Source: Cherax quadricarinatus (lineage: Eukaryota; Arthropoda; Malacostraca; Decapoda; Parastacidae). From it: a DNA stretch of 64,000 bases. The stretch lies in NCBI RefSeq assembly GCF_038502225.1, contig NC_091369.1:9488305-9552304 (forward strand). The letters are read 5' to 3'. This document shows positions 1 through 64,000 of this stretch, piece by piece (the stretch's first letter is position 1; every line of letters starts with the position of its first letter). The notes beneath the pieces were generated by a model. It had not been told where the DNA came from and made no database searches. It saw only the letters and a program-made list of their open reading frames with translations. Position numbers and translations under genes: made by a program.

Positions 1-700
1 CAGTCAATCTGTTATGTTGAAACCCTTGCCAACTTTTTCCCTATGTAGTCCTTACAATTTTCCCCCAAAGGTTTCTGCACCCCCATCAAGTTTTGGGGGC
101 CCCTTAAATCACCCCCAAAATTGTTTTTCCCCCCCAGTCTGTAACAAACAATTATTCCTTCTTTTTTAATATCTTGCAAAAAACAATTTAAATTGTCTCT
201 GACATACTTGCTACCCCCCAACCTTTCCTGTTGACCTCGGGGTGGAAAATTTTATATTGTTTGACATTCTGAGGGCATCTCTCTTCTTTCAGATTGAGCT
301 AGTCTCTGTTAGCAAAATATCTATGTTTCCTCATTGCAAAATTTTGTCGTCATTTTATTTTTTCCTCCTGCTTTGTATGAAACCTTGGGGGCCCCCTTGG
401 TCCTCTGCTGCCCCCCTTTTGTTGCTGGCCTGATCTTTGTCTTTTTTTTCTTCATTAATCCAATAATTTCTGTTCAACCCTAGTGTTGCAACCTGCTTTT
501 TTCCCCCCCCATCCTCTTCTTCCATCAAAAATCATAGGCATTTCCCTGGGCCTTTCAATCAGTTTCAAGTTACCACCCCAGAGATGCCCACCCATACAAA
601 CATTTTCCCCAAAATTTTCAGGGCAATAATGGGGTTTTCCCAAAAATCTTCCCAAAATTTAAACCATGCCAGACAACCACATTTCCTACTCCCTTCTTAA
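1..700. other. low-complexity stretch, no gene seen
   Basis: The sequence is rich in homopolymer runs (C5-C7, G4-G5, T6-T8, A4-A5) on a pyrimidine-biased strand. The short open frames of 60-70 codons look random. It could be a decayed repeat or poorly polished sequence at a contig edge. I recognise no repeat family. Confidence 0.4.
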
Positions 701-914
701 AAATCTACATATGATTGGGGTCCTTCCTTTTGACTTAATGAAAACATAGCGACCTGTACAGACGGACAAACCAAGAGACTAAGTGGGGAGAAAATCTCAA
801 GAAAATTCCAGTACACCTACAGAGTAATACTGTTCACTTAAAATTATTACCATCCCCTAAAAGCTTCAGTGTGCGTGAGCCACTACCGATCTGCCTTACC
901 AAACACCCAGCTCC

Positions 915-1305
915 TGTGATATACCTGTGACAGGCTACAAGAGTTTTCCTACGCTTGTAGTCCGGCGTGAGGCCAGGCGCTTCTGTCGATTACCAGTTCA
1001 ACCAGGCTGTTGCTGTTGGCGGCCCGCTGGCCCATACAGACACCCCTCCCAGCCTGGTTGATCTGGCACCTGGCGCAAGTGATCCGATTTGATACTGAAA
1101 CCCTTTTTACGGCAATATTTCTGATATTTGCTGGTAATAGGTTAAATAGCCTTGGACGACAAATGAACATAGTACGTATTCTCTTACTGTGCCCATAGCA
1201 CCCATATTTTTCACTGTGTCAACTTGGCACTTCATCCCATCTCTTTCACTTCAGTACATTATGGCAATGTGTACATTTGGGACTAAGTCCTCCAGTATCT
1301 TCCAT
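915..1305 (-). repeat. non-LTR retrotransposon 3'-end relic
   Basis: On the minus strand this reads as the C-terminal end and tail of a reverse transcriptase of the window's main family. The block for gctgttgctg...ggcccgctggcccata...cagcctggttgatctggc corresponds to the conserved peptide pattern DQ-GC-Y-G-RAA-SNSLV-QA. The relic continues upstream toward the LFN and RR-R-T segments. It is diverged from the intact copy at 33.6 kb and holds several stops, so it belongs to an older subfamily. Confidence 0.7.
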
Positions 1306-1504
1306 CAACCGTTAGATTACAGCAGCAATAAAATGCTAGAGAATCTCTGAACAGCATTCAAGAAATTCAACGAATACTTTAGGACAGTATATGTGTAACA
1401 AACTTATTTGAAGAGTACGCAACACAAACGTGGAACACCACAGGTTTGAAGCAGCTGCCAAAAACACACTCATACTAGTCCAGGAGCTATCTTTTTTATA
1501 CGAG

Positions 1505-1600
1505 GATAATACCTTTATACTTTTGATATACATCTGAAGGCTTTCGACAGTGTTCCTATTCTCCCAATCCGGCCCTGAGCCAGGAATATCATAAATCAAC
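1505..1600 (-). repeat. short retrotransposon 3'-tail fragment
   Basis: The block tttgatatacatctgaaggc, followed by tcccaatccggccctgagcc, matches the tails seen at 43.75, 48.0, 52.5 and 58.2 kb. Only the tail is kept. Confidence 0.5.
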
Positions 1601-1819
1601 CTGGAGAATCTGGAACTGATTACGACTTGAATGCGGGTAGAATATCACGACATACAAGATATTCAATAGGGCTGATAGCGACAATCGCAGGAATTTTAGC
1701 AACTTTTTTTTTCAGTTTCAGTGTGGTAGATAATGAGAATGAACTAATAGGGCTCAAATTCAGAGTTCTGCAGGGTAATACAACCCGAACTCAAAGCAGA
1801 GGCTAAAAATGTTACTTTA

Positions 1820-2025
1820 GAGTAGGGTAGTCCAACTTCTTTGACACCGTGGGCCACTTCACCACTAAACTTATAAGCAGAGGGCCACAAATAATATACT
1901 ATGATAAAAAAAAATATTGTATGATTTTTTAATGATACAAAGGTTCTAGGCAAGGCCTGCAGGTGAAAAAGAAATTTAAAAGCTCTGAATTTATACAGAA
2001 ATAATGCTATTCATGTTCTTACCTA
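1820..2025 (-). mobile_element. hAT element terminal region
   Basis: The block tagggtagtccaacttcttt, then gacaccgtgggccacttcac, resembles the ends of many hAT elements (a terminus followed by a GGGCCAC-type segment). It lies directly downstream of the transposase relic, in the place expected for the right end. The opposite terminus was not found. Confidence 0.5.
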
Positions 2026-3010
2026 CTAATGAGATGTCTGGGGTCGAGATCTTTCTTTTATCAGTCTCTCCATATCGATTCCGAGGTTGGTAGTGGCAAG
2101 TCGAAGACACTCGCCCAGTGTTTCATTTCCCATTTGATTTCGAGTCTCAGATTTTATTTACTTCATGGCAGGAAACATGCATTCACATACAGATGTACTA
2201 CCGAACACTGAGTGCAGCTTTACAGCAAAGTCTCTCAACTTGGGGAATCTATCCTTCTAGATCAGCTTCCATAAACTCTCCTGATTTATCTTTTGGCAAG
2301 CAACAATGGGTCAGACTGCAGTTCACACAGTTCAAGCTGAAGTTTTGGTAACTGTCTCTCCATATTAACTTCCATTGAGTTGTTAAATTAAAGGAGACTT
2401 GGTTTCAGTTTTTTTCTGACAAAACATGAAAGGTCAGACTCGATATAATCTGCCATGAGTTCACGACAAGTAGTAAAGTGTGCAAGATAATTCTGTCTTA
2501 AACACACACTGAATAACTGCAGCTTCTTGCGAAAAGCTTCATTGTGTCCAACTAGTCCAGAAATATTTTGTTGTTTGCCTTGTAAGCTCAGATTCAGCAC
2601 ATTCAAGTGGGCTGTCATGTCTGGTAGGAATGCCAGGGTGCAAAGGAAGTATCTTGCAACTGAGTTTGGTACACCTGTGTAATACTCAGCTGTCCATTTT
2701 GAAGAAATAAAAGGTTACCTTTCCGAAGAGCAAGGAAATGCTGGAGCATTTTTTCACTCAGCCACCTGATACTTGAGCGCAGTGGTAGGTCACTGAATTC
2801 TGCATTCCGTTCAAGGAAAAATATGAATTTTCTGTGTGTGGGGAGACCGCCTCTGATATATTCACTATGCTGAGAACACATTGCTTCTTGGTGGATTATG
2901 CAGTGTAGTGTGATACAATCAACTATTTTCCTTCAGCAAGGCAACTAACCCCACATTACTGCGGCTATAGCTCTTGCACCGTCTGTTACAATACAGGAAC
3001 ACGAGTACAA
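2026..3010 (-). pseudogene. decayed hAT transposase (GTF2IRD2/ZBED-like)
   Basis: The minus strand encodes broken pieces of a hAT-superfamily transposase of the kind captured in vertebrate GTF2IRD2 and ZBED proteins. In order I read a TDGARAIAAVMWG-like segment near 2953-2993, then a HCIIHQEAMCSQH segment, then IRWLSEKMLQHFLALR. After that come MTAHLNVLNLSLQGKQ-NISGL and a C-terminal ECMFPAMK...LGECLRLATTN ending SRPQTSH-stop at 2026. The matches are to family patterns known to me and were not searched. The parts lie in at least three frames with internal stops, so the gene is dead. The N-terminal zinc finger and the left end were not found. The order and spacing make a chance match unlikely. 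Confidence 0.72.
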
Positions 3011-3140
3011 GACACGTCCTCCTCACTTTGTACTAATTATGGTCATGGAGTTGAATTCTCACTACTATGACGCGGTCATTCTAGTAACCTAGTATTATTT
3101 CTCACACAACCCAAGAGCTGCAGATTAATGTTTTTTTTCG

Positions 3141-3421
3141 GCAGCACCTGGCGTTCAAGGTCACGGGCAGCAGCACCTGGCGTTCAAGGTCACCAGAAGC
3201 GGCAGCCCCTGACATTCAAGGTCATCGAAAACAGCAGCAGCCCCTGACATTCAAGGTCACCAGAAGCAGCAGCTCCTGACATTCAAGGTCACCAGAAGCA
3301 GCAGCTCCTGACATTCAAGGTCACCAGAAGCAGCAGCTCCTGACATTCAAGGTCACCAGAAGCAGCAGCTCCTGACATTCAAGGTCACCAGAAGCAGCAG
3401 CTCCTGACATTCAAGGTCACG
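3141..3421. repeat. 32-bp minisatellite, about 9 copies
   Basis: The unit gcagcagctcctgacattca plus aggtcaccagaa repeats with an exact 32-bp spacing (ctgacat at 3244, 3276, 3308, 3340, 3372, 3404). The first three or four copies (ctggcgttcaaggtcac) are diverged, and the last five are nearly identical. Confidence 0.9.
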
Positions 3422-3640
3422 AGTAATAGCATGTAGCATTAAGCAGAACTCAAACAGGTGATACTGGTGTGTGGAGAGTCGCAACGTTGTCTGAGCTAAA
3501 ACAAGAACAGCCTGCTTGAGCAGGCTTGGCCAAAGGCTGGGCTGCAAGAGGAAATTTTTTTTTTTAAATCAGTCATAGGAACACAATTAGAAAATCCTGC
3601 CCACTCTTGCAGGATAAATATCCTGGGTAGTGGCACTTTG

Positions 3641-3886
3641 AGGGAACACATCTTTGTTGGTACACATCTTTGTTGGTACACATCTTTGTTGGTACACATC
3701 TTTGTTGGAGCACATCTTTGTTGGAGCACATCTTTGTTGGAGCACATCTTTGTTGGAACACATCTTTGTTGGAACACATCTTTGTTGGTACACATCTTTG
3801 TTGGTACACATCTTTGTTGGTACACATCTTTGTTGGTACACATCTTTGTTGGTACACATCTTTGTTGGTACACATCTTTGTTGGTG
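3641..3886. repeat. 16-bp minisatellite, about 15 copies
   Basis: The unit acacatctttgttggt repeats with variants ggtacaca, ggagcaca and ggaacaca clustered in blocks. Sixteen is not a multiple of three, yet all frames stay open, which produces long meaningless reading frames on both strands. Confidence 0.93.
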
Positions 3887-3925
3887 GTTTAGAAAGACAC
3901 GTAAGCAAACACTATAACATATTTA

Positions 3926-3965
3926 TTAGAAAACCTTTCGGTCCTGGGACCTTGATCACTTCTAA
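3926..3965 (-). ncRNA. hammerhead-like motif, G3-C8 core variant (left arm)
   Basis: On the minus strand: stem I TTAGAA, core GTGATCA (3959 to 3953), one A, stem II GGTCC/GGACC, GAAA, then GGUU and TTCTAA closing stem I. Relative to the canonical CUGANGA core, nucleotides 3 and 8 are both changed so that they can still pair (G3-C8). GAAAC has become GAAAG, so this copy is probably impaired. Confidence 0.55.
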
Positions 3966-3969
3966 CATG

Positions 3970-4016
3970 TTAGAAGTGATCAAGGTCCCAGGTCCCAGGA
4001 CCGAAACGTTTTCTAA
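3970..4016 (+). ncRNA. hammerhead-like motif, G3-C8 core variant (right arm)
   Basis: Stem I TTAGAA (3970-3975) pairs exactly with TTCTAA (4011-4016). Between them lie core GTGATCA (3976-3982), an extra A, stem II GGTCC (3984-3988) with GGACC (3998-4002), and GAAACGTT (4003-4010). Both stems meet the core exactly where a type I hammerhead requires. The loop of stem II is lengthened by a 7-nt duplication. The predicted cleavage position is after 4010. Stem III would be the self-complementary ACGU, which implies a dimeric fold. Confidence 0.6.
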
Positions 4017-4086
4017 TAAATATGTTATAGTGTTTGCTTACGTGTCTTTCTAAACCAACTTGTCGGTATTTATTACCAAGGTTTAT

Positions 4087-4166
4087 ACCATCTTTGTTGG
4101 TACACATCTTTGTTGGAACACATCTTTGTTGGTACACATCTTTGTTGGAACATCTTTGTTGGTACA
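4087..4166. repeat. 16-bp minisatellite, second block
   Basis: About five more copies of the acacatctttgttggt unit, one with a 4-nt deletion, continue the array on the far side of the palindrome. Confidence 0.9.
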
Positions 4167-4376
4167 CATGCTCCAACTTAACGTTCAACACAAAACACGC
4201 TGCAAGACATTATTCTACACCCACCGCTGCCAGAGGTGAGCCATTCGTTTTTTTTCTGCATTTCCTTAATCTCAGTTAAATATAAGTAAATAAAGGTAAT
4301 ATACGTCAACCTAACACAGTCTAACCTGGTATAAACCTTGGTAATAGATACTGATAAATTGGTTTAGAAAGAGACA

Positions 4377-4417
4377 TGAGCAAACGTTTCGGTCCTGGGA
4401 CCCCTGATCACTTCTGA
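4377..4417 (-). ncRNA. hammerhead-like motif, G3-C8 core variant
   Basis: On the minus strand: core GTGATCA (4411 to 4405), stem II GGTCC/GGACC and GAAACGTT (4390 to 4383). Stem I pairing is only partial (UCAGAA against UGCUCA). Confidence 0.5.
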
Positions 4418-4454
4418 GAAGTGACCAAGGTCCTGGGACTGAAACGTTTGCTCA
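4415..4454 (+). ncRNA. hammerhead-like motif, G3-C8 core variant
   Basis: Core GTGACCA (4421-4427), extra A, stem II GGTCC/GGACT, then GAAACGTT (4441-4448). Stem I pairs TGAG with CTCA across one mismatch. Position 7, which is free in hammerheads, differs from the sister copies, while 3 and 8 keep the G-C combination. Confidence 0.5.
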
Positions 4455-4744
4455 CGTGTCTGAAACAATAACAAATACTAAACTGCCGTAACATGTTCAC
4501 TCGAGCAAAAGTGAACACTTCACTTGGGAAAAACATGCACGCTCTAATTGTAGAACAGTTGCGTGTCAGAACCACCCGTGTCACTCGAAATAGCTAACAC
4601 GCAACGATGGCAATATCAACTCTGAAACTGATTAAAACATTAAAGTGTTACCATCTATAAAACAATTTATTGCCTAACTGCAGCAGATTTATTGTATTTC
4701 ACTAAACTACAAACCTTAATTAAAACTTGCTTTAAGCTGTTTAG

Positions 4745-4865
4745 GTCGGTAAGCCTTTTTCAGACTTCAATAAGCTGCAGTGACGGGCCATCATGTAACT
4801 AAGACCCGCATCAAAAAACACTTGTCTTGTTTCCTGACGAATCTCACCAAACCTAACCCAGGCTG
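4745..4865 (+). mobile_element. SINE 3' part
   Basis: The block gtaactaagacccgcatca, then aacacttgtcttgtttcctg and a tail of aaacctaaccc, is shared with 14225-14345. This type of tRNA-derived SINE ends in CCTAAC-like repeats. The 5' tRNA-like half is eroded here. Confidence 0.55.
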
Positions 4866-5024
4866 CTCATAAAAAATCAGCCAGATATTAAAAAACGGCA
4901 ACATGACAATAGAGGTATACTGGAGAAAACAGAGTGCTAGATTACCAGTGTTTGTGTATCTTCGTATGTGGCATGATCCACATGACGTACTCCCGACAAT
5001 AACAGTGAGGGATTGTAAAACAAG

Positions 5025-5112
5025 CTTTTATTGGGCGACGTTTTGCTCTATGTAGACCTATAACAGGTAATGATTTTATGAAGCTCTACGAAGAGCTAAA
5101 CATTTTCGGAAT
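5025..5112. ncRNA. decayed inverted pair of hammerhead-like motifs
   Basis: The left arm (minus) reads GGTCTACATAGAGC-AAAACGTCGCCC. The right arm (plus) reads ATGAAGCTCTACGAAGAGCTAAACATT. The stem II parts GCTC/GAGC survive, but the core boxes are damaged. It belongs with the U3-A8 family seen at 28.2 and 63.5 kb. Confidence 0.35.
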
Positions 5113-5499
5113 GAATCCTTTTTTAAACCACCTGTCTCTTCCTCCCTATATGTGGCAGATTGAAGGGAAGTGAAAATGAAGAGCGCCCACATTAACACAA
5201 CTGTAAACAAGCTAGTACATTGAGGTGCTCTTAAGATCTTCAGGATAAATACCTTCTTGACTAGACAGTAAAATATAAAAAAGCGCTAAACCCGTATGAA
5301 TCACAAAGCGCTGCACAGGAAGCTTTTCAGAGTTGCTACTAGATACGATGCAGGCGCGCGAGGCTAGGCAGGTGCATACAAATCATTGATCCAGCTGCAC
5401 ATAGGTTAGGCAGCGTTCAACTCAGCAGACAAATGTCACCTGACCAGTATACAAGGCTTGACCATATGGTTATGCTCTAGGCATGTGTCAAGAACACGA

Positions 5500-6900
5500 C
5501 AGTACATGTCTTTAGTCACCAAGGCTTTCACACATCAAGACTAAGGGTGCAGGTGCACTATGTGCACATTCCACCACATCGTGTGACAATCTCCGACTAA
5601 TCAAAGAAGACCTTGGCCACACTCCTGGTGACCACTCTTTAGGTGAAACTGTCCAACCTTTCCAAACCAAGGACGCTTTTATCGTCGACTGTTTCAGTGA
5701 CAATGAGGCAAACAAGACCATCACTACGCCGGCAATGACCTTCTTGAAGAACCGTGACTTCGATGTAGTTCCCCACCTCTGAGGGTATATTAATAATAAT
5801 AAAAAACTTGTATTTAAGAGGCTAGATCACATCACCATCCAGTCAACGATCGAACTGAAGAAACTCTCTGAAGACTAACCTGACTGTTGACATAACTAAA
5901 ATTCCCACCGCCTCCTCAGTGCTCATAATCACCTTTACTGAGATCTCCATGACCTCTAACGCACTCGTTGGTCTCGAATCTATTACCACGTCAACCCCAG
6001 GAATAAAATCAGAGCGCTACTACCACACTACCCCAGGTTGGAACTGCTACTCTTATACACACCTCGCTAATGACTGACCACTGAAGATATATTGTTCCAA
6101 CTGCGGCAACGGCAGATACAACACACACGGCCTGAACCTCAGCCATTCAACCAAAATGACTTCATTGCAAAAGTCACTATCGCAGCCAAATGCCAACTCA
6201 AAAATGATAAACAAGTGGAAGCTTGAAGAACAAACACTTAGTTCCACCAAGAGCCGGTATATTCTGCCATCACTCGACCCCAGACTGATACTAAAGATTT
6301 TTCAACTAAACCAACATTCCGCCACTGCAATCAATATTAATCCAACACTCCCAGACGACGCACCCATCAAGATCATGTACTGCATGATCTATGCTTCCTC
6401 TGGGACCTTCAACTCTACCATCAACAAACTCTTCAGTATCAACAACCTGCTTAGCTAGATTCTAGTCTCCCGAAACTGGACCATCCAAATATATTGAAAA
6501 TCCTCCCCAATATAGGCGGCATCACGGTTCCAACAGATCCTCCATACAATGCCACCCAAGCCAATCCAGACTCACCACTTACCACCACCCAAGAAGCCTA
6601 AAGCACTCCACCTGCGCTGCTTGCAACAGTCTCCATAGCTCCAGAAACGTGCCTAATGATCTAGATTTTCATACCTCTGAAGAAACTGAAGTCGACGACC
6701 ATACCCCCAGCCTAACCCGAAAAAAAAGATTCTTCACTACATTTATGATCTGAAGAATACCATGTTCATGAAAGAACTCCAGCCTCAACTCTGCAATGGA
6801 ACTGTCAAATACAAACCACGGGAAGTCCAAGATTTTGTGAAAACAATTCATCGAGGACCGACAGCTCACATACCCACCAAAAGAAGTATTTTAAAACCTT
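5500..6900 (+). pseudogene. decayed ORF1 (gag-like) of a non-LTR retrotransposon
   Basis: Broken plus-strand frames read HTPGDHSLGETVQPFQTKDA, FIVDCFSDNEANKTITTPAM and TFLKNRDFDVV. Later come a CSNCGNGRYNTH segment that looks like a remnant of a CCHC zinc knuckle, then NANSKMINKWKLEEQT and an APIKIMYCMIYASSGTFNST segment at 6360-6420. This is the usual layout of a Jockey/X-element-type ORF1: an RNA-binding domain, then zinc knuckles, then a helical C-terminus. ORF1 proteins package the element RNA. Multiple stops and frame changes show it is dead. No endonuclease or RT follows in phase, because the element is broken off near 6900. The match is by memory of the family pattern, so the identity is moderately sure and the exact lineage is open. 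Confidence 0.5.
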
Positions 6901-7455
6901 AAATAAGGTAGTCAACTCAATTCCTGCGCATATCAGCAGTTCCCAGCCTGAATACTGGGGTATAAAATACAGACTAATGTGAAATAGGACGTGTGCAGCA
7001 TTAGGACATTTTAACGAGGCAACTTTTCGTCACGAATAACTTCATTAAGATATCTTAATATATATTGTGTGTCTTATTTCACCTCTGCCCTTAACAGATG
7101 TGACATACATAATCTTACACTGTAACAAGTGTGAAGACGCTTGTCCAATCTTACACTGATGCTGCTTAGTAATTTGTACCCATGTTCTACTGTGGGTGTT
7201 GGGGGGGGGAAGGAAGCGGCATATGGAAGTGGGGGGGAATATTGGATGCCACGAGTACTAAAGAACTGTACGCAAAAAAAAATCATGCATATACAGAAAA
7301 ATGAATGACATTAATGTGCATTTTTAGTTAAAAAAATCGAGCCTTCCTATACAAGTTTGAAAAAGATATCAAGGCTTTCTACTGAACCAGATTTTGACAG
7401 ATCTAAATGTTAGTTAAGCCAATTTTCTGAGAAGATTTAATTTAGCGGCTCACAA
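6900..7455. other. no gene seen
   Basis: AT-rich sequence with a G9 run near 7201 and no coding signal or repeat that I recognise. Confidence 0.4.
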
Positions 7456-7459
7456 CAGC

Positions 7460-7615
7460 AGCAGCAGCAGCTTGGTTGATCAGGCTTTCAATTAGGGAGG
7501 GCTATGACCCCTCGAAGTCAGCAATAGATGCATTGGACTGCGTACAGATAGGAGGTACAGCCTGGTTGATCGGACTTTCAAGTTGAGGCTTGATCTGGAA
7601 CTGGGCCGCGGAGTG
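7460..7615 (+). repeat. retrotransposon 3'-end relic
   Basis: It reads cagcttggttgatcaggctt, then gaggcttgatctggaactgg and gccgcgg, in plus orientation. Two partial copies of the conserved tail follow each other. Confidence 0.55.
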
Positions 7616-7619
7616 AGCG

Positions 7620-8955
7620 TTTATCAATGAAATGGTTTTGTAATTTCATTTTCACGTGGGCGAAATGTTGTCGATAAAGGATCGCTTTCTTCTCTTTCTA
7701 AATGGTACAATTTTCCAGTTTACTGATTTCCTGAGCCTCTTACATACGTACAGCCTTGGAAAGTTGTGAGCCCTATGGAGTGGCAGCAAGTTATATAGGA
7801 CTGGGTAGGACGTGGGTGCTTTTTCCTCCTCCAACCAAAATCATTAGACTAATTTATCTTAACCGAGACTCGGTAGCACACATCTCACCCTCAAGCTCTT
7901 GTTTTCAGGTGCTCCTGACCCTCTCTGCAGCTTGCGGTGAGCGACTGTGGAACAAGTTTTACCTCTGCACAGGGCTTTGGTCTTCTTGCTTTCGTGTAAG
8001 TGGGTGCGAGTTAGACCTACCTAATATGGGCCAGTACCCCTACTACAGTATTCCTACGTTCTTGTACATGCTGTTTATACACTCCTTCAGATACTGCATA
8101 ATTCTGACCACATTTACAAGTAAAAGACAGTCGGTTCATCCAACATTCCACCATAGAAATGTTTCACTCGATCGTCAGTCCTGTGTGCAGACGTCAATCC
8201 TACACCTTGCATCTTTCTCCGTGTACTTTGGGTCAAGTAACAGAAATAGATCACATTTATCTTATTTGCTTGGAGGAAGGGTTCATATATGGTTCGAGAC
8301 TTTGCCAACAGAAGACCGAGCACCCATGTCACAGCAGACATGTCAAGAGGTGTCCAGATGACGTATAATTCCCATTCATAAACGTAGTATTAGTACTGAG
8401 TGCTAAATGTTAAAGTTCCTGGCTGCTTGCAAACACTAACTCTGTCGGCTCAGGTCCACTGTCACGAGGAAATCCTTATTTTTCTGGAGCTCCTGAAGTT
8501 TTCCATTCACCACGGATATGCTCCAATTCTCGTAGGGAATGTTGGGGCTTTTGGTAATGTTACTATCTATAGACATCGGATATTTTTTTAGGACCTTTTA
8601 TTACGTTAAGACCAATTAGTTTTCGTCAGGATGGGTTTTGTATGGGTAGGTTTTGCCCTAGGTAGAGTTTGTCCAGAGTGATTTTTGCCTGGCACCCAGT
8701 TATTCTCTCGTGATAACTCTTAAGTTTCCTGTAACCATGTAACGGAACAATTACGGTTCTACTGCTACTTAACTGATCATGGAATTTCCATGGGAAACTC
8801 TAAATTGGTTAGACTGGATATATGGACCAGCTGGCCGTCAACAACAAAGCCCTGGTTAACCGGTAAGGCAAGCACCAAACATGATCCATGACTAGGCTGC
8901 GGGAGTACAACTCTCGAAACTGATCAGAGGTATATATCACATGCTCAAGAAGACT
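7620..8955. other. no supported gene
   Basis: A 201-codon open frame (7756-8361 +) has an ordinary composition with no recognisable domain, motif or splice context. A minus-strand frame overlaps it. I do not call it a gene. Confidence 0.35.
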
Positions 8956-8959
8956 GAAG

Positions 8960-9065
8960 ATGATCAGATTTGGTCCGTAGTAGGGAAGGGTATCTCCAAT
9001 TCCTTGGATCAAGAGCCCTTCGCGAGCATCAAGGTACCAGCCTCGAAGGGAAGATGGAAGGCGTC
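8960..9065 (-). mobile_element. hairpin-forming SINE-like fragment
   Basis: The block ctccaattccttggatcaag, then agcccttcgcgagcatcaag, is shared with copies near 29.15, 46.98, 54.7, 55.13 and 59.33 kb. The fullest copy is at 46975-47165. Confidence 0.5.
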
Positions 9066-9208
9066 ACCTGCTGCCTCCCACCACCACCTACTCGTAATTG
9101 TTCACTCTCACGCTCCACAATCTCCTCCACACCCGTTACTCTATACACCATCCTCTGCTTCCAGCCAAGTTTTTTACTGTTCTCTAGAACACACACACTA
9201 TAAAATTC

Positions 9209-9342
<134 letters not shown>

Positions 9343-9419
9343 AACCTAATCAAATGGAAGTTAAACAACCAAATGTAAGTTAAATAAACCCAATCTACCT
9401 GAAGGACTTCCGAAGGTTT

Positions 9420-9815
9420 TATATGAAGGTCAACGTTTCCTCGCCCCGGTCCCAGACCAGGCTTTCTGATGGATCAAGGCCTGATCAGCCAGACTGTTAC
9501 TGTTGTTAGCATGCAGTCTAACGTACACAACTACTGCCAGGCTGATCAGTGGCTAGAGGAACTGAAGTTCCTTCATAAAGACAGTAAAGGGTTGACTGAT
9601 ACTGTAATCCATCGTATGTATGTTGTAAAGCTTTGAAAACTTTTGGGCCTCTTACATATACGTCATCTCTTAGTGTACTCACGACAACCCTGCTATTTAT
9701 GGGGGGGGGGGTTATTCTGTGTCATCTGCCGAGCCTCTTGCTTTCCTAAGAAATTATTTAAGTGTGCAGATTTGGGACCGAGCCTTATGTGTAAACTGTG
9801 ATGTATCTTTCCAGC
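9420..9815 (-). repeat. retrotransposon 3'-end relic
   Basis: The minus strand holds the tail (ccccggtcccagaccaggct, gatggatcaaggcctgatca) and further C-terminal RT remnants (tctcttagtgtactcac; agatttgggaccgagcct). It is collinear with 33.65-34.05 kb. A G10 run interrupts the reading frame. Confidence 0.7.
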
Positions 9816-10024
9816 CTGCATACCAGGGAGCACAGGTAGAGGGACTTCAAAAGTTCAAAATAATTCAGGTGCTTTATTGAATTTTTAACTAAAACCTAAC
9901 CATCAAACCAGGCTTAATCATGATTAACAAATACGTCTCGCAATATTTCGAGCACGTAGAAATGAAAGAGCAATTCGGAAAAGAAAACAAGCTAGAATTG
10001 CAAATAAACAAGAAGGGTTGGTGC

Positions 10025-10107
<83 letters not shown>
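10025..10107. repeat. (CA)n microsatellite at the 5' junction of a retrotransposon
   Basis: About 41 CA units directly abut the 5' end of the element that follows. Confidence 0.98.
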
Positions 10108-10110
<3 letters not shown>

Positions 10111-10115
10111 TACAC

Positions 10116-12325
10116 AGTAGAGCTACTAGTGGAGGGAGAAGCAGGAAGGCCAGGACGAATGAAGCCAAACTACAAGAAAGGGGACTACACAGGAATGAGG
10201 AACTACCTGAACGGGGTTCAGTGGGACAGAGAACTGGCAGGGAAGCCAGTTAATGAGATGATGGAGTATGTAGCAACAAAATGCAAGGAGGCTGAGGAGA
10301 GGTTTGTACCCAAAGGTAACAGGATTAATGAAAAAGCCAGGATGAGCCCATGGTTTACCCAAAGGTGCAGGGAGGCAAAAACCAAGTGTGCTAGGGAATG
10401 GAAGAAATATAGAAGGCAAAGGACCCAGGAGAATAAGGAGAACAGTCGTAGAGCCAGAAACGAATATGCACAGATAAGAAAGGAGGCCCAAAGACAATAT
10501 GAAAATGACATAGCAGCGAAAGCCAAATCTGACCCGAAACTGTTGTACAGCCACATCAGGAGGAAAACAACAGTCAAGGACCAGGTAATCAGGCTAAGGA
10601 AGGAAGGAGGAGAGACAACAAGAAATGACCGTGAAGTATGTGAAGAACTCAACAAGAGATTCAAAGAAGTGTTCACAGAGGAGACAGAAGGGACTCCAGA
10701 AAGACGGAGAGGTGGGGCACACCACCAAGTGCTGGACACAGTGCACACAACCGAGGAAGAAGTGAAGAGGCTTCTGAGTGAGCTAGATACCTCAAAGGCA
10801 ATGGGGCCAGATAACATCTCCCCATGGGTATTGAGAGAGGGAGCAGAGGCGCTATGTGTACCCCTAACAACAATATTCAATACATCTATCGAAACAGGGA
10901 GATTGCCTGAGGCATGGAAGACAGCAAATGTAGTCCCAATCTTTAAAAAAGGAGACAGACATGAAGCATTAAACTACAGACCAGTGTCACTGACATGTAT
11001 AGTATGCAAAATCATGGAGAAGATTATCAGGAGAAGAGTGGTGGAACACCTAGAAAGGAATGATCTCATCAACAGCAGCCAACATGGTTTCAGGGACGGG
11101 AAATCCCGTCACAAACCTACTGGAGTTCTATGACATGGTGACAGCAGTAAGACAAGAGAGAGAGGGGTGGGTGGATTGCATTTTCTTGGACTGCAAGAAG
11201 GCGTTTGACACAGTTCCACACAAGAGATTGGTGCAAAAACTGGAGGACCAAGCTGGGATAACAGGGAAGGCACTACAATGGATCAGGGAATACTTGTCAG
11301 GAAGACAGCAGCGAGTCATGGTACGTGGCGAGGTGTCAGAGTGGGCACCTGTGACCAGCGGGGTCCCGCAGGGGTCAGTCCTAGGACCAGTGCTGTTTCT
11401 GGTATTTGTGAACGACATGACGGAAGGAATAGACTCTGAGGTGTCCCTGTTTGCAGATGACGTGAAGTTGATGAGAAGAATACACTCGATCGAAGACCAG
11501 GCAGAACTACAAAGGGATCTGGACAGGCTGCAGACCTGGTCCAGCAATTGGCTCCTGGAGTTCAATCCCACCAAGTGCAAAGTCATGAAGATTGGGGAAG
11601 GGCAAAGAAGGCCGCAGACGGAGTACAGTCTAGGGGGTCAGAGACTACAAACCTCACTCAAGGAAAAAGATCTTGGGGTGAGTATAACACCAGGCACATC
11701 TCCTGAAGCGCACATCAACCAAATAACTGCTGCAGCATATGGGCGCCTAGCAAACCTCAGAACAGCATTCCGACATCTTAATAAGGAATCATTCAGGACC
11801 CTGTACACCGTGTATGTTAGGCCCATATTGGAGTATGCGGCACCAGTTTGGAACCCACACCTAGCCAAGCACGTGAAGAAACTAGAGAAAGTGCAAAGGT
11901 TTGCAACAAGACTAGTCCCAGAGCTAAGAGGTATGTCCTACGAGGAGAGGTTAAGGGAAATCAACCTGACGACACTGGAGGACAGGAGAGATAGGGGGGA
12001 CATGATAACGACATACAAAATACTGAGAGGAATTGACAAGGTGGACAATGACAGGATGTTCCAGAGATTGGACACAGTAACAAGGGGACACAGTTGGAAG
12101 CTGAAGACACAGATGAATCACAGGGATGTTAGGAAGTATTTCTTCAGCCACAGAGTAGTCAGTAAGTGGAATAGTTTGGGAAGCGATGTAGTGGAGGCAG
12201 GATCCATACATAGCTTTAAGCAGAGGTATGATAAAGCTCACGGCTCAGGGAGAGTGACCTAGTATCGATCAGTGAAGGGGCGGGGCCAGGAGCTCGGACT
12301 CGACCCCCGCAACCTCAACTAGGTG

Positions 12326-12328
<3 letters not shown>
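10116..12328 (+). mobile_element. 5'-truncated Jockey/CR1/L2-like retrotransposon, copy 1
   Basis: The element starts in the linker between endonuclease and reverse transcriptase, directly after (CA)n, and ends at aactaggtgagt, directly before (AC)n. The 3' UTR after the stop at 12262 is only about 66 bp and holds gtgaaggggcggggccagga. No poly(A) tail is present. Its role is taken by the (AC)n run. Copies 2 and 3 (12376-12626 and 14586-14875) end at the same place. Confidence 0.88.
10118..12262 (+). pseudogene. non-LTR reverse transcriptase with a single frameshift
   Basis: The product would copy element RNA into DNA at a nicked target. The frame open from 10118 carries a charged linker (WFTQRCREAK-KCAREWKKYR), the APGPDNI-like SKAMGPDNISP segment, NYRPVSLT and SSQHGFR. 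Near 11100 the frame shifts. The comparison GKS-(C)VTNLLEFYD suggests loss of 2 nt. The second frame carries FLDCKKAFDTVPH (catalytic Asp), SGVPQGSVLGPVLF (11363-11374 for VPQG), FADD (11450-11461) and a C-terminal RDVRKYFFSHRVVSKWNSL...SFKQRYDKAHG typical of Jockey/CR1/L2-type RTs. All catalytic residues are present. Apart from the shift there is no stop, so the insertion is young. The endonuclease is absent through 5' truncation. Confidence 0.9.

Positions 12329-12377
<49 letters not shown>
12329..12377. repeat. (AC)n between two retrotransposon copies
   Basis: About 24 AC units serve as the 3' flank of copy 1 and the 5' flank of copy 2. Confidence 0.97.
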
Positions 12378-12378
<1 letters not shown>

Positions 12379-12626
12379 GGGGTCACAACTGGAAGTTGAA
12401 AACTGATGAGTCACTGGTATGTTAGGAAGTACTTCTTCAGTCACAGAGTTGTCAGAAACTGGAACAATCTGGAGAGTGATGAAGTGGAGGCAGGATCCAT
12501 ACATAACTTTAAAAAGAGGTATGATAAAGCTCATGAAGTAGGGAGAGAGTGAATCTAGTAACGACCAGTGAAGAGGCGGGGCCAGGAGCTGTGACTCGAC
12601 CCCTGCAACCACAACTAGGTGAGTAC
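12376..12626 (+). mobile_element. retrotransposon 3' end, copy 2 of the (AC)n family
   Basis: It begins at the codons for RGHNWKL, corresponding to 12087 in copy 1, and ends at aactaggtgagtactcacac. It differs from copy 1 at many sites (RNWNNLESDEVEAGSIHNFKKRYDKAHEVG), so it is an older or different subfamily and not a local duplicate. Confidence 0.85.
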
Positions 12627-12794
12627 TCACACACTCACTCATTCAAGCTTCACACAATTCAAGACACGTGCTGGCCGTGTTCAAGACTTTCATTTATCGC
12701 AAGAAATAACCAAGATGAAGAAAACGGAGAACCAAAATGCACACATCTTTCAAGTAACATTGTGGCTCTCAAATAACCCGCACTTAGTAGATGA

Positions 12795-12835
12795 AATTTT
12801 GCACGACGCTTCGGTCGCTCGGACTAAAATCAAGT
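12795..12835 (-). ncRNA. degenerate hammerhead-like motif
   Basis: The minus strand reads CTTGATTTTAGTCC-GAGCGACC-GAAGCGTCGTGC. The spacing of the GAAACGTCGTC-like box suggests the same motif class, but stem II and the core are eroded. Confidence 0.25.
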
Positions 12836-13379
12836 CACAACAGACAAGATGGACCAGGACGGACCGAACCATCATAAAATATTTCCTCAACTAAACACGG
12901 GTTATTTGCTAACTGTTCCAGTCACGGTATTGTTACTTGTTATTCTTCTTAACATGGTGTGTTTATCTTGAGGTTGGTAGCCCGGCTCGTCAAGGCTTGA
13001 AGGGCGCCGGATAAACAGTGTGTTTACTAAGCGCTTTATTCAAAGTTGTCCTCCACACTACCACCACCATCATCATCACACGGAAAACTAGATAAGCATA
13101 AAGGGTTTCCGTCTTGTTTACCGGGCGACTGTTCATGGGATCATCGCCCCCGTGACTCGGTGTAGCGATGGAGGGGAAAACCAGGATATCACATAAAACA
13201 GTTACTGATAAAAAAAAAAATGGGTGTACCAAGAGACAAGGGAGAAAACAGAGGCACAAACCATCCTTAGTATCGACTACACAACTAACCGAAGAGCAAG
13301 AAAAAACAGATGAACTAGAGCCAATTATATGTGCAAAGGATATATATTATGACAACCAAAACCAGGTCCAAACTGAAAA

Positions 13380-13620
13380 AGACAGGGCTACAGAGCGCCT
13401 CACACAGGGATATATTTCCACAATGAAACGAGTCCACAGACAAGGGGGCGGAGTTGCTATGTATGACAGGGAAAACTTAAACTGTTGCATCAGAAACGAT
13501 ATAAAGGCGAAAGATGCCGACACGGAATCTGTTTAGCTGCAGTTTTTCGACGGGCATGAAAAACTAATCTTAGGCGTCACGTACAGACCCCTAAACCTAC
13601 ATATAGTAACTACAATAAAC
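13380..13620 (+). pseudogene. endonuclease (EEP) fragment of a non-LTR retrotransposon
   Basis: The plus strand reads VHRQGGGVAMYDRENLNCCI, RNDIKAKDADTESV, a stop, LQFFDGHEKLILGVTYRPLN, then frame loss. GGGVA-YVRE-L and LGV-YRPP are hallmark segments of the apurinic-type endonuclease of Jockey/CR1-like elements, which nicks the target to prime reverse transcription. It is an isolated fragment with no RT in phase downstream. The open frame begins at 13168, but the first 70 codons show no domain I recognise. Confidence 0.7.
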
Positions 13621-14224
13621 TTCTTTACGACGAAATTTGTCATGCTGATCAGGTACTTGTAGCAGTAGTCCAGTTTCCTCTTGAAAACTTCTACATATTT
13701 CTGTTATCTGCTGCTGGTAGAATGCCGAGTCTTTAACCAAAGATTTGGATGTTCTGTAGTAATGCTTACAATATCCCTGGCACCCGATGAATCTCACTCC
13801 GGTACATCAACAATGCGTGTACCAGATAAGAACTGAGGAGGCGCTGTAAGAGCCTCATCCATTCTGGACTGCTTGAGGATATCATTAACATCAGCGTCAA
13901 AACTTGCCAGCACTATCTAGCAAATCAGTAGCACCCAGCAGTATATGAAGAGTAATGTGCAAATTATGCAAGTATACACATAACTATGCAAGCCCATAAG
14001 TATGCACTGACCCTAGAATCATGGCATCTTTCTCGTACACTACCTTTACCTTTGTTATATGGGCTTATATCACTACAAACACGACTTATGCATCTGAACC
14101 AGTGTATTCCCAAAACCTAGTGGTCATACCCCTGGTGTCTTTCATTTTATCACACCTAAACGTTCTATCACCGATACTATACTGAAATGGTTATAATCAT
14201 AACCAAAATATTTAAAGAGATGGA

Positions 14225-14345
14225 GGAGTAAGCCAGCGGAAGTCCTCGGTCAGATTCCCAAAAGCTCCAGTTGCGGATCATCGTATGACTAAGACAAAGT
14301 CAGAAAACACTTGTCCTGTTTCCTGACAAATCTTACCTAACCTAA
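14225..14345 (+). mobile_element. tRNA-derived SINE
   Basis: The head aggagtaagccagcggaagt plus ctcggtcagattccca resembles A and B boxes. It is followed by atgactaagac, aaaacacttgtcctgtttcc and tail acctaacctaacc. The 3' part is shared with 4745-4865. Confidence 0.55.
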
Positions 14346-14557
14346 CCGTAATATTAACGTTACTCCCACATATGAATGTGTCGCCCTACCTCGGTGGGAA
14401 ACGGCCGGTTTGTTTAATACAAAAATGAATGTGCTCCAGGTTTTGTAAATATTGTCCTCATAGGAATCTACGGCATCACTGGTTGAATTGTGGCCTAAAA
14501 AGAAGTGTCTGTATATTTTCGGTGTATCCCAGTCAACAAATGGCCTAGGAAATATGT

Positions 14558-14585
14558 CACACACACACACACACACACACACACA
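14558..14585. repeat. (CA)n at the 5' junction of copy 3
   Basis: About 14 units directly precede retrotransposon copy 3. Confidence 0.97.
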
Positions 14586-14875
14586 AAGGTGGACAAAGAC
14601 AGGATGTTCCAGAGATTGGACACAGTAACAAGGGGACACAGTTGGAAGTTGAAGACACAGATGAATCACAGGGATGTTAGGAAGTATTTCTTCAGCCACA
14701 GAGTAGTCAGTAAGTGGAATAGTTTGGGAAACGATGTAGTGGAGGCAGGATCCATACATAGCTTTAAGCAGAGGTATGATAAAGCTCACGGTTCAGGGAG
14801 AGTGACCTAGTAGCGACCAGTGAAGAGGCGGGGCCAGGAGTTCGGACTCGACCCCTGCAACCTCAACTAGGTGAG
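14586..14875 (+). mobile_element. retrotransposon 3' end, copy 3 of the (AC)n family
   Basis: It starts at KVDKDRMFQRLDTVTRGHSW, corresponding to about 12043 in copy 1, and keeps an open frame to GSGRVT-stop and a tail ending aactaggtgagt. It is nearly identical to copy 1, so both were inserted recently. (CA)n lies on its left and (AC)n (14876-14890) on its right. Confidence 0.92.
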
Positions 14876-14890
14876 TACACACACACACAC
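14876..14890. repeat. (AC)n at the 3' junction of copy 3
   Basis: Seven to eight AC units follow the element end directly. Confidence 0.95.
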
Positions 14891-15063
14891 TTTTATTTTA
14901 AGGTCTGTTCATTAGTACGCCAGCTAGAGTAAAGAGCAAACAAACGAATGAGATATACACCTAAGAATAACCTGCTACAAAACAAATCATGCTTGATTTT
15001 TAAAACGTGGAACACAAGTTGTGATCTGTTACCGGAGGCTATAATGTTCTTCGTAAAGTAGTA

Positions 15064-15258
15064 GTGAGGCAGCGACGAGCCCCCAGAAAGAATAGAGTAT
15101 GTGTGCCAGATTTTGTGCTAATGACAACCGATCCGTTACAACACCTTGAGCAGTGTGTCGAGGAGTTAACACACTTCACCAGCCAACGATGGCGTGTCGC
15201 TATTGAGGAGAGAGTTAAGGAGCTTGACCCGAGTGTGTACTCACAAATCAACGAGTAA
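15064..15258 (+). CDS. unrecognised 64-codon open frame, possible exon
   Basis: The frame is open from upstream of 15064 to a stop at 15258. Residues such as FVLMTTDPLQHLEQCVEELT and VAIEERVKELDPSVYSQINE give a helical, charged, protein-like composition, unlike the low-complexity frames around it. I see no domain. It could be a host exon, a fragment of an unknown transposon or chance. It sits between retroelement debris, and no clear promoter or splice acceptor was identified. Confidence 0.25.
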   Translation: MRQRRAPRKNRVCVPDFVLMTTDPLQHLEQCVEELTHFTSQRWRVAIEERVKELDPSVYSQINE

Positions 15259-15259
15259 T

Positions 15260-15730
15260 CCTGTTAACTATCTCTCCAATAACGACACACCGTCAATAAC
15301 TAGTCAATCACGGAGCTTCACGTTTAATGCGTATTCAAACCCATTTGGCTTTCACTGCTGATACCGTAGTATACTCTTGTATAATGTCAACTATCAAAAC
15401 GTCCTGGGAGGCACTACGTCGTCTCGTAGTGAAATGAATGAACTGTTTCGTACTCAGGATTCCTGAAAGGCCTTGTCTGAGGCCGGGCCACGAGTTCCGA
15501 GGATCTCGGGAACTATCAATAGATACAAACTATTGTTCATCATTGCAAGCTGCAAGTCATCCTTTACAGCCAACATTCCTTACATACTTCCAAGTGTTTG
15601 ATGAGTGGAGTGCATGACTGTTTGTAGTGTAAAGTGTACAGTGTAGACCACTCAGCCAGACGGAGGACACTAAAACGATCTTCCTTGGCTTCCTCACTCA
15701 ACATTATTAGGTAACATCGGGACATGTTTA
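15260..15730. other. no gene seen
   Basis: Mixed-composition sequence without recognisable repeats or coding signal. Confidence 0.4.
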
Positions 15731-15734
15731 AGTA

Positions 15735-15835
15735 GCAATAGCCTGGATGATCAGGCTGTTAACAAGCACGTTTAGCCACAGAGCTATCTGCAGGAGTAGA
15801 GAAACTCCTGAAACTGGTCACGTGAACGTCAGAGG
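15735..15835 (-). repeat. retrotransposon 3'-end fragment
   Basis: The block gcctggatgatcaggctgtt resembles the conserved tail. It is strongly eroded. Confidence 0.35.
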
Positions 15836-15849
15836 TAACGTAGAACACA

Positions 15850-16650
15850 AACAGATCCTCCTACACAGTAACCACTAAGACTACCTCCCCTTCCCCTTCT
15901 ATAAGGTCATTGATAATATCTTCCTAAGTTCCTTCTCCGGAGTGGGGGACAGACCATCATGAGAAACTGTGAATACACATAGTAATAACACCACACCTGA
16001 TGAAACAAATCCTTCGAAACTAGCTCAACTACTGAACCCTTAGTGTGGAGTGAGGAATGAGACGCATCAATACCTAGATACCTTCTTATCTGAAGATGTT
16101 TTGCTCACCACTGACAGCCGCTGGTTCACGAATTGTTTAATACCTCATTTTGTCCGTAATGTATACAAATATTGTAATAATATTCCGAGATGAGACTGAC
16201 ATGTTTTACTGCCGTCACGTATGTAACCCATCCTGTGGCTATGACAGGAAATCATAAGTAACTTTTAACACGATACAAGTTACATATAGAATAGGATAGC
16301 GGTACATTTGTGACTATCCAAATTTGTTACACAGAATAAGTGGGCCAAATGAAAGACCTAGGTATTGAGGATGAGTGTGCAGCCTCTAGTGTAATGTGAT
16401 CCAGTCAAGCATCAAGTGTGATTTAGCCAAACAACTGGTGTGATCCGTACATAGCAGCCTGATAAGTCACCCCTCTTCCCCTCATACAAACCAGCCACTA
16501 CGCTACATAATACAGAGCTCTCCACACAGCTGTCAACCTGTAGTACCTAACACCTTAGTACCCCTCTTTTTCTCATCCTCCTTCCTTCCTATTTTCAAGA
16601 CTTTCTTATCCTCTCTTAGCAGAAAACATCAAGATTGTTTCCAGATTTAC
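15850..16650. other. no gene seen
   Basis: Unique-looking sequence with frequent stops in all frames. Confidence 0.4.
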
Positions 16651-16659
16651 ACACTGAAA

Positions 16660-16990
16660 TTACCCCTTTCGAGAGCAAGAGGCTCGGAAGACGGTACACA
16701 GTAACCCCTCTTCACCCTTCTCTATGAAATGCAGGGATGCAATACAATAAGTACACCAGGAGGTAATTCAATGTGTGTAAAGGGTCCAAGACTTTGCAAC
16801 ACCGTCGTTTTATTGTAAGGGGAATTATCAATAAACCCCTAGTTGTCTTCAAGAAAAAACTAAGCTCCTCGAGTCGGTTCCACTCATCTGTTGTACCTAC
16901 GTAGGACTGTGTAGCTAGCACCATAAACCAGAGTGAACAGACCTTCAACCATGAGGCCTAGTCTGGAACCAGGCCGCAGGGAAGATTACC
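16660..16990 (+). repeat. decayed RT C-terminus with tail
   Basis: The plus strand reads ESKRLGRRYTVTP, GSKTLQH, FIVRGIINKPLVVFKKKLSS and then gaggcctagtctggaaccag. It is collinear with the C-terminus of the 33.6-kb element but has many stops. Confidence 0.65.
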
Positions 16991-17024
16991 TTATCACCGT
17001 CCCTTTGACATACTTGCGATTAGT

Positions 17025-17150
17025 TTCAAGAATAATTCACTTTAGTAGCCCGATTTTCCCAGGGATTATCTGGTCACATAAGCTGTTGCTGCCATCGGCT
17101 CGCTGGCCTACATAGCCATCATAACCTGCCTGATCTGGTACACCCTGCGA
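17025..17150 (-). repeat. retrotransposon 3'-end fragment
   Basis: The minus strand holds the conserved block (gctgttgctgccatcggctc, gctggcctaca, cctgcctgatctggtac), facing the preceding plus-strand copy. Confidence 0.5.
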
Positions 17151-17154
17151 GAAT

Positions 17155-18550
17155 TTATCTTTTTTCTTTTTTCCTTTACTATCTTCATGGAGTCAATAAG
17201 TCACGCATATGCTGATGTAAGGATGAAGAGCCATCGATCTCTCTTGTTGACATAATGTAATAAAATTATGCTAATAGTCTTCTCTCTCCATATATTGCTT
17301 TCCTGACGATCGTGTTTGTTATTTCTGAAGCAGTGAGGGCACACAAATTACCACCAGCATGTTCATCTTGCCTGCAAGTTTCCTCACACTGCCCAGCTCT
17401 TATGACATACATGTGTGTACATGTATGTATATTCTTTACCGGGAAATGGCATCCTGACGCGAGTCTTACATTAGCTATTCGAAGATGAGTACATAATTTA
17501 GAAGTGAAGAACCTGACATAACTCATGAGCCAGACTTACTGTCTCTGTCTTCACGTTAAACTCGCGTGACACAGCAGTTTTCTCTAGTACTCACCTGAAA
17601 AATAATAATAAAAAACTCAATGAGCAAAAACTATGAACAGAGAAAGTATCACGAAAAACTGCCAATAATTTCTTTAATTTTAAGTGTGTCCATATACACT
17701 CCCTATCTGTTGTCCCTTTTCTGGTCCTGTTACAGTTCACGCCTCAATGAGGCAGAATTATCAACATTAATCATATAGAATCTGGCTAAGTCAATAGTTA
17801 CATGTACCTGTATCGAGATAAGTTCAATCTGGCCAACTGCACCACCACCACCAACGCGAGCATCAGCATCACCGTCAGCAGAAGCAAGTCCACTTCTCAC
17901 CCTCCCCCGGGTCTCACCAATACACACACGATGATCAATCGTAAGGGTGGCAGCCACCTGCATCTGTCTCCCTGAAGCTTCATCATGCGTCGTGATGCAG
18001 GCTTAACTACGTGAGTTTCCAAAGGTAACATACCGTGAAAATTCTTGGCCCGGAACACACCTGCAAGTTGTGCCCTAAATGCACTCCCACCTGTGTAGTA
18101 TTTCCGACGATTTATTCAACTGACACCTATCCTCCGTTAATACACTTCAACCACCATTTATGTAATTTTGTTACTGATGATTAATCGCATATAAATTTAG
18201 GTCACAATGTAAGATCACCTAAATTAACCTGACTTCTGTACGATGCTTATATCGTTCAAAAATTGACGCACGTAAACTGGTTGAACTAATTTGAGGTCAG
18301 GTTGATGAATAGACGTCCCTGGCTATGTTAACTAGTTTACTGGGTAGCAAGTGAGTTAGGCTCATCAGACAGGTTTACGCCTTTATTACCGGGAAGGGGG
18401 AATAAAATAGTAATACACATTACATATTAATTTTACGCATTAAAAACACATCAAACAAGGGCAAGTACTGCCGACATGTATGGTCCTTGATGGAGGCGCT
18501 AGTGGCGGTGACGACTCTGGTAGCTCAGGTGAGCACTCGAAACATTTTGG
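17155..18550. other. no supported gene
   Basis: A 77-codon minus frame at 17730-17963 (LTIDHRVCIGETRGRVRSGL, then a GGGGAVG stretch) looks compositionally protein-like but shows no domain. Nothing else was recognised. Confidence 0.3.
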
Positions 18551-18554
18551 CAAA

Positions 18555-18660
18555 CTTGACAACTTTGATGAGTTTCCAGAGTTTTTCTTATTCCCAGAGC
18601 CCGACCCTGGGGCCAGGCTTGTCTGACGCTTGCCTGGTCATGATGAATGACTTGACAAGT
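18555..18660 (-). repeat. retrotransposon 3'-tail fragment
   Basis: The block tttccagagtttttcttatt, then gagcccgaccctggggccag and gcttgcctggtca, is the tail of the divergent subfamily also seen at 43.75, 52.5 and 53.45 kb. Confidence 0.6.
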
Positions 18661-18691
18661 TGAAGATTGAGACACTTATGCAACATATGAG

Positions 18692-18747
18692 AATCTTTGT
18701 TCAGGAAACGTTTCGCCACACAGTGGCTTCATCAGTCCAATACAAAG
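18692..18747 (-). ncRNA. hammerhead ribozyme, canonical core, Penelope-associated
   Basis: On the minus strand, stem I (CUUUGU, internal loop AUU, GGA at 18747 to 18736) leads into CUGAUGA (18735 to 18729), one extra A, and stem II GCCAC with loop UGU and GUGGC (18727 to 18715). GAAA follows (18714 to 18711), then CGUU, with predicted cleavage after 18707. The sequence then reads UCC, UGA and ACAAAG, which closes stem I with a matching internal loop. An internal loop in stem I facing loop II is what natural type I hammerheads use for tertiary contact. Stem III is only the palindrome ACGU, so activity would need a dimer or a neighbouring copy. Hammerheads of this minimal type are known in Penelope-like elements, and a Penelope RT relic lies about 200 bp upstream on the same strand. 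The extra A before stem II has a precedent in a chrysanthemum viroid hammerhead. Activity is inferred. Confidence 0.75.
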
Positions 18748-18939
18748 TAGGAAGGTGTAAGGAGAGGAGGAGTTTGAGGTAATCAGTCCCTCAGCCTGGG
18801 GACCAAGTACTTTCCACGTACACAGTCATTGTCTGTCTGTCTACCCTTCCCTCCCCCCGGCCTCCTCCGCTCTATGGAGTACATATTTAAGACTGAGGCG
18901 ATTTATTTGGGTAACTGGCGTCGCTGAGTGATGACAAAG

Positions 18940-19640
18940 ATTTGAAAATATTTCTTTTAATCTCCTATGAAGAAAGTAGGAAAATGAAGTCTGAAAGCAT
19001 TTTAAGTGACGGCACAATCGTATTTATTAATAAGTTTCCGGTATATTATAAAGTCAAATTATTGACAATGTGTATGAGGACGTCGAAAAACAGGGGCTTG
19101 CTGTCTGTTTCCCTTTCTAAAGTGAACGGAACTTAAGGTTTAACTGCGTTGAGTTATCTTTGTAGCTGGTGAACACTGTAGCGTTTAAAGGTGATGAGGA
19201 CATTATCCACGTAACGCACCCATATGACGCTCTTAGGGATAATTTCATTGGAACATTCAGCTTCTGTGCCCCCATGTAAAGCTTTGCTAGTGCGGCACTA
19301 AAGGGGATTTACTTGTGATCAGGGATCCATGCTCATCCCACATGTTTGCTGAATAGAGGCTTTTATTGAAAGTGACACATAAAAATTGACAAAAAAGTTC
19401 AGAGAGATTAACGAGGTCGTTTGGAGAAAGTGGTCGTGGTCGCGGTTGACTTTCCTGCGGATTAAGTCAATGGCCTGCGTAATGAAGACTTTTGTGAACA
19501 CAGAAATGACGTCCATACAGTTGAGGTCCTCATTCCTGGCAGGAGAGTCTTTAATGTAAGTACCGGTAAGTAAGTCACCAGTCAGAGGAAGGGGAAGGTG
19601 ACACTACCTAAGAGATCAGAAAAGGGTTTGGTTATGTGCC
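18940..19640 (-). pseudogene. Penelope-like element reverse transcriptase, broken
   Basis: The minus strand reads DVISVFTKVFITQAIDLIRR, VNRDHDHFLQTTSLISLNFF, QTCGMSMDP then a stop, EAECSNEIIPKSVIWVRYVD, NVLITFKRYSVHQ and LNAVKP, followed by a remnant of the TLERE...YRKPTHTD region near 19000-19130. This is the Penelope RT order: FTKVP, the TFGMSMGSPLSP palm, EAECSNEIIPE, and RYVDD. The second catalytic Asp is changed (YVDN at 19213-19202), stops interrupt the frame, and the GIY-YIG endonuclease is missing. Penelope elements are telomerase-related retroelements. The relic is too broken to be active. Upstream identity fades at about 19640. Confidence 0.78.
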
Positions 19641-19644
19641 CATT

Positions 19645-20190
19645 TAAACTACTGTCGCCATTTCTGCCAATAATTATAAAGAAAATTAAATTAGTTTATA
19701 GGCAAGGTTAGTTTAATTTAACATTCTATATTTAAGTGTACTTAACCTCGAATAATAAATTTATTAAACGTATGGGGTAACTTCTGGCAACAAGGGCAGA
19801 TTTAGTGTGAAGTCGCTGGAACAACCTAAATTTCTTAAGAATGAATAACAAGCTACCTTGTTCAGACCTCCCCCCCCCCACCAGCTTCCTTTCCACCATA
19901 AAACTTGCAAAACTTCCTAAGACTCTCTCTTGTCAGTTACCTCTAGGAAAGCAGGTTGAGGTACAAGCTGAGGTGAGGCGGCTGTCACAACCAGGTGCTG
20001 GGAGAAAGCTGCCTGGTGTAGTTATCTCACCAATATAACATAAAACACAACACCTGCTACACATATGCCAACAGTGATTACAAGTACAGTAATTTCTATT
20101 GGAATTTATGCATTTTATAATCACTTTCCAAATTAAAGATGTACATCCGTTAAAAGTTAAAATCTGGCATATTTTCCTCCACTTAGCGAT
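19645..20190. other. no gene seen
   Basis: AT-rich sequence with a C10 run near 19870 and no recognisable feature. Confidence 0.4.
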
Positions 20191-20194
20191 AACA

Positions 20195-20400
20195 TACCCG
20201 TGACAGATTCGAGACTTTATCTACCCTCGTAGTCGTCCATGAAGCCAAGCTTCTGTTAATTGTCTATGCAACCAGACTCTTGTTAGCGACCCCGTTGGCC
20301 CACACCTATCTCAGCCTGGTTGATTTCGCACTCTGAAGTGGTTGTTTTAAAGCTGGTGATAATTTCAGAGCTTTTTGCCCCAACACTCTGTCAGATCAGC
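20195..20400 (-). repeat. retrotransposon 3'-end relic
   Basis: The minus strand holds ccttcgtagtcgtcc-type tail sequence, ggcccacacc and cagcctggttgatttcgcac, followed by an eroded C-terminal RT. Confidence 0.55.
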
Positions 20401-20404
20401 ATCA

Positions 20405-21200
20405 TAGCTGAAACTTCATTCTTACGGAGACTGATCGCACAGAAATTATCGGGGTAAAATCTGAAGCACATTTTTGCTAGGAGGAAAGGAAGTTATTAGA
20501 TATTAAGCTCTTTAATCTACAAGGTCATTCTGCACAAAAAAAGCTAAATTCAACCATACATCCTAACACACCACGATAAAATTACAGTACGGAGATGAAA
20601 AGAATTGAATCAACAGTATAAAAAAAAATATTTAGGTTAAAATTAATGTACCCATAAAAAAATCGAAACGGTAACTTTATGACTTGCCTAAAACTCCACG
20701 AGGTCCCTACGCACACCAGTAATTATAAAAACCACGACCAGGCCGAAAAGGCTGAAGCCATGGGCAAACATTTAAAATATGCTTCACAGTTATCTGCATG
20801 TCGCATATAACCGGCAAGCAAGAGATAATTACATTTTTCGGCGAAATCCCCCCCCCGGGTTTCGTACATCCACTCGGAAATCGCTGGTACCAAACGAGTC
20901 TGCCTGGGCCACTCATACGTTCGTGACTCACTCTTGGGCACATTAAATGTCTTATTTTACGTTAATAAACACATTTTCTATGATATTTTCTTCAAAATTA
21001 TATAATAACCATGTTACATAGCACATAAATATGCCTTCGTTACTCATTCACTAAGAGTGTCCCTCTAGTATTAACGCCAGTAATACTACTAATACGTAAT
21101 AATACTCTTGGGTACATTAAATGTCTTATTTTAGGTTAATATAGGCATTTTCATTAATCCATCTATGGTATTTTCTTCAAAATTATATAACACGTTACAT
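20405..21200. other. no gene seen
   Basis: A sub-repeat is visible: actcttgggtacattaaatg near 21105 and cactcttgggcacattaaat near 20930 introduce similar stretches with ttttcttcaaaattatataa. This is a roughly 180-bp imperfect direct duplication (about 20930-21030 and 21105-21200). Confidence 0.45.
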
Positions 21201-21204
21201 GGCA

Positions 21205-21565
21205 TATAAGCATGCAATGTTTATATGCCATGATAGCATATAAACATGTATAGCATATATACCATGATAGCATATAAATATGTATAGCATATATGTCATG
21301 ATAGCATATAAACATGTATAGCATATACATGCCATGATAGCATATAAACATGTATAGCATATATACCATGATAGCATATAAACATGTATAGCATATGTCA
21401 TGATAGCATATAAACATGTATAGCATATACATGCCATGATAGCATATAAACATGTATAGCATATATACCATGATAGCATATAAATATGTATAGCATACAT
21501 GTCATGATAGCATATAAACATGTATAGCATATACATGCCATGATAGCATATAAACATGTTTAGTT
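21205..21565. repeat. 34-bp AT-rich minisatellite, 10 copies
   Basis: The unit tgatagcatataaacatgta plus tagcatatatacca repeats with starts at 21231, 21265, 21299, 21335, 21369, 21401, 21437, 21471, 21505 and 21541 (spacing 32-36). Length variation comes from the variable atat/acatg segment. Confidence 0.95.
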
Positions 21566-21949
21566 TATATGTTATCGTGGGGTCGGTGAAGGGTAAACAT
21601 TACGTTGTCTCTGGTCCAGCTTCAGAGAAAACGTGTATGAATCTGCCTTGGCCAAGTAATCGCCCTTAATACATAACGCTTTTGTTGATGTTGATGGCAA
21701 CTAAAGGTAGTTGTTAGAAACGATTAAACTCAGTGAACATGGTATGTCGATGGTAATAATATGGCTGTAGGCCGCAGTGTATGTAGCCGGTAGGTGTACA
21801 CCTGGGATGTAGTCCGCCTGGGACTACAAATATATACTACTCACCAACAAGAGTCTTCAATAAAGGTATGTAATATTCATTTATCATTAAAATTAGTCAT
21901 TTATATTTATTTTTCATTTTTTCTGTATGTAAAACTATAGTTATTCTCT

Positions 21950-22110
21950 ATAAAATGTATTTTTTTTATATTTTTGGGTGTGTGCAACGGATTAATTGGA
22001 TTTACATTATTTATGGGAAACATTACTTTGGTTTTCGGCCATTTCGGATTTCGGCCAACCTTCTGGAACGGATTAATTACGAAAACTGAGAATCTACTGT
22101 ATTTCAGTTA
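21950..22110. mobile_element. MITE-like terminal region (pogo/Tigger-like style)
   Basis: The pattern aacggattaattggatttac, ttatttatgggaaacatt, cggccatttcgg, ggaacggattaattacgaaa and actgagaatctactgtat resembles the ends of Tigger/pogo-like non-autonomous elements in animals. The match is from memory, and the opposite terminus was not defined. Confidence 0.45.
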
Positions 22111-22304
22111 CTCAAAGACTCATAATGCACAATCACAATATATACAAGAGTTATCATCTCTCAACCTGTGCTAGATGCGTCTCAAGTGTCCTTTCTTTCT
22201 ACAAGCCACACAATTTTTATTCCTTGTATCTTTTAGACAGCTTAGCCAGTAAAGCAATAAAACTGGTGAACAGTTCAGAAGAAGAAATGAAGATTTTTTT
22301 TCTA

Positions 22305-22405
22305 CTCCACACCTCGAGGTTACCCGAGGGCAATTTTGGGGGTTACCGCCCCTGCGGCCCAGTTACCAAACCAGGTATCTTGGATGATGACCTGATCAAT
22401 ACATG
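22305..22405 (-). repeat. retrotransposon 3'-tail fragment
   Basis: The block cctcgaggttacccgagggc, then cgcccctgcggcccagttac and gatgacctgatcaa, is the GCGGCCC tail truncated after about 100 bp. Confidence 0.6.
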
Positions 22406-22409
22406 TTAA

Positions 22410-23075
22410 ACCTCAAAGGTACACAAAACCTCCGGGGTTTAAATACAATGCCTGTCTAAACTGCTTTTACCTGATGTGTGGCTACATTTTTTTTTCAAAA
22501 TTAATTCTAAATTTAGTTGCTAGAGGCTCGTCTTTAATTCCAACTTGATCTGAATCACCTATCTCGCAATAAGGGTATTTACACAGGAGATGGACGTCAT
22601 ATACACAATTCGAAGGTCGACGACCTGTTTATAATCTTGACAAAGCAACTTGCCTCGCCTAAAGTTACTGGGTTTATAGCATCCGTGGGCTCTATTCAAG
22701 TTGCTCTCCTTCCTTGCCGTGCCTCCCCGGCTCTGGACTCCACTGAACAAACCAAACTCTACTGGAATGGCAGTTTTTAAGTTCTCACAGCTACTGAACC
22801 AATAATGCATTACTTGACATCTTTTCTTCGTCCTACTGATTTCCCAATTCTTAATAAGAGGACCATTACACGGACTTGGATGCACTAAGAAAAACAAAAT
22901 TTAGATGTAGTATACAAAATCCCATCAAAAACAATAACAGGAAAAGTTTGCATGTGGATTTTTTTTATTTTATAACAAATCGGATGAAAAAATTAACAGT
23001 TGATAAAGTAGTATAAGAAACTGTTACCATGAAAGCTGTGTTCAAGGCAAAGTACTCACCAACATTTTCTCGTAT
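22410..23075. other. no supported gene
   Basis: A minus-strand frame of 112 codons (22559-22897) has a non-repetitive composition but no domain I recognise. It may be transposon-derived. Confidence 0.25.
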
Positions 23076-23079
23076 CAAA

Positions 23080-23830
23080 CAAATATATACACAGATCAGA
23101 GCACTATATCATTCTCTGCAGACGATACTAGAATCTGCACTAGAATTTGTACGGAAGTAGCAACCACTGACGACAGATCTCCAAGTCAATGTTAACAAGG
23201 TCTTCCAATGAACCCTAGAAAACATTATGTTGTTCTGCGAGGGAAAAAAAGTAGTTGCTCTTCTTTAGGACTTTTTAACTGAAAAACTGGAGAGTGACAT
23301 AAGACAGTCATGAGCTATCACAAACGCAAAGAAATTAAGAGGATGATTAACTAGGGCCTTCAAAATAAGATGCTAAATATATAATGATACTCTTGAATCA
23401 CTTGAGCTAGAGACTGGAATACTGCTAGACAGTAACAGCCGTCCGTATAAATTTAATAAATCCCCTAAATTATCGAGAATGCCTTAATTAACTCCCTTGG
23501 AAGATGTGTGTTTAATTTAATCATAATTTGCACTTGGAAAAATCTGAAAGGACTGATCCCAAATCTGCACACCAAAATTATTTCCAAAGAAAGGAAGAGG
23601 CTTAGCAGATGGTGAAAAATGCCATCAGAGAAGTAATAAGAACAAGAATAACTCAGTAAGTAAAATGGAACTACATTTTTCAATACCTTTGCTTCATATT
23701 TAAGAGGAATTACCAACAGACTCCCAGCTGTCTTCACGATTATCTGGGTTGTGGTGCCAACGTTGGACAGCGTTCGGCTAACATCAACAATCAGGTTGAT
23801 AAAGCTATCAGGGGCTCGGGGGAGGAGGAA
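23080..23830 (+). pseudogene. decayed non-LTR RT
   Basis: The plus strand holds SFSADDTRICT (palm motif C, near 23110) and a KLRG-LTRAFK segment. It continues with IICTWKNLKGLIPNLHTKII and LRGITNRLPAVF, collinear with the 33.6-kb reference. Stops and deletions are frequent, and the conserved DQ-GC tail is replaced by eroded sequence ending atcaggttgataaagctatc. It is an old copy. Confidence 0.65.
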
Positions 23831-23956
23831 GCAATGACCACAAGAATCGTCTGTCGGTAACTCAGCGAATTATACAAATCCACTGTGGAAGAACATGACA
23901 AGAAAATATAGCTAATTTCTGTTCGCACAGTGTAACTATTATTTATACTATGGTAA

Positions 23957-23958
<2 letters not shown>

Positions 23959-23987
<29 letters not shown>
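23959..23987. repeat. (CA)n microsatellite
   Basis: About 14 units without an adjacent retroelement. Confidence 0.97.
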
Positions 23988-23989
<2 letters not shown>

Positions 23990-24410
23990 CAGTGTACGCC
24001 AACGGAGTCAACCAATCACGAGTGTACACGCGTTTTCAGTCTTCACTAACACCTTACAACGACCCACAAAACAACTGCATAGCCTCCAAATGCCTCCCAT
24101 CATTGTTAATTACCACAATAGATAAACACCAACAAATGTGGCAAACTTGAAGTAACCTATATACAATATACGCTTCAGCTTCACCTCAGAAGGCACCTAA
24201 TGATCTTGTTAAGCTTCGTACAAAAATGTAACCCACTTACATTTGAGTATAGCTTCAAGTGCTTCCACGGATCATCGCCCTCCTCCCTGGCTCTCCTGCT
24301 GCAGGACGGCCACATCAACCGGTCCACATACAATTTTAAAACCGTAATTTGGCGAAGAAGCTTTAAGAGATGTTTTTTGTCCATCCTGGGCATTAAGTCG
24401 ACGCTTTACC
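23990..24410. other. no supported gene
   Basis: Two overlapping opposite frames of about 70 codons around 24181-24415. The plus frame (MILLSFVQKCNPLTFEYSFK) shows no recognisable domain. Confidence 0.3.
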
Positions 24411-24414
24411 TGTG

Positions 24415-24680
24415 ACTGCTTTCGAGGGTGCTTCTACCCCTCCCCCCCCAGCCCAGTCTAAAGCCAAGTTTTCCTAAAGATAGCCTTGGCAACCAGGTTG
24501 TGCAAGTTTAGCCGCCTGCATGCCTATATAACCACCACAAACCTGCTAATCCCGCACCTGAAAAAATAAATTGTCCAGTTTCTTGAAAACTTTATCTTCG
24601 TTTCAGCACATATTTATGATACCTTCTGGTACAGAGTTGAGTCTTGGTGCCATGAATATTAACATTCTCTAACTGATAAT
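24415..24680 (-). repeat. retrotransposon 3'-end relic
   Basis: The minus strand holds ctttcgagggtgcttctacc, caaccaggttgtgcaag and ttgtccagtttcttgaaaac. The last segment is the usual position of KELDKF in the RT C-terminus. Confidence 0.5.
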
Positions 24681-25014
24681 GATCCAAGGCTGGGAGGAAA
24701 GTCTTAAATTTTCTCTAAAAATAGTGGGTTTATAGTGAATATTTCAGCAACGGTATTGTGAATTATTCTTAACTGGAATGTATGCCTTCAGCTCTCAGTT
24801 GTAGCTAAGTACCACAGACCAGACCAGCTGCTTTACAGCCCCAAGAAACTCCAAGTCTTGAATCTTTTATGCTTCTACTCGCGTGCTAATTGCATTCCAA
24901 AACATTATTGGCCTTAGGAGTGTTCAGTCCACCCGTCTTAGTGATTCTATAAGCACTGCAGACAGAAAGAGCTGACGAACCGGCAAAAATACACACAACT
25001 GATTAACTTACCTG

Positions 25015-25165
25015 TGATCTGTTTCGAGGGCTCTACTACCCTGGCAGACCTGCCTGGCGTGAGACTTCCCTGATGACTGCTTGATCACCCTCAAAATTAC
25101 CTGAAAATTATTTAGGGAATCACTGCCCCTGCAGCCCGGTCCCTGACCGGGCTGTAATATACCTG
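25015..25165 (-). repeat. two retrotransposon tail fragments
   Basis: The block gtgatctgtttcgagggctc, then tcactgcccctgcagcccgg, shows two tails from different subfamilies in tandem. Confidence 0.5.
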
Positions 25166-25169
25166 TAAT

Positions 25170-25210
25170 ATGCCTGTAATATATCCAGACACTGGGTATA
25201 TTACAGGCAT
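25170..25210. other. strong hairpin
   Basis: The arms atgcctgtaatata (25170-25183) and tatattacaggcat (25197-25210) are exact complements. Pairing extends inward through tccag/ctggg (one T-G) to a 3-nt loop, giving a 19-bp stem. Confidence 0.85.
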
Positions 25211-25389
25211 GGGTATAACACACATCACCATTTTTTAATGCCGCACATAATTAAAGCATAAGAAAACTGCAAAGCTGAAGAGATCACGCCTAACTTTCTA
25301 TCAAATAAAACCAGAGGCCTCAAGCTGGAAAGCTTGAGGCCTCCATCAGTACCTGCCACAAATTCTCTGAAGTCCGAGTGCAGCAGGAA

Positions 25390-25760
25390 CCATCGCAGAC
25401 GATACTAGAATTTGTATTGCAGTTACATTCACCCAGGACACAAACTTCCAAAAGCATGAAAAAGTTTTCCAGTGAGCTATAGAAAACTGAAATGTTCAAC
25501 AACGACAAATTTTTGCTACTTCGCTTCGATGTCACCACGGTAAAGGGTCCCAAGAGTCGGCTGGAGAACCAGGGGATGACAAGATCATAACATACAAAAT
25601 ACTCTTAGGATTATATGGAGTGGACGGATTCTCAAATGGTAGAAAAAACCCACTAGAGAGAAAAAAAAAAGGACGTTAGGAGGTACCTTTTCAGTCTCAA
25701 GTCACTAATCTCACGACTGATCGAAAAAAGCTACGAGGCGAGGGTAAAAACTACAAACTG
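25390..25760 (+). pseudogene. decayed non-LTR RT fragment
   Basis: The plus strand reads IADDTRICIAVTF (palm motif C), then DKIITYKILLGLYGVDGFSN and RKNP. The last part resembles the C-terminal ITTYKILRGID of the (AC)n family. Two subfamilies may be joined here. Confidence 0.5.
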
Positions 25761-26104
25761 ACCCTTGCGAGTATAACACGTATCTACAAAGAGTACACTC
25801 AAACACAAGCAAAAATAAAACAAGTTTTACGGAAAATTCTAAATATGCTGGCATAAAGTCATGCAACCAAGATACATTACTGCCACACCTCACCACATAA
25901 ATAAAAAAAACACGCTTTGTTGTTAATGTCGACACACCCCTAACTACCTTGCTCTAACATTAAAAGTTAAGACGGGCCACGAACACACTTGTCTATCCAG
26001 GAATAAACCATATATTACAGTAATATGAGGAACAACTGACCTACTCAAGGAGTGACAAAACGTTTACACGCGAGCATCACAGTTGTCACAAGTATGGAAC
26101 TTCG

Positions 26105-26200
26105 CCCAGTTACCTGAAGGATGGAGGTTCCGGGAGGGTCAAGCCTACATGGTCCGGTCCCAGACCCAGCTAGGCCGTGAATCTGTTTAAATAAGCGTTG
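26105..26200 (-). repeat. retrotransposon 3'-tail fragment
   Basis: The block ttacctgaaggatggaggtt, then tccggtcccagacccagcta, is an eroded tail. Confidence 0.5.
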
Positions 26201-26516
26201 GAGGGTATATTACAACCAACAATACACTTCATTGTTTGTCTGTATGATCTAGTAGCGATGATATTAAACATTTTAAAATGCAAAGTCAATCTATTTTAAA
26301 GTAAATATAACTAAGATTTACAATTTATGTTGGTTCTGATGCCACTGTTATTTTTGTAATTAAGTATTACTACCTCAGAACCACTTGTTTATTGGTTAAT
26401 ATAAACATGGGCAAATATCACTATAAAGTACACAATGTACTTGACTTTCACAGCTGGATTTTTTTGTCAATTACATGTATAAAATTCAGCACTGGTTTTA
26501 TTCTCTCCCTATTCAC

Positions 26517-26567
26517 AGACCGGGCCGCGGGGGGCGCTGAGCCCCGAAACCCTCTCCAGGTATACCC
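26517..26567 (+). repeat. retrotransposon 3'-terminal 50 bp
   Basis: The block agaccgggccgcggggggcg, then accctctccaggtatacccc, keeps only the terminal bases in plus orientation. Confidence 0.55.
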
Positions 26568-26782
26568 CTCACTCCCTCCCTCTTACTTTCCACCTGTAAT
26601 TCCCCGCCACCTAACTTTTTCTTTTATTGCCTTCGTCCTCTTTCCACTTCCCGTTAGTTGCTTATCCTCTTTCTGCCAGTCCCCCTCCTCCATTAACTCT
26701 CAATCTTTACCCACCCGAGGTCTCCCTCCATTCCCCCTTTCTCTCGCCCGCCCTCTTCTACCGGTTGACTGTATCGGTGGTG

Positions 26783-27200
26783 TTGGGGGGGGGGGGGAAA
26801 ATCGCCCCCGCGGCCTGGTCTGTGATCAAGCCTCCTGAGTGACAATCTGACTGGTCAGGCTGTTAGTGCTGGTTGCATGTAATACAACGTAGGCACCACA
26901 CCCAGGCTGGCAATGAACAGTTAGCATAAACTTGTCACATTCCCTCTTACGAAAGTATTCGTAAGTACTGGAAACTTGTGTATATTAATTGTAATGACCC
27001 CTCCCCCCCCACCTTTTCATGGGAAGTGGAGTGGGTATTGTATGCTGTCTGCAGAGCCTTCCCTCTCTAGTAAGAAGTAATATCCAATCGAAGATTTGAG
27101 CTAGCCCTCCTGTAATTTCCACGTGTAAATTATCATTTCTCTCTCCTGCGCTCCAGGGAGTATAGTTTGAGGGATTTTAGCCTCTCTAAACAAAATTGAT
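26783..27200 (-). repeat. retrotransposon 3'-end relic
   Basis: The minus strand holds cgcccccgcggcctggtctg, ctgactggtcaggctgttag and C-terminal RT remnants up to the SLERRREK segment (cctgcgctccagggagtata). It is collinear with 33.65-34.06 kb. Confidence 0.7.
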
Positions 27201-27259
27201 ATTTGACTTGATAAATGCAGGCAATGCAAGTTGTATGTACATTTTCCATCCTTAAATTG

Positions 27260-27640
27260 TGGTGTTGAATGTGGTGGTGACACTTCACCTTAGATACTTT
27301 CATCTGACCTCCTGTGTCAAGCTGGACCTTTGTAGTCTGAATGAAATAGTCATTCATGCATTCTCTTTCTTTCTCATTCCTTTCCCCTCTAACCCTCCGC
27401 TCTTCTACCCTCTCCCCCTTCTCCTTCACTCTCCCTCAACCCCATCCCTCTCTTACCTTCCCTCCCTCTCCTTCACTCTCACTTTATCCATCCCCTCTCT
27501 TAAACCTTCCCCTACTACCCTCTCCTTAATCCTTTCCCTTACCTCTCTCTTTCCTCTCTTGCCCATATCCTTTTCCTACATCACACCTCTCCTACATTTG
27601 TCATCTCCCTCTAGCCCTCCACCTTCCTCTGTATTACGTG
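27260..27640. repeat. polypyrimidine low-complexity tract
   Basis: Long CT-rich stretch on the plus strand (ctccttcactctccctcaac and similar). Open frames here are compositional artefacts. Confidence 0.8.
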
Positions 27641-28171
27641 ACAGAATATGACAGGGAAATAACTATCTTTTCTTTCCACTGTGTAACAAGAGTCGTTTGG
27701 CTGCAAACTGCTGATGAATCCATTTTTCTTTAATAAAACACTCCCTTCCCTGAGTGGGGAAGGAAGAGGAAGAAGCGGAAGGTGGAAATGCATGGTAAAA
27801 TTTTTAGACATGGAAGGTAGACAAGGGTGTAAAAAATTTTTAGGAGTGTACCTGGAGGGGTTATCGGGAGTGACCACGTGTCCAGACGTGAGGGGAGGGG
27901 GTACCGGGTGTGGGATTACACACAAGTAGACAGTAATCACCCATGGAGGTGCACACCTGTCACAGGTAGACACACAAAGTAAAGAGACAAATGACGCAAA
28001 GCCGACAAGTGGTGAAAAAGACAACAGCAGAGAGGAATTTTACTGAGATGTTTCGCTGTGGATAGAGTTCTTTAGTCTGTCCAAAGGAGAAACTTCAGTT
28101 TTTCTCTGCAACTGTCTTTTTCACACAGCAAGAGAGACCTGTATTAAAACGACGTCTCACTTACACGAGGC

Positions 28172-28245
28172 TACTTTATGTTTCACTTTTACGGGGCTTT
28201 ATCAAGTACTTAATAAAGCCTTATGTAGATGAAACGTCATACTAA
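28172..28245. ncRNA. inverted pair of hammerhead-like motifs, U3-A8 type
   Basis: Minus arm: TTGATAA (28205 to 28199), an extra A, a GCCCC-containing stem and GAAAC (28184 to 28180). Plus arm: TTAATAA (28210-28216), AGCC and GAAACGTC (28231-28238). The arms meet at agtact. Stem II is weak in both, so these are decayed. A further remnant (agatgtttcgctgtggatag) lies at about 28045 on the minus strand. Confidence 0.4.
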
Positions 28246-28288
28246 CACGAAATAGTAATACCACAACTGCAAACAAATCAGTGAAGGG

Positions 28289-28363
28289 ATGGGGGTTTAA
28301 ACCCATGACAAGCGAGTCCTTTAAACTTACAGAACAGTACGTTAACCACTCAACCAGCTGGCT
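28289..28363 (-). mobile_element. tRNA-like (SINE head), minus copy
   Basis: Its reverse complement starts gccagctggttgagtggtta and ends with a B-box-like gggtttaaaccc. It is an inverted mate of the next entry and about 75 nt long. Confidence 0.55.
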
Positions 28364-28385
28364 CTAGTTGGATGAATCTTATTCC

Positions 28386-28461
28386 AGCCAGCTGGACGAG
28401 AGGTTAACGCACCGGCCTGCGAGTTTCAAGACTCACTTGCCATGGGTTCTAACCCCATCCG
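28386..28461 (+). mobile_element. tRNA-like (SINE head), plus copy
   Basis: It starts gccagctggacgagaggtta and carries a B box gggttctaacccc (28444-28456). Acceptor pairing is poor, so it is a SINE head or tRNA relic and not a functional tRNA. Confidence 0.55.
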
Positions 28462-28947
28462 TTTCCTGATTTAGTAAAGGTCTCCTCTTGCAGCGTCTTC
28501 ACCACTTGTCAGCTACGCCATAGTTCAACAACTACCTCCTGTCATTCCTGTGTGCCAGTAGTAGGTTCTTAGTAACCACTCAGAGAGGTGCTATCCTCTT
28601 CTGAAAAAAATAGGTAATAGACTGTGATCGCCCAAGTAAGTACTACCCTCTTGTTACACGAGTGTGAAACGCAAACCTATTTTTTTGCATTTTGGCAGGA
28701 TTGCTGATCTTTTCTGTCTCACGAACACGTAAAACAAGAGCGAATCTTACAAATTTCTATTTACATACGGTATATAAATTTGCTTGTAACAGATAAGTGA
28801 ACTGTAGTTATAAATCCAAATGTACACCTGTTAACCCTTTTGGGGCCAAGTTCCTAGGCCTTTTGTGTATCCATATGTTGTTGTGCTACAGGATGGATAT
28901 GGGGTGCACAATAAACTTGCCACTTCGGTGGTAAAATCTAAAAATCT

Positions 28948-28992
28948 AATCTGTCTGAAACCAGGCCGAGGAGGCCTGGTTTCAGACAGATT
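28948..28992. other. perfect 20-bp hairpin
   Basis: The arm aatctgtctgaaaccaggcc (28948-28967), a 5-nt loop gagga, and its exact complement (28973-28992). Confidence 0.95.
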
Positions 28993-29139
28993 AACATGAT
29001 TAACACGAGAGATTATCAGATTTAACATCCTCGTATCTATTAAAGGAAGGAGGAGGAGGGGGGGGGATGTGTGAAGGAAATTACTTTCAGAAGGAAGCAT
29101 TAAACCCTTAAGAGTCAAAGCGCCTAGGGAAAGGGAGGT

Positions 29140-29215
29140 AATTAGGCTTAATCCAAATAAGAGAGAGCATTTCCAATTCCTTTAATCAAGAGCTCGGTGT
29201 CAATATCAAGACACG
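29140..29215 (-). mobile_element. hairpin-forming SINE-like fragment
   Basis: The block catttccaattcctttaatc, then aagagctcggtgtcaatatc, matches the family at 8960, 46975 and 59330. Confidence 0.5.
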
Positions 29216-29239
29216 AGTTCAGATGTAAGCAATGAGAGG

Positions 29240-30540
29240 GAAAAAAACTGGAGTGGAGGGAAGGATCGAGTTGTAGGTGAAGATGAAAGATGTAGATGGA
29301 AGGACATGAAGATGGAAGATGTAGATGGATGAAGATGGAAGATGAAAGGAACGAAGTCTGTGTATTACACAGGTGGGACGGAGTGGAAAATGTATAGGTG
29401 GAACGGAAGACAAAAGGGAGGGAGGAGGGAAAGAAGGTAGGGAAGGGTCTAACTCTAAGGAGTGTACAGAAAGGGAAAAGGGGGGGGGGGGAATCTGGAG
29501 TGCACAGACGGGAAAACAAGCAGGGAGAGTATAATTTAACATTAGCTACACTTATACCTTCTGAACAACGCATAAATACTTCCGTTCTTACACACGACCC
29601 GAGTGTGTTCTTACACACGATGTGGCATGCACAGAGTATGTTACAATTTATTGTGTATGTCACACTCCCATATAGACTTCTTCCCAACCAGTGAACCGGG
29701 TGCTGTTTAACGATCAGCAGGGTACCCATCGTTAAATCAGTACCTTGGTCGCCAAAGCTGAAGCAACGTGGTTCACTTGTGATAAGTATTGGCAGACTTC
29801 CCTAGCTGCTGGTTGAGCATGGTGCACACACCCTGGCTTCTGCTTTGCCATCTGTCACTGTGGTGTACACTTATTATTCTATCTATATATATTGTACATA
29901 GTGTACATACCTGTATATATCATCTGGTGAGGGCAAATATACATTACAGTCTACTGTTGAGCTTTGTTCCACATTCCCATTACGACCAGGTCTCACAGGC
30001 CACACTACCTGTGTTCGTAATACACGACCCGAGTGTTCTTACATACGATATTACATACTGAAAGTGACTTCCGGTAACGCTCAGGTAAAATTCCACCAGG
30101 ACGAGTTTTTGACACATTTTCCCCTGGATGCCACCCACAACAGTTTGCTAACACATTTTTATTGATAGCTTATCCCATGTACAGCAAAAAAATGTATTTT
30201 TTTTTTGTGAAGACAGGGTAAGTAGGAACGAAAAGGGTGGGAAGGGAGTGGATAATCTAAAGGGGAGGAGGTAGAGAGATGGAGGGGAGGGGGGGGAGGA
30301 GCAGGTCACCACATGAACGCACCAGCTGGTTGGCGCAACCCACATTAGACTTCATACGATAATAAATTGTCACCACAATCACAATATTAATATTATATTA
30401 GGTTGTGTGTTGTGAACCACAAGACAATATCACACTACAATATCTTCCCCCTGACTAGGTAAAATCGACAAAATGACAAAAAGAAACAGTTCAAATATCC
30501 TTTACTGAGAAGCTTTGCTTGGAGACCAAGCTTTTCAAGT
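29240..30540. other. purine-rich tract and unassigned sequence
   Basis: A GA-rich segment with a tandem gatggaagat motif runs from about 29270 to 29500. The phrase cttacacacgacccgagtgt recurs at 29588 and 30020 as a short direct repeat. No gene was seen. Confidence 0.45.
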
Positions 30541-30617
30541 ATACAGTGCTAGTCACGGCATTATGCCGCCCCTCCCCCACACACGTACCAAATACAAACA
30601 CATACCATGAAAGATTA

Positions 30618-30621
<4 letters not shown>

Positions 30622-30690
<69 letters not shown>
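30622..30690. repeat. (TA)n microsatellite inside the Tc1 element
   Basis: About 34 TA units lie in the 3' non-coding part of the transposon. Confidence 0.97.
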
Positions 30691-30695
<5 letters not shown>

Positions 30696-30735
30696 ATTAC
30701 TGGGGTTTTAATACTTGGTGCTGCGTCCTTTATAC

Positions 30736-31712
30736 TTAATCACATCCCTCAGCCGTGTAGGAAGACAAATTCTTGAGGGTTTGGGGAGGTATTTTATACG
30801 ATGCCTCATGTAGAGAAGCCTCCAGCCGCAGGATAGAACCGATATCCTTGCCCAGTAAACTTCGTTTCACTATTGATCAGAGGTTCTCAATAAGGTTTAG
30901 GTCTGGGGAATTGTCTGGCCAGTCATTAAAGAACCTCACTTTACAGTCCTTAAGCCACTGAACTACAGATTTGGCGGTATGACACGGTGCACCGTCTTAC
31001 AAACCGTAGTCCCACACTTGTCAAACGCCCCAGGTAAATTGTCACACATTAACTCCAGGTAATTATACTGGCTCATATACTGGTTTTTGAGAAGCACAAT
31101 GAGTTCAACACTCTGAGCATTGAAACACCCCAAAACCATGAGCGAGTCTGGGTGTTTGGTGGTCCCATAGGTGTAGCATGGGTTTAGCGGGTCACTAGCT
31201 CTGGGCTGGTACACATGTCCCCTAAGGTTACATGTGATGGTGAAGGGTGCTTCATCACTAAAAAGGACTTCAGACCACTGTTGAGGACTCCAGTGAAGAT
31301 ACTGCTTTGCATAATCCAGCCTACGTTTCTTCTGTGGCTTGGAGAAGATCGGTTTCTTAACTTGGCGGTGACTACTGGAGCCCTGTTTTGACATACGTCT
31401 GTTAACAGTTCTTACAGACACCTCTGAGAGAAGATGTGGGTTCTTTTCTTTCAATTCTCTAGCAGTTAACTTAGGTGTACTCTGATTCTTTAACACAGTT
31501 AAGGTACGAACAGATGTCTTCTTCGAGGGGCCAGGCCGAGGTTTGGCAGACTCGACACTGCCGGTACCAGCCTTGAAATGCTACACCCAGGTCCTCATTG
31601 AACGCTCACACAAACCAACTTTCTCCACTATTTCTTTCGTCTGGTGCCCAACTTTGTGAAGCCCCATGATTTGAGCTATAGTTTCAGGTGTTAAAGACTT
31701 TCTTTTACCCAT
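30736..31712 (-). pseudogene. Tc1-like transposase, inactivated
   Basis: The enzyme would cut and paste the element. The minus strand starts MGKRKSLTPETIAQIMGLHK (31712), a paired-type helix-turn-helix, then VGLCERSMRTWV followed by an in-frame TAG (31581). The frame continues through the second helix-turn-helix (LLSEVSVRTVNRRMSKQG), LDYAKQYLHWSPQQWSEVLF and SDEAPF (first Asp), and MCDNLPGAFDKCGTTV. A 1-nt frameshift near 31000 leads into DGAPCHTAKSVVQW and SPDLNLIENL. There the expected Trp is TGA. The second Asp and the Glu are separated by 35 residues, one more than classic DD34E if the alignment is right. With the shift repaired on paper the protein would be about 325 residues, near the family length. 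It ends at TAA 30738-30736. Confidence 0.88.
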
Positions 31713-31989
31713 AATCAAACATGTATAGCCCCCAAACCAAAGGGAACACCTGACGAAAGATGGGGCGGATGAGAGACAAAAGTGCAACACTTCCTCTCAC
31801 CACGGCAGCCACGTGAGCATGGGGAGAGTCACTGTAGAGTGTGGCGGCAGGCCGTGACGTCATGCTAACGGCTGTTACCCGGCATAATGCACTGACGAAA
31901 AAAGACCCCCCTGTATGGTACCTTTGATTTTCGTCACGGCATTATGCCGTGTCGCTCACCCGGCATAATGCCCTGTCTAGCACTGTATA

Positions 31990-32320
31990 TCAAGTACATG
32001 GGAGAATAGGTGACTGAGGAAGCATGAAGTGCGAACCTGTCAGATCAGCGGGTTCTAAAGACAATGCGAGCCAGGAGTCCAGCCACCTGGAAACTTTCTT
32101 GGCATCTGTGGTAACAATCAAAGCATTTTCAAGGCATTTTCTTTTGTTTCTGTCTTTCTTTGATAACCCTGTCCTAACCCAGTCCAAGTGGTGTGAGGCA
32201 ATGTTACCATGTAAATCACAGACGCAGTCCATAATATTGGTGTGACAAGAATGGTGTTCGTACACGCGCGTAGACAAATCCCTAGCCGTCTAAATTATGG
32301 AATTACAATTGTTCCAGAGA
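31990..32320. other. no supported gene
   Basis: Overlapping opposite frames of 73 and 95 codons without recognisable domains. Confidence 0.3.
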
Positions 32321-32324
32321 TCAT

Positions 32325-32375
32325 TCCTCCCCCCCCCCGGCCTCCCCGCGGCCCAATCTCAAACCAGGAATCCTA
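32325..32375 (-). repeat. retrotransposon 3'-tail fragment
   Basis: The block ggcctccccgcggcccaatc, then tcaaaccaggaatcc. Confidence 0.55.
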
Positions 32376-32379
32376 TGTA

Positions 32380-32940
32380 AAAGAAGGAAATATTACAAAA
32401 ATATGAACTATTAAGAAACAGGAGGAAAATAAAGCAAATTAATATTAAATATAAGTAGAAGTCTAAAATTTACCTGCCATCTCACATCTTAGCATATTAA
32501 GAAGCTTTTGTTTTGTAGGTACTCATAAGACAGGAAGGCAGTACCTCTGCATGGCTGCTGTCTACCAACCTAAGTACACTGAACTGCATTTCTAGTTTCA
32601 CTTCTGTGATGAATTCGTTGGACTATGGCTAGCACCAACATGCACTAGTGAAACCGCTCATTAAGGTAAGGAACGTCACATTTCAAGGGATAAATGTGCA
32701 GACACCAGCCGCTGTTTCCTAGTGCTGCGTGACTCTGGTGGTAGTAATCTGGCAAGTCAGACTCCATCGCAACTTTATACAAAGTAACAGCCATTGTGTT
32801 TCGGAGTGTTTCCACCACACACACACGTGAGCATATATATATATATTTTTTTAGCAAAAGTGGATCCATTAGCAGTGTGCTGCGACCCTATCCTATATGA
32901 AAGTTACATAGTGGGAACAGAAGCTACTTATGCTTCCCAT
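32380..32940. other. no gene seen
   Basis: AT-rich sequence with a short (AT)n at 32836-32848 preceded by cacacacacg. Confidence 0.4.
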
Positions 32941-32944
32941 TACC

Positions 32945-33180
32945 ATGGAGTATTCCTCGGGTCAACACACCGGCCGCCCGGCCCCATACCAGTCCTCCCG
33001 GTGGATAGCCTAATCAACCACTGTTGGTGCTAGCCACACCACAAACCGGCTGATCCAGAACCGACCTGAGAAACTTGTCCAGTTCTCTAGAAGACAGCCA
33101 GGGATCTGTTAGTAATTCCCCTGATGAATGATGGACACTGAAAACTCCTGGTCCCTTCAATAAGTTAAGGGGAAAGAGTG
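32945..33180 (-). repeat. retrotransposon 3'-end relic
   Basis: The minus strand holds the tail (gtattcctcgggtcaacaca, tcctcccggtggat) and a C-terminal RT remnant (ttgtccagttctctagaag; gttagtaattcccctgatga), collinear with 33.62-33.86 kb. Confidence 0.7.
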
Positions 33181-33184
33181 TAGT

Positions 33185-33600
33185 ACGTACGTGTTCATAT
33201 TCCCAACACAACGTTCTCCCACCCCACAAAATCCCATAACACTTACCTCTCCTACATTCCGACCTGGAAGCCCAGCCCAGGACATTCCCACCAACACTTC
33301 TCCATCTGCGGACGAAGCGACAACAGTGGTTATGTCAACTAAGTAATTACCAGCGACAAAAGTAATTAGCTGCCAGATATAATCGCAGGGGGAACCATAA
33401 ACGTAATTACGCGGTAAAATATGTAAAACTACTTTGCATTAATTGTGACAATTTTACGGTAATTTCAACTAATGTAGCGGACCACATAATGTAATAGCTT
33501 TCATTTAAACGTACTAGGTAAAAAAATCCTGTAAACTGCAAAGGTTTGCATGCTTTTTAGTAGGATTTTATAGGTGCGGGCGAGCACAAACGTCATAACA
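33185..33600. other. no gene seen
   Basis: AT-rich sequence that includes the short phrase taattac several times between 33340 and 33470. Confidence 0.35.
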
Positions 33601-33607
33601 TACAACG

Positions 33608-35551
33608 TTACCTGGATTACCTGGAGGTTATTCCGGGGATCAACGCCCCCGCGGCCCGGTCCATGACCAGGCCTCCCGATGGATCAGGGCCTGATCAACT
33701 AGGCTGTTACTGCTGGCCGCACGCAGTCCAACGTACGAGCCACAGCCCGGCTGATCCGGCACTGACTTTAGGTATCTGTCCAGCTCTCTCTTGAAGGCAG
33801 CCAGGGGTTTATTGGCAATTCCCCTAATGCTTGATGGGAGGCTGTTGAACAGTTTTGGGCCCCGGACACTTATGGTGTTTTCTCTTAGTGTACCAATGGC
33901 GCCCCTACTTTTTATTGGCGGCATTTTGCATCGCCTGCCCAGTCTTTTACTTTCGTAGGGAGTGATTTCTGTGTGCAGATTTGGGACCATTCCTTCCAAG
34001 ATTTTCCAAGTGTAGATTATGATATATCTCTCCCTCCTGCGTTCCAACGAGTACAAGTCAAGTGCTTCCAAGCGTTCCCAGTAGTTAAGGTGCTTGACAG
34101 AACTTATACGTGCAGTAAAGGATCTCTGTACACTCTCTAGATCTGCGATTTCACCTGCTTTGAATGGAGATGTTAATGTACAGCAGTATTCCAGCCTAGA
34201 GAGAACAAGTGATTTGAAAAGGATCATCATGGGCTTGGCATCTCTTGTTTTGAAAGTTCTCATTATCCATCCTATCATTTTCTTTGCACGTGCGATCGTG
34301 GCACTGTTGTGATCCTTGAAAGTGAGATCCTCAGACATTACTACTCCCAGGTCCCTTACATTATTTTTCCGCTCTATTGTATGGCCGGAGTCAGTAGTAT
34401 ACTCTGTTCTAGTTATTATCTCCTCCAGTTTTCCATAACGGAGTAGTTGGAATTTGTCCTCATTGAACATCATATTGTTTACCGTTGCCCACTGGAAAAC
34501 TTTGTTTATATCTTCTTGGAGGTTAACCGCGTCCTCAGCAGATGACAGCCTCATGCAGATCCTAGTATCATCCGCAAAGGATGATACGGTGCTGTGGTGT
34601 ACATCTCTGTTTATGTCTGATATGAGGATAAGGAATAAGATGGGGGCGAGTACTGTGCCTTGTGGAACAGAGCTCTTCACTATGGCAGCCTCCGATTTAA
34701 CTCTGTTGATCACTACTCTTTGTGTTCGATTTGTTAGGAAGTTGAAGATCCATCTCCCCACTTTCCCAGTTATTCCTTTAGAACGTATTTTATGGGCTAT
34801 TACGCCATGATCGCATTTGTCAAATGCTTTTGCAAAGTCTGTGTATATTACATCTGCATTCTGATTTTCTTCCAGTGCATCCAAGGCCATGTCATAGTGA
34901 TCCAGTAGTTGTGAGAGGCAGGAGCGACCTGCCCTGAACCCATGTTGCCCTGGATTGTGCAGATTTTGGGAATCCAGGTGATTTGCAATCCTGCTTCTTA
35001 GCACTCTTTCAAAGATTTTTATGATGTGGGACGTCAGAGCTATTGGTCTATAGTTCTTAGCTAATGCTTTGCTGCCACCTTTATGGAGTGGGGCTATATC
35101 CGTTGTTTTAAGTGACTGTGGAATTTCACCCATGTCCAAGCTCCTCCTCCACAGTGTACTTAGGGCACGCGAGAGGGGTTTCTTGCAGTTCTTAATGAAA
35201 ACAGAGTTCCACGAATCTGGGCCCGGGGCTGAGTGCATAGGCATGTTGTCAATGGCTTTTTCGAAATCTATCGGAGTTAGGGTAATGTCGGAAATCTGGC
35301 ATACATTTATGGAGTTTTGAGGCTCATTCATGAAGAAATCATTTGGGTCGTCGATCCTCAGACCGATTAGTGGTTCACTAAACACAGAGTCGTACTGGGA
35401 TTTCAATATTTCACTCATTTCCTTGTTGTCATCTGTGTAAGTCCCATCCTGTCTGAGTAAGGGCCCGATACTAGATGTGGTACTAAACTTCTTTAACATG
35501 TTAGGCTCGCACTGTCTCATACAGAGGAGACATGAATACGACTCATCAGAT
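33608..35551 (-). mobile_element. reference copy of the dominant non-LTR retrotransposon family
   Basis: The 3' end is at acctggaggttattcc (about 33608). The 5' limit is a stop near 35551, where similarity to an element ends. It is 5'-truncated, so ORF1 and the endonuclease are missing. Its terminal 150 bp recur throughout the window on both strands. Confidence 0.88.
33640..35520 (-). CDS. reverse transcriptase of a Jockey/CR1-like retrotransposon, uninterrupted
   Basis: This 626-codon frame encodes the RT that copies element RNA at the target. Segments in order: APGPDSWNSVF (residues 98-108), NYRPIALTSH (156-165), GQHGFRAGRS (191-200), IYTDFAKAFD with the first catalytic Asp (225-234), SSVPQGTVLAPILF (283-296), SFADD with the catalytic pair (314-318, nt 34578-34567), NNVRDLGVVMSEDLTF, then a C-terminal domain. 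That domain includes LVLSRLEYCCTLTSPFKAG, LNYWERLEALDLYSLERRRE and SVPDQPGCGSYVGLRAASSN. The first codon is arbitrary, because the true protein starts further upstream with an endonuclease now absent. No internal stop or frameshift is present, so insertion was recent. It is likely silent without a promoter. Lineage placement (Jockey versus CR1/L2) is uncertain. Confidence 0.92.
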   Translation of the reverse strand: MRQCEPNMLKKFSTTSSIGPLLRQDGTYTDDNKEMSEILKSQYDSVFSEPLIGLRIDDPNDFFMNEPQNSINVCQISDITLTPIDFEKAIDNMPMHSAPGPDSWNSVFIKNCKKPLSRALSTLWRRSLDMGEIPQSLKTTDIAPLHKGGSKALAKNYRPIALTSHIIKIFERVLRSRIANHLDSQNLHNPGQHGFRAGRSCLSQLLDHYDMALDALEENQNADVIYTDFAKAFDKCDHGVIAHKIRSKGITGKVGRWIFNFLTNRTQRVVINRVKSEAAIVKSSVPQGTVLAPILFLILISDINRDVHHSTVSSFADDTRICMRLSSAEDAVNLQEDINKVFQWATVNNMMFNEDKFQLLRYGKLEEIITRTEYTTDSGHTIERKNNVRDLGVVMSEDLTFKDHNSATIARAKKMIGWIMRTFKTRDAKPMMILFKSLVLSRLEYCCTLTSPFKAGEIADLESVQRSFTARISSVKHLNYWERLEALDLYSLERRRERYIIIYTWKILEGMVPNLHTEITPYESKRLGRRCKMPPIKSRGAIGTLRENTISVRGPKLFNSLPSSIRGIANKPLAAFKRELDRYLKSVPDQPGCGSYVGLRAASSNSLVDQALIHREAWSWTGPRGR

Positions 35552-35627
35552 TATAAGAGGAACTGATAGGGCAGACAGGGCCAGTCTATTTGCACTGAGA
35601 AGACGAGAGCCATGGAGCAGACCTGGA

Positions 35628-35767
35628 GTCTACCTGGAGGGTATTCCAGGGATCAACGCCCCCGCGGCCCGGTCCACAACCAGGCCTCCAGGTGGATCGG
35701 GGCCTGATCAACGAGGCTGTTACTGCTGGCCGCACGCAATCCAACGTACGAACCACAGCCCGGCCAA
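35628..35767 (-). repeat. retrotransposon 3' end directly upstream of the reference copy
   Basis: The block ctacctggagggtattccag, then the CCCGCGGCCCGG tail and the NSLVDQ-coding region, is nearly identical to 33.61-33.75 kb. It ends abruptly at 35767, so this is a separate, severely truncated insertion in the same orientation. Confidence 0.88.
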
Positions 35768-36109
35768 TGCAATGTTAAATACTGGTCTCTGGACTTTACG
35801 AAAGTCCTTCCTCAAATACAGTGAACAGAAGTGTGAGCACCGTGCATGTCTTTCTACAGGACTCAAGAAGTTGGGCTCCAGTACCGAGTACATGGACAAC
35901 TTTACTTATTTTCCCAGGTCTGTCGGGTTAGTGCTAATATCTGATATATAATTACTATTTAGGTTTTCTACTCATAGTACTGATTGATCTGCTAAAGACA
36001 ATTCATACTGTTTTTTTTTTTTCAATATATCGCTACATTTTTTTTTACCGTCACTGGTATGTACTGTGCTTTCTTTTGCGAAGTCTTCTCGTCCTATAAT
36101 AACTTTTAA

Positions 36110-36390
36110 AAACGTTCTCAGTAGGAATAATAACATACAAAAACTGAACGAGATCCACTTTAGTCACAAATCTGCACACCGATATCACACCCCCACAAAA
36201 GAAAGAGGCTTGGCTGAAGGTTCAAAATAATAAAAATGTAAAGCAATATTTTCCAACGCCCTCCCTACATGCATAAGGAGAATTACCAGACCTCCCTAGC
36301 TGTGGTGCCTACAGCTGACTGCATGTGGGCTGTACTAACAGCCTGACTAATAAGGCAATCAACAAGGAGGCCTCGCCTCACCATCCACGT
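36110..36390 (+). repeat. decayed RT C-terminus
   Basis: The plus strand reads PLSHKSAHRYHTPT-like sequence, ccctccctacatgcataagg and gaattaccagacctccctag. It is collinear with LRGI-NKPLAAF in the reference. Confidence 0.5.
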
Positions 36391-36852
36391 GGCCAGTCGC
36401 GGTTATGAGGAGGGTCGCAAGTTGGGTAGCTGAGGCAGTTATGATTGACCCATGATAAGGAATGGTATGGGAAATGAATCCTCATAGTTTTGGCACAGGT
36501 ATAGTCTATAAGGTGAAAGCTAGCATTTATCTCATTGTCTGATACCCAGCCACTCACTCACTCCCTTATTAAATTTAACTGTTCTAGTATTTTGCTGATT
36601 CGCTCTGTAACGACTTAGGTGATTGTAGGATTGGTGCCATGGGAAGCAAGCAGTTTATGTTCCTCGGGTGCCAGAACCTACATAATGTCGCTGTTCCTGT
36701 CTCCCTAGTACTAGCGACTTATTTTTTATACATATAATTACATGAAAAATATCATGGGTTATTTTCCTTCCCTTCCTATAGTATTACCTAAATGTACATG
36801 TTTTCTGACACAATATAGGTGTTAGGCCATCTTGCATCCAGTATCGCCCATA

Positions 36853-36854
<2 letters not shown>

Positions 36855-36917
<63 letters not shown>
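36855..36917. repeat. (GT)n microsatellite
   Basis: About 31 GT units. Confidence 0.98.
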
Positions 36918-36919
<2 letters not shown>

Positions 36920-36966
36920 GTTACTATTTTGTCCTAGGCACATGTCGATTAGACACTAGGCCTGTT

Positions 36967-37044
36967 GTATATGTGTGTGCATGTGTATGTGTGCATGTGT
37001 GTGTACGTGTGTGTACGTGTGTGTGCACGTGTGTGTGTGTGTGT

Positions 37045-37130
<86 letters not shown>

Positions 37131-37152
37131 ACGTGTGTACGTGTGTGTGTGT

Positions 37153-37236
<84 letters not shown>

Positions 37237-37285
37237 ACGTGTGTGTGTGTGCGTGTGTACGTGTGTGTGTACGTGTGTGTGTGTA

Positions 37286-37322
<37 letters not shown>
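36967..37322. repeat. long (GT)n tract with GTAC and GCAC interruptions
   Basis: About 355 bp of alternating purine-pyrimidine sequence interrupted by tac, cac and gcgcgc steps. Long frames in all six phases are artefacts. Confidence 0.97.
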
Positions 37323-37324
<2 letters not shown>

Positions 37325-37329
<5 letters not shown>

Positions 37330-38505
37330 TGAGTGAGTTAACATCGAATGTTCGTGAAAATTATGGCAATTACAAAATACTTATGACCTACGATACAATG
37401 GTTCAAATACCTCGTGTTGTTAATGTGGAAAATAAACGCTCAGCCGCAGTAGTGAAATAATGAATCGCTATAACTACAGTACGCTAAATAACTAGCAATA
37501 TAGTGTGTATTGTACAACAGTTGAGTTACCCGTGCTTACTCCACTACGCTACACCATTTTCTTTCAAGAACACGCTCTCTTCCACCGACAACTTAACTGG
37601 ACTAACTTAAGTAGAAAAAAGAATATACTTGACGTTTAAATGGTCTGAAAAAAAATTTAACAATTTTACAAAAGCTAAAAATACTGCTGGTGCCATTTAA
37701 AGTTGTATTCTTCATAATATATCTGGTTTTATATGCACAAGGACACTTATGTACGGTTAAGCATTTATTATAGGTAAATGAAGAGTATCGCAATTAATGG
37801 CAAAAGTTAAATTTTAATAAAATGTACTAACTATATACAAATGTCCTCATCCACAGCTTGTCGATATGAACATACATATCATTTACAACCATTTAGCTCG
37901 ATAAGCAGTAAAATTTTCAACAATTAAGCTTGGAGCATCTGAAGATTTTGACAAGCCCCCCCCCCCTCCCCCAAGAAACTGGAATATTGTTCAGCAAATT
38001 TTTCCAGGTGCATTTTTTTTTCATCACAATATAGCAACCAATCTATGATAGATTTCCCGAAATACAAAATAATCTACACTTTGATTTTAGCCAAAGAGTT
38101 GCGGAGCTAGTATACTTCACAAACTGCCCTAATTTACGTAAGAATTTGCCTGACTTTTACTGCAGTTTCCCTGTGCGCGTGGGGTGAGGGGGGGGGGAGG
38201 GGAAAAAAATCATGCGACCCCCCATGGTACATCTGTTAGGAGCTCTGAATCCTGGACCCCTGAAGCCTAGACTCATACCAGACCTAAATTATAAAAATAT
38301 TGCATAAATAAGAACTTCAACAGAAAAGTGTATAATGAATGTAGTATTAGAAGATTTTAAAATTTCCCTGTCACATCTTAGCAAAGAAATGATCACCAAT
38401 CATGAAGTGTGAAATATTTAGCAGACTTTTTACAATTTTCAAAGACAAGTGGCAGAAGACGCTTTCAATGGACCATCTCGCTGTGTAGTTTTATAAAAGA
38501 ATAAA
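37325..38505. other. no gene seen
   Basis: AT-rich sequence with C7 and G8 runs near 37960 and 38190. No recognisable repeat. Confidence 0.4.
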
Positions 38506-38560
38506 AAAGGCACACAAGTCGGACCGAAACACCGTAAGCTCCTCTCTATGTGCGAGTTAT
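38505..38560 (+). ncRNA. degenerate hammerhead-like box
   Basis: The block caagtcggaccgaaacaccg, then taagctcctctctatgtgcg, is the 3' half of the GGACC-GAAACGTC repeat class, lacking its upstream core. Confidence 0.3.
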
Positions 38561-38596
38561 TTATCTATAGTTTTATAGTCATACAGAGGTTACAGG

Positions 38597-38598
<2 letters not shown>

Positions 38599-38634
<36 letters not shown>
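38599..38634. repeat. (AC)n microsatellite
   Basis: About 18 units without an adjacent retroelement copy of the (AC)n family. Confidence 0.97.
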
Positions 38635-38637
<3 letters not shown>

Positions 38638-38714
38638 CCTGGATGACAGGTCTAAGGGGACTAGGTGAGGTTCTCCAGGAGAATACATGGGTGTTTTCTA
38701 TAAAGTCTGTACTT

Positions 38715-38760
38715 AATAAAACTCTACAAAGAGCGAAATGTTCTGCAAATTATCTCAATA
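38715..38760 (+). ncRNA. decayed hammerhead-like motif, U3-A8 type
   Basis: The block cttaataaaactctacaaag, then agcgaaatgttctgc, keeps stem II CTC/GAG and GAAA. The G5 position of the core is A. Confidence 0.3.
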
Positions 38761-39369
38761 TATAACACGTCATTTCTTCCAGTTATTTTCACACACTCAC
38801 AAGAGGACTGTAGTACTTTAATATTTGGTTTCGCCTACCAACCTACTACCTAACCTTAGTAGGTATGTACTCTACAACTGAGTAGTACCAGGTACAGAGA
38901 AATGACATTCAGGTGTTCACCTTCGCCGCAACAACCAACAAAAGTTATTTCCGGCGGAGGTGAAAGACTTCCGGTGATACACTTAACCACAAGATGAACT
39001 CAACACGTCTTCCAATATAATGAATGCAAACGACACTGCCTTCTGGGTATCCTCAGGTTTAGCTCACATATCTAAACAAAATGGGTCCCTGGCTTGATCC
39101 CACGTAAAAATACTTGAATTTATTAAGGTTGCCTCTTAATAAGCCTAATACATTAGTCAATGTATGAATACAATCAAATTGAAAAACTTGCATGTAAGCT
39201 AAATAATGCCAAAAATCCTCATCAATTGAAGAACAAAAGTCTGTGATCAAAGCACAGGGACAAAGGTTTGAAGGTTCCATTAACATCTTTAATGGTTTCT
39301 GCAGAAAATAAGGTAGAGTGACCACCTTTCACCCCCAGGCGGCGAAATCCATGATGGCTATCCTATTTT

Positions 39370-39475
39370 GGAGTCTACCTGAAGTGTACTCCGAGGGTCA
39401 ACGCCCCCGCGGCCCAGTCCCAGACCAGGCCTCCCGGTGGATGACCTGATCAACCAGGCTGTTGGTCTTTCCAGC
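39370..39475 (-). repeat. retrotransposon 3'-tail fragment
   Basis: The block ctacctgaagtgtactccga, then ccccgcggcccagtcccaga and gatgacctgatcaaccaggc. It is truncated just before a SINE. Confidence 0.75.
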
Positions 39476-39479
39476 CGGT

Positions 39480-39735
39480 ACGGCTGGAAAACATAAGGAC
39501 GTGTTTCCTAAGACATCTGCTGTTCATGTTCACCCATCAGTATAAAATGGGTACCTGGGTGCTAGTAGACTGGTGTGGGTCCCATTCTGGGATAAAACTG
39601 ACCTAATTTGTCCGAAATGCTTTGCATAACAAGAGGCTTTCTATATAGTAGTACGTCAGTGATGCCAGCTATGGTCTGTATACCTTGTACATGTACTTGT
39701 AGAAATAAAGGCAATATATTATTATTACTCTTATT
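39480..39735 (+). mobile_element. SINE with GGTACCTGGGTG core
   Basis: It contains catctgctgttcatgttcac, aatgggtacctgggtgctag, actggtgtgggtcccattct and a 3' end gaaataaaggcaatatatta plus (ATT)n. I associate this layout (core region plus ATT tail) with decapod SINEs from memory. Confidence 0.65.
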
Positions 39736-39739
39736 AAGC

Positions 39740-41320
39740 GCCAAGCCCGGCCGGTCAGCTGCTGACTTAATGAACTTTTCCAGTTCTTCTTGAAGAGTGC
39801 TAGGGGAATGCTGATCTCCCTATGCATGTTGAACAGGTTTAGTTCCTTCACGCTTAAGTTTTCCCTTTTACTCATTACACCCTTACTTTTTATGAGGGGT
39901 ATTTTGCCCCCATCTGCCAAGAAGTAAAAAAAAAAAAAATCATCCCGGCACTGATGTTCATAGATTTTTTTCCTTCTACATGGTTTTACGGTCACAACAT
40001 TCAATTATGGACTCTGAAGTGTGTCTGATTAAAGTGGTTTACCTATATTACAGAGACGGCGCCAGGGAAGGGAAAGCTTTGTGGCTAAGCCCTGCAGTTC
40101 CCTCTCAGCCTCCAAAATATAATAGTAATCATAATAACGCTGCTTGAAAACAAGTCTCCTAGCCACACCCCCTTCCTCTTTCCAACCAGATAACCAGCCC
40201 TCAGCTCCCATACAGAAATTCTAAGGCCGTCCATGATAAGCTAAGGGTAGAACGCTTTAGTCAAAGTGGATGCTAAATTTTTATTGCAAATTTAAACAAA
40301 AATCAATATTTATTATTATTTAACAGCAACAACCCTTCGAGATATTCTCTTATTTCGCCTATGGTGCCTCTGCCTTTTCATTGGATTTATTTAAAACTTC
40401 CTCCCACATATCGTGCTCCAGCACCTTGTGGTAGTGTACAGTTGGGATAAGACCCTCAAGACTCCTCCAGGTATATATTATCACTTATCACGTATCTCTC
40501 TTCTCCGCTCCAGAGAATACATTCCAAGTACTATGAGGAGTTTCCAGACGTATAAATGTTTTACTGGCTTTTATGCGGACAGAAAAATCTATGTTCATTA
40601 TGTAACTGATCTGTCTCCTGCCCTGAGCGGAGCCGTCAACGTCGGGCAATATTCTAGACGCGAGAACACAAGTAATTTGAATAGTCTCGTCACTGACGTT
40701 GATTCCCTTGTTTTGACAGTTCTCATTATCCACTCTGCCATTTTCCTATACCTCGCGGCATTTGCCGTATTGTGTTCTCTAAATGCTACGTCTTCCTACA
40801 TTATCATGCCTATGTCTTTTGTATATTCTTTTCCTTCTATGAGATAATCTTCATATTTTGAGCTCTTCACTTTCCCGTATGTGAGCAACTGAATTTGTTC
40901 CCAGTGAAAATACTGTTATTTTTCAATTACCCAGTGGAAGGCAGTTGACATTTGCATTATATTCGATTATGTTCAGCGGTGACTTTTTTTTTTTTTTTTT
41001 TTTTTTGGTATCGTCCCCAATGATGAGATGAAGCTGTATGCCCGAAGGGTGTTCCAGGGGGTCAACGCCCCCCCCGCTCCGGTCCATGACCAAGCCTGTG
41101 CCTAGTGTTTTTATTTACCTCTGCTATGAGGATGAGAAACAACAAAAACACAAGACCTAGCGCTAGGGTACTGAATTTTGTTTACTTTATTAAGGCAAGA
41201 TTCTGTTTTATCTACTAATATACGTTCTGTTATAAAACTAAATATCCATTTTATTTCTCCTGATATGCTTAATGAACTAATTTTAATGGCTACCACTCCG
41301 ACATCGCACTTCTCAAGTGT
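39740..41320 (-). pseudogene. decayed non-LTR RT with internal insertions
   Basis: The minus strand reads, from 41320 downward, EIKWIFSFITERILVDKTES (matching KVGRWIFNFLTNRTQRVVIN in the reference). It then has DDTK and palm remnants, a KNSSKYEDYLIEGKEYTKDI stretch near 40830-40870, a region equivalent to KKMIGWIM around 40730 and EFNMHREISIPLALFKKNWK near 39800. Foreign blocks interrupt it at about 40030-40320 and 41030-41105. The T22 run at 40987 lies inside the palm region. It is dead and old. Confidence 0.65.
41030..41105 (-). repeat. retrotransposon 3'-tail inserted in the RT relic
   Basis: The block cgaagggtgttccagggggt, then caacgccccccccgctccgg and tccatgaccaagcc, is a terminal fragment nested in the older copy. 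Confidence 0.65.
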
Positions 41321-41324
41321 GATG

Positions 41325-42540
41325 GTACATGCCCAGGAAACAGCCAGTACTCAATGTTATTTACAAAACTCGGTCCAAGATGTATCGTCAGAGCAGAGAG
41401 TGTGGGAAACATCTGTACCTGAATGCAGGGACATGATATAATAAACAGGATTATGGAAACTAATGCAGTTACTTTGTAATTGAACAAGGTTCGGTAAACG
41501 AAATTCGAGTCGATAACCACCGGTACATTATTTTGAAGACTACATGCGTATTTAACAAAAATAACGTAGCTATTTTCCTTGCTCTGAATGACGCACAACA
41601 AAAGAAAAGTTGGTAACAAGCGAGTCTCCGACAAACTAGAAATGCCAAACATTGGCTAACAAAAAAACCCGCTCACCTACACGTGTTTCACATTCCAGAA
41701 AGACAAGTTGGTAGAATTCAGAATTTCGCTTTTAATCAAACACCGGACAAAATTTCGTTTCAGTTTATCTGAATTAAAAACAAATCAAAACAGTAAATAA
41801 AACAAGTTTCACAAGTCTCCGCATATCTGACGTGAAACTACAGTGTAAAATCAATAACGTGTAAATAATGCCATCTCAGACTGGAAACGTAATGACCAAT
41901 ATTGCACAGCAGATTCCAGGTAATCTGAACGTGAATGCATCTGGATAATATACAACTACATCTTGCAGGTAGTCTTATTAGTAAACTAAGATAGTTATTG
42001 ATGTGGGCGAGCGATACAATAGAGGCCGTGTATTAAGATACCGGGATGAGTCCCAGATGAGTATGAAGGAAGGAACACAATGGCAGCCCCACCACCACCA
42101 CCTTTAAAGCCTCCACTCTGCTTTAAGATACACGTACATACGTAAGACACCAGACATGGGCGCCAGACACGCACACCACCCACATACACACGCACCAGAA
42201 ATGCACATCAAACACGGGGGATGTAAAGTGATTGCCATGCATGTCTGAGGTTTGATCAAAATAAATTAGAATCTAGGTGTGAAATTTCACATGCAGCACA
42301 ATTCTTTTGCTGGACCAAGTAATGGTAATCCCCTTTTATGATCTGCATTACTGAGTACAAATTGCGTTTACATCATGTAGTAACAAGTTTGATAGCTAAA
42401 TACTGATTCCCAGATACACTATGAACACAACAGAGGACCAACAAAGACACCAGCTGCTTTTATGCGAAACGAATTTAAAATTATAAACCAAAAGAGACGA
42501 AACGCAGATGAATCTTGAAAATTTTAATAGAGCCGGTCAA
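41325..42540. other. no supported gene
   Basis: A 120-codon minus frame (41290-41652) partly overlaps RT debris and has no domain of its own. The rest is AT-rich with no recognised features. Confidence 0.35.
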
Positions 42541-42545
42541 ACATC

Positions 42546-43712
42546 CTGGAGTATTATGAAGCTCGAACCTTCAGAGTGAAGTACATATTATGAAGCTCGA
42601 ACCTTCAGAGTGAAGTACATATTATGAAGCTCGAACCTTCAGAGTGGAGTACATATTATGAAGCTCGAACCTTCAGAGTGGAGTACATATTATGAAGCTC
42701 GAACCTTCAGAGTGGAGTACATATTATGAAGCTCGAACCTTCAGAGTGGAGTACATATTATGAAGCTCTAACCTTCAGAGTGGAGTACATATTATGAAGC
42801 TTCAACCTTCAGAGTGGAGTACATATTATGAAGCTCGAACCTTCAGAGTGAAGTACATATTATGAAGCTCTAACCTTCAGAGTGGAGTACATAATATGAA
42901 GCTCGAACCTTCAGAGTGAAGTACATATTATGAAGCTCGAACCTTCAGAGTGAAGTACATATTATGAAGCTTGAACCTTCAGAGTGAAGTACATATTATG
43001 AAGCTCGAACCTTCAGAGTGAAGTACATATTATGAAGCTCGAACCTTCAGAGTGAAGTACATATTATGAAGCTTGAACCTTCAGAGTGGAGTACATATTA
43101 TGAAGCTTGAACCTTCAGAGTGAAGTACATATTATGAAGCTCGAACCTTCAGAGTGAAGTACATATTATGAAGCTTGAACCTTCAGAGTGAAGTACATAT
43201 TATGAAGCTCGAACCTTCAGAATGAAGTACATATTATGAAGCTCGAACCTTCAGAGTGGAGTACATATTATGAAGCTTGAACCTTCAGAGTGAAGTACAT
43301 ATTATGAAGCTCGAACCTTCAGAGTGAAGTACATATTATGAAGCTTGAACCTTCAGAGTGAAGTACATATTATGAAGCTCGAACCTTCAGAGTGAAGTAC
43401 ATATTATGAAGCTTGAACCTTCAGAGTGAAGTACATATTATGAAGCTCGAACCTTCAGAGTGAAGTACATATTATGAAGCTCGAACCTTCAGAATGAAGT
43501 ACATATTATGAAGCTCGAACCTTCAGAGTGGAGTACATATTATGAAGCTTGAACCTTCAGAGTGAAGTACATATTATGAAGCTCGAACCTTCAGAGTGAA
43601 GTACATATTATGAAGCTTGAACCTTCAGAGTGAAGTACATATTATGAAGCTCGAACCTTCAGAGTGAAGTACATATTATGAAGCTCGAACCTTCAGAGTG
43701 GAGTACATTATA
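42546..43712. repeat. 34-bp satellite, about 34 copies
   Basis: The unit attatgaagctcgaaccttc plus agagtgaagtacat repeats at exactly 34 bp. Variants are tcgaac/ttgaac and gtgaag/gtggag. A rare agaatg variant at 43219 and 43491 marks a 272-bp (8-mer) higher-order repeat. Each unit contains GAACCTTC. Confidence 0.97.
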
Positions 43713-43739
43713 TGACAAGTGAAACCTTAGCTATATCTT

Positions 43740-43880
43740 TAATGGATTTCGAAAGCTTTCCTGCTGTTGCAGTCCGGCCCTGGTCCAGGCTTGTTAGGTG
43801 CTTGCCTGATCAACCAGTCTGTTGTTACTGACGGCCCGCTGGCCCACATATTCACCACAGGTTGGTTATCTGGCATGTGG
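43740..43880 (-). repeat. retrotransposon 3'-tail fragment (divergent subfamily)
   Basis: The block tggatttcgaaagctttcct, then agtccggccctggtccaggc, gctgttg-like and ggcccgctggcccaca. Confidence 0.7.
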
Positions 43881-44075
43881 AGGCTCAAGACGGTTGTCGT
43901 TGCCAAAATAAGAGTATATACGCTGCAAGTCTCACACTGTCGTAAAATAACGCTTTATGATAGCCACCTTTTAAGAATACTCAGATAATCCAGTTCACAA
44001 AAATGGCATAATATGCCTACCATATCAGTATTCATGGTCCCATCGGCATACCATCAGTATTCACGATTCTACAGA

Positions 44076-46611
44076 GATGTGTACTCTAGTCTATATGCTC
44101 CTCGTGCAGGTGTATACTCTAGCCTCTCTATATGCTCCTGCTGCAGGGGTGTACTCTAGCCTCTCTATATGCTCCTGCTGCAGGTGTGTACTCTAGCCTC
44201 TAGCTCCTACTGCAGGTGTGTACTCCAGCCTCTATATGCTCCTCCTGCTGGTGTGTACTTTAGCCTCTATATGCTCCTCCTGCTGGTGTTTACTTTAGCC
44301 TCTGTATGCTCCTCCTGCAGGTGTGTACTCCAGAATCTGTATGCTCCTGCAGTTGTGTACTCCAGCCTCTGTACGCTCCTGCAGGTGTGTACTCCAGCCT
44401 CCATATGCTCCTCCTGCAGGTGTGTACTCCAGCCTCTGTATGCTACTCCTGCAGGTGTGTACTCCAGCCTCCAAATGCTGCTCCTGCAGATGTGTACTCC
44501 AGCCTCCATATGCTCCTCCTGCAGGTGTGTGCTCCAGCCTCCATATGCTGCTCCTGCAGGTGTGTAATCCAGCCTCCATATGCTCCTCCTGCAGGTGTGT
44601 AATCCAGCCTCCATATGCTCCTCCTGCAGGTGTGTAATCCAGCCTCCATATGCTCCTCCTGCAGGTGTGTACTCCAGCCTCCATATGCTCCTCCTGCAGA
44701 TGTGTACTCCAGCCTCCATATGCTCCTCCTGCAGATATGTACTCCAGCCTCCATATGCTGCTCCTGCAGGTGTACTCCAGCCTCCATATGCTGCTCCTGC
44801 AGGTGTGTATTCCAGCCTCCATATGCTGCTCCTGCAGGTGTGTACTCCAGCCTCCATATGCTGCTCCTGCAGGTGTGTACTCTTGCCTCCATATGCTACT
44901 CCTGCAGGTGTGTACTCTTGCCTCCATATGCTGCTCCTGCAGGTGTGTACTCCAACCTCCATATGCTCCTCCTGCAGGTGTGTACTTCAGCCTCCATATC
45001 CTCCTCCTGCAGGTGTGTACTCTTGCATCCATATGCTGCTCCTGCAGGTGTGTACTCTTGCCTCCATATGCTACTCCTGCAGGTGTGTACTCTTGCCTCC
45101 ATATGCTGCTCCTGCAGGTGTGTACTCCAACCTCCATATGCTCCTCCTGCAGGTGTGTACTTCAGCCTCCATATCCTCCTCCTGCAGGTGTGTACTCTTG
45201 CATCCATATGCTGCTCCTGCAGGTGTGTACTCTTGCCTCCATATGCTGCTCCTGCAGGTGTGTACTCTTGCCTCCATATGCTGCTCCTGCAGGTGTGTAC
45301 TCTTGCATCCATATGCTGCTCCTGCAGGTGTGTACTCCAGCCTCCATATGCTCCTCCTGCAGGTGTGTACTTCAGCCTCCATATCCTCCTCCTGCAGGTG
45401 TGTACTCCAGCCTCCATATGCTCCTCCTGCAGGTGTGTACTCTTGCCTCCATATGCTGCTCCTGCAGGTGTGTACTCCAGCCTCCATATGCTCCTCCTGC
45501 AGGTGTGTACTCTTGCCTCCATATGCTGCTCCTGCAGGTGTGTACTCCAGCCTCCATATGCTGCTCCTGCAGGTGTGTACTCCAGCCTCCATATGCTGCT
45601 CCTGCAGGTGTGTACTCCAGCCTCCATATGCTGCTCCTGCAGGTGTGTACTCCAGCCTCCATATGCTGCTCCTGCAGGTGTGTACTCCAGCCTCCATATG
45701 CTGCTCCTGCAGGTGTGTACTCCAGCCTCCATATGCTGCTCCTGCAGGTGTGTACTCCAGCCTCCATATGCTGCTCCTGCAGGTGTGTACTCCAGCCTCC
45801 ATATGCTGCTCCTGCAGGTGTGTACTCCAGCCTCCATATGCTGCTCCTGCAGGTGTGTACTCTTGCCTCCATATGCTGCTCCTGCAGGTGTGTACTCCAG
45901 CCTCCATATGCTGCTCCTGCAGGTGTGTACTCCAGCCTCCATATGCTGCTCCTGCAGGTGTGTACTCTTGCCTCCATATGCTGCTCCTGCAGGTGTGTAC
46001 TCCAGCCTCCATATGCTGCTCCTGCAGGTGTGTACTCCAGCCTCCATATGCTGCTCCTGCAGGTGTGTACTCCAGCCTCCATATGCTGCTCCTGCAGGTG
46101 TGTACTCCAGCCTCCATATGCTGCTCCTGCAGGTGTGTACTCCAGCCTCCATATGCTGCTCCTGCAGGTGTGTACTCTTGCCTCCATATGCTGCTCCTGC
46201 AGGTGTGTACTCCAGCCTCCATATGCTGCTCCTGCAGGTGTGTACTCCAGCCTCCATATGCTGCTCCTGCAGGTGTGTACTCTTGCCTCCATATGCTGCT
46301 CCTGCAGGTGTGTACTCCAGCCTCCATATGCTGCTCCTGCAGGTGTGTACTCCAGCCTCCATATGCTGCTCCTGCAGGTGTGTACTCTTGCCTCCATATG
46401 CTGCTCCTGCAGGTGTGTACTCCAGCCTCCATATGCTGCTCCTGCAGGTGTGTACTCCAGCCTCCATATGCTGCTCCTGCAGGTGTGTACTCTTGCCTCC
46501 ATATGCTGCTCCTGCAGGTGTGTACTCCAGCCTCCATATGCTGCTCCTGCAGGTGTGTACTCCAGCCTCCATATGCTGCTCCTGCAGGTGTGTACTCCAG
46601 CCTCCATATGC
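44076..46611. repeat. 35-bp satellite, about 72 copies, with 105-bp higher-order repeat
   Basis: The unit tgctgctcctgcaggtgtgt plus actccagcctccata contains a CTGCAG in most copies. The left 400 bp is diverged, with indels. The right kilobase is nearly homogeneous and ends abruptly at 46611. A tcttg variant recurs at 45861, 45966, 46176, 46281, 46386 and 46491 (multiples of 105). No stop codon occurs in any of the three frames of either strand of the common unit, which explains overlapping open frames of 400-750 codons. I do not consider them genes. Confidence 0.97.
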
Positions 46612-46614
46612 TCC

Positions 46615-46970
46615 TGCTACGGAATATAAAACTAATGACTTTTTCGAAAATTTTAAACTTTCAAGTTGACTATGAAAACATCAACATCATATATTGCCTA
46701 CCACAAAATAAGAGAACGACTGCACAAAAAAAAAAAAATCTGCAAAATTTAAAAACAAAAATATTCGTCTTCAAAACCAGCTCTGCAATCAATTCTAGTA
46801 TTCGGACCTTGCTTCTGGGAGACGGAATCTTATATCTCTGATATACCTTTGAAGAGTTTCCAGAGTTTCACTATTCTCGGAGTGAAACAAGAGTACGACC
46901 CGGAACACACACCGCGTACCGACAAGCTACAGGATTTGTATACGTGACAAATCTGTACACTGAAATTGCT
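46615..46970. other. no gene seen
   Basis: AT-rich sequence with an A12 run, followed near 46840-46900 by eroded retroelement tail (ataccttttgaagagtttcc-like). Confidence 0.4.
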
Positions 46971-46974
46971 ACCT

Positions 46975-47165
46975 ATAAAAGCAAGGTCCCTCAGCAGACC
47001 GTCCTCCTCAAGGAAGGTTCCTTGATGCTGTTGAGGGGCTCTTGATCTAGGGAATTGGATCTGCATTCTAGTTCCCTGAAACTGAATGCCTTCCATCCCC
47101 CGCCCACAAGTGCTGTATAATACCTACGGGTTTAGTGCTCCATAATAACAACAACAACAACAATC
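46975..47165 (+). mobile_element. hairpin-forming SINE-like element, fullest copy
   Basis: The block cctcaaggaaggttccttga, then ggggctcttgatctagggaa, acaagtgctgtataatacct, acgggtttagtgctc and an (AAC)n tail. Internal complementary segments suggest a stem. Confidence 0.6.
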
Positions 47166-47224
47166 AACAGACGGTGCAAATTATTCCCAAAGAAAAACAT
47201 GGGTGCAGCTAGTATACTATGTGA

Positions 47225-47375
47225 TAAATGAACAGGTGTAAAGGGGCCAAGACTATACAACACTCCTTTTTCATACACAAGGGAAATTACCTCCAGACCC
47301 TGGCTGTCATTACGAGGGTACTGGCTAAGTTCGTTCCTGATCAGCAGGGATGTGATTCCTACTTTATCTTTTGTC
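47225..47375 (+). repeat. decayed RT C-terminus
   Basis: The plus frame reads RCKGAKTIQHSFFIHKGNYL, QTLAVITRVLAKFVPDQQGC and DSY, the conserved end of the family. Confidence 0.65.
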
Positions 47376-47389
47376 TTACCTTATGTCAC

Positions 47390-47625
47390 CTCCGGCCCGG
47401 TCCCAGACCACACTACCTGGTCGACTAGGTTGTTAGTGATGGTCACACGCAACATATGCACCAAAGCCCAGAATCATGAATTAATTTGAAGAACTTATCA
47501 AATTACCTCTTCAAGACAGCACTGTGTACTGCTAGCAACAACACCCTAGTTAATCTGACCATCAACTATGAAGCCTGGTCTGGGACTAGGCCCCGATGAC
47601 GATGACCCCCGGAATCGATTACGAT
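47390..47625 (-). repeat. facing retrotransposon tail fragments
   Basis: The minus tail (cctccggcccggtcccagac, ctacctggtcgactagg) runs from 47390 to about 47530. A plus-oriented scrap (gaagcctggtctgggactag) follows at 47565-47625. Confidence 0.5.
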
Positions 47626-47974
47626 TAGGTAGTTGCGTGGGTAGATGTGCTCAGTGAATGTTCTCTACCCAGGACTTTTCCCATTACCACAAAACAATAC
47701 GACACATGCACATCACAAAACCTTCCAAACAAAGCGGATATCAAATCTTTAAAATTCTGTACGAAAATTGCTATATGGTGAAAAAAATCTAGTACCCAAA
47801 ACTTTACAAGTGGCCACGAACGTGCCGTAATCTAGAAGCCATTAAGAGAATCCATAAACCTGAACTGAGTTATTTACAGGCCAATACTAACCCATTTCAA
47901 GTTAATCTCTGCACATCAGCGATCTCCCCCTCTCCAACCCCATATTATCATCACTCACCGCTCTCACCCTCCAG

Positions 47975-48115
47975 TGATATACCTGTAACCTGTTTCGAAA
48001 GTTTTCATATTCTCGCAGCCTGGCCAAGTGCCAGGTTTATCTGGGGGTTTCCCTAGAAAACCAGGCTGTTGCTGTCGACGGTCCTCTGGCCCATATACCC
48101 ACACCTTTGATCAAT
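47975..48115 (-). repeat. retrotransposon 3'-tail fragment (divergent subfamily)
   Basis: The block atacctgtaacctgtttcga, then gcctggccaagtgccagg and ggtcctctggcccatata. Confidence 0.6.
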
Positions 48116-48189
48116 TTCGAGTCTTACTACTCTCGGAGCCCTTTGTCGAGTGAGGCAATATTAGTGGTTTTTAATGATTAGGATTACTT

Positions 48190-48450
48190 CAGTGTCTTGT
48201 TTTATCCAAAGAATATTTAGGGCACGTGATAAGGGCTTCTTGCAGCTCTTCATGAATATCGAGTTCCACGATTCTGGGTCTGGAGTGGAGCGTATGGGAA
48301 TGCAACCACCGGGGGCTGAAAAATCTTGGTGCTAGTGCACTCACGTCCCCCCTGCCTATGGGATGCGGGGGGGGGGGGGTTACACCTTTTACCGAGTCTC
48401 TTGCTTTCATAGGAAATAATTCTGTATGCCAATGTGAGACCAGTTACTGC
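48190..48450 (-). repeat. RT fragments
   Basis: The block agggcttcttgcagctcttc, then gagttccacgattctgggt, equals 35170-35225 in the reference. It is followed by a rearranged YESKRLGKRC segment (cttttaccgagtctcttgct). Confidence 0.55.
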
Positions 48451-48489
48451 AGAATTTTCCAAGAACAAATGATGGATTTTAGGTGTTCA

Positions 48490-48620
48490 CAATCATTTAC
48501 GACTTTCAGTATTGGCAGCCCACTGGCCCTCATATCCATCACAGCCTGACTGATCTGGCGCTTGACGGTGATACTGGTCAGTGTTCCTGATATTTTCTGG
48601 GAGAGGGAAAGAGAATGAGA
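48490..48620 (-). repeat. retrotransposon 3'-end fragment
   Basis: The block ggcagcccactggccctcat, then atccatcacagcctgactga, is the RAA-SNS region of the divergent subfamily. Confidence 0.55.
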
Positions 48621-48800
48621 AAGGAGGAGTGAAAGATAAAAATAAAAAAAAAGAGAAATATAAAAAAAATAAAAGAAAGATAACGAGAAAAAGAAACCTA
48701 GAAAAAGAAAAAAGATCAAGAAAAATATAGAAAAAGAAAATAACAAAGATAAAAAGAGAACGAAAAAGAGAAAAGGAAAGAAAAATAGAGAGAGAATTGA
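48600..48800. repeat. A/G-rich low-complexity tract
   Basis: Dominated by gaaa and agaaaaag runs. The long minus-strand frames here are compositional. Confidence 0.8.
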
Positions 48801-48834
48801 GGCGAGTTCTGTGTCCAGAACAGCTCTTCACTGT

Positions 48835-50480
48835 AGCAACCTCTAATATTCCTTTTGACGGGTTTCCAGTGTTCCTAGTCCTGCAGCCGGGCCCTGAGCC
48901 ACGGCAGCTATTCACTGTTACTCTCTAGGTTCAATCTGTTAGTTAATAAATATCTATCTGTCCATTTTTCCAGATATTCCTTATGTAAGCAAATGGTATC
49001 CTATTACACCATGATCGCACTTTTTGATGTCTTCCAGTACATACAAGTCCATATAGTAATGGTCCCCCCATTGTGAGAGGCAGGAGCGACCTGCTCTAAA
49101 CCCCTGTTGCCCTGGGTACTTGAAGGTACCTAAGACGATTTTGGAAATCACCGCCTTCTGGGCTCAGTCACAGACTAGAAAAAGAGTACAATTATGAATG
49201 CATGTGTTTAGCAATCTCGCTTCTTGGACTCAATTGATTGATAATGTCCACTGTTTTAAAGACTACTTTATTGCCACCTTTGTGGACTGAGGATATATAT
49301 AAGATGAGGATATATAAGATGCATATTTAACCCTTAAACTGTCCAAACGTAGATCTACGTTTTTTCAACATTTGAAAGTATGTAAATAGTTTTTTTTTTT
49401 TTTACATTTGAAATCGTGTAAAAAAAACTTTGATCAACGTTTTTTTTTGTTATATTCGAAAATATGTAAAAAAAAAAAAAAACGTAGATCTACTTTTGGA
49501 GCACAACGCATGTGAATGTAAATTTGGAGAGTTTAAGGGTTAAAATGAGTTTTTTTTTTTTCCAATGAGGACCCAGGAGTGTGGCCTGGTGAAGAGCGCA
49601 TGAGCATTCTATTAATGGTTTCTTTGAACTTTAATTGGGTTAAGGTTATGTCAGAAATAGTGGAAATGTCGACAGAGTTTTGAGTTTCATTTAACTATAT
49701 TTTACATGGATTGTCAATCTTAAGTCTGATTAACTGCTTACCAAATAATCGTATTGAGACTTCAGCGTTTCACATTTTTCTTTGTTGTCATCAGTGTTCC
49801 ATCTCAGCAAGAACCCAATACTAGATGTGCTTTTTGACATGTATTCTGGATAAAAGAAAAACTATTTTCAATTTCTTTTAATTTCATTACCAGCTTTTTG
49901 CTCTGTCTCCTGGACTGTGATACATTCAGAGTTTAAAATTGTCCACTCTTCTAACTGGTATTTATCATACTTGAGAAAACCTGTAGGGGGGGGGGGAGTT
50001 TAACTTTCATTTTCTCTTCCTTTTGCTTTATGAAAAGTGTGTGTAGTATCTCCTAGTGCCACTGAGCTCATCCTCTCGTAAGAGGTTTAAAGCCATGTTA
50101 CTCATACTATCTTCCCAGCTTGGTACAGCAAGGTCATAGTTTGATTCCAGTTAATATAAATATTGTTGTAACTGAATGTTATATACACACGCCCTCATGG
50201 CTGTTTCCGTTTTGCTGCTAAAGACCAATGTTTGGAGATCTAAAATTCAATTAGGTTGTGGTGCAAGTTTGCTGTATTCGACACCATATGCTCTTCAGCT
50301 GTGTAAGATCAAAGGTATTTTCTAATCTGGTCGCTTCCATTATTTGCTGGTATGAGGCAAATTTATGTCTTAATGGTTCGTTGGTGTGTGTGGTCACCCA
50401 ATCTGCGTCGTGGGCATCTCAGATATAATCGGGTGCTGGAGGCCAGAAATAGGTGTAGTCGATAAGCAGCAGAACTAGGA
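48835..50480 (-). pseudogene. decayed non-LTR element: endonuclease end, linker, RT fingers
   Basis: The minus strand gives, from 50480 downward, a likely endonuclease C-terminus (PLRHKFASYQQIMEATRLEN at about 50380-50300). A linker with VPSWEDS and NMALNLLREDELSGTRRYY follows, then KYDKYQLEEWTILNSECITV near 49990-49910. Next comes TSSIG-LL-DNKE matching residues 14-34 of the reference, and after the MITE the region equal to CLSQLLDHYDMALDALE near 49030-49090. It preserves the linker and endonuclease end that the 33.6-kb copy lacks. Stops and indels are frequent. A MITE sits in its middle. Confidence 0.65.
49326..49544. mobile_element. 219-bp MITE
   Basis: The terminal inverted repeats tttaacccttaaactgtcc (49326-49344) and ggagagtttaagggttaaa (49526-49544) match at 18 of 19. 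Inside lie the palindrome AAACGTAGATCTACGTTT (49345-49362), an inverted partner near 49479-49496, and T/A runs. It is inserted in the RT relic. The superfamily is not determined. Confidence 0.8.
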
Positions 50481-50484
50481 ACTA

Positions 50485-52380
50485 TGGACCCGACCCCTAC
50501 AAAAGCTTCACACCTGATTAAATTATTCTATACATGTCACGATGTAACAAAAACTAAAATGTTTACTACGATCAATACACCTGATACAGAATGCATAGTA
50601 TTCCTGTCACAGATTGTACATAGATGTACACCAAATAATCAGCAGCAACAGCATTAAGAAATATGAACAGTCTTTTAAAATCTAACCAAACATGCTATTA
50701 TTGTAGACAGCAACAGGAGCCATGGAAGGAATTACAAACTTCGAGTGGCCAGCATGAGAAGCAGTAGGCAACAGTCTCAGGATAAGAGTTGCCAAGTTCC
50801 ATCTCTTGTACTCACCAGCTGGTGTTTTCTTCAAAGATACTGTCTCCAGATGCGGATGTAATAATGAGTACCAGTGATGAGGGTACAGCCCTACTGAAAG
50901 AAGTGTCGATAATATCTAAAAGACAGAACTCTCAGCGCTGATTTAAAGTTCGATAAATTTATATTTAGAAAGGCCATAGTTAGAAGCGCAGTTGTGCTAG
51001 TACCAAACTGTTTCACTGAAGACAGCACTATGGTTACACACACATAGTGCTCCTCTATCCTTACATACTAACTTGTACCAAGAGGTGTACTTCCTGATAT
51101 GTACTCACAGGTGTGCGAGAAGGTCTAGAAATTGTTCTTGGCCATTACTCTTCAACTCTGCTGACAAACAAGTGGTGTCAACTCTTAAAACCGAGTAGTG
51201 GCATCAGCACACGTTTACAGAAAAGATGGTCTCAACTTACGGTAATATTAAGTAGATGGCGTTAGACCTCGAGAAATTGGTAGCAAGCGACAAACTTAAA
51301 CACCAACACTCACCTGAAACATGAGAATGCACAACATTAATGAATGAACATCAACATATAACTACAAAATATCCAGTTCCCCGTGTTTTCAGAAGACCAA
51401 CTTTAAAAAAAAATCAAATTGTTACATTTAGTGGAAAAAGATCTTGAGAAAACCATCATTCCACTTAATATATACCACTAGATTTGATTTCCAGGCTCGC
51501 TTGCTCGCTCACTCTTGTCAGCATTCGTCTCTCCCTACTTAGGGGCACGTATAACTATTCACTTGATAAAAGGCATCACACCACAAACTTTTACAGGCTA
51601 TACAAAAGGCCAGGTAGGAAAGAAAACAGCGTCCCTACGACTAGTGGAGACGAAACATTTTGCAGGAAAACCTATATGGGGACAAAGTTTCTCTATCTTC
51701 AGAAGTACAAAGAGCGAAACATTGTCCCAACGAAATCTTGTTCTGCAAGGTGTATTGTTGCTTCAATATTGTTAACAGGACGCCCTCTGAGTGATGACTC
51801 CCTCATAGCAGCCATCAACGTGTGATGTGTATAGAGATACGTATAGATGTGATATACAGTACTATCACAGCACTATTCACCATATTCAGGACAACATTCC
51901 ACTCATAAAAAAACAAAATGCTATCTTCCTCCCAGGAAAATACCAGTAGGCATTTACGGTAACCTCGTCTCAAAGTCTTACACACTGCATCCTGCAGATC
52001 TTTTCCTTCAACCACGACCTCTCCCCCCACCCTCACACCACCACCTCACTCCAGGAGCTCCCCTGCCTCCCTACCAACCTCCGCTGCTCTCCCCCTCAAT
52101 AACTGAAGTGCACAAATTTGCAATAATTTCTATCGCGGTTGCTGCATTTATAATCCATGAAAACGCGTGAAAATTGAATAAAAAATAATGCAAAAAGATA
52201 TAAGAGAAATTCTATCTTGAGACCCAGTGGCGGATGGCCGGAGTGCACTACAAGACCAGCTGATGCGCACAAAAATAAACATGGGTAACGTCAGGAGTCA
52301 ATACGAGAAATGTGTAAAGGAAGACCTGGCCCCACCAACTTGACATCTAACCTCTTGACCAGACACGTGAAACGGAGAGG
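50485..52380. other. mostly unassigned, one ribozyme-like scrap
   Basis: No gene was recognised. At about 51650-51735 the phrases gacgaaacattttgcagg and caaagagcgaaacattgtcc resemble decayed hammerhead-like boxes of the U3-A8 class. A 113-codon frame overlaps them and is not supported. Confidence 0.35.
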
Positions 52381-52494
52381 TCTTTTTTATACCACCGTTT
52401 CGGTCAAGGAGAGCTTTAACAAGTTATCCTTTCGCCAACCGTTGGTGAATAAAGGCATATGCCATTTAATGTGTGTGTCAATATTTGTTGGCTC

Positions 52495-52640
52495 GTTGTT
52501 GTTGATATACCTTTGGCGAGTTCCGAGTTTTTCTACTCCCAGAGCCCGGCCTTGGGACAGGCTTGACTGAGGCTTGCCTGGTCAACCAGACTGTTGCTAC
52601 TGGTAGCCCACTAGCTCTCAGCCAAAATGAATAACGTTAA
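52495..52640 (-). repeat. retrotransposon 3'-tail fragment (divergent subfamily)
   Basis: The block gatatacctttggcgagttc, then gagcccggccttgggacagg and ccagactgttgctactgg. Confidence 0.65.
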
Positions 52641-52699
52641 GCTAAAAAGAATAATACATGTCACCGATACGTGCTAAAAACAATTCACACAAAAAGAGG

Positions 52700-52748
52700 C
52701 CACACTTAAGACGACGTTTCAGTCCGTCTTGGACCACTGTCACCGATA
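52700..52748 (-). ncRNA. hammerhead-like box
   Basis: The minus strand reads GGTGACAGT, stem II GGTCC with loop AAGAC and GGACT, then GAAACGTCGTC. Stem II and the GAAACGTC box are intact, but the upstream core does not align cleanly to CUGANGA. Confidence 0.35.
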
Positions 52749-52749
52749 A

Positions 52750-52880
52750 GTACTAGACTACCTGGAGGGTATTCAGGGGATCAACGCCCCCGCGGCACGG
52801 TCCATGACCAGGCTTCCCGGTGGATCAGGGACTGATCAACTAGGATGTTACTGCTAGCCGCACGTAGTCCAACGTAGATC
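52750..52880 (-). repeat. retrotransposon 3' end, close to the reference
   Basis: The block actacctggagggtattcag, then gatcaacgcccccgcggcac and cggtggatcagggactgatc. Confidence 0.85.
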
Positions 52881-52884
52881 AACT

Positions 52885-53420
52885 GACTGTGGAATGGTAG
52901 CTAAGGGTTCGATGTCAGTAATATGCACTCTAGATTGTACTCTCTACTCACCCTTACTGAGCCCCTCAGATACACTAAACGCTTGTTTATATTAAACACG
53001 AACACTTGCAATCAATTAGAAAGGAAATATTACGAGAATAAAACCAAATAGAAAGCTGCAGATGACAGACGTTGTCATCTCCTTTAATGAGCGTGCAGAC
53101 AGCGGTAGTGGGGGAGCTGTGTAAAGGCGGGTCAGTGGTTGTTAGCAGCATAAGGGAAAGGGGGGTTTATGAGGGGTTGAGGGAGAGCTCTGGGGAGGCT
53201 GAAGAGAGGGCTGAACAAATATGCATGCCACACATGGCAGCTACTTTCACCAGCCTCAAGTTGCAATCATGTAGGCGGGCTTGAGAGGTCGGCTATCTAC
53301 TGTCACTACCTGCCCACACATATGCTATAAAACCTAAACGTTTTAAACAGGCCTCAACCCGCGCTTGTTATAACAGGCCTACACACGTTATAAGTCTTAC
53401 ACACCCACCTTCGATAAGTC
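52885..53420. other. no supported gene
   Basis: A 70-codon plus frame (53072-53284) in GC-richer sequence (SVVVSSIRERGVYEGLRESS) shows no domain or splice context. Confidence 0.3.
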
Positions 53421-53424
53421 GAGT

Positions 53425-53870
53425 TCTTCTACTCCCGAAGCCTATACACATCTACCTATTATGTTTATCCTTATATTCAGGTGGCTCTTCTACTATCGTA
53501 GCCCGACCCTAGGCCAAGCTTGTTTTGTGCTTGCCTGATCAACCAGACTGTTGCTGCCGGCGGCCAGCTGACCTACATATATATCACAGCCTGACTGATC
53601 TGGCACTTGGCAGAAACACTTGTCCGATTTCCTTTTGAAAACTTCTTCACTTTTTCCGGTAGTGTTTCTGATATCTTGTAGTATTCAACAGTCTGGGACC
53701 ACGTACGTTCATACACAGTTTCTCTTGTGCCTACGACGCTCGTGTTTTTCACCGATTTATTTTACACATCCTCCCATCTCTCACTCCAGCATGTTATGGC
53801 AGTGTGCAGATTTAGTAACAGGCTCTCAAGCACCTTTCGACCATCACGTTTTAAACAAGCCTACTAAGAA
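53425..53870 (-). repeat. divergent-subfamily RT C-terminus and tail
   Basis: The minus strand holds cgtagcccgaccctaggcca, ggcggccagctgacctacat, cagcctgactgatctggcac and then cttgtccgatttccttttga (K-ELD region) up to about 53870. Confidence 0.65.
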
Positions 53871-53904
53871 TTGGGAATGAGCTAATCCCTTCAACCTGGG
53901 TAAG

Positions 53905-54545
53905 AAACGGTACTTTCAGTCTTATAGGAACAATGTTGCTATTGCTACAGCAAGGAAAATGATAGGGTGAATACCTAGAACTTTCAAGACATGACATGCT
54001 GAGCCAATGATGACACTCAAGTCACTTGTACTATTCAGGAAGGAATATTATTTTGCTTCCTTCACGGCAAGCGAGACGACTGAGCTACAAAACGTACAGA
54101 ACTTTCACTGGTCGTATACACTCAAGCATCGCAACTACTGGTATCCTCTAAAATCCCTTCAACTGTATTCCTTTTAACGTAGGCAAGAAAGGTAGATCAT
54201 AAAATACACATGGATCACTCCATGTGAAAGCAAGAGATTTAGGACGGTGTAAAGTACCTCCAATAAAACACAGGGGAGCGACGAGTGCAAAGAGAGAACT
54301 CGTGGAGTGTCAGAGGTCCCCGTCCCTTCAACGCCCTCTCTCCGTGCATAAGAGGAATTATCAACAAACCTAGGACCGTCTTCATAAAGGAACTGGACAA
54401 GTTCCTCAAATCAGTTCCTGACCAGCCGGGCTATGGTTCATACACTGCACTGTATGAGGAAAGCAGTAACAACCTGGTTGATCAGGCCTTGATCCACCGG
54501 AAGGTCTGTTCTGGGCCGTGGGGGCGATGACCCCTGACGGCATCT
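53905..54545 (+). pseudogene. decayed RT C-terminal domain with intact last 80 codons
   Basis: The plus strand reads ARKMIG then MTLKSLVLFRK, a YYFAS-SRQARR stretch and HRNYWYPLKSLQLY. It then has the open frame MQRENSWSVRGPRPFNALSP, CIRGIINKPRTVFIKELDKF and LKSVPDQPGYGSY...SSNNLVDQALIHRK, followed by gggccgtgggggcgatgacc. It is collinear with reference residues 410-626. Confidence 0.7.
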
Positions 54546-55119
54546 TTTAGGTATCCTTCGGTTACCACGTGCCAGTTTTCCCATGAAACTACCAGAAACA
54601 TAGGGTTATTATAAGGCCGAGGAGGTGGGTGGGGGGGGTTACTGCTAAACCAGTAAGGGTCAGCATCAGTCTCTACCTCTGAAAACAGAAATTAGACTCT
54701 ACTCAAAGAAAAGAATGATTCTAATTCTTCTGATCAAGAGCCTTTCATCGCCATTAAGCTTCAATTTTGGGTTGTGAAGGCACAATGACTCTTGAAACAA
54801 GTTACAGGTAAAGGCATGCACGGCCGATATGAACGACACATATCTAAGAACATCGCCCACAAGTGCTTTACCACACTACAAAAATACTCAATTTGAAACA
54901 TATATGTCTGACACAAGTGTCTGCATCTTTCTAAATGCTTTCAGTCTCCATCATCTCTCGCCTGTATAATCTCTCCATTATCATATCTCCTCTTCTTCAA
55001 CTATCCTGAAGAGAAACAAAGCCTAAAAAGTCAGAGTGGCGGCAACACACTGCTCACGAGTCATCCATCACAACTATATTCTCTTTCTTAGCTTTATCTT
55101 TCACTGAGGAAAGTACTTT

Positions 55120-55265
55120 CATGCTGATCAATACCTCCAGATCCAAGGAATTACAACTACCCAATCCTCCTTGGAGCAATGCAAATTATGTACCATTCTT
55201 CAGGAATTGTATGATCCCTAAGGATTTAGCGCTTAATGGATATAATAATGACAATCCTCAAGCTT
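55120..55265 (+). mobile_element. hairpin-forming SINE-like fragment
   Basis: The block cctccagatccaaggaatta, then tgtatgatccctaaggattt and agcgcttaatggatataata, is the 3' half of the 46975 family. Confidence 0.5.
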
Positions 55266-55794
55266 CACTGATGTCACTCATCCGGCATATTAACATAAAA
55301 ATAATTTCACACAATTACTTATGACCAGTTTTGAAGTCAGCAGCCCACAAGCCTCCACAACCTGCCTCACCACACACTTGAAAGAAACAGTAGTCCAGTG
55401 GATACTAGAGAACCACTATTAAGACAGATAAAGGCAGCATCGATGTCCCAGAGAACATTCCAACTTAAGACACCAGGTAATGCTCGGCAGTCACCATGCC
55501 AGGTTCAAGTCTCTTGATAGTGGTTTTACTACCCTTAATGGCACAATGTCCAACACGATGGAAACTAACAGCCAGAAGGATGAGATTTGTAAACCGGTTT
55601 ATATGAAGGCAGATAAATTATTGAACAAACTCGTATAGCGCAGTTTCACTCAGTGTAAAACTATTAAATACTTCAGAGGGAGTTTAGCACGGACTCCACC
55701 CGTTCTGCGATTCTTTTGTAATCGTGTTATTAAGATTCGTGAGTACACGTTAATGCCACAAGCGATAGCTAGATATCTCACTCTCAAATATCAC

Positions 55795-56465
55795 AACAGT
55801 GCCACGATCACAACTGCAAAGAAAATGATACGATGGATAATAAGAACGTTTAAAACAGAGATGCCAAGCCAATAATGATCCTTTTCAAATCACTTGTTCT
55901 CTCTAGGCTGGAATATTGCTGCACATTAACATCTCCGTTCAAAGCAGGTCTTGAGAGTGTACAGAGAAGCTCTATTGCACACATCAATTCCATCAAACAC
56001 CTCAACTACTGGGAACGCTTGGAATCACTTGACTTGTACTCGTTGGAACGCAGGAGATGTATATCAATCTACATTTGGAAAATCCTAGAAGGAATGGTCC
56101 CAAATCTGCAGAAATCACTCCTTGCAAAAGTAAAAGACTGGGCAGGCGGTGCAAAATACTCCCAATGAAAAGTAGGGGCGCCATTGGTACACTAAGAGAA
56201 AACACCATAAGTGTCCGGGGTCCAAGACTGCTCAACAGCCTTCCACTAAGCATAAGGGGAACTACCAATAGGCCCCTGGCTGCCTTCAAGAGGGAGCTGG
56301 GCAAATACTTAAATTCGATGCCGGATCAGGCGGGCTGTGGTTCGTACGTTGGAATACGTGTCGGCCAGCAGTTACAGCCTGGTTGATCAGACCCTGATCT
56401 ACCGGGAGGCCTTGTCGTGGACCGGGCTGGGGCGTTGATCGCCGGAATACCCTCCAGGTATACCC
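55795..56465 (+). pseudogene. RT C-terminal domain, close relative of the reference copy
   Basis: The plus strand reads TTAKKMIRWIIRTFKT, MILFKSLVLSRLEYCCTLTS, SIKHLNYWERLESLDLYSLE and WKILEGMVPNLQ, with a frame change near 56110. The second frame reads KSKRLGRRCKILPMKSRGAI, GTLRENTISVRGPRLLNSLP and MPDQAGCGSYVGIR. It ends ccggaataccctccaggta. It covers reference residues 406-626 with two small deletions. Confidence 0.85.
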
Positions 56466-56499
56466 TTTTAAATAGCATATTTCAACGAAATTGACTTAC

Positions 56500-56638
56500 A
56501 GTGCATGAACTGTTCTGTGCACGTGGAGCTTTCGATTCCTATGTAAACACAAGGGCAGAGAGGCGCAGGCGAGTAAATACTGTAGACATGAGCTGTGCAC
56601 AACGATGCTGACATTACCACCAGCACCACCGTGGTCAT
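56500..56638 (-). CDS. possible first exon with signal peptide (weak)
   Basis: The minus-strand ATG at 56638 starts MTTVVLVVMSASLCTAHVYS, a short hydrophobic core with a plausible cleavage after CTA. It is followed by YSPAPLCPCVYIGIESSTCT, then EQFMH and a 5' splice-site match GTAAGT (56499-56494). I do not recognise the protein and could not find a second exon. The neighbourhood is retroelement debris, so chance is a real possibility. Confidence 0.2.
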
Positions 56639-56664
56639 TCCAAGACAAAGGCAGCAGGCCAGCA

Positions 56665-58230
56665 CTCACCATACCTGGAAGATATGCTGAGTATACAAGT
56701 GACTAACCTAGCCTGGCGCCGTTATAACCCACTTTCTTTGATCATGAAAACTGCCACAAACATTGCCAGTTACAACTTCAGTCAAGACTGCCCTTAAGTG
56801 TTCCACCATGGGAGCTCTCACCTCACCACCTCTGACTTTCACTTCTTACTATCTTGTCTTAGTTTCCATTTATTTACTTTCAAACAAGTGTTCCTCATGA
56901 CTAACTTTATTCTTCCTAAACCCATGTCCTGTCAACTAATGACCTGCCTTCCCTACTACATTCGTACCCTCATCACAATCACATTTAAATTTACCCGCAC
57001 CCCACCCCGTTCATTAACACAACACAAGCCTTCCTTCCATTCTCCAACTGTTTCCCGCAACACCTCTTAACCCCCTCCCCCATTACCTAGTTGAAAATCT
57101 TTACCACTTCATCCTCCTCCACCCCATTCCTTCTCACCTCTCCCTCCCCTCCATTCCCGGGGGCCGCCACGAACATCCCTACAGAAAACTCTGCACGGAA
57201 GAAGGCAAGGACAAACCAAAACGTGGGCGAGAAGGAATGGAAGAGTGGGGAGAAAAGGGGGATGGGAGTGAGGTGCCATCCGACAAAAAGATCAGGTCTG
57301 GTTAAACGAGATCTATTCCCATTCATTCACTGAATAGCTTGACTAGGCAAGTGTGGTGTGATTCCTCAAATGTCTTCCCCGGTAAGACGCCGCTCACACA
57401 ACCCAACCACCCCAACAACGACTCAAACGCCCACGCCCACACTTAAACGTCTCTCACACAATCATTCACGCTCTTACACCGTGTCCATCAAGGTACGTGC
57501 CATTCTTGTGAAGGTATCTTGATTCAAGACAGTGGAACTACTCTGCCCTTCCTTAAAACAAACCTGATTACCTATTTCCCAGGTGCTGTATGACTGCAAT
57601 GGAGTTAGCATTTCCCCAAATATACAATAGTTACGCCGTGCAACAGCTCTCATGAGTCACACAAAAATGTGAGTAACACTCAGGTATTGCCGGAAACAAC
57701 AGTGTAGAGCATGACATTCACTCCCCCTCCAACCCCACCACCTACACAATAATTCAGCAAGTCACTGGAAATTAAATGAAAATATCTGTCCTTAGAGATT
57801 ATATAAAGGCCGTGGCATGTCTAAGTAAAATATATTATAGAGTATTAAAGCAGTGAGCAGGTTGTTGACACTAAGCTGTTGAGAGCATAATGTGGGTCAG
57901 GGTTAAGAACCTGTCAGTGATTTTAACAAAACTTTAGCATTAATAATTCGCTGTTACCAACTCGGTTATCATTAATACCAATTTGCTGCTATTATAACTA
58001 ATTTAGTTTCGTATTACGTATACCGTAGTTAAAATATAATAATTTTAAGTCCATTTGTCGCATTTTAAATTATATCAATAATTCGTTCCAAGTCAAACGC
58101 TACAAATCACAGTAAATTTTGAAGCAGAGAAAACAGTCTACTGTTTAGACCCAGACTAAGGTGACCTAGTCTCCAGGCTTGGGGGGTCAGGTTACCACAA
58201 CTGAACCAGTTATGTACGCTTGCCACTCGC
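56665..58230. other. no supported gene
   Basis: Includes a CT-rich then GA-rich stretch (57070-57260) with spurious opposite frames. The remainder is AT-rich. Confidence 0.35.
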
Positions 58231-58234
58231 TTTA

Positions 58235-59110
58235 TATATACCTTTACAGGCTTTCTTGAGTTTTCGTATTCTCGCAGTCCACCCCTGGGTCAAGCTAGTC
58301 TGGTACTTGCCTGATCAACAAGGCTGTTACTGCTGGCGGCCCGCTGGCCTGCATATCCATCACAGCCTTTTTGATCTGGCCCTTGGCGGAGGCACATGTC
58401 CAATTCTCCCTTGAAAACATCTTCACTAGTTTCAGTAATGTTTTTGATATCTTGTGGAAATGTTAAACAGTTTGAGCCCAAGGACGCTGAAACAATGTTC
58501 TCTTTGTGCTCACGGCGTCCCTATTCTTCATTGGTTTTATTTTACATATTCTCCTATCTCTCACTCCAATAAGTTGTCATGGTAATGTGCAGATTTGGGA
58601 CCAGGTTCTTAAACACCTTCCATGTATATATTATCATACATCTCTCTCTCCTCCGCTCCAGCGAGTACATATTTAAGATCGAAACGTTCTCAGTAATTTA
58701 AATGCTTTGACAATGCCGGCCATAAATGATCTGTTCCAGCTCTGATCTGTCTCCTGCACTGAAAGGAGCCGTCAACACTGAACAATACTCTAGGTGAGGG
58801 AGAGAGAGAGAGAGGGAGAGGGAGAGGGAGAGGGAGAGGGAGAGGGAGAGGGAGAGGGAGAGGGAGAGGGAGAGGGAGAGGGAGAGGGAGAGGGAGAGGG
58901 AGAGGGACAGGGAGAGGGACAGGGAGAGAGGGAGAGAGAGAGAGAGAGAGAGAGCCCCCTAGCAATCTGTAAAGTGTCACCATTGACACTATTTCTCTTG
59001 TTTTGAAAATTCACTTTATCCACCCCCATCATTTTCCTGGCTTTCTAAGAAAGAAAGGTCAGATGACATTATTACACCCAGATCATTCATATATTGACAA
59101 ATTTGGTTTT
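58235..59110 (-). pseudogene. divergent-subfamily RT C-terminus split by a microsatellite
   Basis: The minus strand holds the tail (ctcgcagtccacccctgggt; ggcggcccgctggcctgcat), FKGELDMCLRQGPDQKGCDG, YAGQRAASSNSLVDQA and LTFPQDIKNITETS. Across a (GGGAGA)n block it continues with the KVNFQNKRNSVNGDTLQIA segment up to about 59110. It is collinear with 33.7-34.35 kb of the reference but clearly another subfamily. Confidence 0.75.
58796..58955. repeat. (GGGAGA)n microsatellite inside RT coding sequence
   Basis: About 26 units of gggaga flanked by (GA)n, precisely where related copies have ctagagagaacaag. Confidence 0.96.
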
Positions 59111-59114
59111 TAAG

Positions 59115-60700
59115 TGCTGGTTAAATGCCAGTGTACCTAAATGCGTGAAGGAACATGAAATCACAATACCTGAAAGACTTGATTATAAAAAGTGGCAGCC
59201 AGTAATCGAAGGACCAAATGGTAGGTGACAAAGACGACAAACTGAAGACATTCACGTCGAGTGCAAAATCTATAGGGATCAATGAACGCCGAGGGGAAAT
59301 GAAAGGCACTTAAGTTCAAATGTAGGTTGGGTTTAGTTCCTCGGATCAAGAGCCCCTCACCACATTAAGATACCCTCGTAGAAAGATAATGAAGACGAGA
59401 GAGGAAAGAAAACAGGGAGGAATGAGAGGGTAAGACGCTGTCAATAGTAGTGACATTATACACTTGACTGGTTAGCGAGAAATAGGGAAAGGAAGAAAGT
59501 TATTGGGATTACAGAACTTTTTTTACTTTTAAAACATTGCAAATTTGGTCATTCAGTGCTTTAAACACAATCTGGCTAATAAATTTACACTTTCAATATT
59601 AATTTGCTATTGTCATGACAACTGTCAAATTACATAAATCGTAAAGAAAATAAAACTATTCTAGACAAGTTTCACATTCTACAATCTATAATCATCGTTC
59701 CTCAACAGTGGCCATGTGTGTTGACAATTTAAACGAAAGGGGAAATATTCTTCTTTCGTTTAAATGATGAATGAGATGATATATTTTTGGTGAGGTAAAT
59801 TCCCCGTGTGGAGTGGCACATCTAAAGAAGGACCCTTAACCACCACCATCATAGGTGAATAGAAAACTATCTGAAGGGCAGAAGGACAGAGGAGGGAGTG
59901 GGAGAGGGAGAAGGCAGTAAGAGATGACATCACAGCTATCTCTGAACCACCACCAACACCCGCTGAACACTCCTTCAAGTCAACATACCAGATTTCACAT
60001 ACCTCTGTCAATACAACAAATACATTACCCTGGACATGACATGATGATTCCATACCAGTAACGGACATAATGGCCTTGTAAGATGTGTAAAATACAGGGA
60101 CCCCCAGTGATCATGAGCTGCTATATATCCGTTTATGGTTCTGGATACCCATCACCCACGAGGTGATAATACCCTGAATAGGAATAACAACAACTAACAG
60201 AATAAAAACTATCACAAAACACACAGGAATCAGACAAGTGTATACTGAATGTAAATACAAGTCCAAGCTTTACCTGCCAGCTTACATGTCGAGGAAACAC
60301 AGAACACACCAACATTCCTGAATGGTTGCTGTCTACCAACCTACTATCTAGATTAAAAAAAAAAAATGAAAATTGTTCAAGACTTTACTGTACCATGGGG
60401 GAGAGTTTACTTGGCAGCGCCAAAGGACAGACATTTATATTATTTACATAACGTCATTTTTAGTTATTTACCGTTTATAATAAAATTGCCATTATCGTTA
60501 ATATTGCCAATTTTCAACTATCATGTGCTGTAACTGCCAATTTGTTAGCATCATGGCCATTGTACAGTCATTTCAACAATCAAAACAATTATAAGTCTAT
60601 TAGTCGCAATCAAAATTATATCTATAACAAGTAATAAGCTGTCACAGAAAATATGTTCTGAAGATGAAATCTCCGTATTAAAAGGAGTCGCCGGAAGATC
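59115..60700. other. mostly unassigned
   Basis: A SINE-like scrap (cctcggatcaagagcccctc) lies at about 59335-59385. The inverted phrase aaacgaaaggggaaatattc with cttctttcgtttaaatg forms a small hairpin at 59730-59766. No gene was seen. Confidence 0.4.
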
Positions 60701-60706
60701 CAGAAT

Positions 60707-61015
60707 ACAGCAGAGCCCCGCTTATACAGCAGGTTAGGTTCCGAGCTGCTGCTGTAAACCTAAAATCACTGTAAAGTGAAGTATTTTTTCACTTTCACTT
60801 GCATATAAAAGCCTGATAACATTTTACACTATCATATATTAAGTGAGCACTATAGCTAGGCCTAAAAACTGTATATACAGTACAATTACCCACCTTAAAA
60901 TATTTTCGTTCTTAACTTTCTGTAGGAAGTCTTAATAAATGAAGGATGAATACAATTGAAAATGGCTGTATTAACAAAACGGTGTAAAGCGGTGCCTGTC
61001 TCTACAACTCTGCTC
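60707..61015. mobile_element. MITE-like element (Tigger/pogo-like style)
   Basis: The left part is cagagccccgcttatacagc, then gttccgagctgctgctgtaa and atcactgtaaagtgaa. The right part is aacggtgtaaagcggtgcct. Imperfect inverted ends and the 'regular exchange' of control-like words are typical of pogo/Tigger-derived MITEs. The exact ends are uncertain. Confidence 0.45.
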
Positions 61016-61254
61016 CTCCGAAGGAAGACTCAACAAGACAATCGACAAGACACGACACAGCAGCTCACAAATACCAATGAGCATAAAATCTGCCATAAAA
61101 GCTAAAACACACAACCTGACCCGTCTAGTAAACGGCTAAACTTTTGTACTTGTGTAATGCAGTGGCAAGTCTAGCCACACCCCTCGTGTCATTCAGCCGC
61201 TGCCGCCCCTTCCATTCTGTTCCTGTTTCTCTATCTCTTTCCCCCCTCCCCCCT

Positions 61255-61332
61255 CTCTCTCTGTCTGTCTGTGTGTCTGTCTGTGTGTCTGTCTGTGTCT
61301 GTCTGTCTGTCTGTCTGTGTCTGTGTGTGTCT
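61255..61332. repeat. (CTGT)n/(GT)n microsatellite
   Basis: ctgtctgtgtgt units in a pyrimidine-rich setting. Confidence 0.92.
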
Positions 61333-61610
61333 CTCTCTCCCCACTTCCCTTTTTCTCTTTTACATCTCCCCTCCCCTCTCCTTCCTTCTCTATCCTTCAC
61401 AATCCGGTGCTGGTACTCCGTTAGGACTTTCCTGGTTTTCAAAAGTTATCAGGAGCCTTTTAGCCAAAAATCTGGTTTCCTCTAATCAGATTTTTGTCAT
61501 AAACATATGTTTATAAGCTCAAGATTGCGAAGTGTTACACTCCAGAATGGAAAATTTGTAATAATTTATGGGTGGCGAAACAGCGTACTAAGATGTGGAG
61601 AGCACTCGAG

Positions 61611-61613
<3 letters not shown>

Positions 61614-61677
<64 letters not shown>

Positions 61678-61745
61678 TGAGTGAGTGAGTGAGTGAGTGA
61701 GTGAGTGAGTGAGTGAGTGAGTGAGTGAGTGAGTGATTGAGTGAG
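61614..61745. repeat. compound (GT)n-(GAGT)n microsatellite
   Basis: About 30 GT units pass into about 17 gagt units and a short (GA)n. Confidence 0.97.
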
Positions 61746-61879
61746 AGAGAGAGAGACAGACAGACTTGCACTACCCTGGATCAACTAATACTAAAAATAA
61801 TGGGATGAGTAGCTGCCAATGAAGCCACTTAACTAACCTGTTACCAGAACTGAAGGCACAGTAGATGCCGCCGCATATC

Positions 61880-61970
61880 CGGGACATACCTGTGACCAAT
61901 TTTTAGGCTCGTCTGACCTGTCAACCCGGCCAGAGGCGCCAGGCTTCCCTGTTGAAACCCAGGGGTTTGT
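61880..61970 (-). repeat. retrotransposon tail scrap
   Basis: The block acatacctgtgaccaatttt, then gtcaacccggccagaggcgc, is eroded. Confidence 0.35.
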
Positions 61971-61984
61971 TCTAAGAGGTAAAT

Positions 61985-62225
61985 CTTAGTATAAAACATT
62001 TAAGTTTTATCAATACCGTGCGTAAGAGAAATTACCAACAAACTTCTGTCTTCAAAAGAGAACTTGACAAGTTCCCCAAATTAGTTCATCAGTCGGGCTG
62101 TGATTCATCTGATGGGCGGCATGCGGCCAATACTAACATCCAGGTTGATCAAGCACTGATCCGCTATGAGGCCTGATCTGGGACCGGGCCGCGGGGCATT
62201 GACCACCGGAAACATCCTTTGGGCT
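61985..62225 (+). repeat. RT C-terminus and tail
   Basis: The plus strand reads REITNKLLSSKEN-like sequence, then gacaagttccccaaattagt, agtcgggctgtgattcatc, ggttgatcaagcactgatcc and gggaccgggccgcgggg. Confidence 0.65.
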
Positions 62226-62369
62226 GTTCTCAATACAAAAAATAATTACTAAGAAAACTCAGTGCTAAAGAAGGATCTTTACATTCTCATTCAGGGTGTA
62301 GCTAAACTCTGATAATACCGACTGTTGACAAACGTATCACACTGTACACGAGAGCTCTAATCAACAGAC

Positions 62370-62465
62370 CTGGTTGGAGAGATGGCAGCCAGCAGCAACT
62401 GCGTAGTCGATCAGGCCAGCAACCAGGTCAGGTCTGGGACCGGGACATAGGGGCGATGACCTCGA
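62370..62465 (+). repeat. retrotransposon tail fragment
   Basis: The block cagccagcagcaactgcgta, then gtcgatcaggccagcaac and tctgggaccgggacatagg. Confidence 0.5.
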
Positions 62466-62589
62466 AAGCGGCGTAAATTAAGGCTTAGATTGGTATACCA
62501 AACCCTTATTACACTGAGCGCAGATATGCTTTCAGCGTGGTACTATAATACCAGTAACTTGAATCAATTTATACACAACTGCTGTATTG

Positions 62590-62660
62590 TGAATACCTAG
62601 AGTGTGTTCCAGGGATCAACGCCCCCGCGGCCCCGTCCATGACCGGCGGACATGAGGGAC
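62590..62660 (-). repeat. retrotransposon tail fragment
   Basis: The block tacctagagtgtgttccagg, then gatcaacgcccccgcggccc, is truncated soon after. Confidence 0.7.
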
Positions 62661-62969
62661 CTTCTGATCCCGCCTGGATAGACACTGATTCTGGCCTCCT
62701 GGATCTTAAAATGTCTACTTCTTAAAGCTGTGTATTGAGTTTACCTCCACCACCTGAGCAAAGTCAGTGTGTGTGTTTGAGAATGCGCGTGCGTGCATGG
62801 TTCGTTCTTACACCTGCCTAGTCTTGCTTCCTCTAGCTACTGGGAAATAAGGCCCATTTGTGTTCACTTTCTCCAAGCATGAACACCAGTTTCAATCGAT
62901 CCGCACTCTGGCCTAAAAACCCAGAATCCTAACACCCTCCCCCCCTTCTATCAACACAAATTCGGGTAC

Positions 62970-63060
62970 TGCAAAGCTCACTGGTGAAAGCATTAGACTC
63001 TCAATGGTAATGTGTTTGGTTCGATTCACTTACATAGAGAAACATACGGGAAAGTTTCCT
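62970..63060 (+). mobile_element. tRNA-derived SINE head
   Basis: The block aagctcactggtgaaagcat (A-box-like), then tagactctcaatggtaatg and a B-box-like ggttcgattc at 63017-63026. No tRNA acceptor stem closes. Confidence 0.55.
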
Positions 63061-63064
63061 TACA

Positions 63065-63515
63065 TTCCCTGCCCACCTATCAGTATAAATTATCAGTGTG
63101 GTCTCTTCCTGGAAAAAATTTGTTAGGAAACTCAGATCTTCTGGAATAACATACTGTGTACGAAAACATTTAGGACCTGTGTAACGAACTCCACTACATT
63201 GAGTGAACAATGTTAAAAATCGTAATGTTCATTTAGTGTGAGTGGCAATGTTCAGTAAATTCGCCTTTCAGGAAAAAATCTTGCATGTACACTTTCAATA
63301 ACCAGTCAAGGAACACTAGTTCATTTTGGGACGATACCCAATCTACACTAACTTTTCTTTCTAGCATCACTTCTAAGTTTCAATAAACCAGGAATGAATA
63401 TTTGGTCGAGACTTCCGTCAGTATTAATAACAGCTAGACATTTATTTTTCGAAATTTGGTAATAATGGTAGAATTACCAACAAAATGTTAGGTAAATGGA
63501 TACAGGTGCAACTAT
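63065..63515. other. no gene seen
   Basis: AT-rich sequence without recognised features, apart from a 69-codon minus frame judged spurious. Confidence 0.35.
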
Positions 63516-63519
63516 GTTG

Positions 63520-63620
63520 ACATTTTATTGTTGCAATATTTCGCTCTCCAGGAACTTCGTCAAAGTATAAAGACTTGACAAAGCTCCTTAAGAGTGAAAC
63601 TTTACCACAATAAAATATCA
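63520..63620. ncRNA. inverted pair of hammerhead-like motifs, U3-A8 type
   Basis: Plus arm: TTGACAA (63575-63581), an extra A, stem II GCTC/GAGT (63583-63586 and 63592-63595), GAAACTTT, then accacaataaaatatc. Minus arm: TTGACGA, AGTTCCTGGAGAGC, GAAATATTGC and aacaataaaatg. The two arms are inverted copies centred near 63569. Core positions 3 and 8 are U and A in the plus arm, a pairing-compatible exchange of the usual C and G. Confidence 0.5.
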
Positions 63621-64000
63621 CATTAGTTCCATCTGTGTCCATTTACCTCTCAATGTAATTTCCAGTACCTCTGACTTAATGTGTATTTAATAACCTTCAC
63701 CATTATATTAAATTACATTAATTTCTCTCGTGGAATTGCTTTCATTTTCTTGTCCTTTCTGCACCCTCCCCCTCCTTACACACGTATGTACATATTCAGT
63801 ATTTACATATATACCTCTAGCTTTTCAGTTACAGCCCTTTATTAAGTACAAATTTAATGGCTCAATTAGGAGCGCTGTCTATATTACTGCACACTAATTT
63901 TTTCAGCAACAAAACAATTAAATTGTTGTACTGGTTGAAGGATGGTGCAACTTACTTCTTAGTTTACATATTTTGACAGTTCAATTATTTACCGATATTT

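What the first reader, a model, noticed from the sequence alone, without database searches (positions are those of the whole stretch)
3887..4466. Hammerhead-like family with the core 3-8 base pair swapped to G3-C8
Seen: four arms in two palindromes carry GUGANCA in place of CUGANGA, between a stem I (TTAGAA/TTCTAA, exact in the 3970-4016 copy) and stem II (GGTCC/GGACC), followed by GAAACGTT in three of four. Known: in the full-length hammerhead structure, C3 and G8 form a Watson-Crick pair, and a swapped double mutant restores cleavage. Inferred: this is a natural lineage with the swap, which would be unusual and biologically informative.
Basis: partly seen in the sequence, partly recalled or inferred. 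Interest (0 to 1): 0.88.

Follow-up and report, generated by a model that had tools for sequence, protein, structure and literature searches.

The report
Retrotransposon ribozyme with swapped core pair
Thousands of copies of a jumping gene in this large animal genome carry a hammerhead-type self-cutting RNA motif in which one paired position of the core is flipped, while sister jumping genes in the same genome use two other pairings there; whether the flipped version cuts has not been tested.

Summary
Four arms in two palindromes (3886-4089, about 4327-4461) carry GUGANCA, one or two extra bases, stem II and GAAA. Three continue as GAAACGUU, and 3970-4016 has a perfect six-pair stem I.

The palindromes are foldback copies of a Penelope-like retrotransposon (PLE). 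Longer copies carry reverse transcriptase and a GIY-YIG-like region upstream of the motif. The 3886-4089 copy has a 12-base target duplication. The motif pattern occurs 10,369 times in the 3.95 Gb genome, control 1,137.

Using the element tail as a core-independent anchor, 65 of 100 copies had an intact readable core: U3-A8 35, G3-C8 26, C3-G8 3, A-A 1 (foldback junctions set aside). All 26 intact cores with this family's tail are G3-C8. The 3-8 pair thus covaries across homologous PLE families.

Natural U3-A8 is already reported (PMC3088659). An engineered C3G/G8C double mutant is partly active in a PLE hammerhead (PMC11167929). I found no report of natural G3-C8, but key papers are not held. 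Cleavage is untested, and in the window's own copies the long hairpin should block it.

The parts
3886..4089 (+). Palindrome 1: complete foldback insertion of the G3-C8 Penelope-like element, 204 bases, head-to-head arms
   Evidence: inverted self-match 3885-4057; both element ends and a 12/12 target duplication found
3874..3885 (.). left target-site duplication ATCTTTGTTGGT (inside a 16-base minisatellite)
4090..4101 (.). right target-site duplication ATCTTTGTTGGT
3970..4016 (+). hammerhead copy P1+: stem I 3970-3975/4011-4016, core GTGATCA 3976-3982, extra A 3983, stem II 3984-3988/3998-4002, GAAACGTT 4003-4010; expected cut after T4010
3926..3965 (-). hammerhead copy P1-: core GTGATCA 3953-3959; GAAAGGTT (C15.2 changed)
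4327..4461 (-). Palindrome 2: older foldback copy of a related subfamily; outer limits approximate
   Evidence: inverted self-match 4370-4461 and match of 4327-4452 to 4090-3928
4415..4454 (+). hammerhead copy P2+: core GTGACCA 4421-4427, GAAACGTT; stem I TGAGAA/TGCTCA, 5 of 6 positions can pair
4377..4417 (-). hammerhead copy P2-: core GTGATCA 4405-4411, two extra bases, GAAACGTT; stem I 4 of 6 positions can pair
18701..18741 (-). sister PLE hammerhead with the standard C3-G8 core CTGATGA and the same GAAACGTT

Best explanation
The motif is the minimal hammerhead ribozyme of a Penelope-like retrotransposon family in which the core 3-8 Watson-Crick pair is G3-C8 instead of C3-G8. It lies downstream of the element ORF and upstream of a conserved element tail (shown). 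The same genome holds homologous PLE families with U3-A8 and C3-G8 in the same slot (shown), so position 3-8 appears to be kept for pairing rather than for particular bases (selection is inferred). The likely mode of action is that of other PLE hammerheads: element RNA folds stems I and II around the core and cuts after U17, slowly alone and perhaps better as a dimer (ACGU could form a shared stem III) or with the element protein (all inferred). The two window palindromes are foldback copies: cDNA or second-strand synthesis appears to have folded back just upstream of, or inside, the ribozyme core, giving head-to-head duplicates with 12-base target duplications (structure shown, route inferred). 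In these copies the long hairpin should hide the ribozyme.
For: Genome count 10,369 against control 1,137. RVT_1 (E 9.8e-11) and a sub-threshold GIY-YIG match in an ORF upstream of the motif in L042. Target duplications: of 21 stretches examined, 15 showed both ends; 11 are 12/12, 3 are 11/12, 1 is 9/12. 3-8 pairs left open in 264 kb: 18 of 19 Watson-Crick, three types. Structure counts on 22 rows: 3-8 is G-C 10, U-A 6, C-G 5, other 1; stems I and II covary too. Tail-anchored, core-independent sample: 64 of 65 intact cores paired, 26 of 26 G-C in this family. Shared downstream sequence across the families. Of the 26 G-C copies, 18 keep six stem I pairs, 24 keep all four scored stem II pairs and 23 keep GAAACGTT. 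Engineered C3G/G8C partly active in a PLE hammerhead (PMC11167929, passages).
Against: No activity data. There is no intramolecular stem III. The full palindromes fold at -129.8 and -62.8 kcal/mol (plus strands) against -14.7 and -6.5 for the ribozyme strands alone, and the palindrome 2 strands do not choose the hammerhead fold. The GIY-YIG match is below its curated cut-off. Uniformity of the core may only reflect recent amplification from one source. The number of independent pair changes is small, since copies share descent. Rfam gives no hammerhead match at 3850-4500, but it also misses the standard-core copy.
Confidence: 0.8

Rival explanations
1. A dead or nearly dead hammerhead: the G3-C8 core arose once in a PLE lineage that no longer needs cleavage and was amplified as a passenger.
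For: In the PAc PLE, hammerhead mutants still inserted in vitro and the double mutant only partly restored cleavage (PMC11167929, passages). Copies in the sample are nearly identical, so no selection on the core within the family can be shown. Foldback copies bury the ribozyme.
Against: A neutral core should show unpaired 3-8 lineages, yet three paired types and one unpaired intact read appear in 65. The diverged palindrome 2 subfamily also keeps G3-C8 and most of stem I and stem II.
Confidence: 0.3
2. The swap is kept because it makes the core palindromic (TGATCA), which helps cDNA fold back and prime; pairing at 3-8 is a by-product.
For: In 5 of 40 copies with this tail the foldback falls inside the core at TTGATCAA or a near variant (L092, L133, L143, L161, L163).
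Against: The U3-A8 family, without that palindrome, also makes foldbacks at or near its core (L053, L059, L061). In other copies of this family the foldback lies upstream of the core.
Confidence: 0.08
3. An ordinary inverted repeat or hairpin transposon whose likeness to a hammerhead is coincidental.
For: The window copies are long hairpins and give sub-threshold Rfam matches to microRNA precursors (mir-3913, 53.8 bits against a gathering score of 100).
Against: The PLE ORF, sister copies with the standard core and a homologous tail, shuffles and covariation in stem I, stem II and at 3-8.
Confidence: 0.02

Closest known systems
Minimal hammerheads of Penelope-like elements (PAc of Anolis, PMC11167929, passages; review PMC6155905, passages)
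   Same: Stem I, stem II and core in the pLTR region of a PLE, stem III lacking or minimal
   Different: Natural G3-C8 core here (PAc has C3 and G8); the motif lies after the ORF in the copies seen, and copies are mostly head-to-head foldbacks
Hammerheads with natural U3-A8 (PMC3088659, passages)
   Same: The 3-8 pair replaced as a unit in nature
   Different: There U-A, in 'several hammerhead ribozyme examples'; here G-C in about 9,000 PLE copies (control-subtracted), with U-A and C-G in sister families
Animal retrozymes (PMC7229834, passages)
   Same: Animal repeats with type I hammerheads
   Different: Those are small non-coding repeats of about 170-400 nt often in tandem, mostly with a stem III; here a coding PLE with foldback copies
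pDo500 satellite hammerhead of cave crickets (PMC2837043, passages)
   Same: Arthropod repeat hammerhead with covarying stems

Membership tests
Hammerhead ribozyme | Core U4 G5 A6 N7 .. A9 and G12 A13 A14 | tested here: met
   All four arms have UGAN, A9 and GAAA
Hammerhead ribozyme | C3 and G8 as the consensus bases | tested here: not met
   G3 and C8 in all four arms and in 26 of 26 intact family cores
Hammerhead ribozyme | Watson-Crick pair between positions 3 and 8 | tested here: met
   18 of 19; 64 of 65 intact cores
Hammerhead ribozyme | Stems I and II | tested here: met
   Both covary on 22 rows; stem I cells paired 68.9%, stem II 95.5%
Hammerhead ribozyme | Stem III | tested here: not met
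   Only ACGU between GAAA and stem I, no hairpin; PLE hammerheads are described as lacking helix III (PMC6155905)
Hammerhead ribozyme | Self-cleavage after position 17 | not testable with these tools
   needs RNA biochemistry
Hammerhead ribozyme | Match to an Rfam hammerhead model | tested here: inconclusive
   None; the standard-core copy is missed as well
Penelope-like element | Reverse transcriptase in the element ORF | tested here: met
   L042 ORF, RVT_1 E 9.8e-11, 42.2 bits, cut-off 29.6
Penelope-like element | GIY-YIG endonuclease | tested here: inconclusive
   18.4 bits, below the 22.6 cut-off; the motif GVYTIPC...CPKKYVGETGR can be read in the L042 ORF
Penelope-like element | Hammerhead in the pLTR/UTR | tested here: met
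   118 (L031) and about 190 (L042) bases after the ORF, before the tail
Penelope-like element | PLE clade in an RT tree | not tested
   genome search for PLE proteins did not complete
Retrozyme | Small non-coding tandem repeats | tested here: not met
   Longer copies hold an RT ORF; the short copies examined are head-to-head, not tandem

The most novel reading that the evidence does not exclude
A naturally swapped G3-C8 hammerhead is catalytically competent in its PLE context (alone, as a dimer, or helped by the element protein) and has been the working ribozyme of a lineage with about 9,000 copies, while sister PLEs in the same genome run on U3-A8 and C3-G8. One genome would then hold three working solutions of the same catalytic pair.
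Probability: 0.55. Interest if true: 0.75.

Novelty: new variant of a known kind. Interest (0 to 1): 0.66.

Why it matters
The 3-8 pair of the hammerhead core was tested with engineered double mutants. Here nature supplies three pair types in homologous elements of one genome, so the rule that pairing rather than base identity matters at 3-8 can be tested on natural pairs. Searches that use the CUGANGA consensus would miss both the G3-C8 and the U3-A8 PLE hammerheads, which together were 61 of the 65 intact cores in the tail-anchored sample.

Tried and rejected
Natural swapped cores elsewhere: GTGANCANNGTCC...GGACNGAAAC gave 0 loci in viral contigs and 15 in genome contigs, two of them apparently the same place. 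Read with flanks, none of them showed a convincing hammerhead to my eye; by my own rough estimate (no call) about 30 chance hits were expected. The wider TGATNANGGTCC scan gave 5 viral loci, all reading CTGATGA, i.e. C3-G8. An element-body pattern and a sister-core pattern gave 0 viral loci.

Sequence fragment in papers: 2 papers, unrelated by title. PLE protein inside the window: none seen in a motif scan. MicroRNA reading: rejected, sub-threshold hairpin matches.

Not obtained: the whole-genome count of family copies with only one of positions 3 and 8 changed (pattern unanswered from then on), the recalled TTGANAATGG family and a Pfam GIY-YIG search of the genome. The 0 is an exact-pattern count, and the tool warns that no match does not show rarity.

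Reads set aside: in the G-C family, T3/C8 reads L133, L143, L161 (and L092, counted as 'none') and the T3/A8 read L163 are foldbacks inside the core, so position 3 belongs to the inverted arm; I judged this by eye from the printed sequences. With the four that read included, 65 of 69 reads are paired. The automatic reading kept 77 of 100, of which 65 were Watson-Crick and 12 not.

Full report
What is there. The window is G000:C78:9488305-9552304 of a genome of 3,952,656,770 bases in 7334 contigs. The repeats suggest a decapod crustacean; that is recalled, not shown. Two palindromes lie at 3886-4089 and about 4327-4461. Each strand of each carries one GTGANCA, one or two extra bases, a GGTCC-type stem II and GAAA; three of the four continue as GAAACGTT. 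The 3970-4016 copy has six exact stem I pairs and folds as stem I, core loop and stem II. The heptamer alone is at chance. The full descriptor with positions 3 and 8 open gives 4 hits in the window, against at least one hit in 60 of 2000 shuffles. The fourth hit, at 18711-18735 on the minus strand, has the standard CTGATGA core.

Carrier. GTGANCA-N(8-30)-GAAACGTT occurs 10,369 times in the genome, control 1,137. By my hand count, 55 of the 100 listed places are letter-identical and 13 are unrelated. Many come as minus-then-plus pairs. Stretches around 20 places were fetched. L031 and L042 hold an ORF upstream of the motif. The L042 ORF matches RVT_1 (E 9.8e-11) and, below its curated cut-off, GIY-YIG (E 0.0026). 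The motif begins 118 bases (L031) and about 190 bases (L042) after the ORF. I read this as a Penelope-like element with its hammerhead in the pLTR region. In 15 of 21 stretches (20 fetched and the window piece) both element ends were found: 11 have a 12/12 target duplication, 3 have 11/12 and 1 has 9/12, allowing shifts of up to 3 bases. Palindrome 1 is one of the 12/12 cases, but it sits in a 16-base minisatellite, where a duplication is less certain. The left arm is the inverted 3' region of the element, and foldback centres lie beside or inside the ribozyme core in the copies printed or further upstream in longer copies.

Position 3-8. Three tests left the pair open. First, 264 kb (window plus 20 arbitrary 10 kb pieces): 51 GAAACGTH sites, 19 with core and stem II; pairs T-A 8, C-G 6, G-C 4, C-A 1. 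On 16 distinct sequences 15 are paired against a permuted mean of 5.5, reached by 0 of 20,000 permutations. Second, an alignment of 22 distinct motifs, 6 of whose 10 G-C rows come from stretches found with the GTGANCA pattern and so are biased: pair 3-8 is G-C 10, U-A 6, C-G 5, other 1. Stems I and II also covary (score 0.554, shuffled mean 0.206, slid at most 0.171); stem I pairs in only 68.9% of cells. Third, and freest of bias, the conserved element tail as anchor: 6950+6839 places, control 0. The 100 listed places, all on contig C1, were fetched. The automatic reading took 77 and left 23: T-A 36, G-C 26, C-G 3, T-C 6, T-G 2, A-C 2, A-A 1, G-G 1; on 37 distinct sequences 25 are paired, permuted mean 13.7, 0 of 20,000 as high. 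The stricter reading gave, for 40 copies with this family's tail, 26 G-C, 3 T-C, 1 T-A and 10 without a core (one masked); for 60 with other tails, 35 T-A, 3 C-G, 1 A-A and 21 without a core. The T-C and T-A reads in this family are foldbacks inside the core, so position 3 there belongs to the inverted arm; setting these 4 aside leaves 65 intact cores, 64 paired. Copies with both positions changed and the rest intact: 0. Of the 26 G-C copies, 18 keep six stem I pairs, 24 keep all four scored stem II pairs and 23 keep GAAACGTT.

Homology of the families. Downstream of the ribozyme seven representatives of the G-C, T-A, C-G and C-A versions align over a run that includes invariant GTGTC and TGT-GGT columns. 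So the versions occupy the same slot in related elements. The number of independent changes of pair is small, perhaps two to four (my judgement), because copies share descent.

Reading. The best account is a PLE minimal hammerhead whose 3-8 pair has been replaced as a unit. The swap is compatible with function. PMC11167929 (passages) reports that in the PAc PLE hammerhead C3G and G8C each eliminate activity and the double mutant partly restores it, that cleavage needed added protein, and that insertion in vitro did not need the ribozyme. PMC3088659 (passages) reports natural U3-A8 and cites in vitro tests. [quoted passage not shown] I saw no natural G3-C8 hammerhead in the listings or in the passages read. 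Listings 20, 51 and 52 were not complete, and Cervera and De la Pena 2014 and Przybilski and Hammann 2007 are not held, so novelty is provisional.

Limits. There are no activity data. In the window's own copies the whole palindrome folds far more strongly (-129.8 and -62.8 kcal/mol, plus strands) than the ribozyme strand alone (-14.7 and -6.5), and the palindrome 2 strands do not choose the hammerhead fold, so these copies are probably silent as ribozymes; longer copies need not be. Rfam is uninformative here, since it also misses the standard-core copy.

Noticed in passing
L050:6402-6442, L053:499-539, L061:5014-5054, L066:4026-4066: PLE hammerheads with U3-A8 (TTGATAA) in at least two families of the same genome; one (TTGATAAAGCCAC...) is the commonest intact core in the tail-anchored sample, 35 of 65.
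   Followed up: yes
L092, L133, L143, L161, L163; window 3966-3969: Foldback junctions of these PLE copies often sit at small self-complementary spots within or just upstream of the ribozyme core, suggesting self-primed cDNA.
   Followed up: partly
L042:1778-3181: A head-to-head PLE copy of about 3.0 kb whose RT/GIY-YIG ORF is present as a 468-codon frame on both strands.
   Followed up: no
window 52695-52760(-) and 12820-12890(+): Degenerate sequences resembling a further GGTCC...GGACC hammerhead-like family with GAAACGTCGTC (family recalled, not tested).
   Followed up: partly
window 10018-12262(+) and 33640-35520(-): Non-LTR-type reverse transcriptase ORFs by their FADD motifs; not scanned against a family library.
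   Followed up: no
window 42552-43715 and 44078-46612: Large tandem arrays with 34- and 35-base units; the second leaves long open frames on both strands.
   Followed up: no
L001-L005: Viral contigs (IMG/VR) with standard-core hammerhead-like CTGATGA-N-GGTCC...GGACC-GAAAC.
   Followed up: partly
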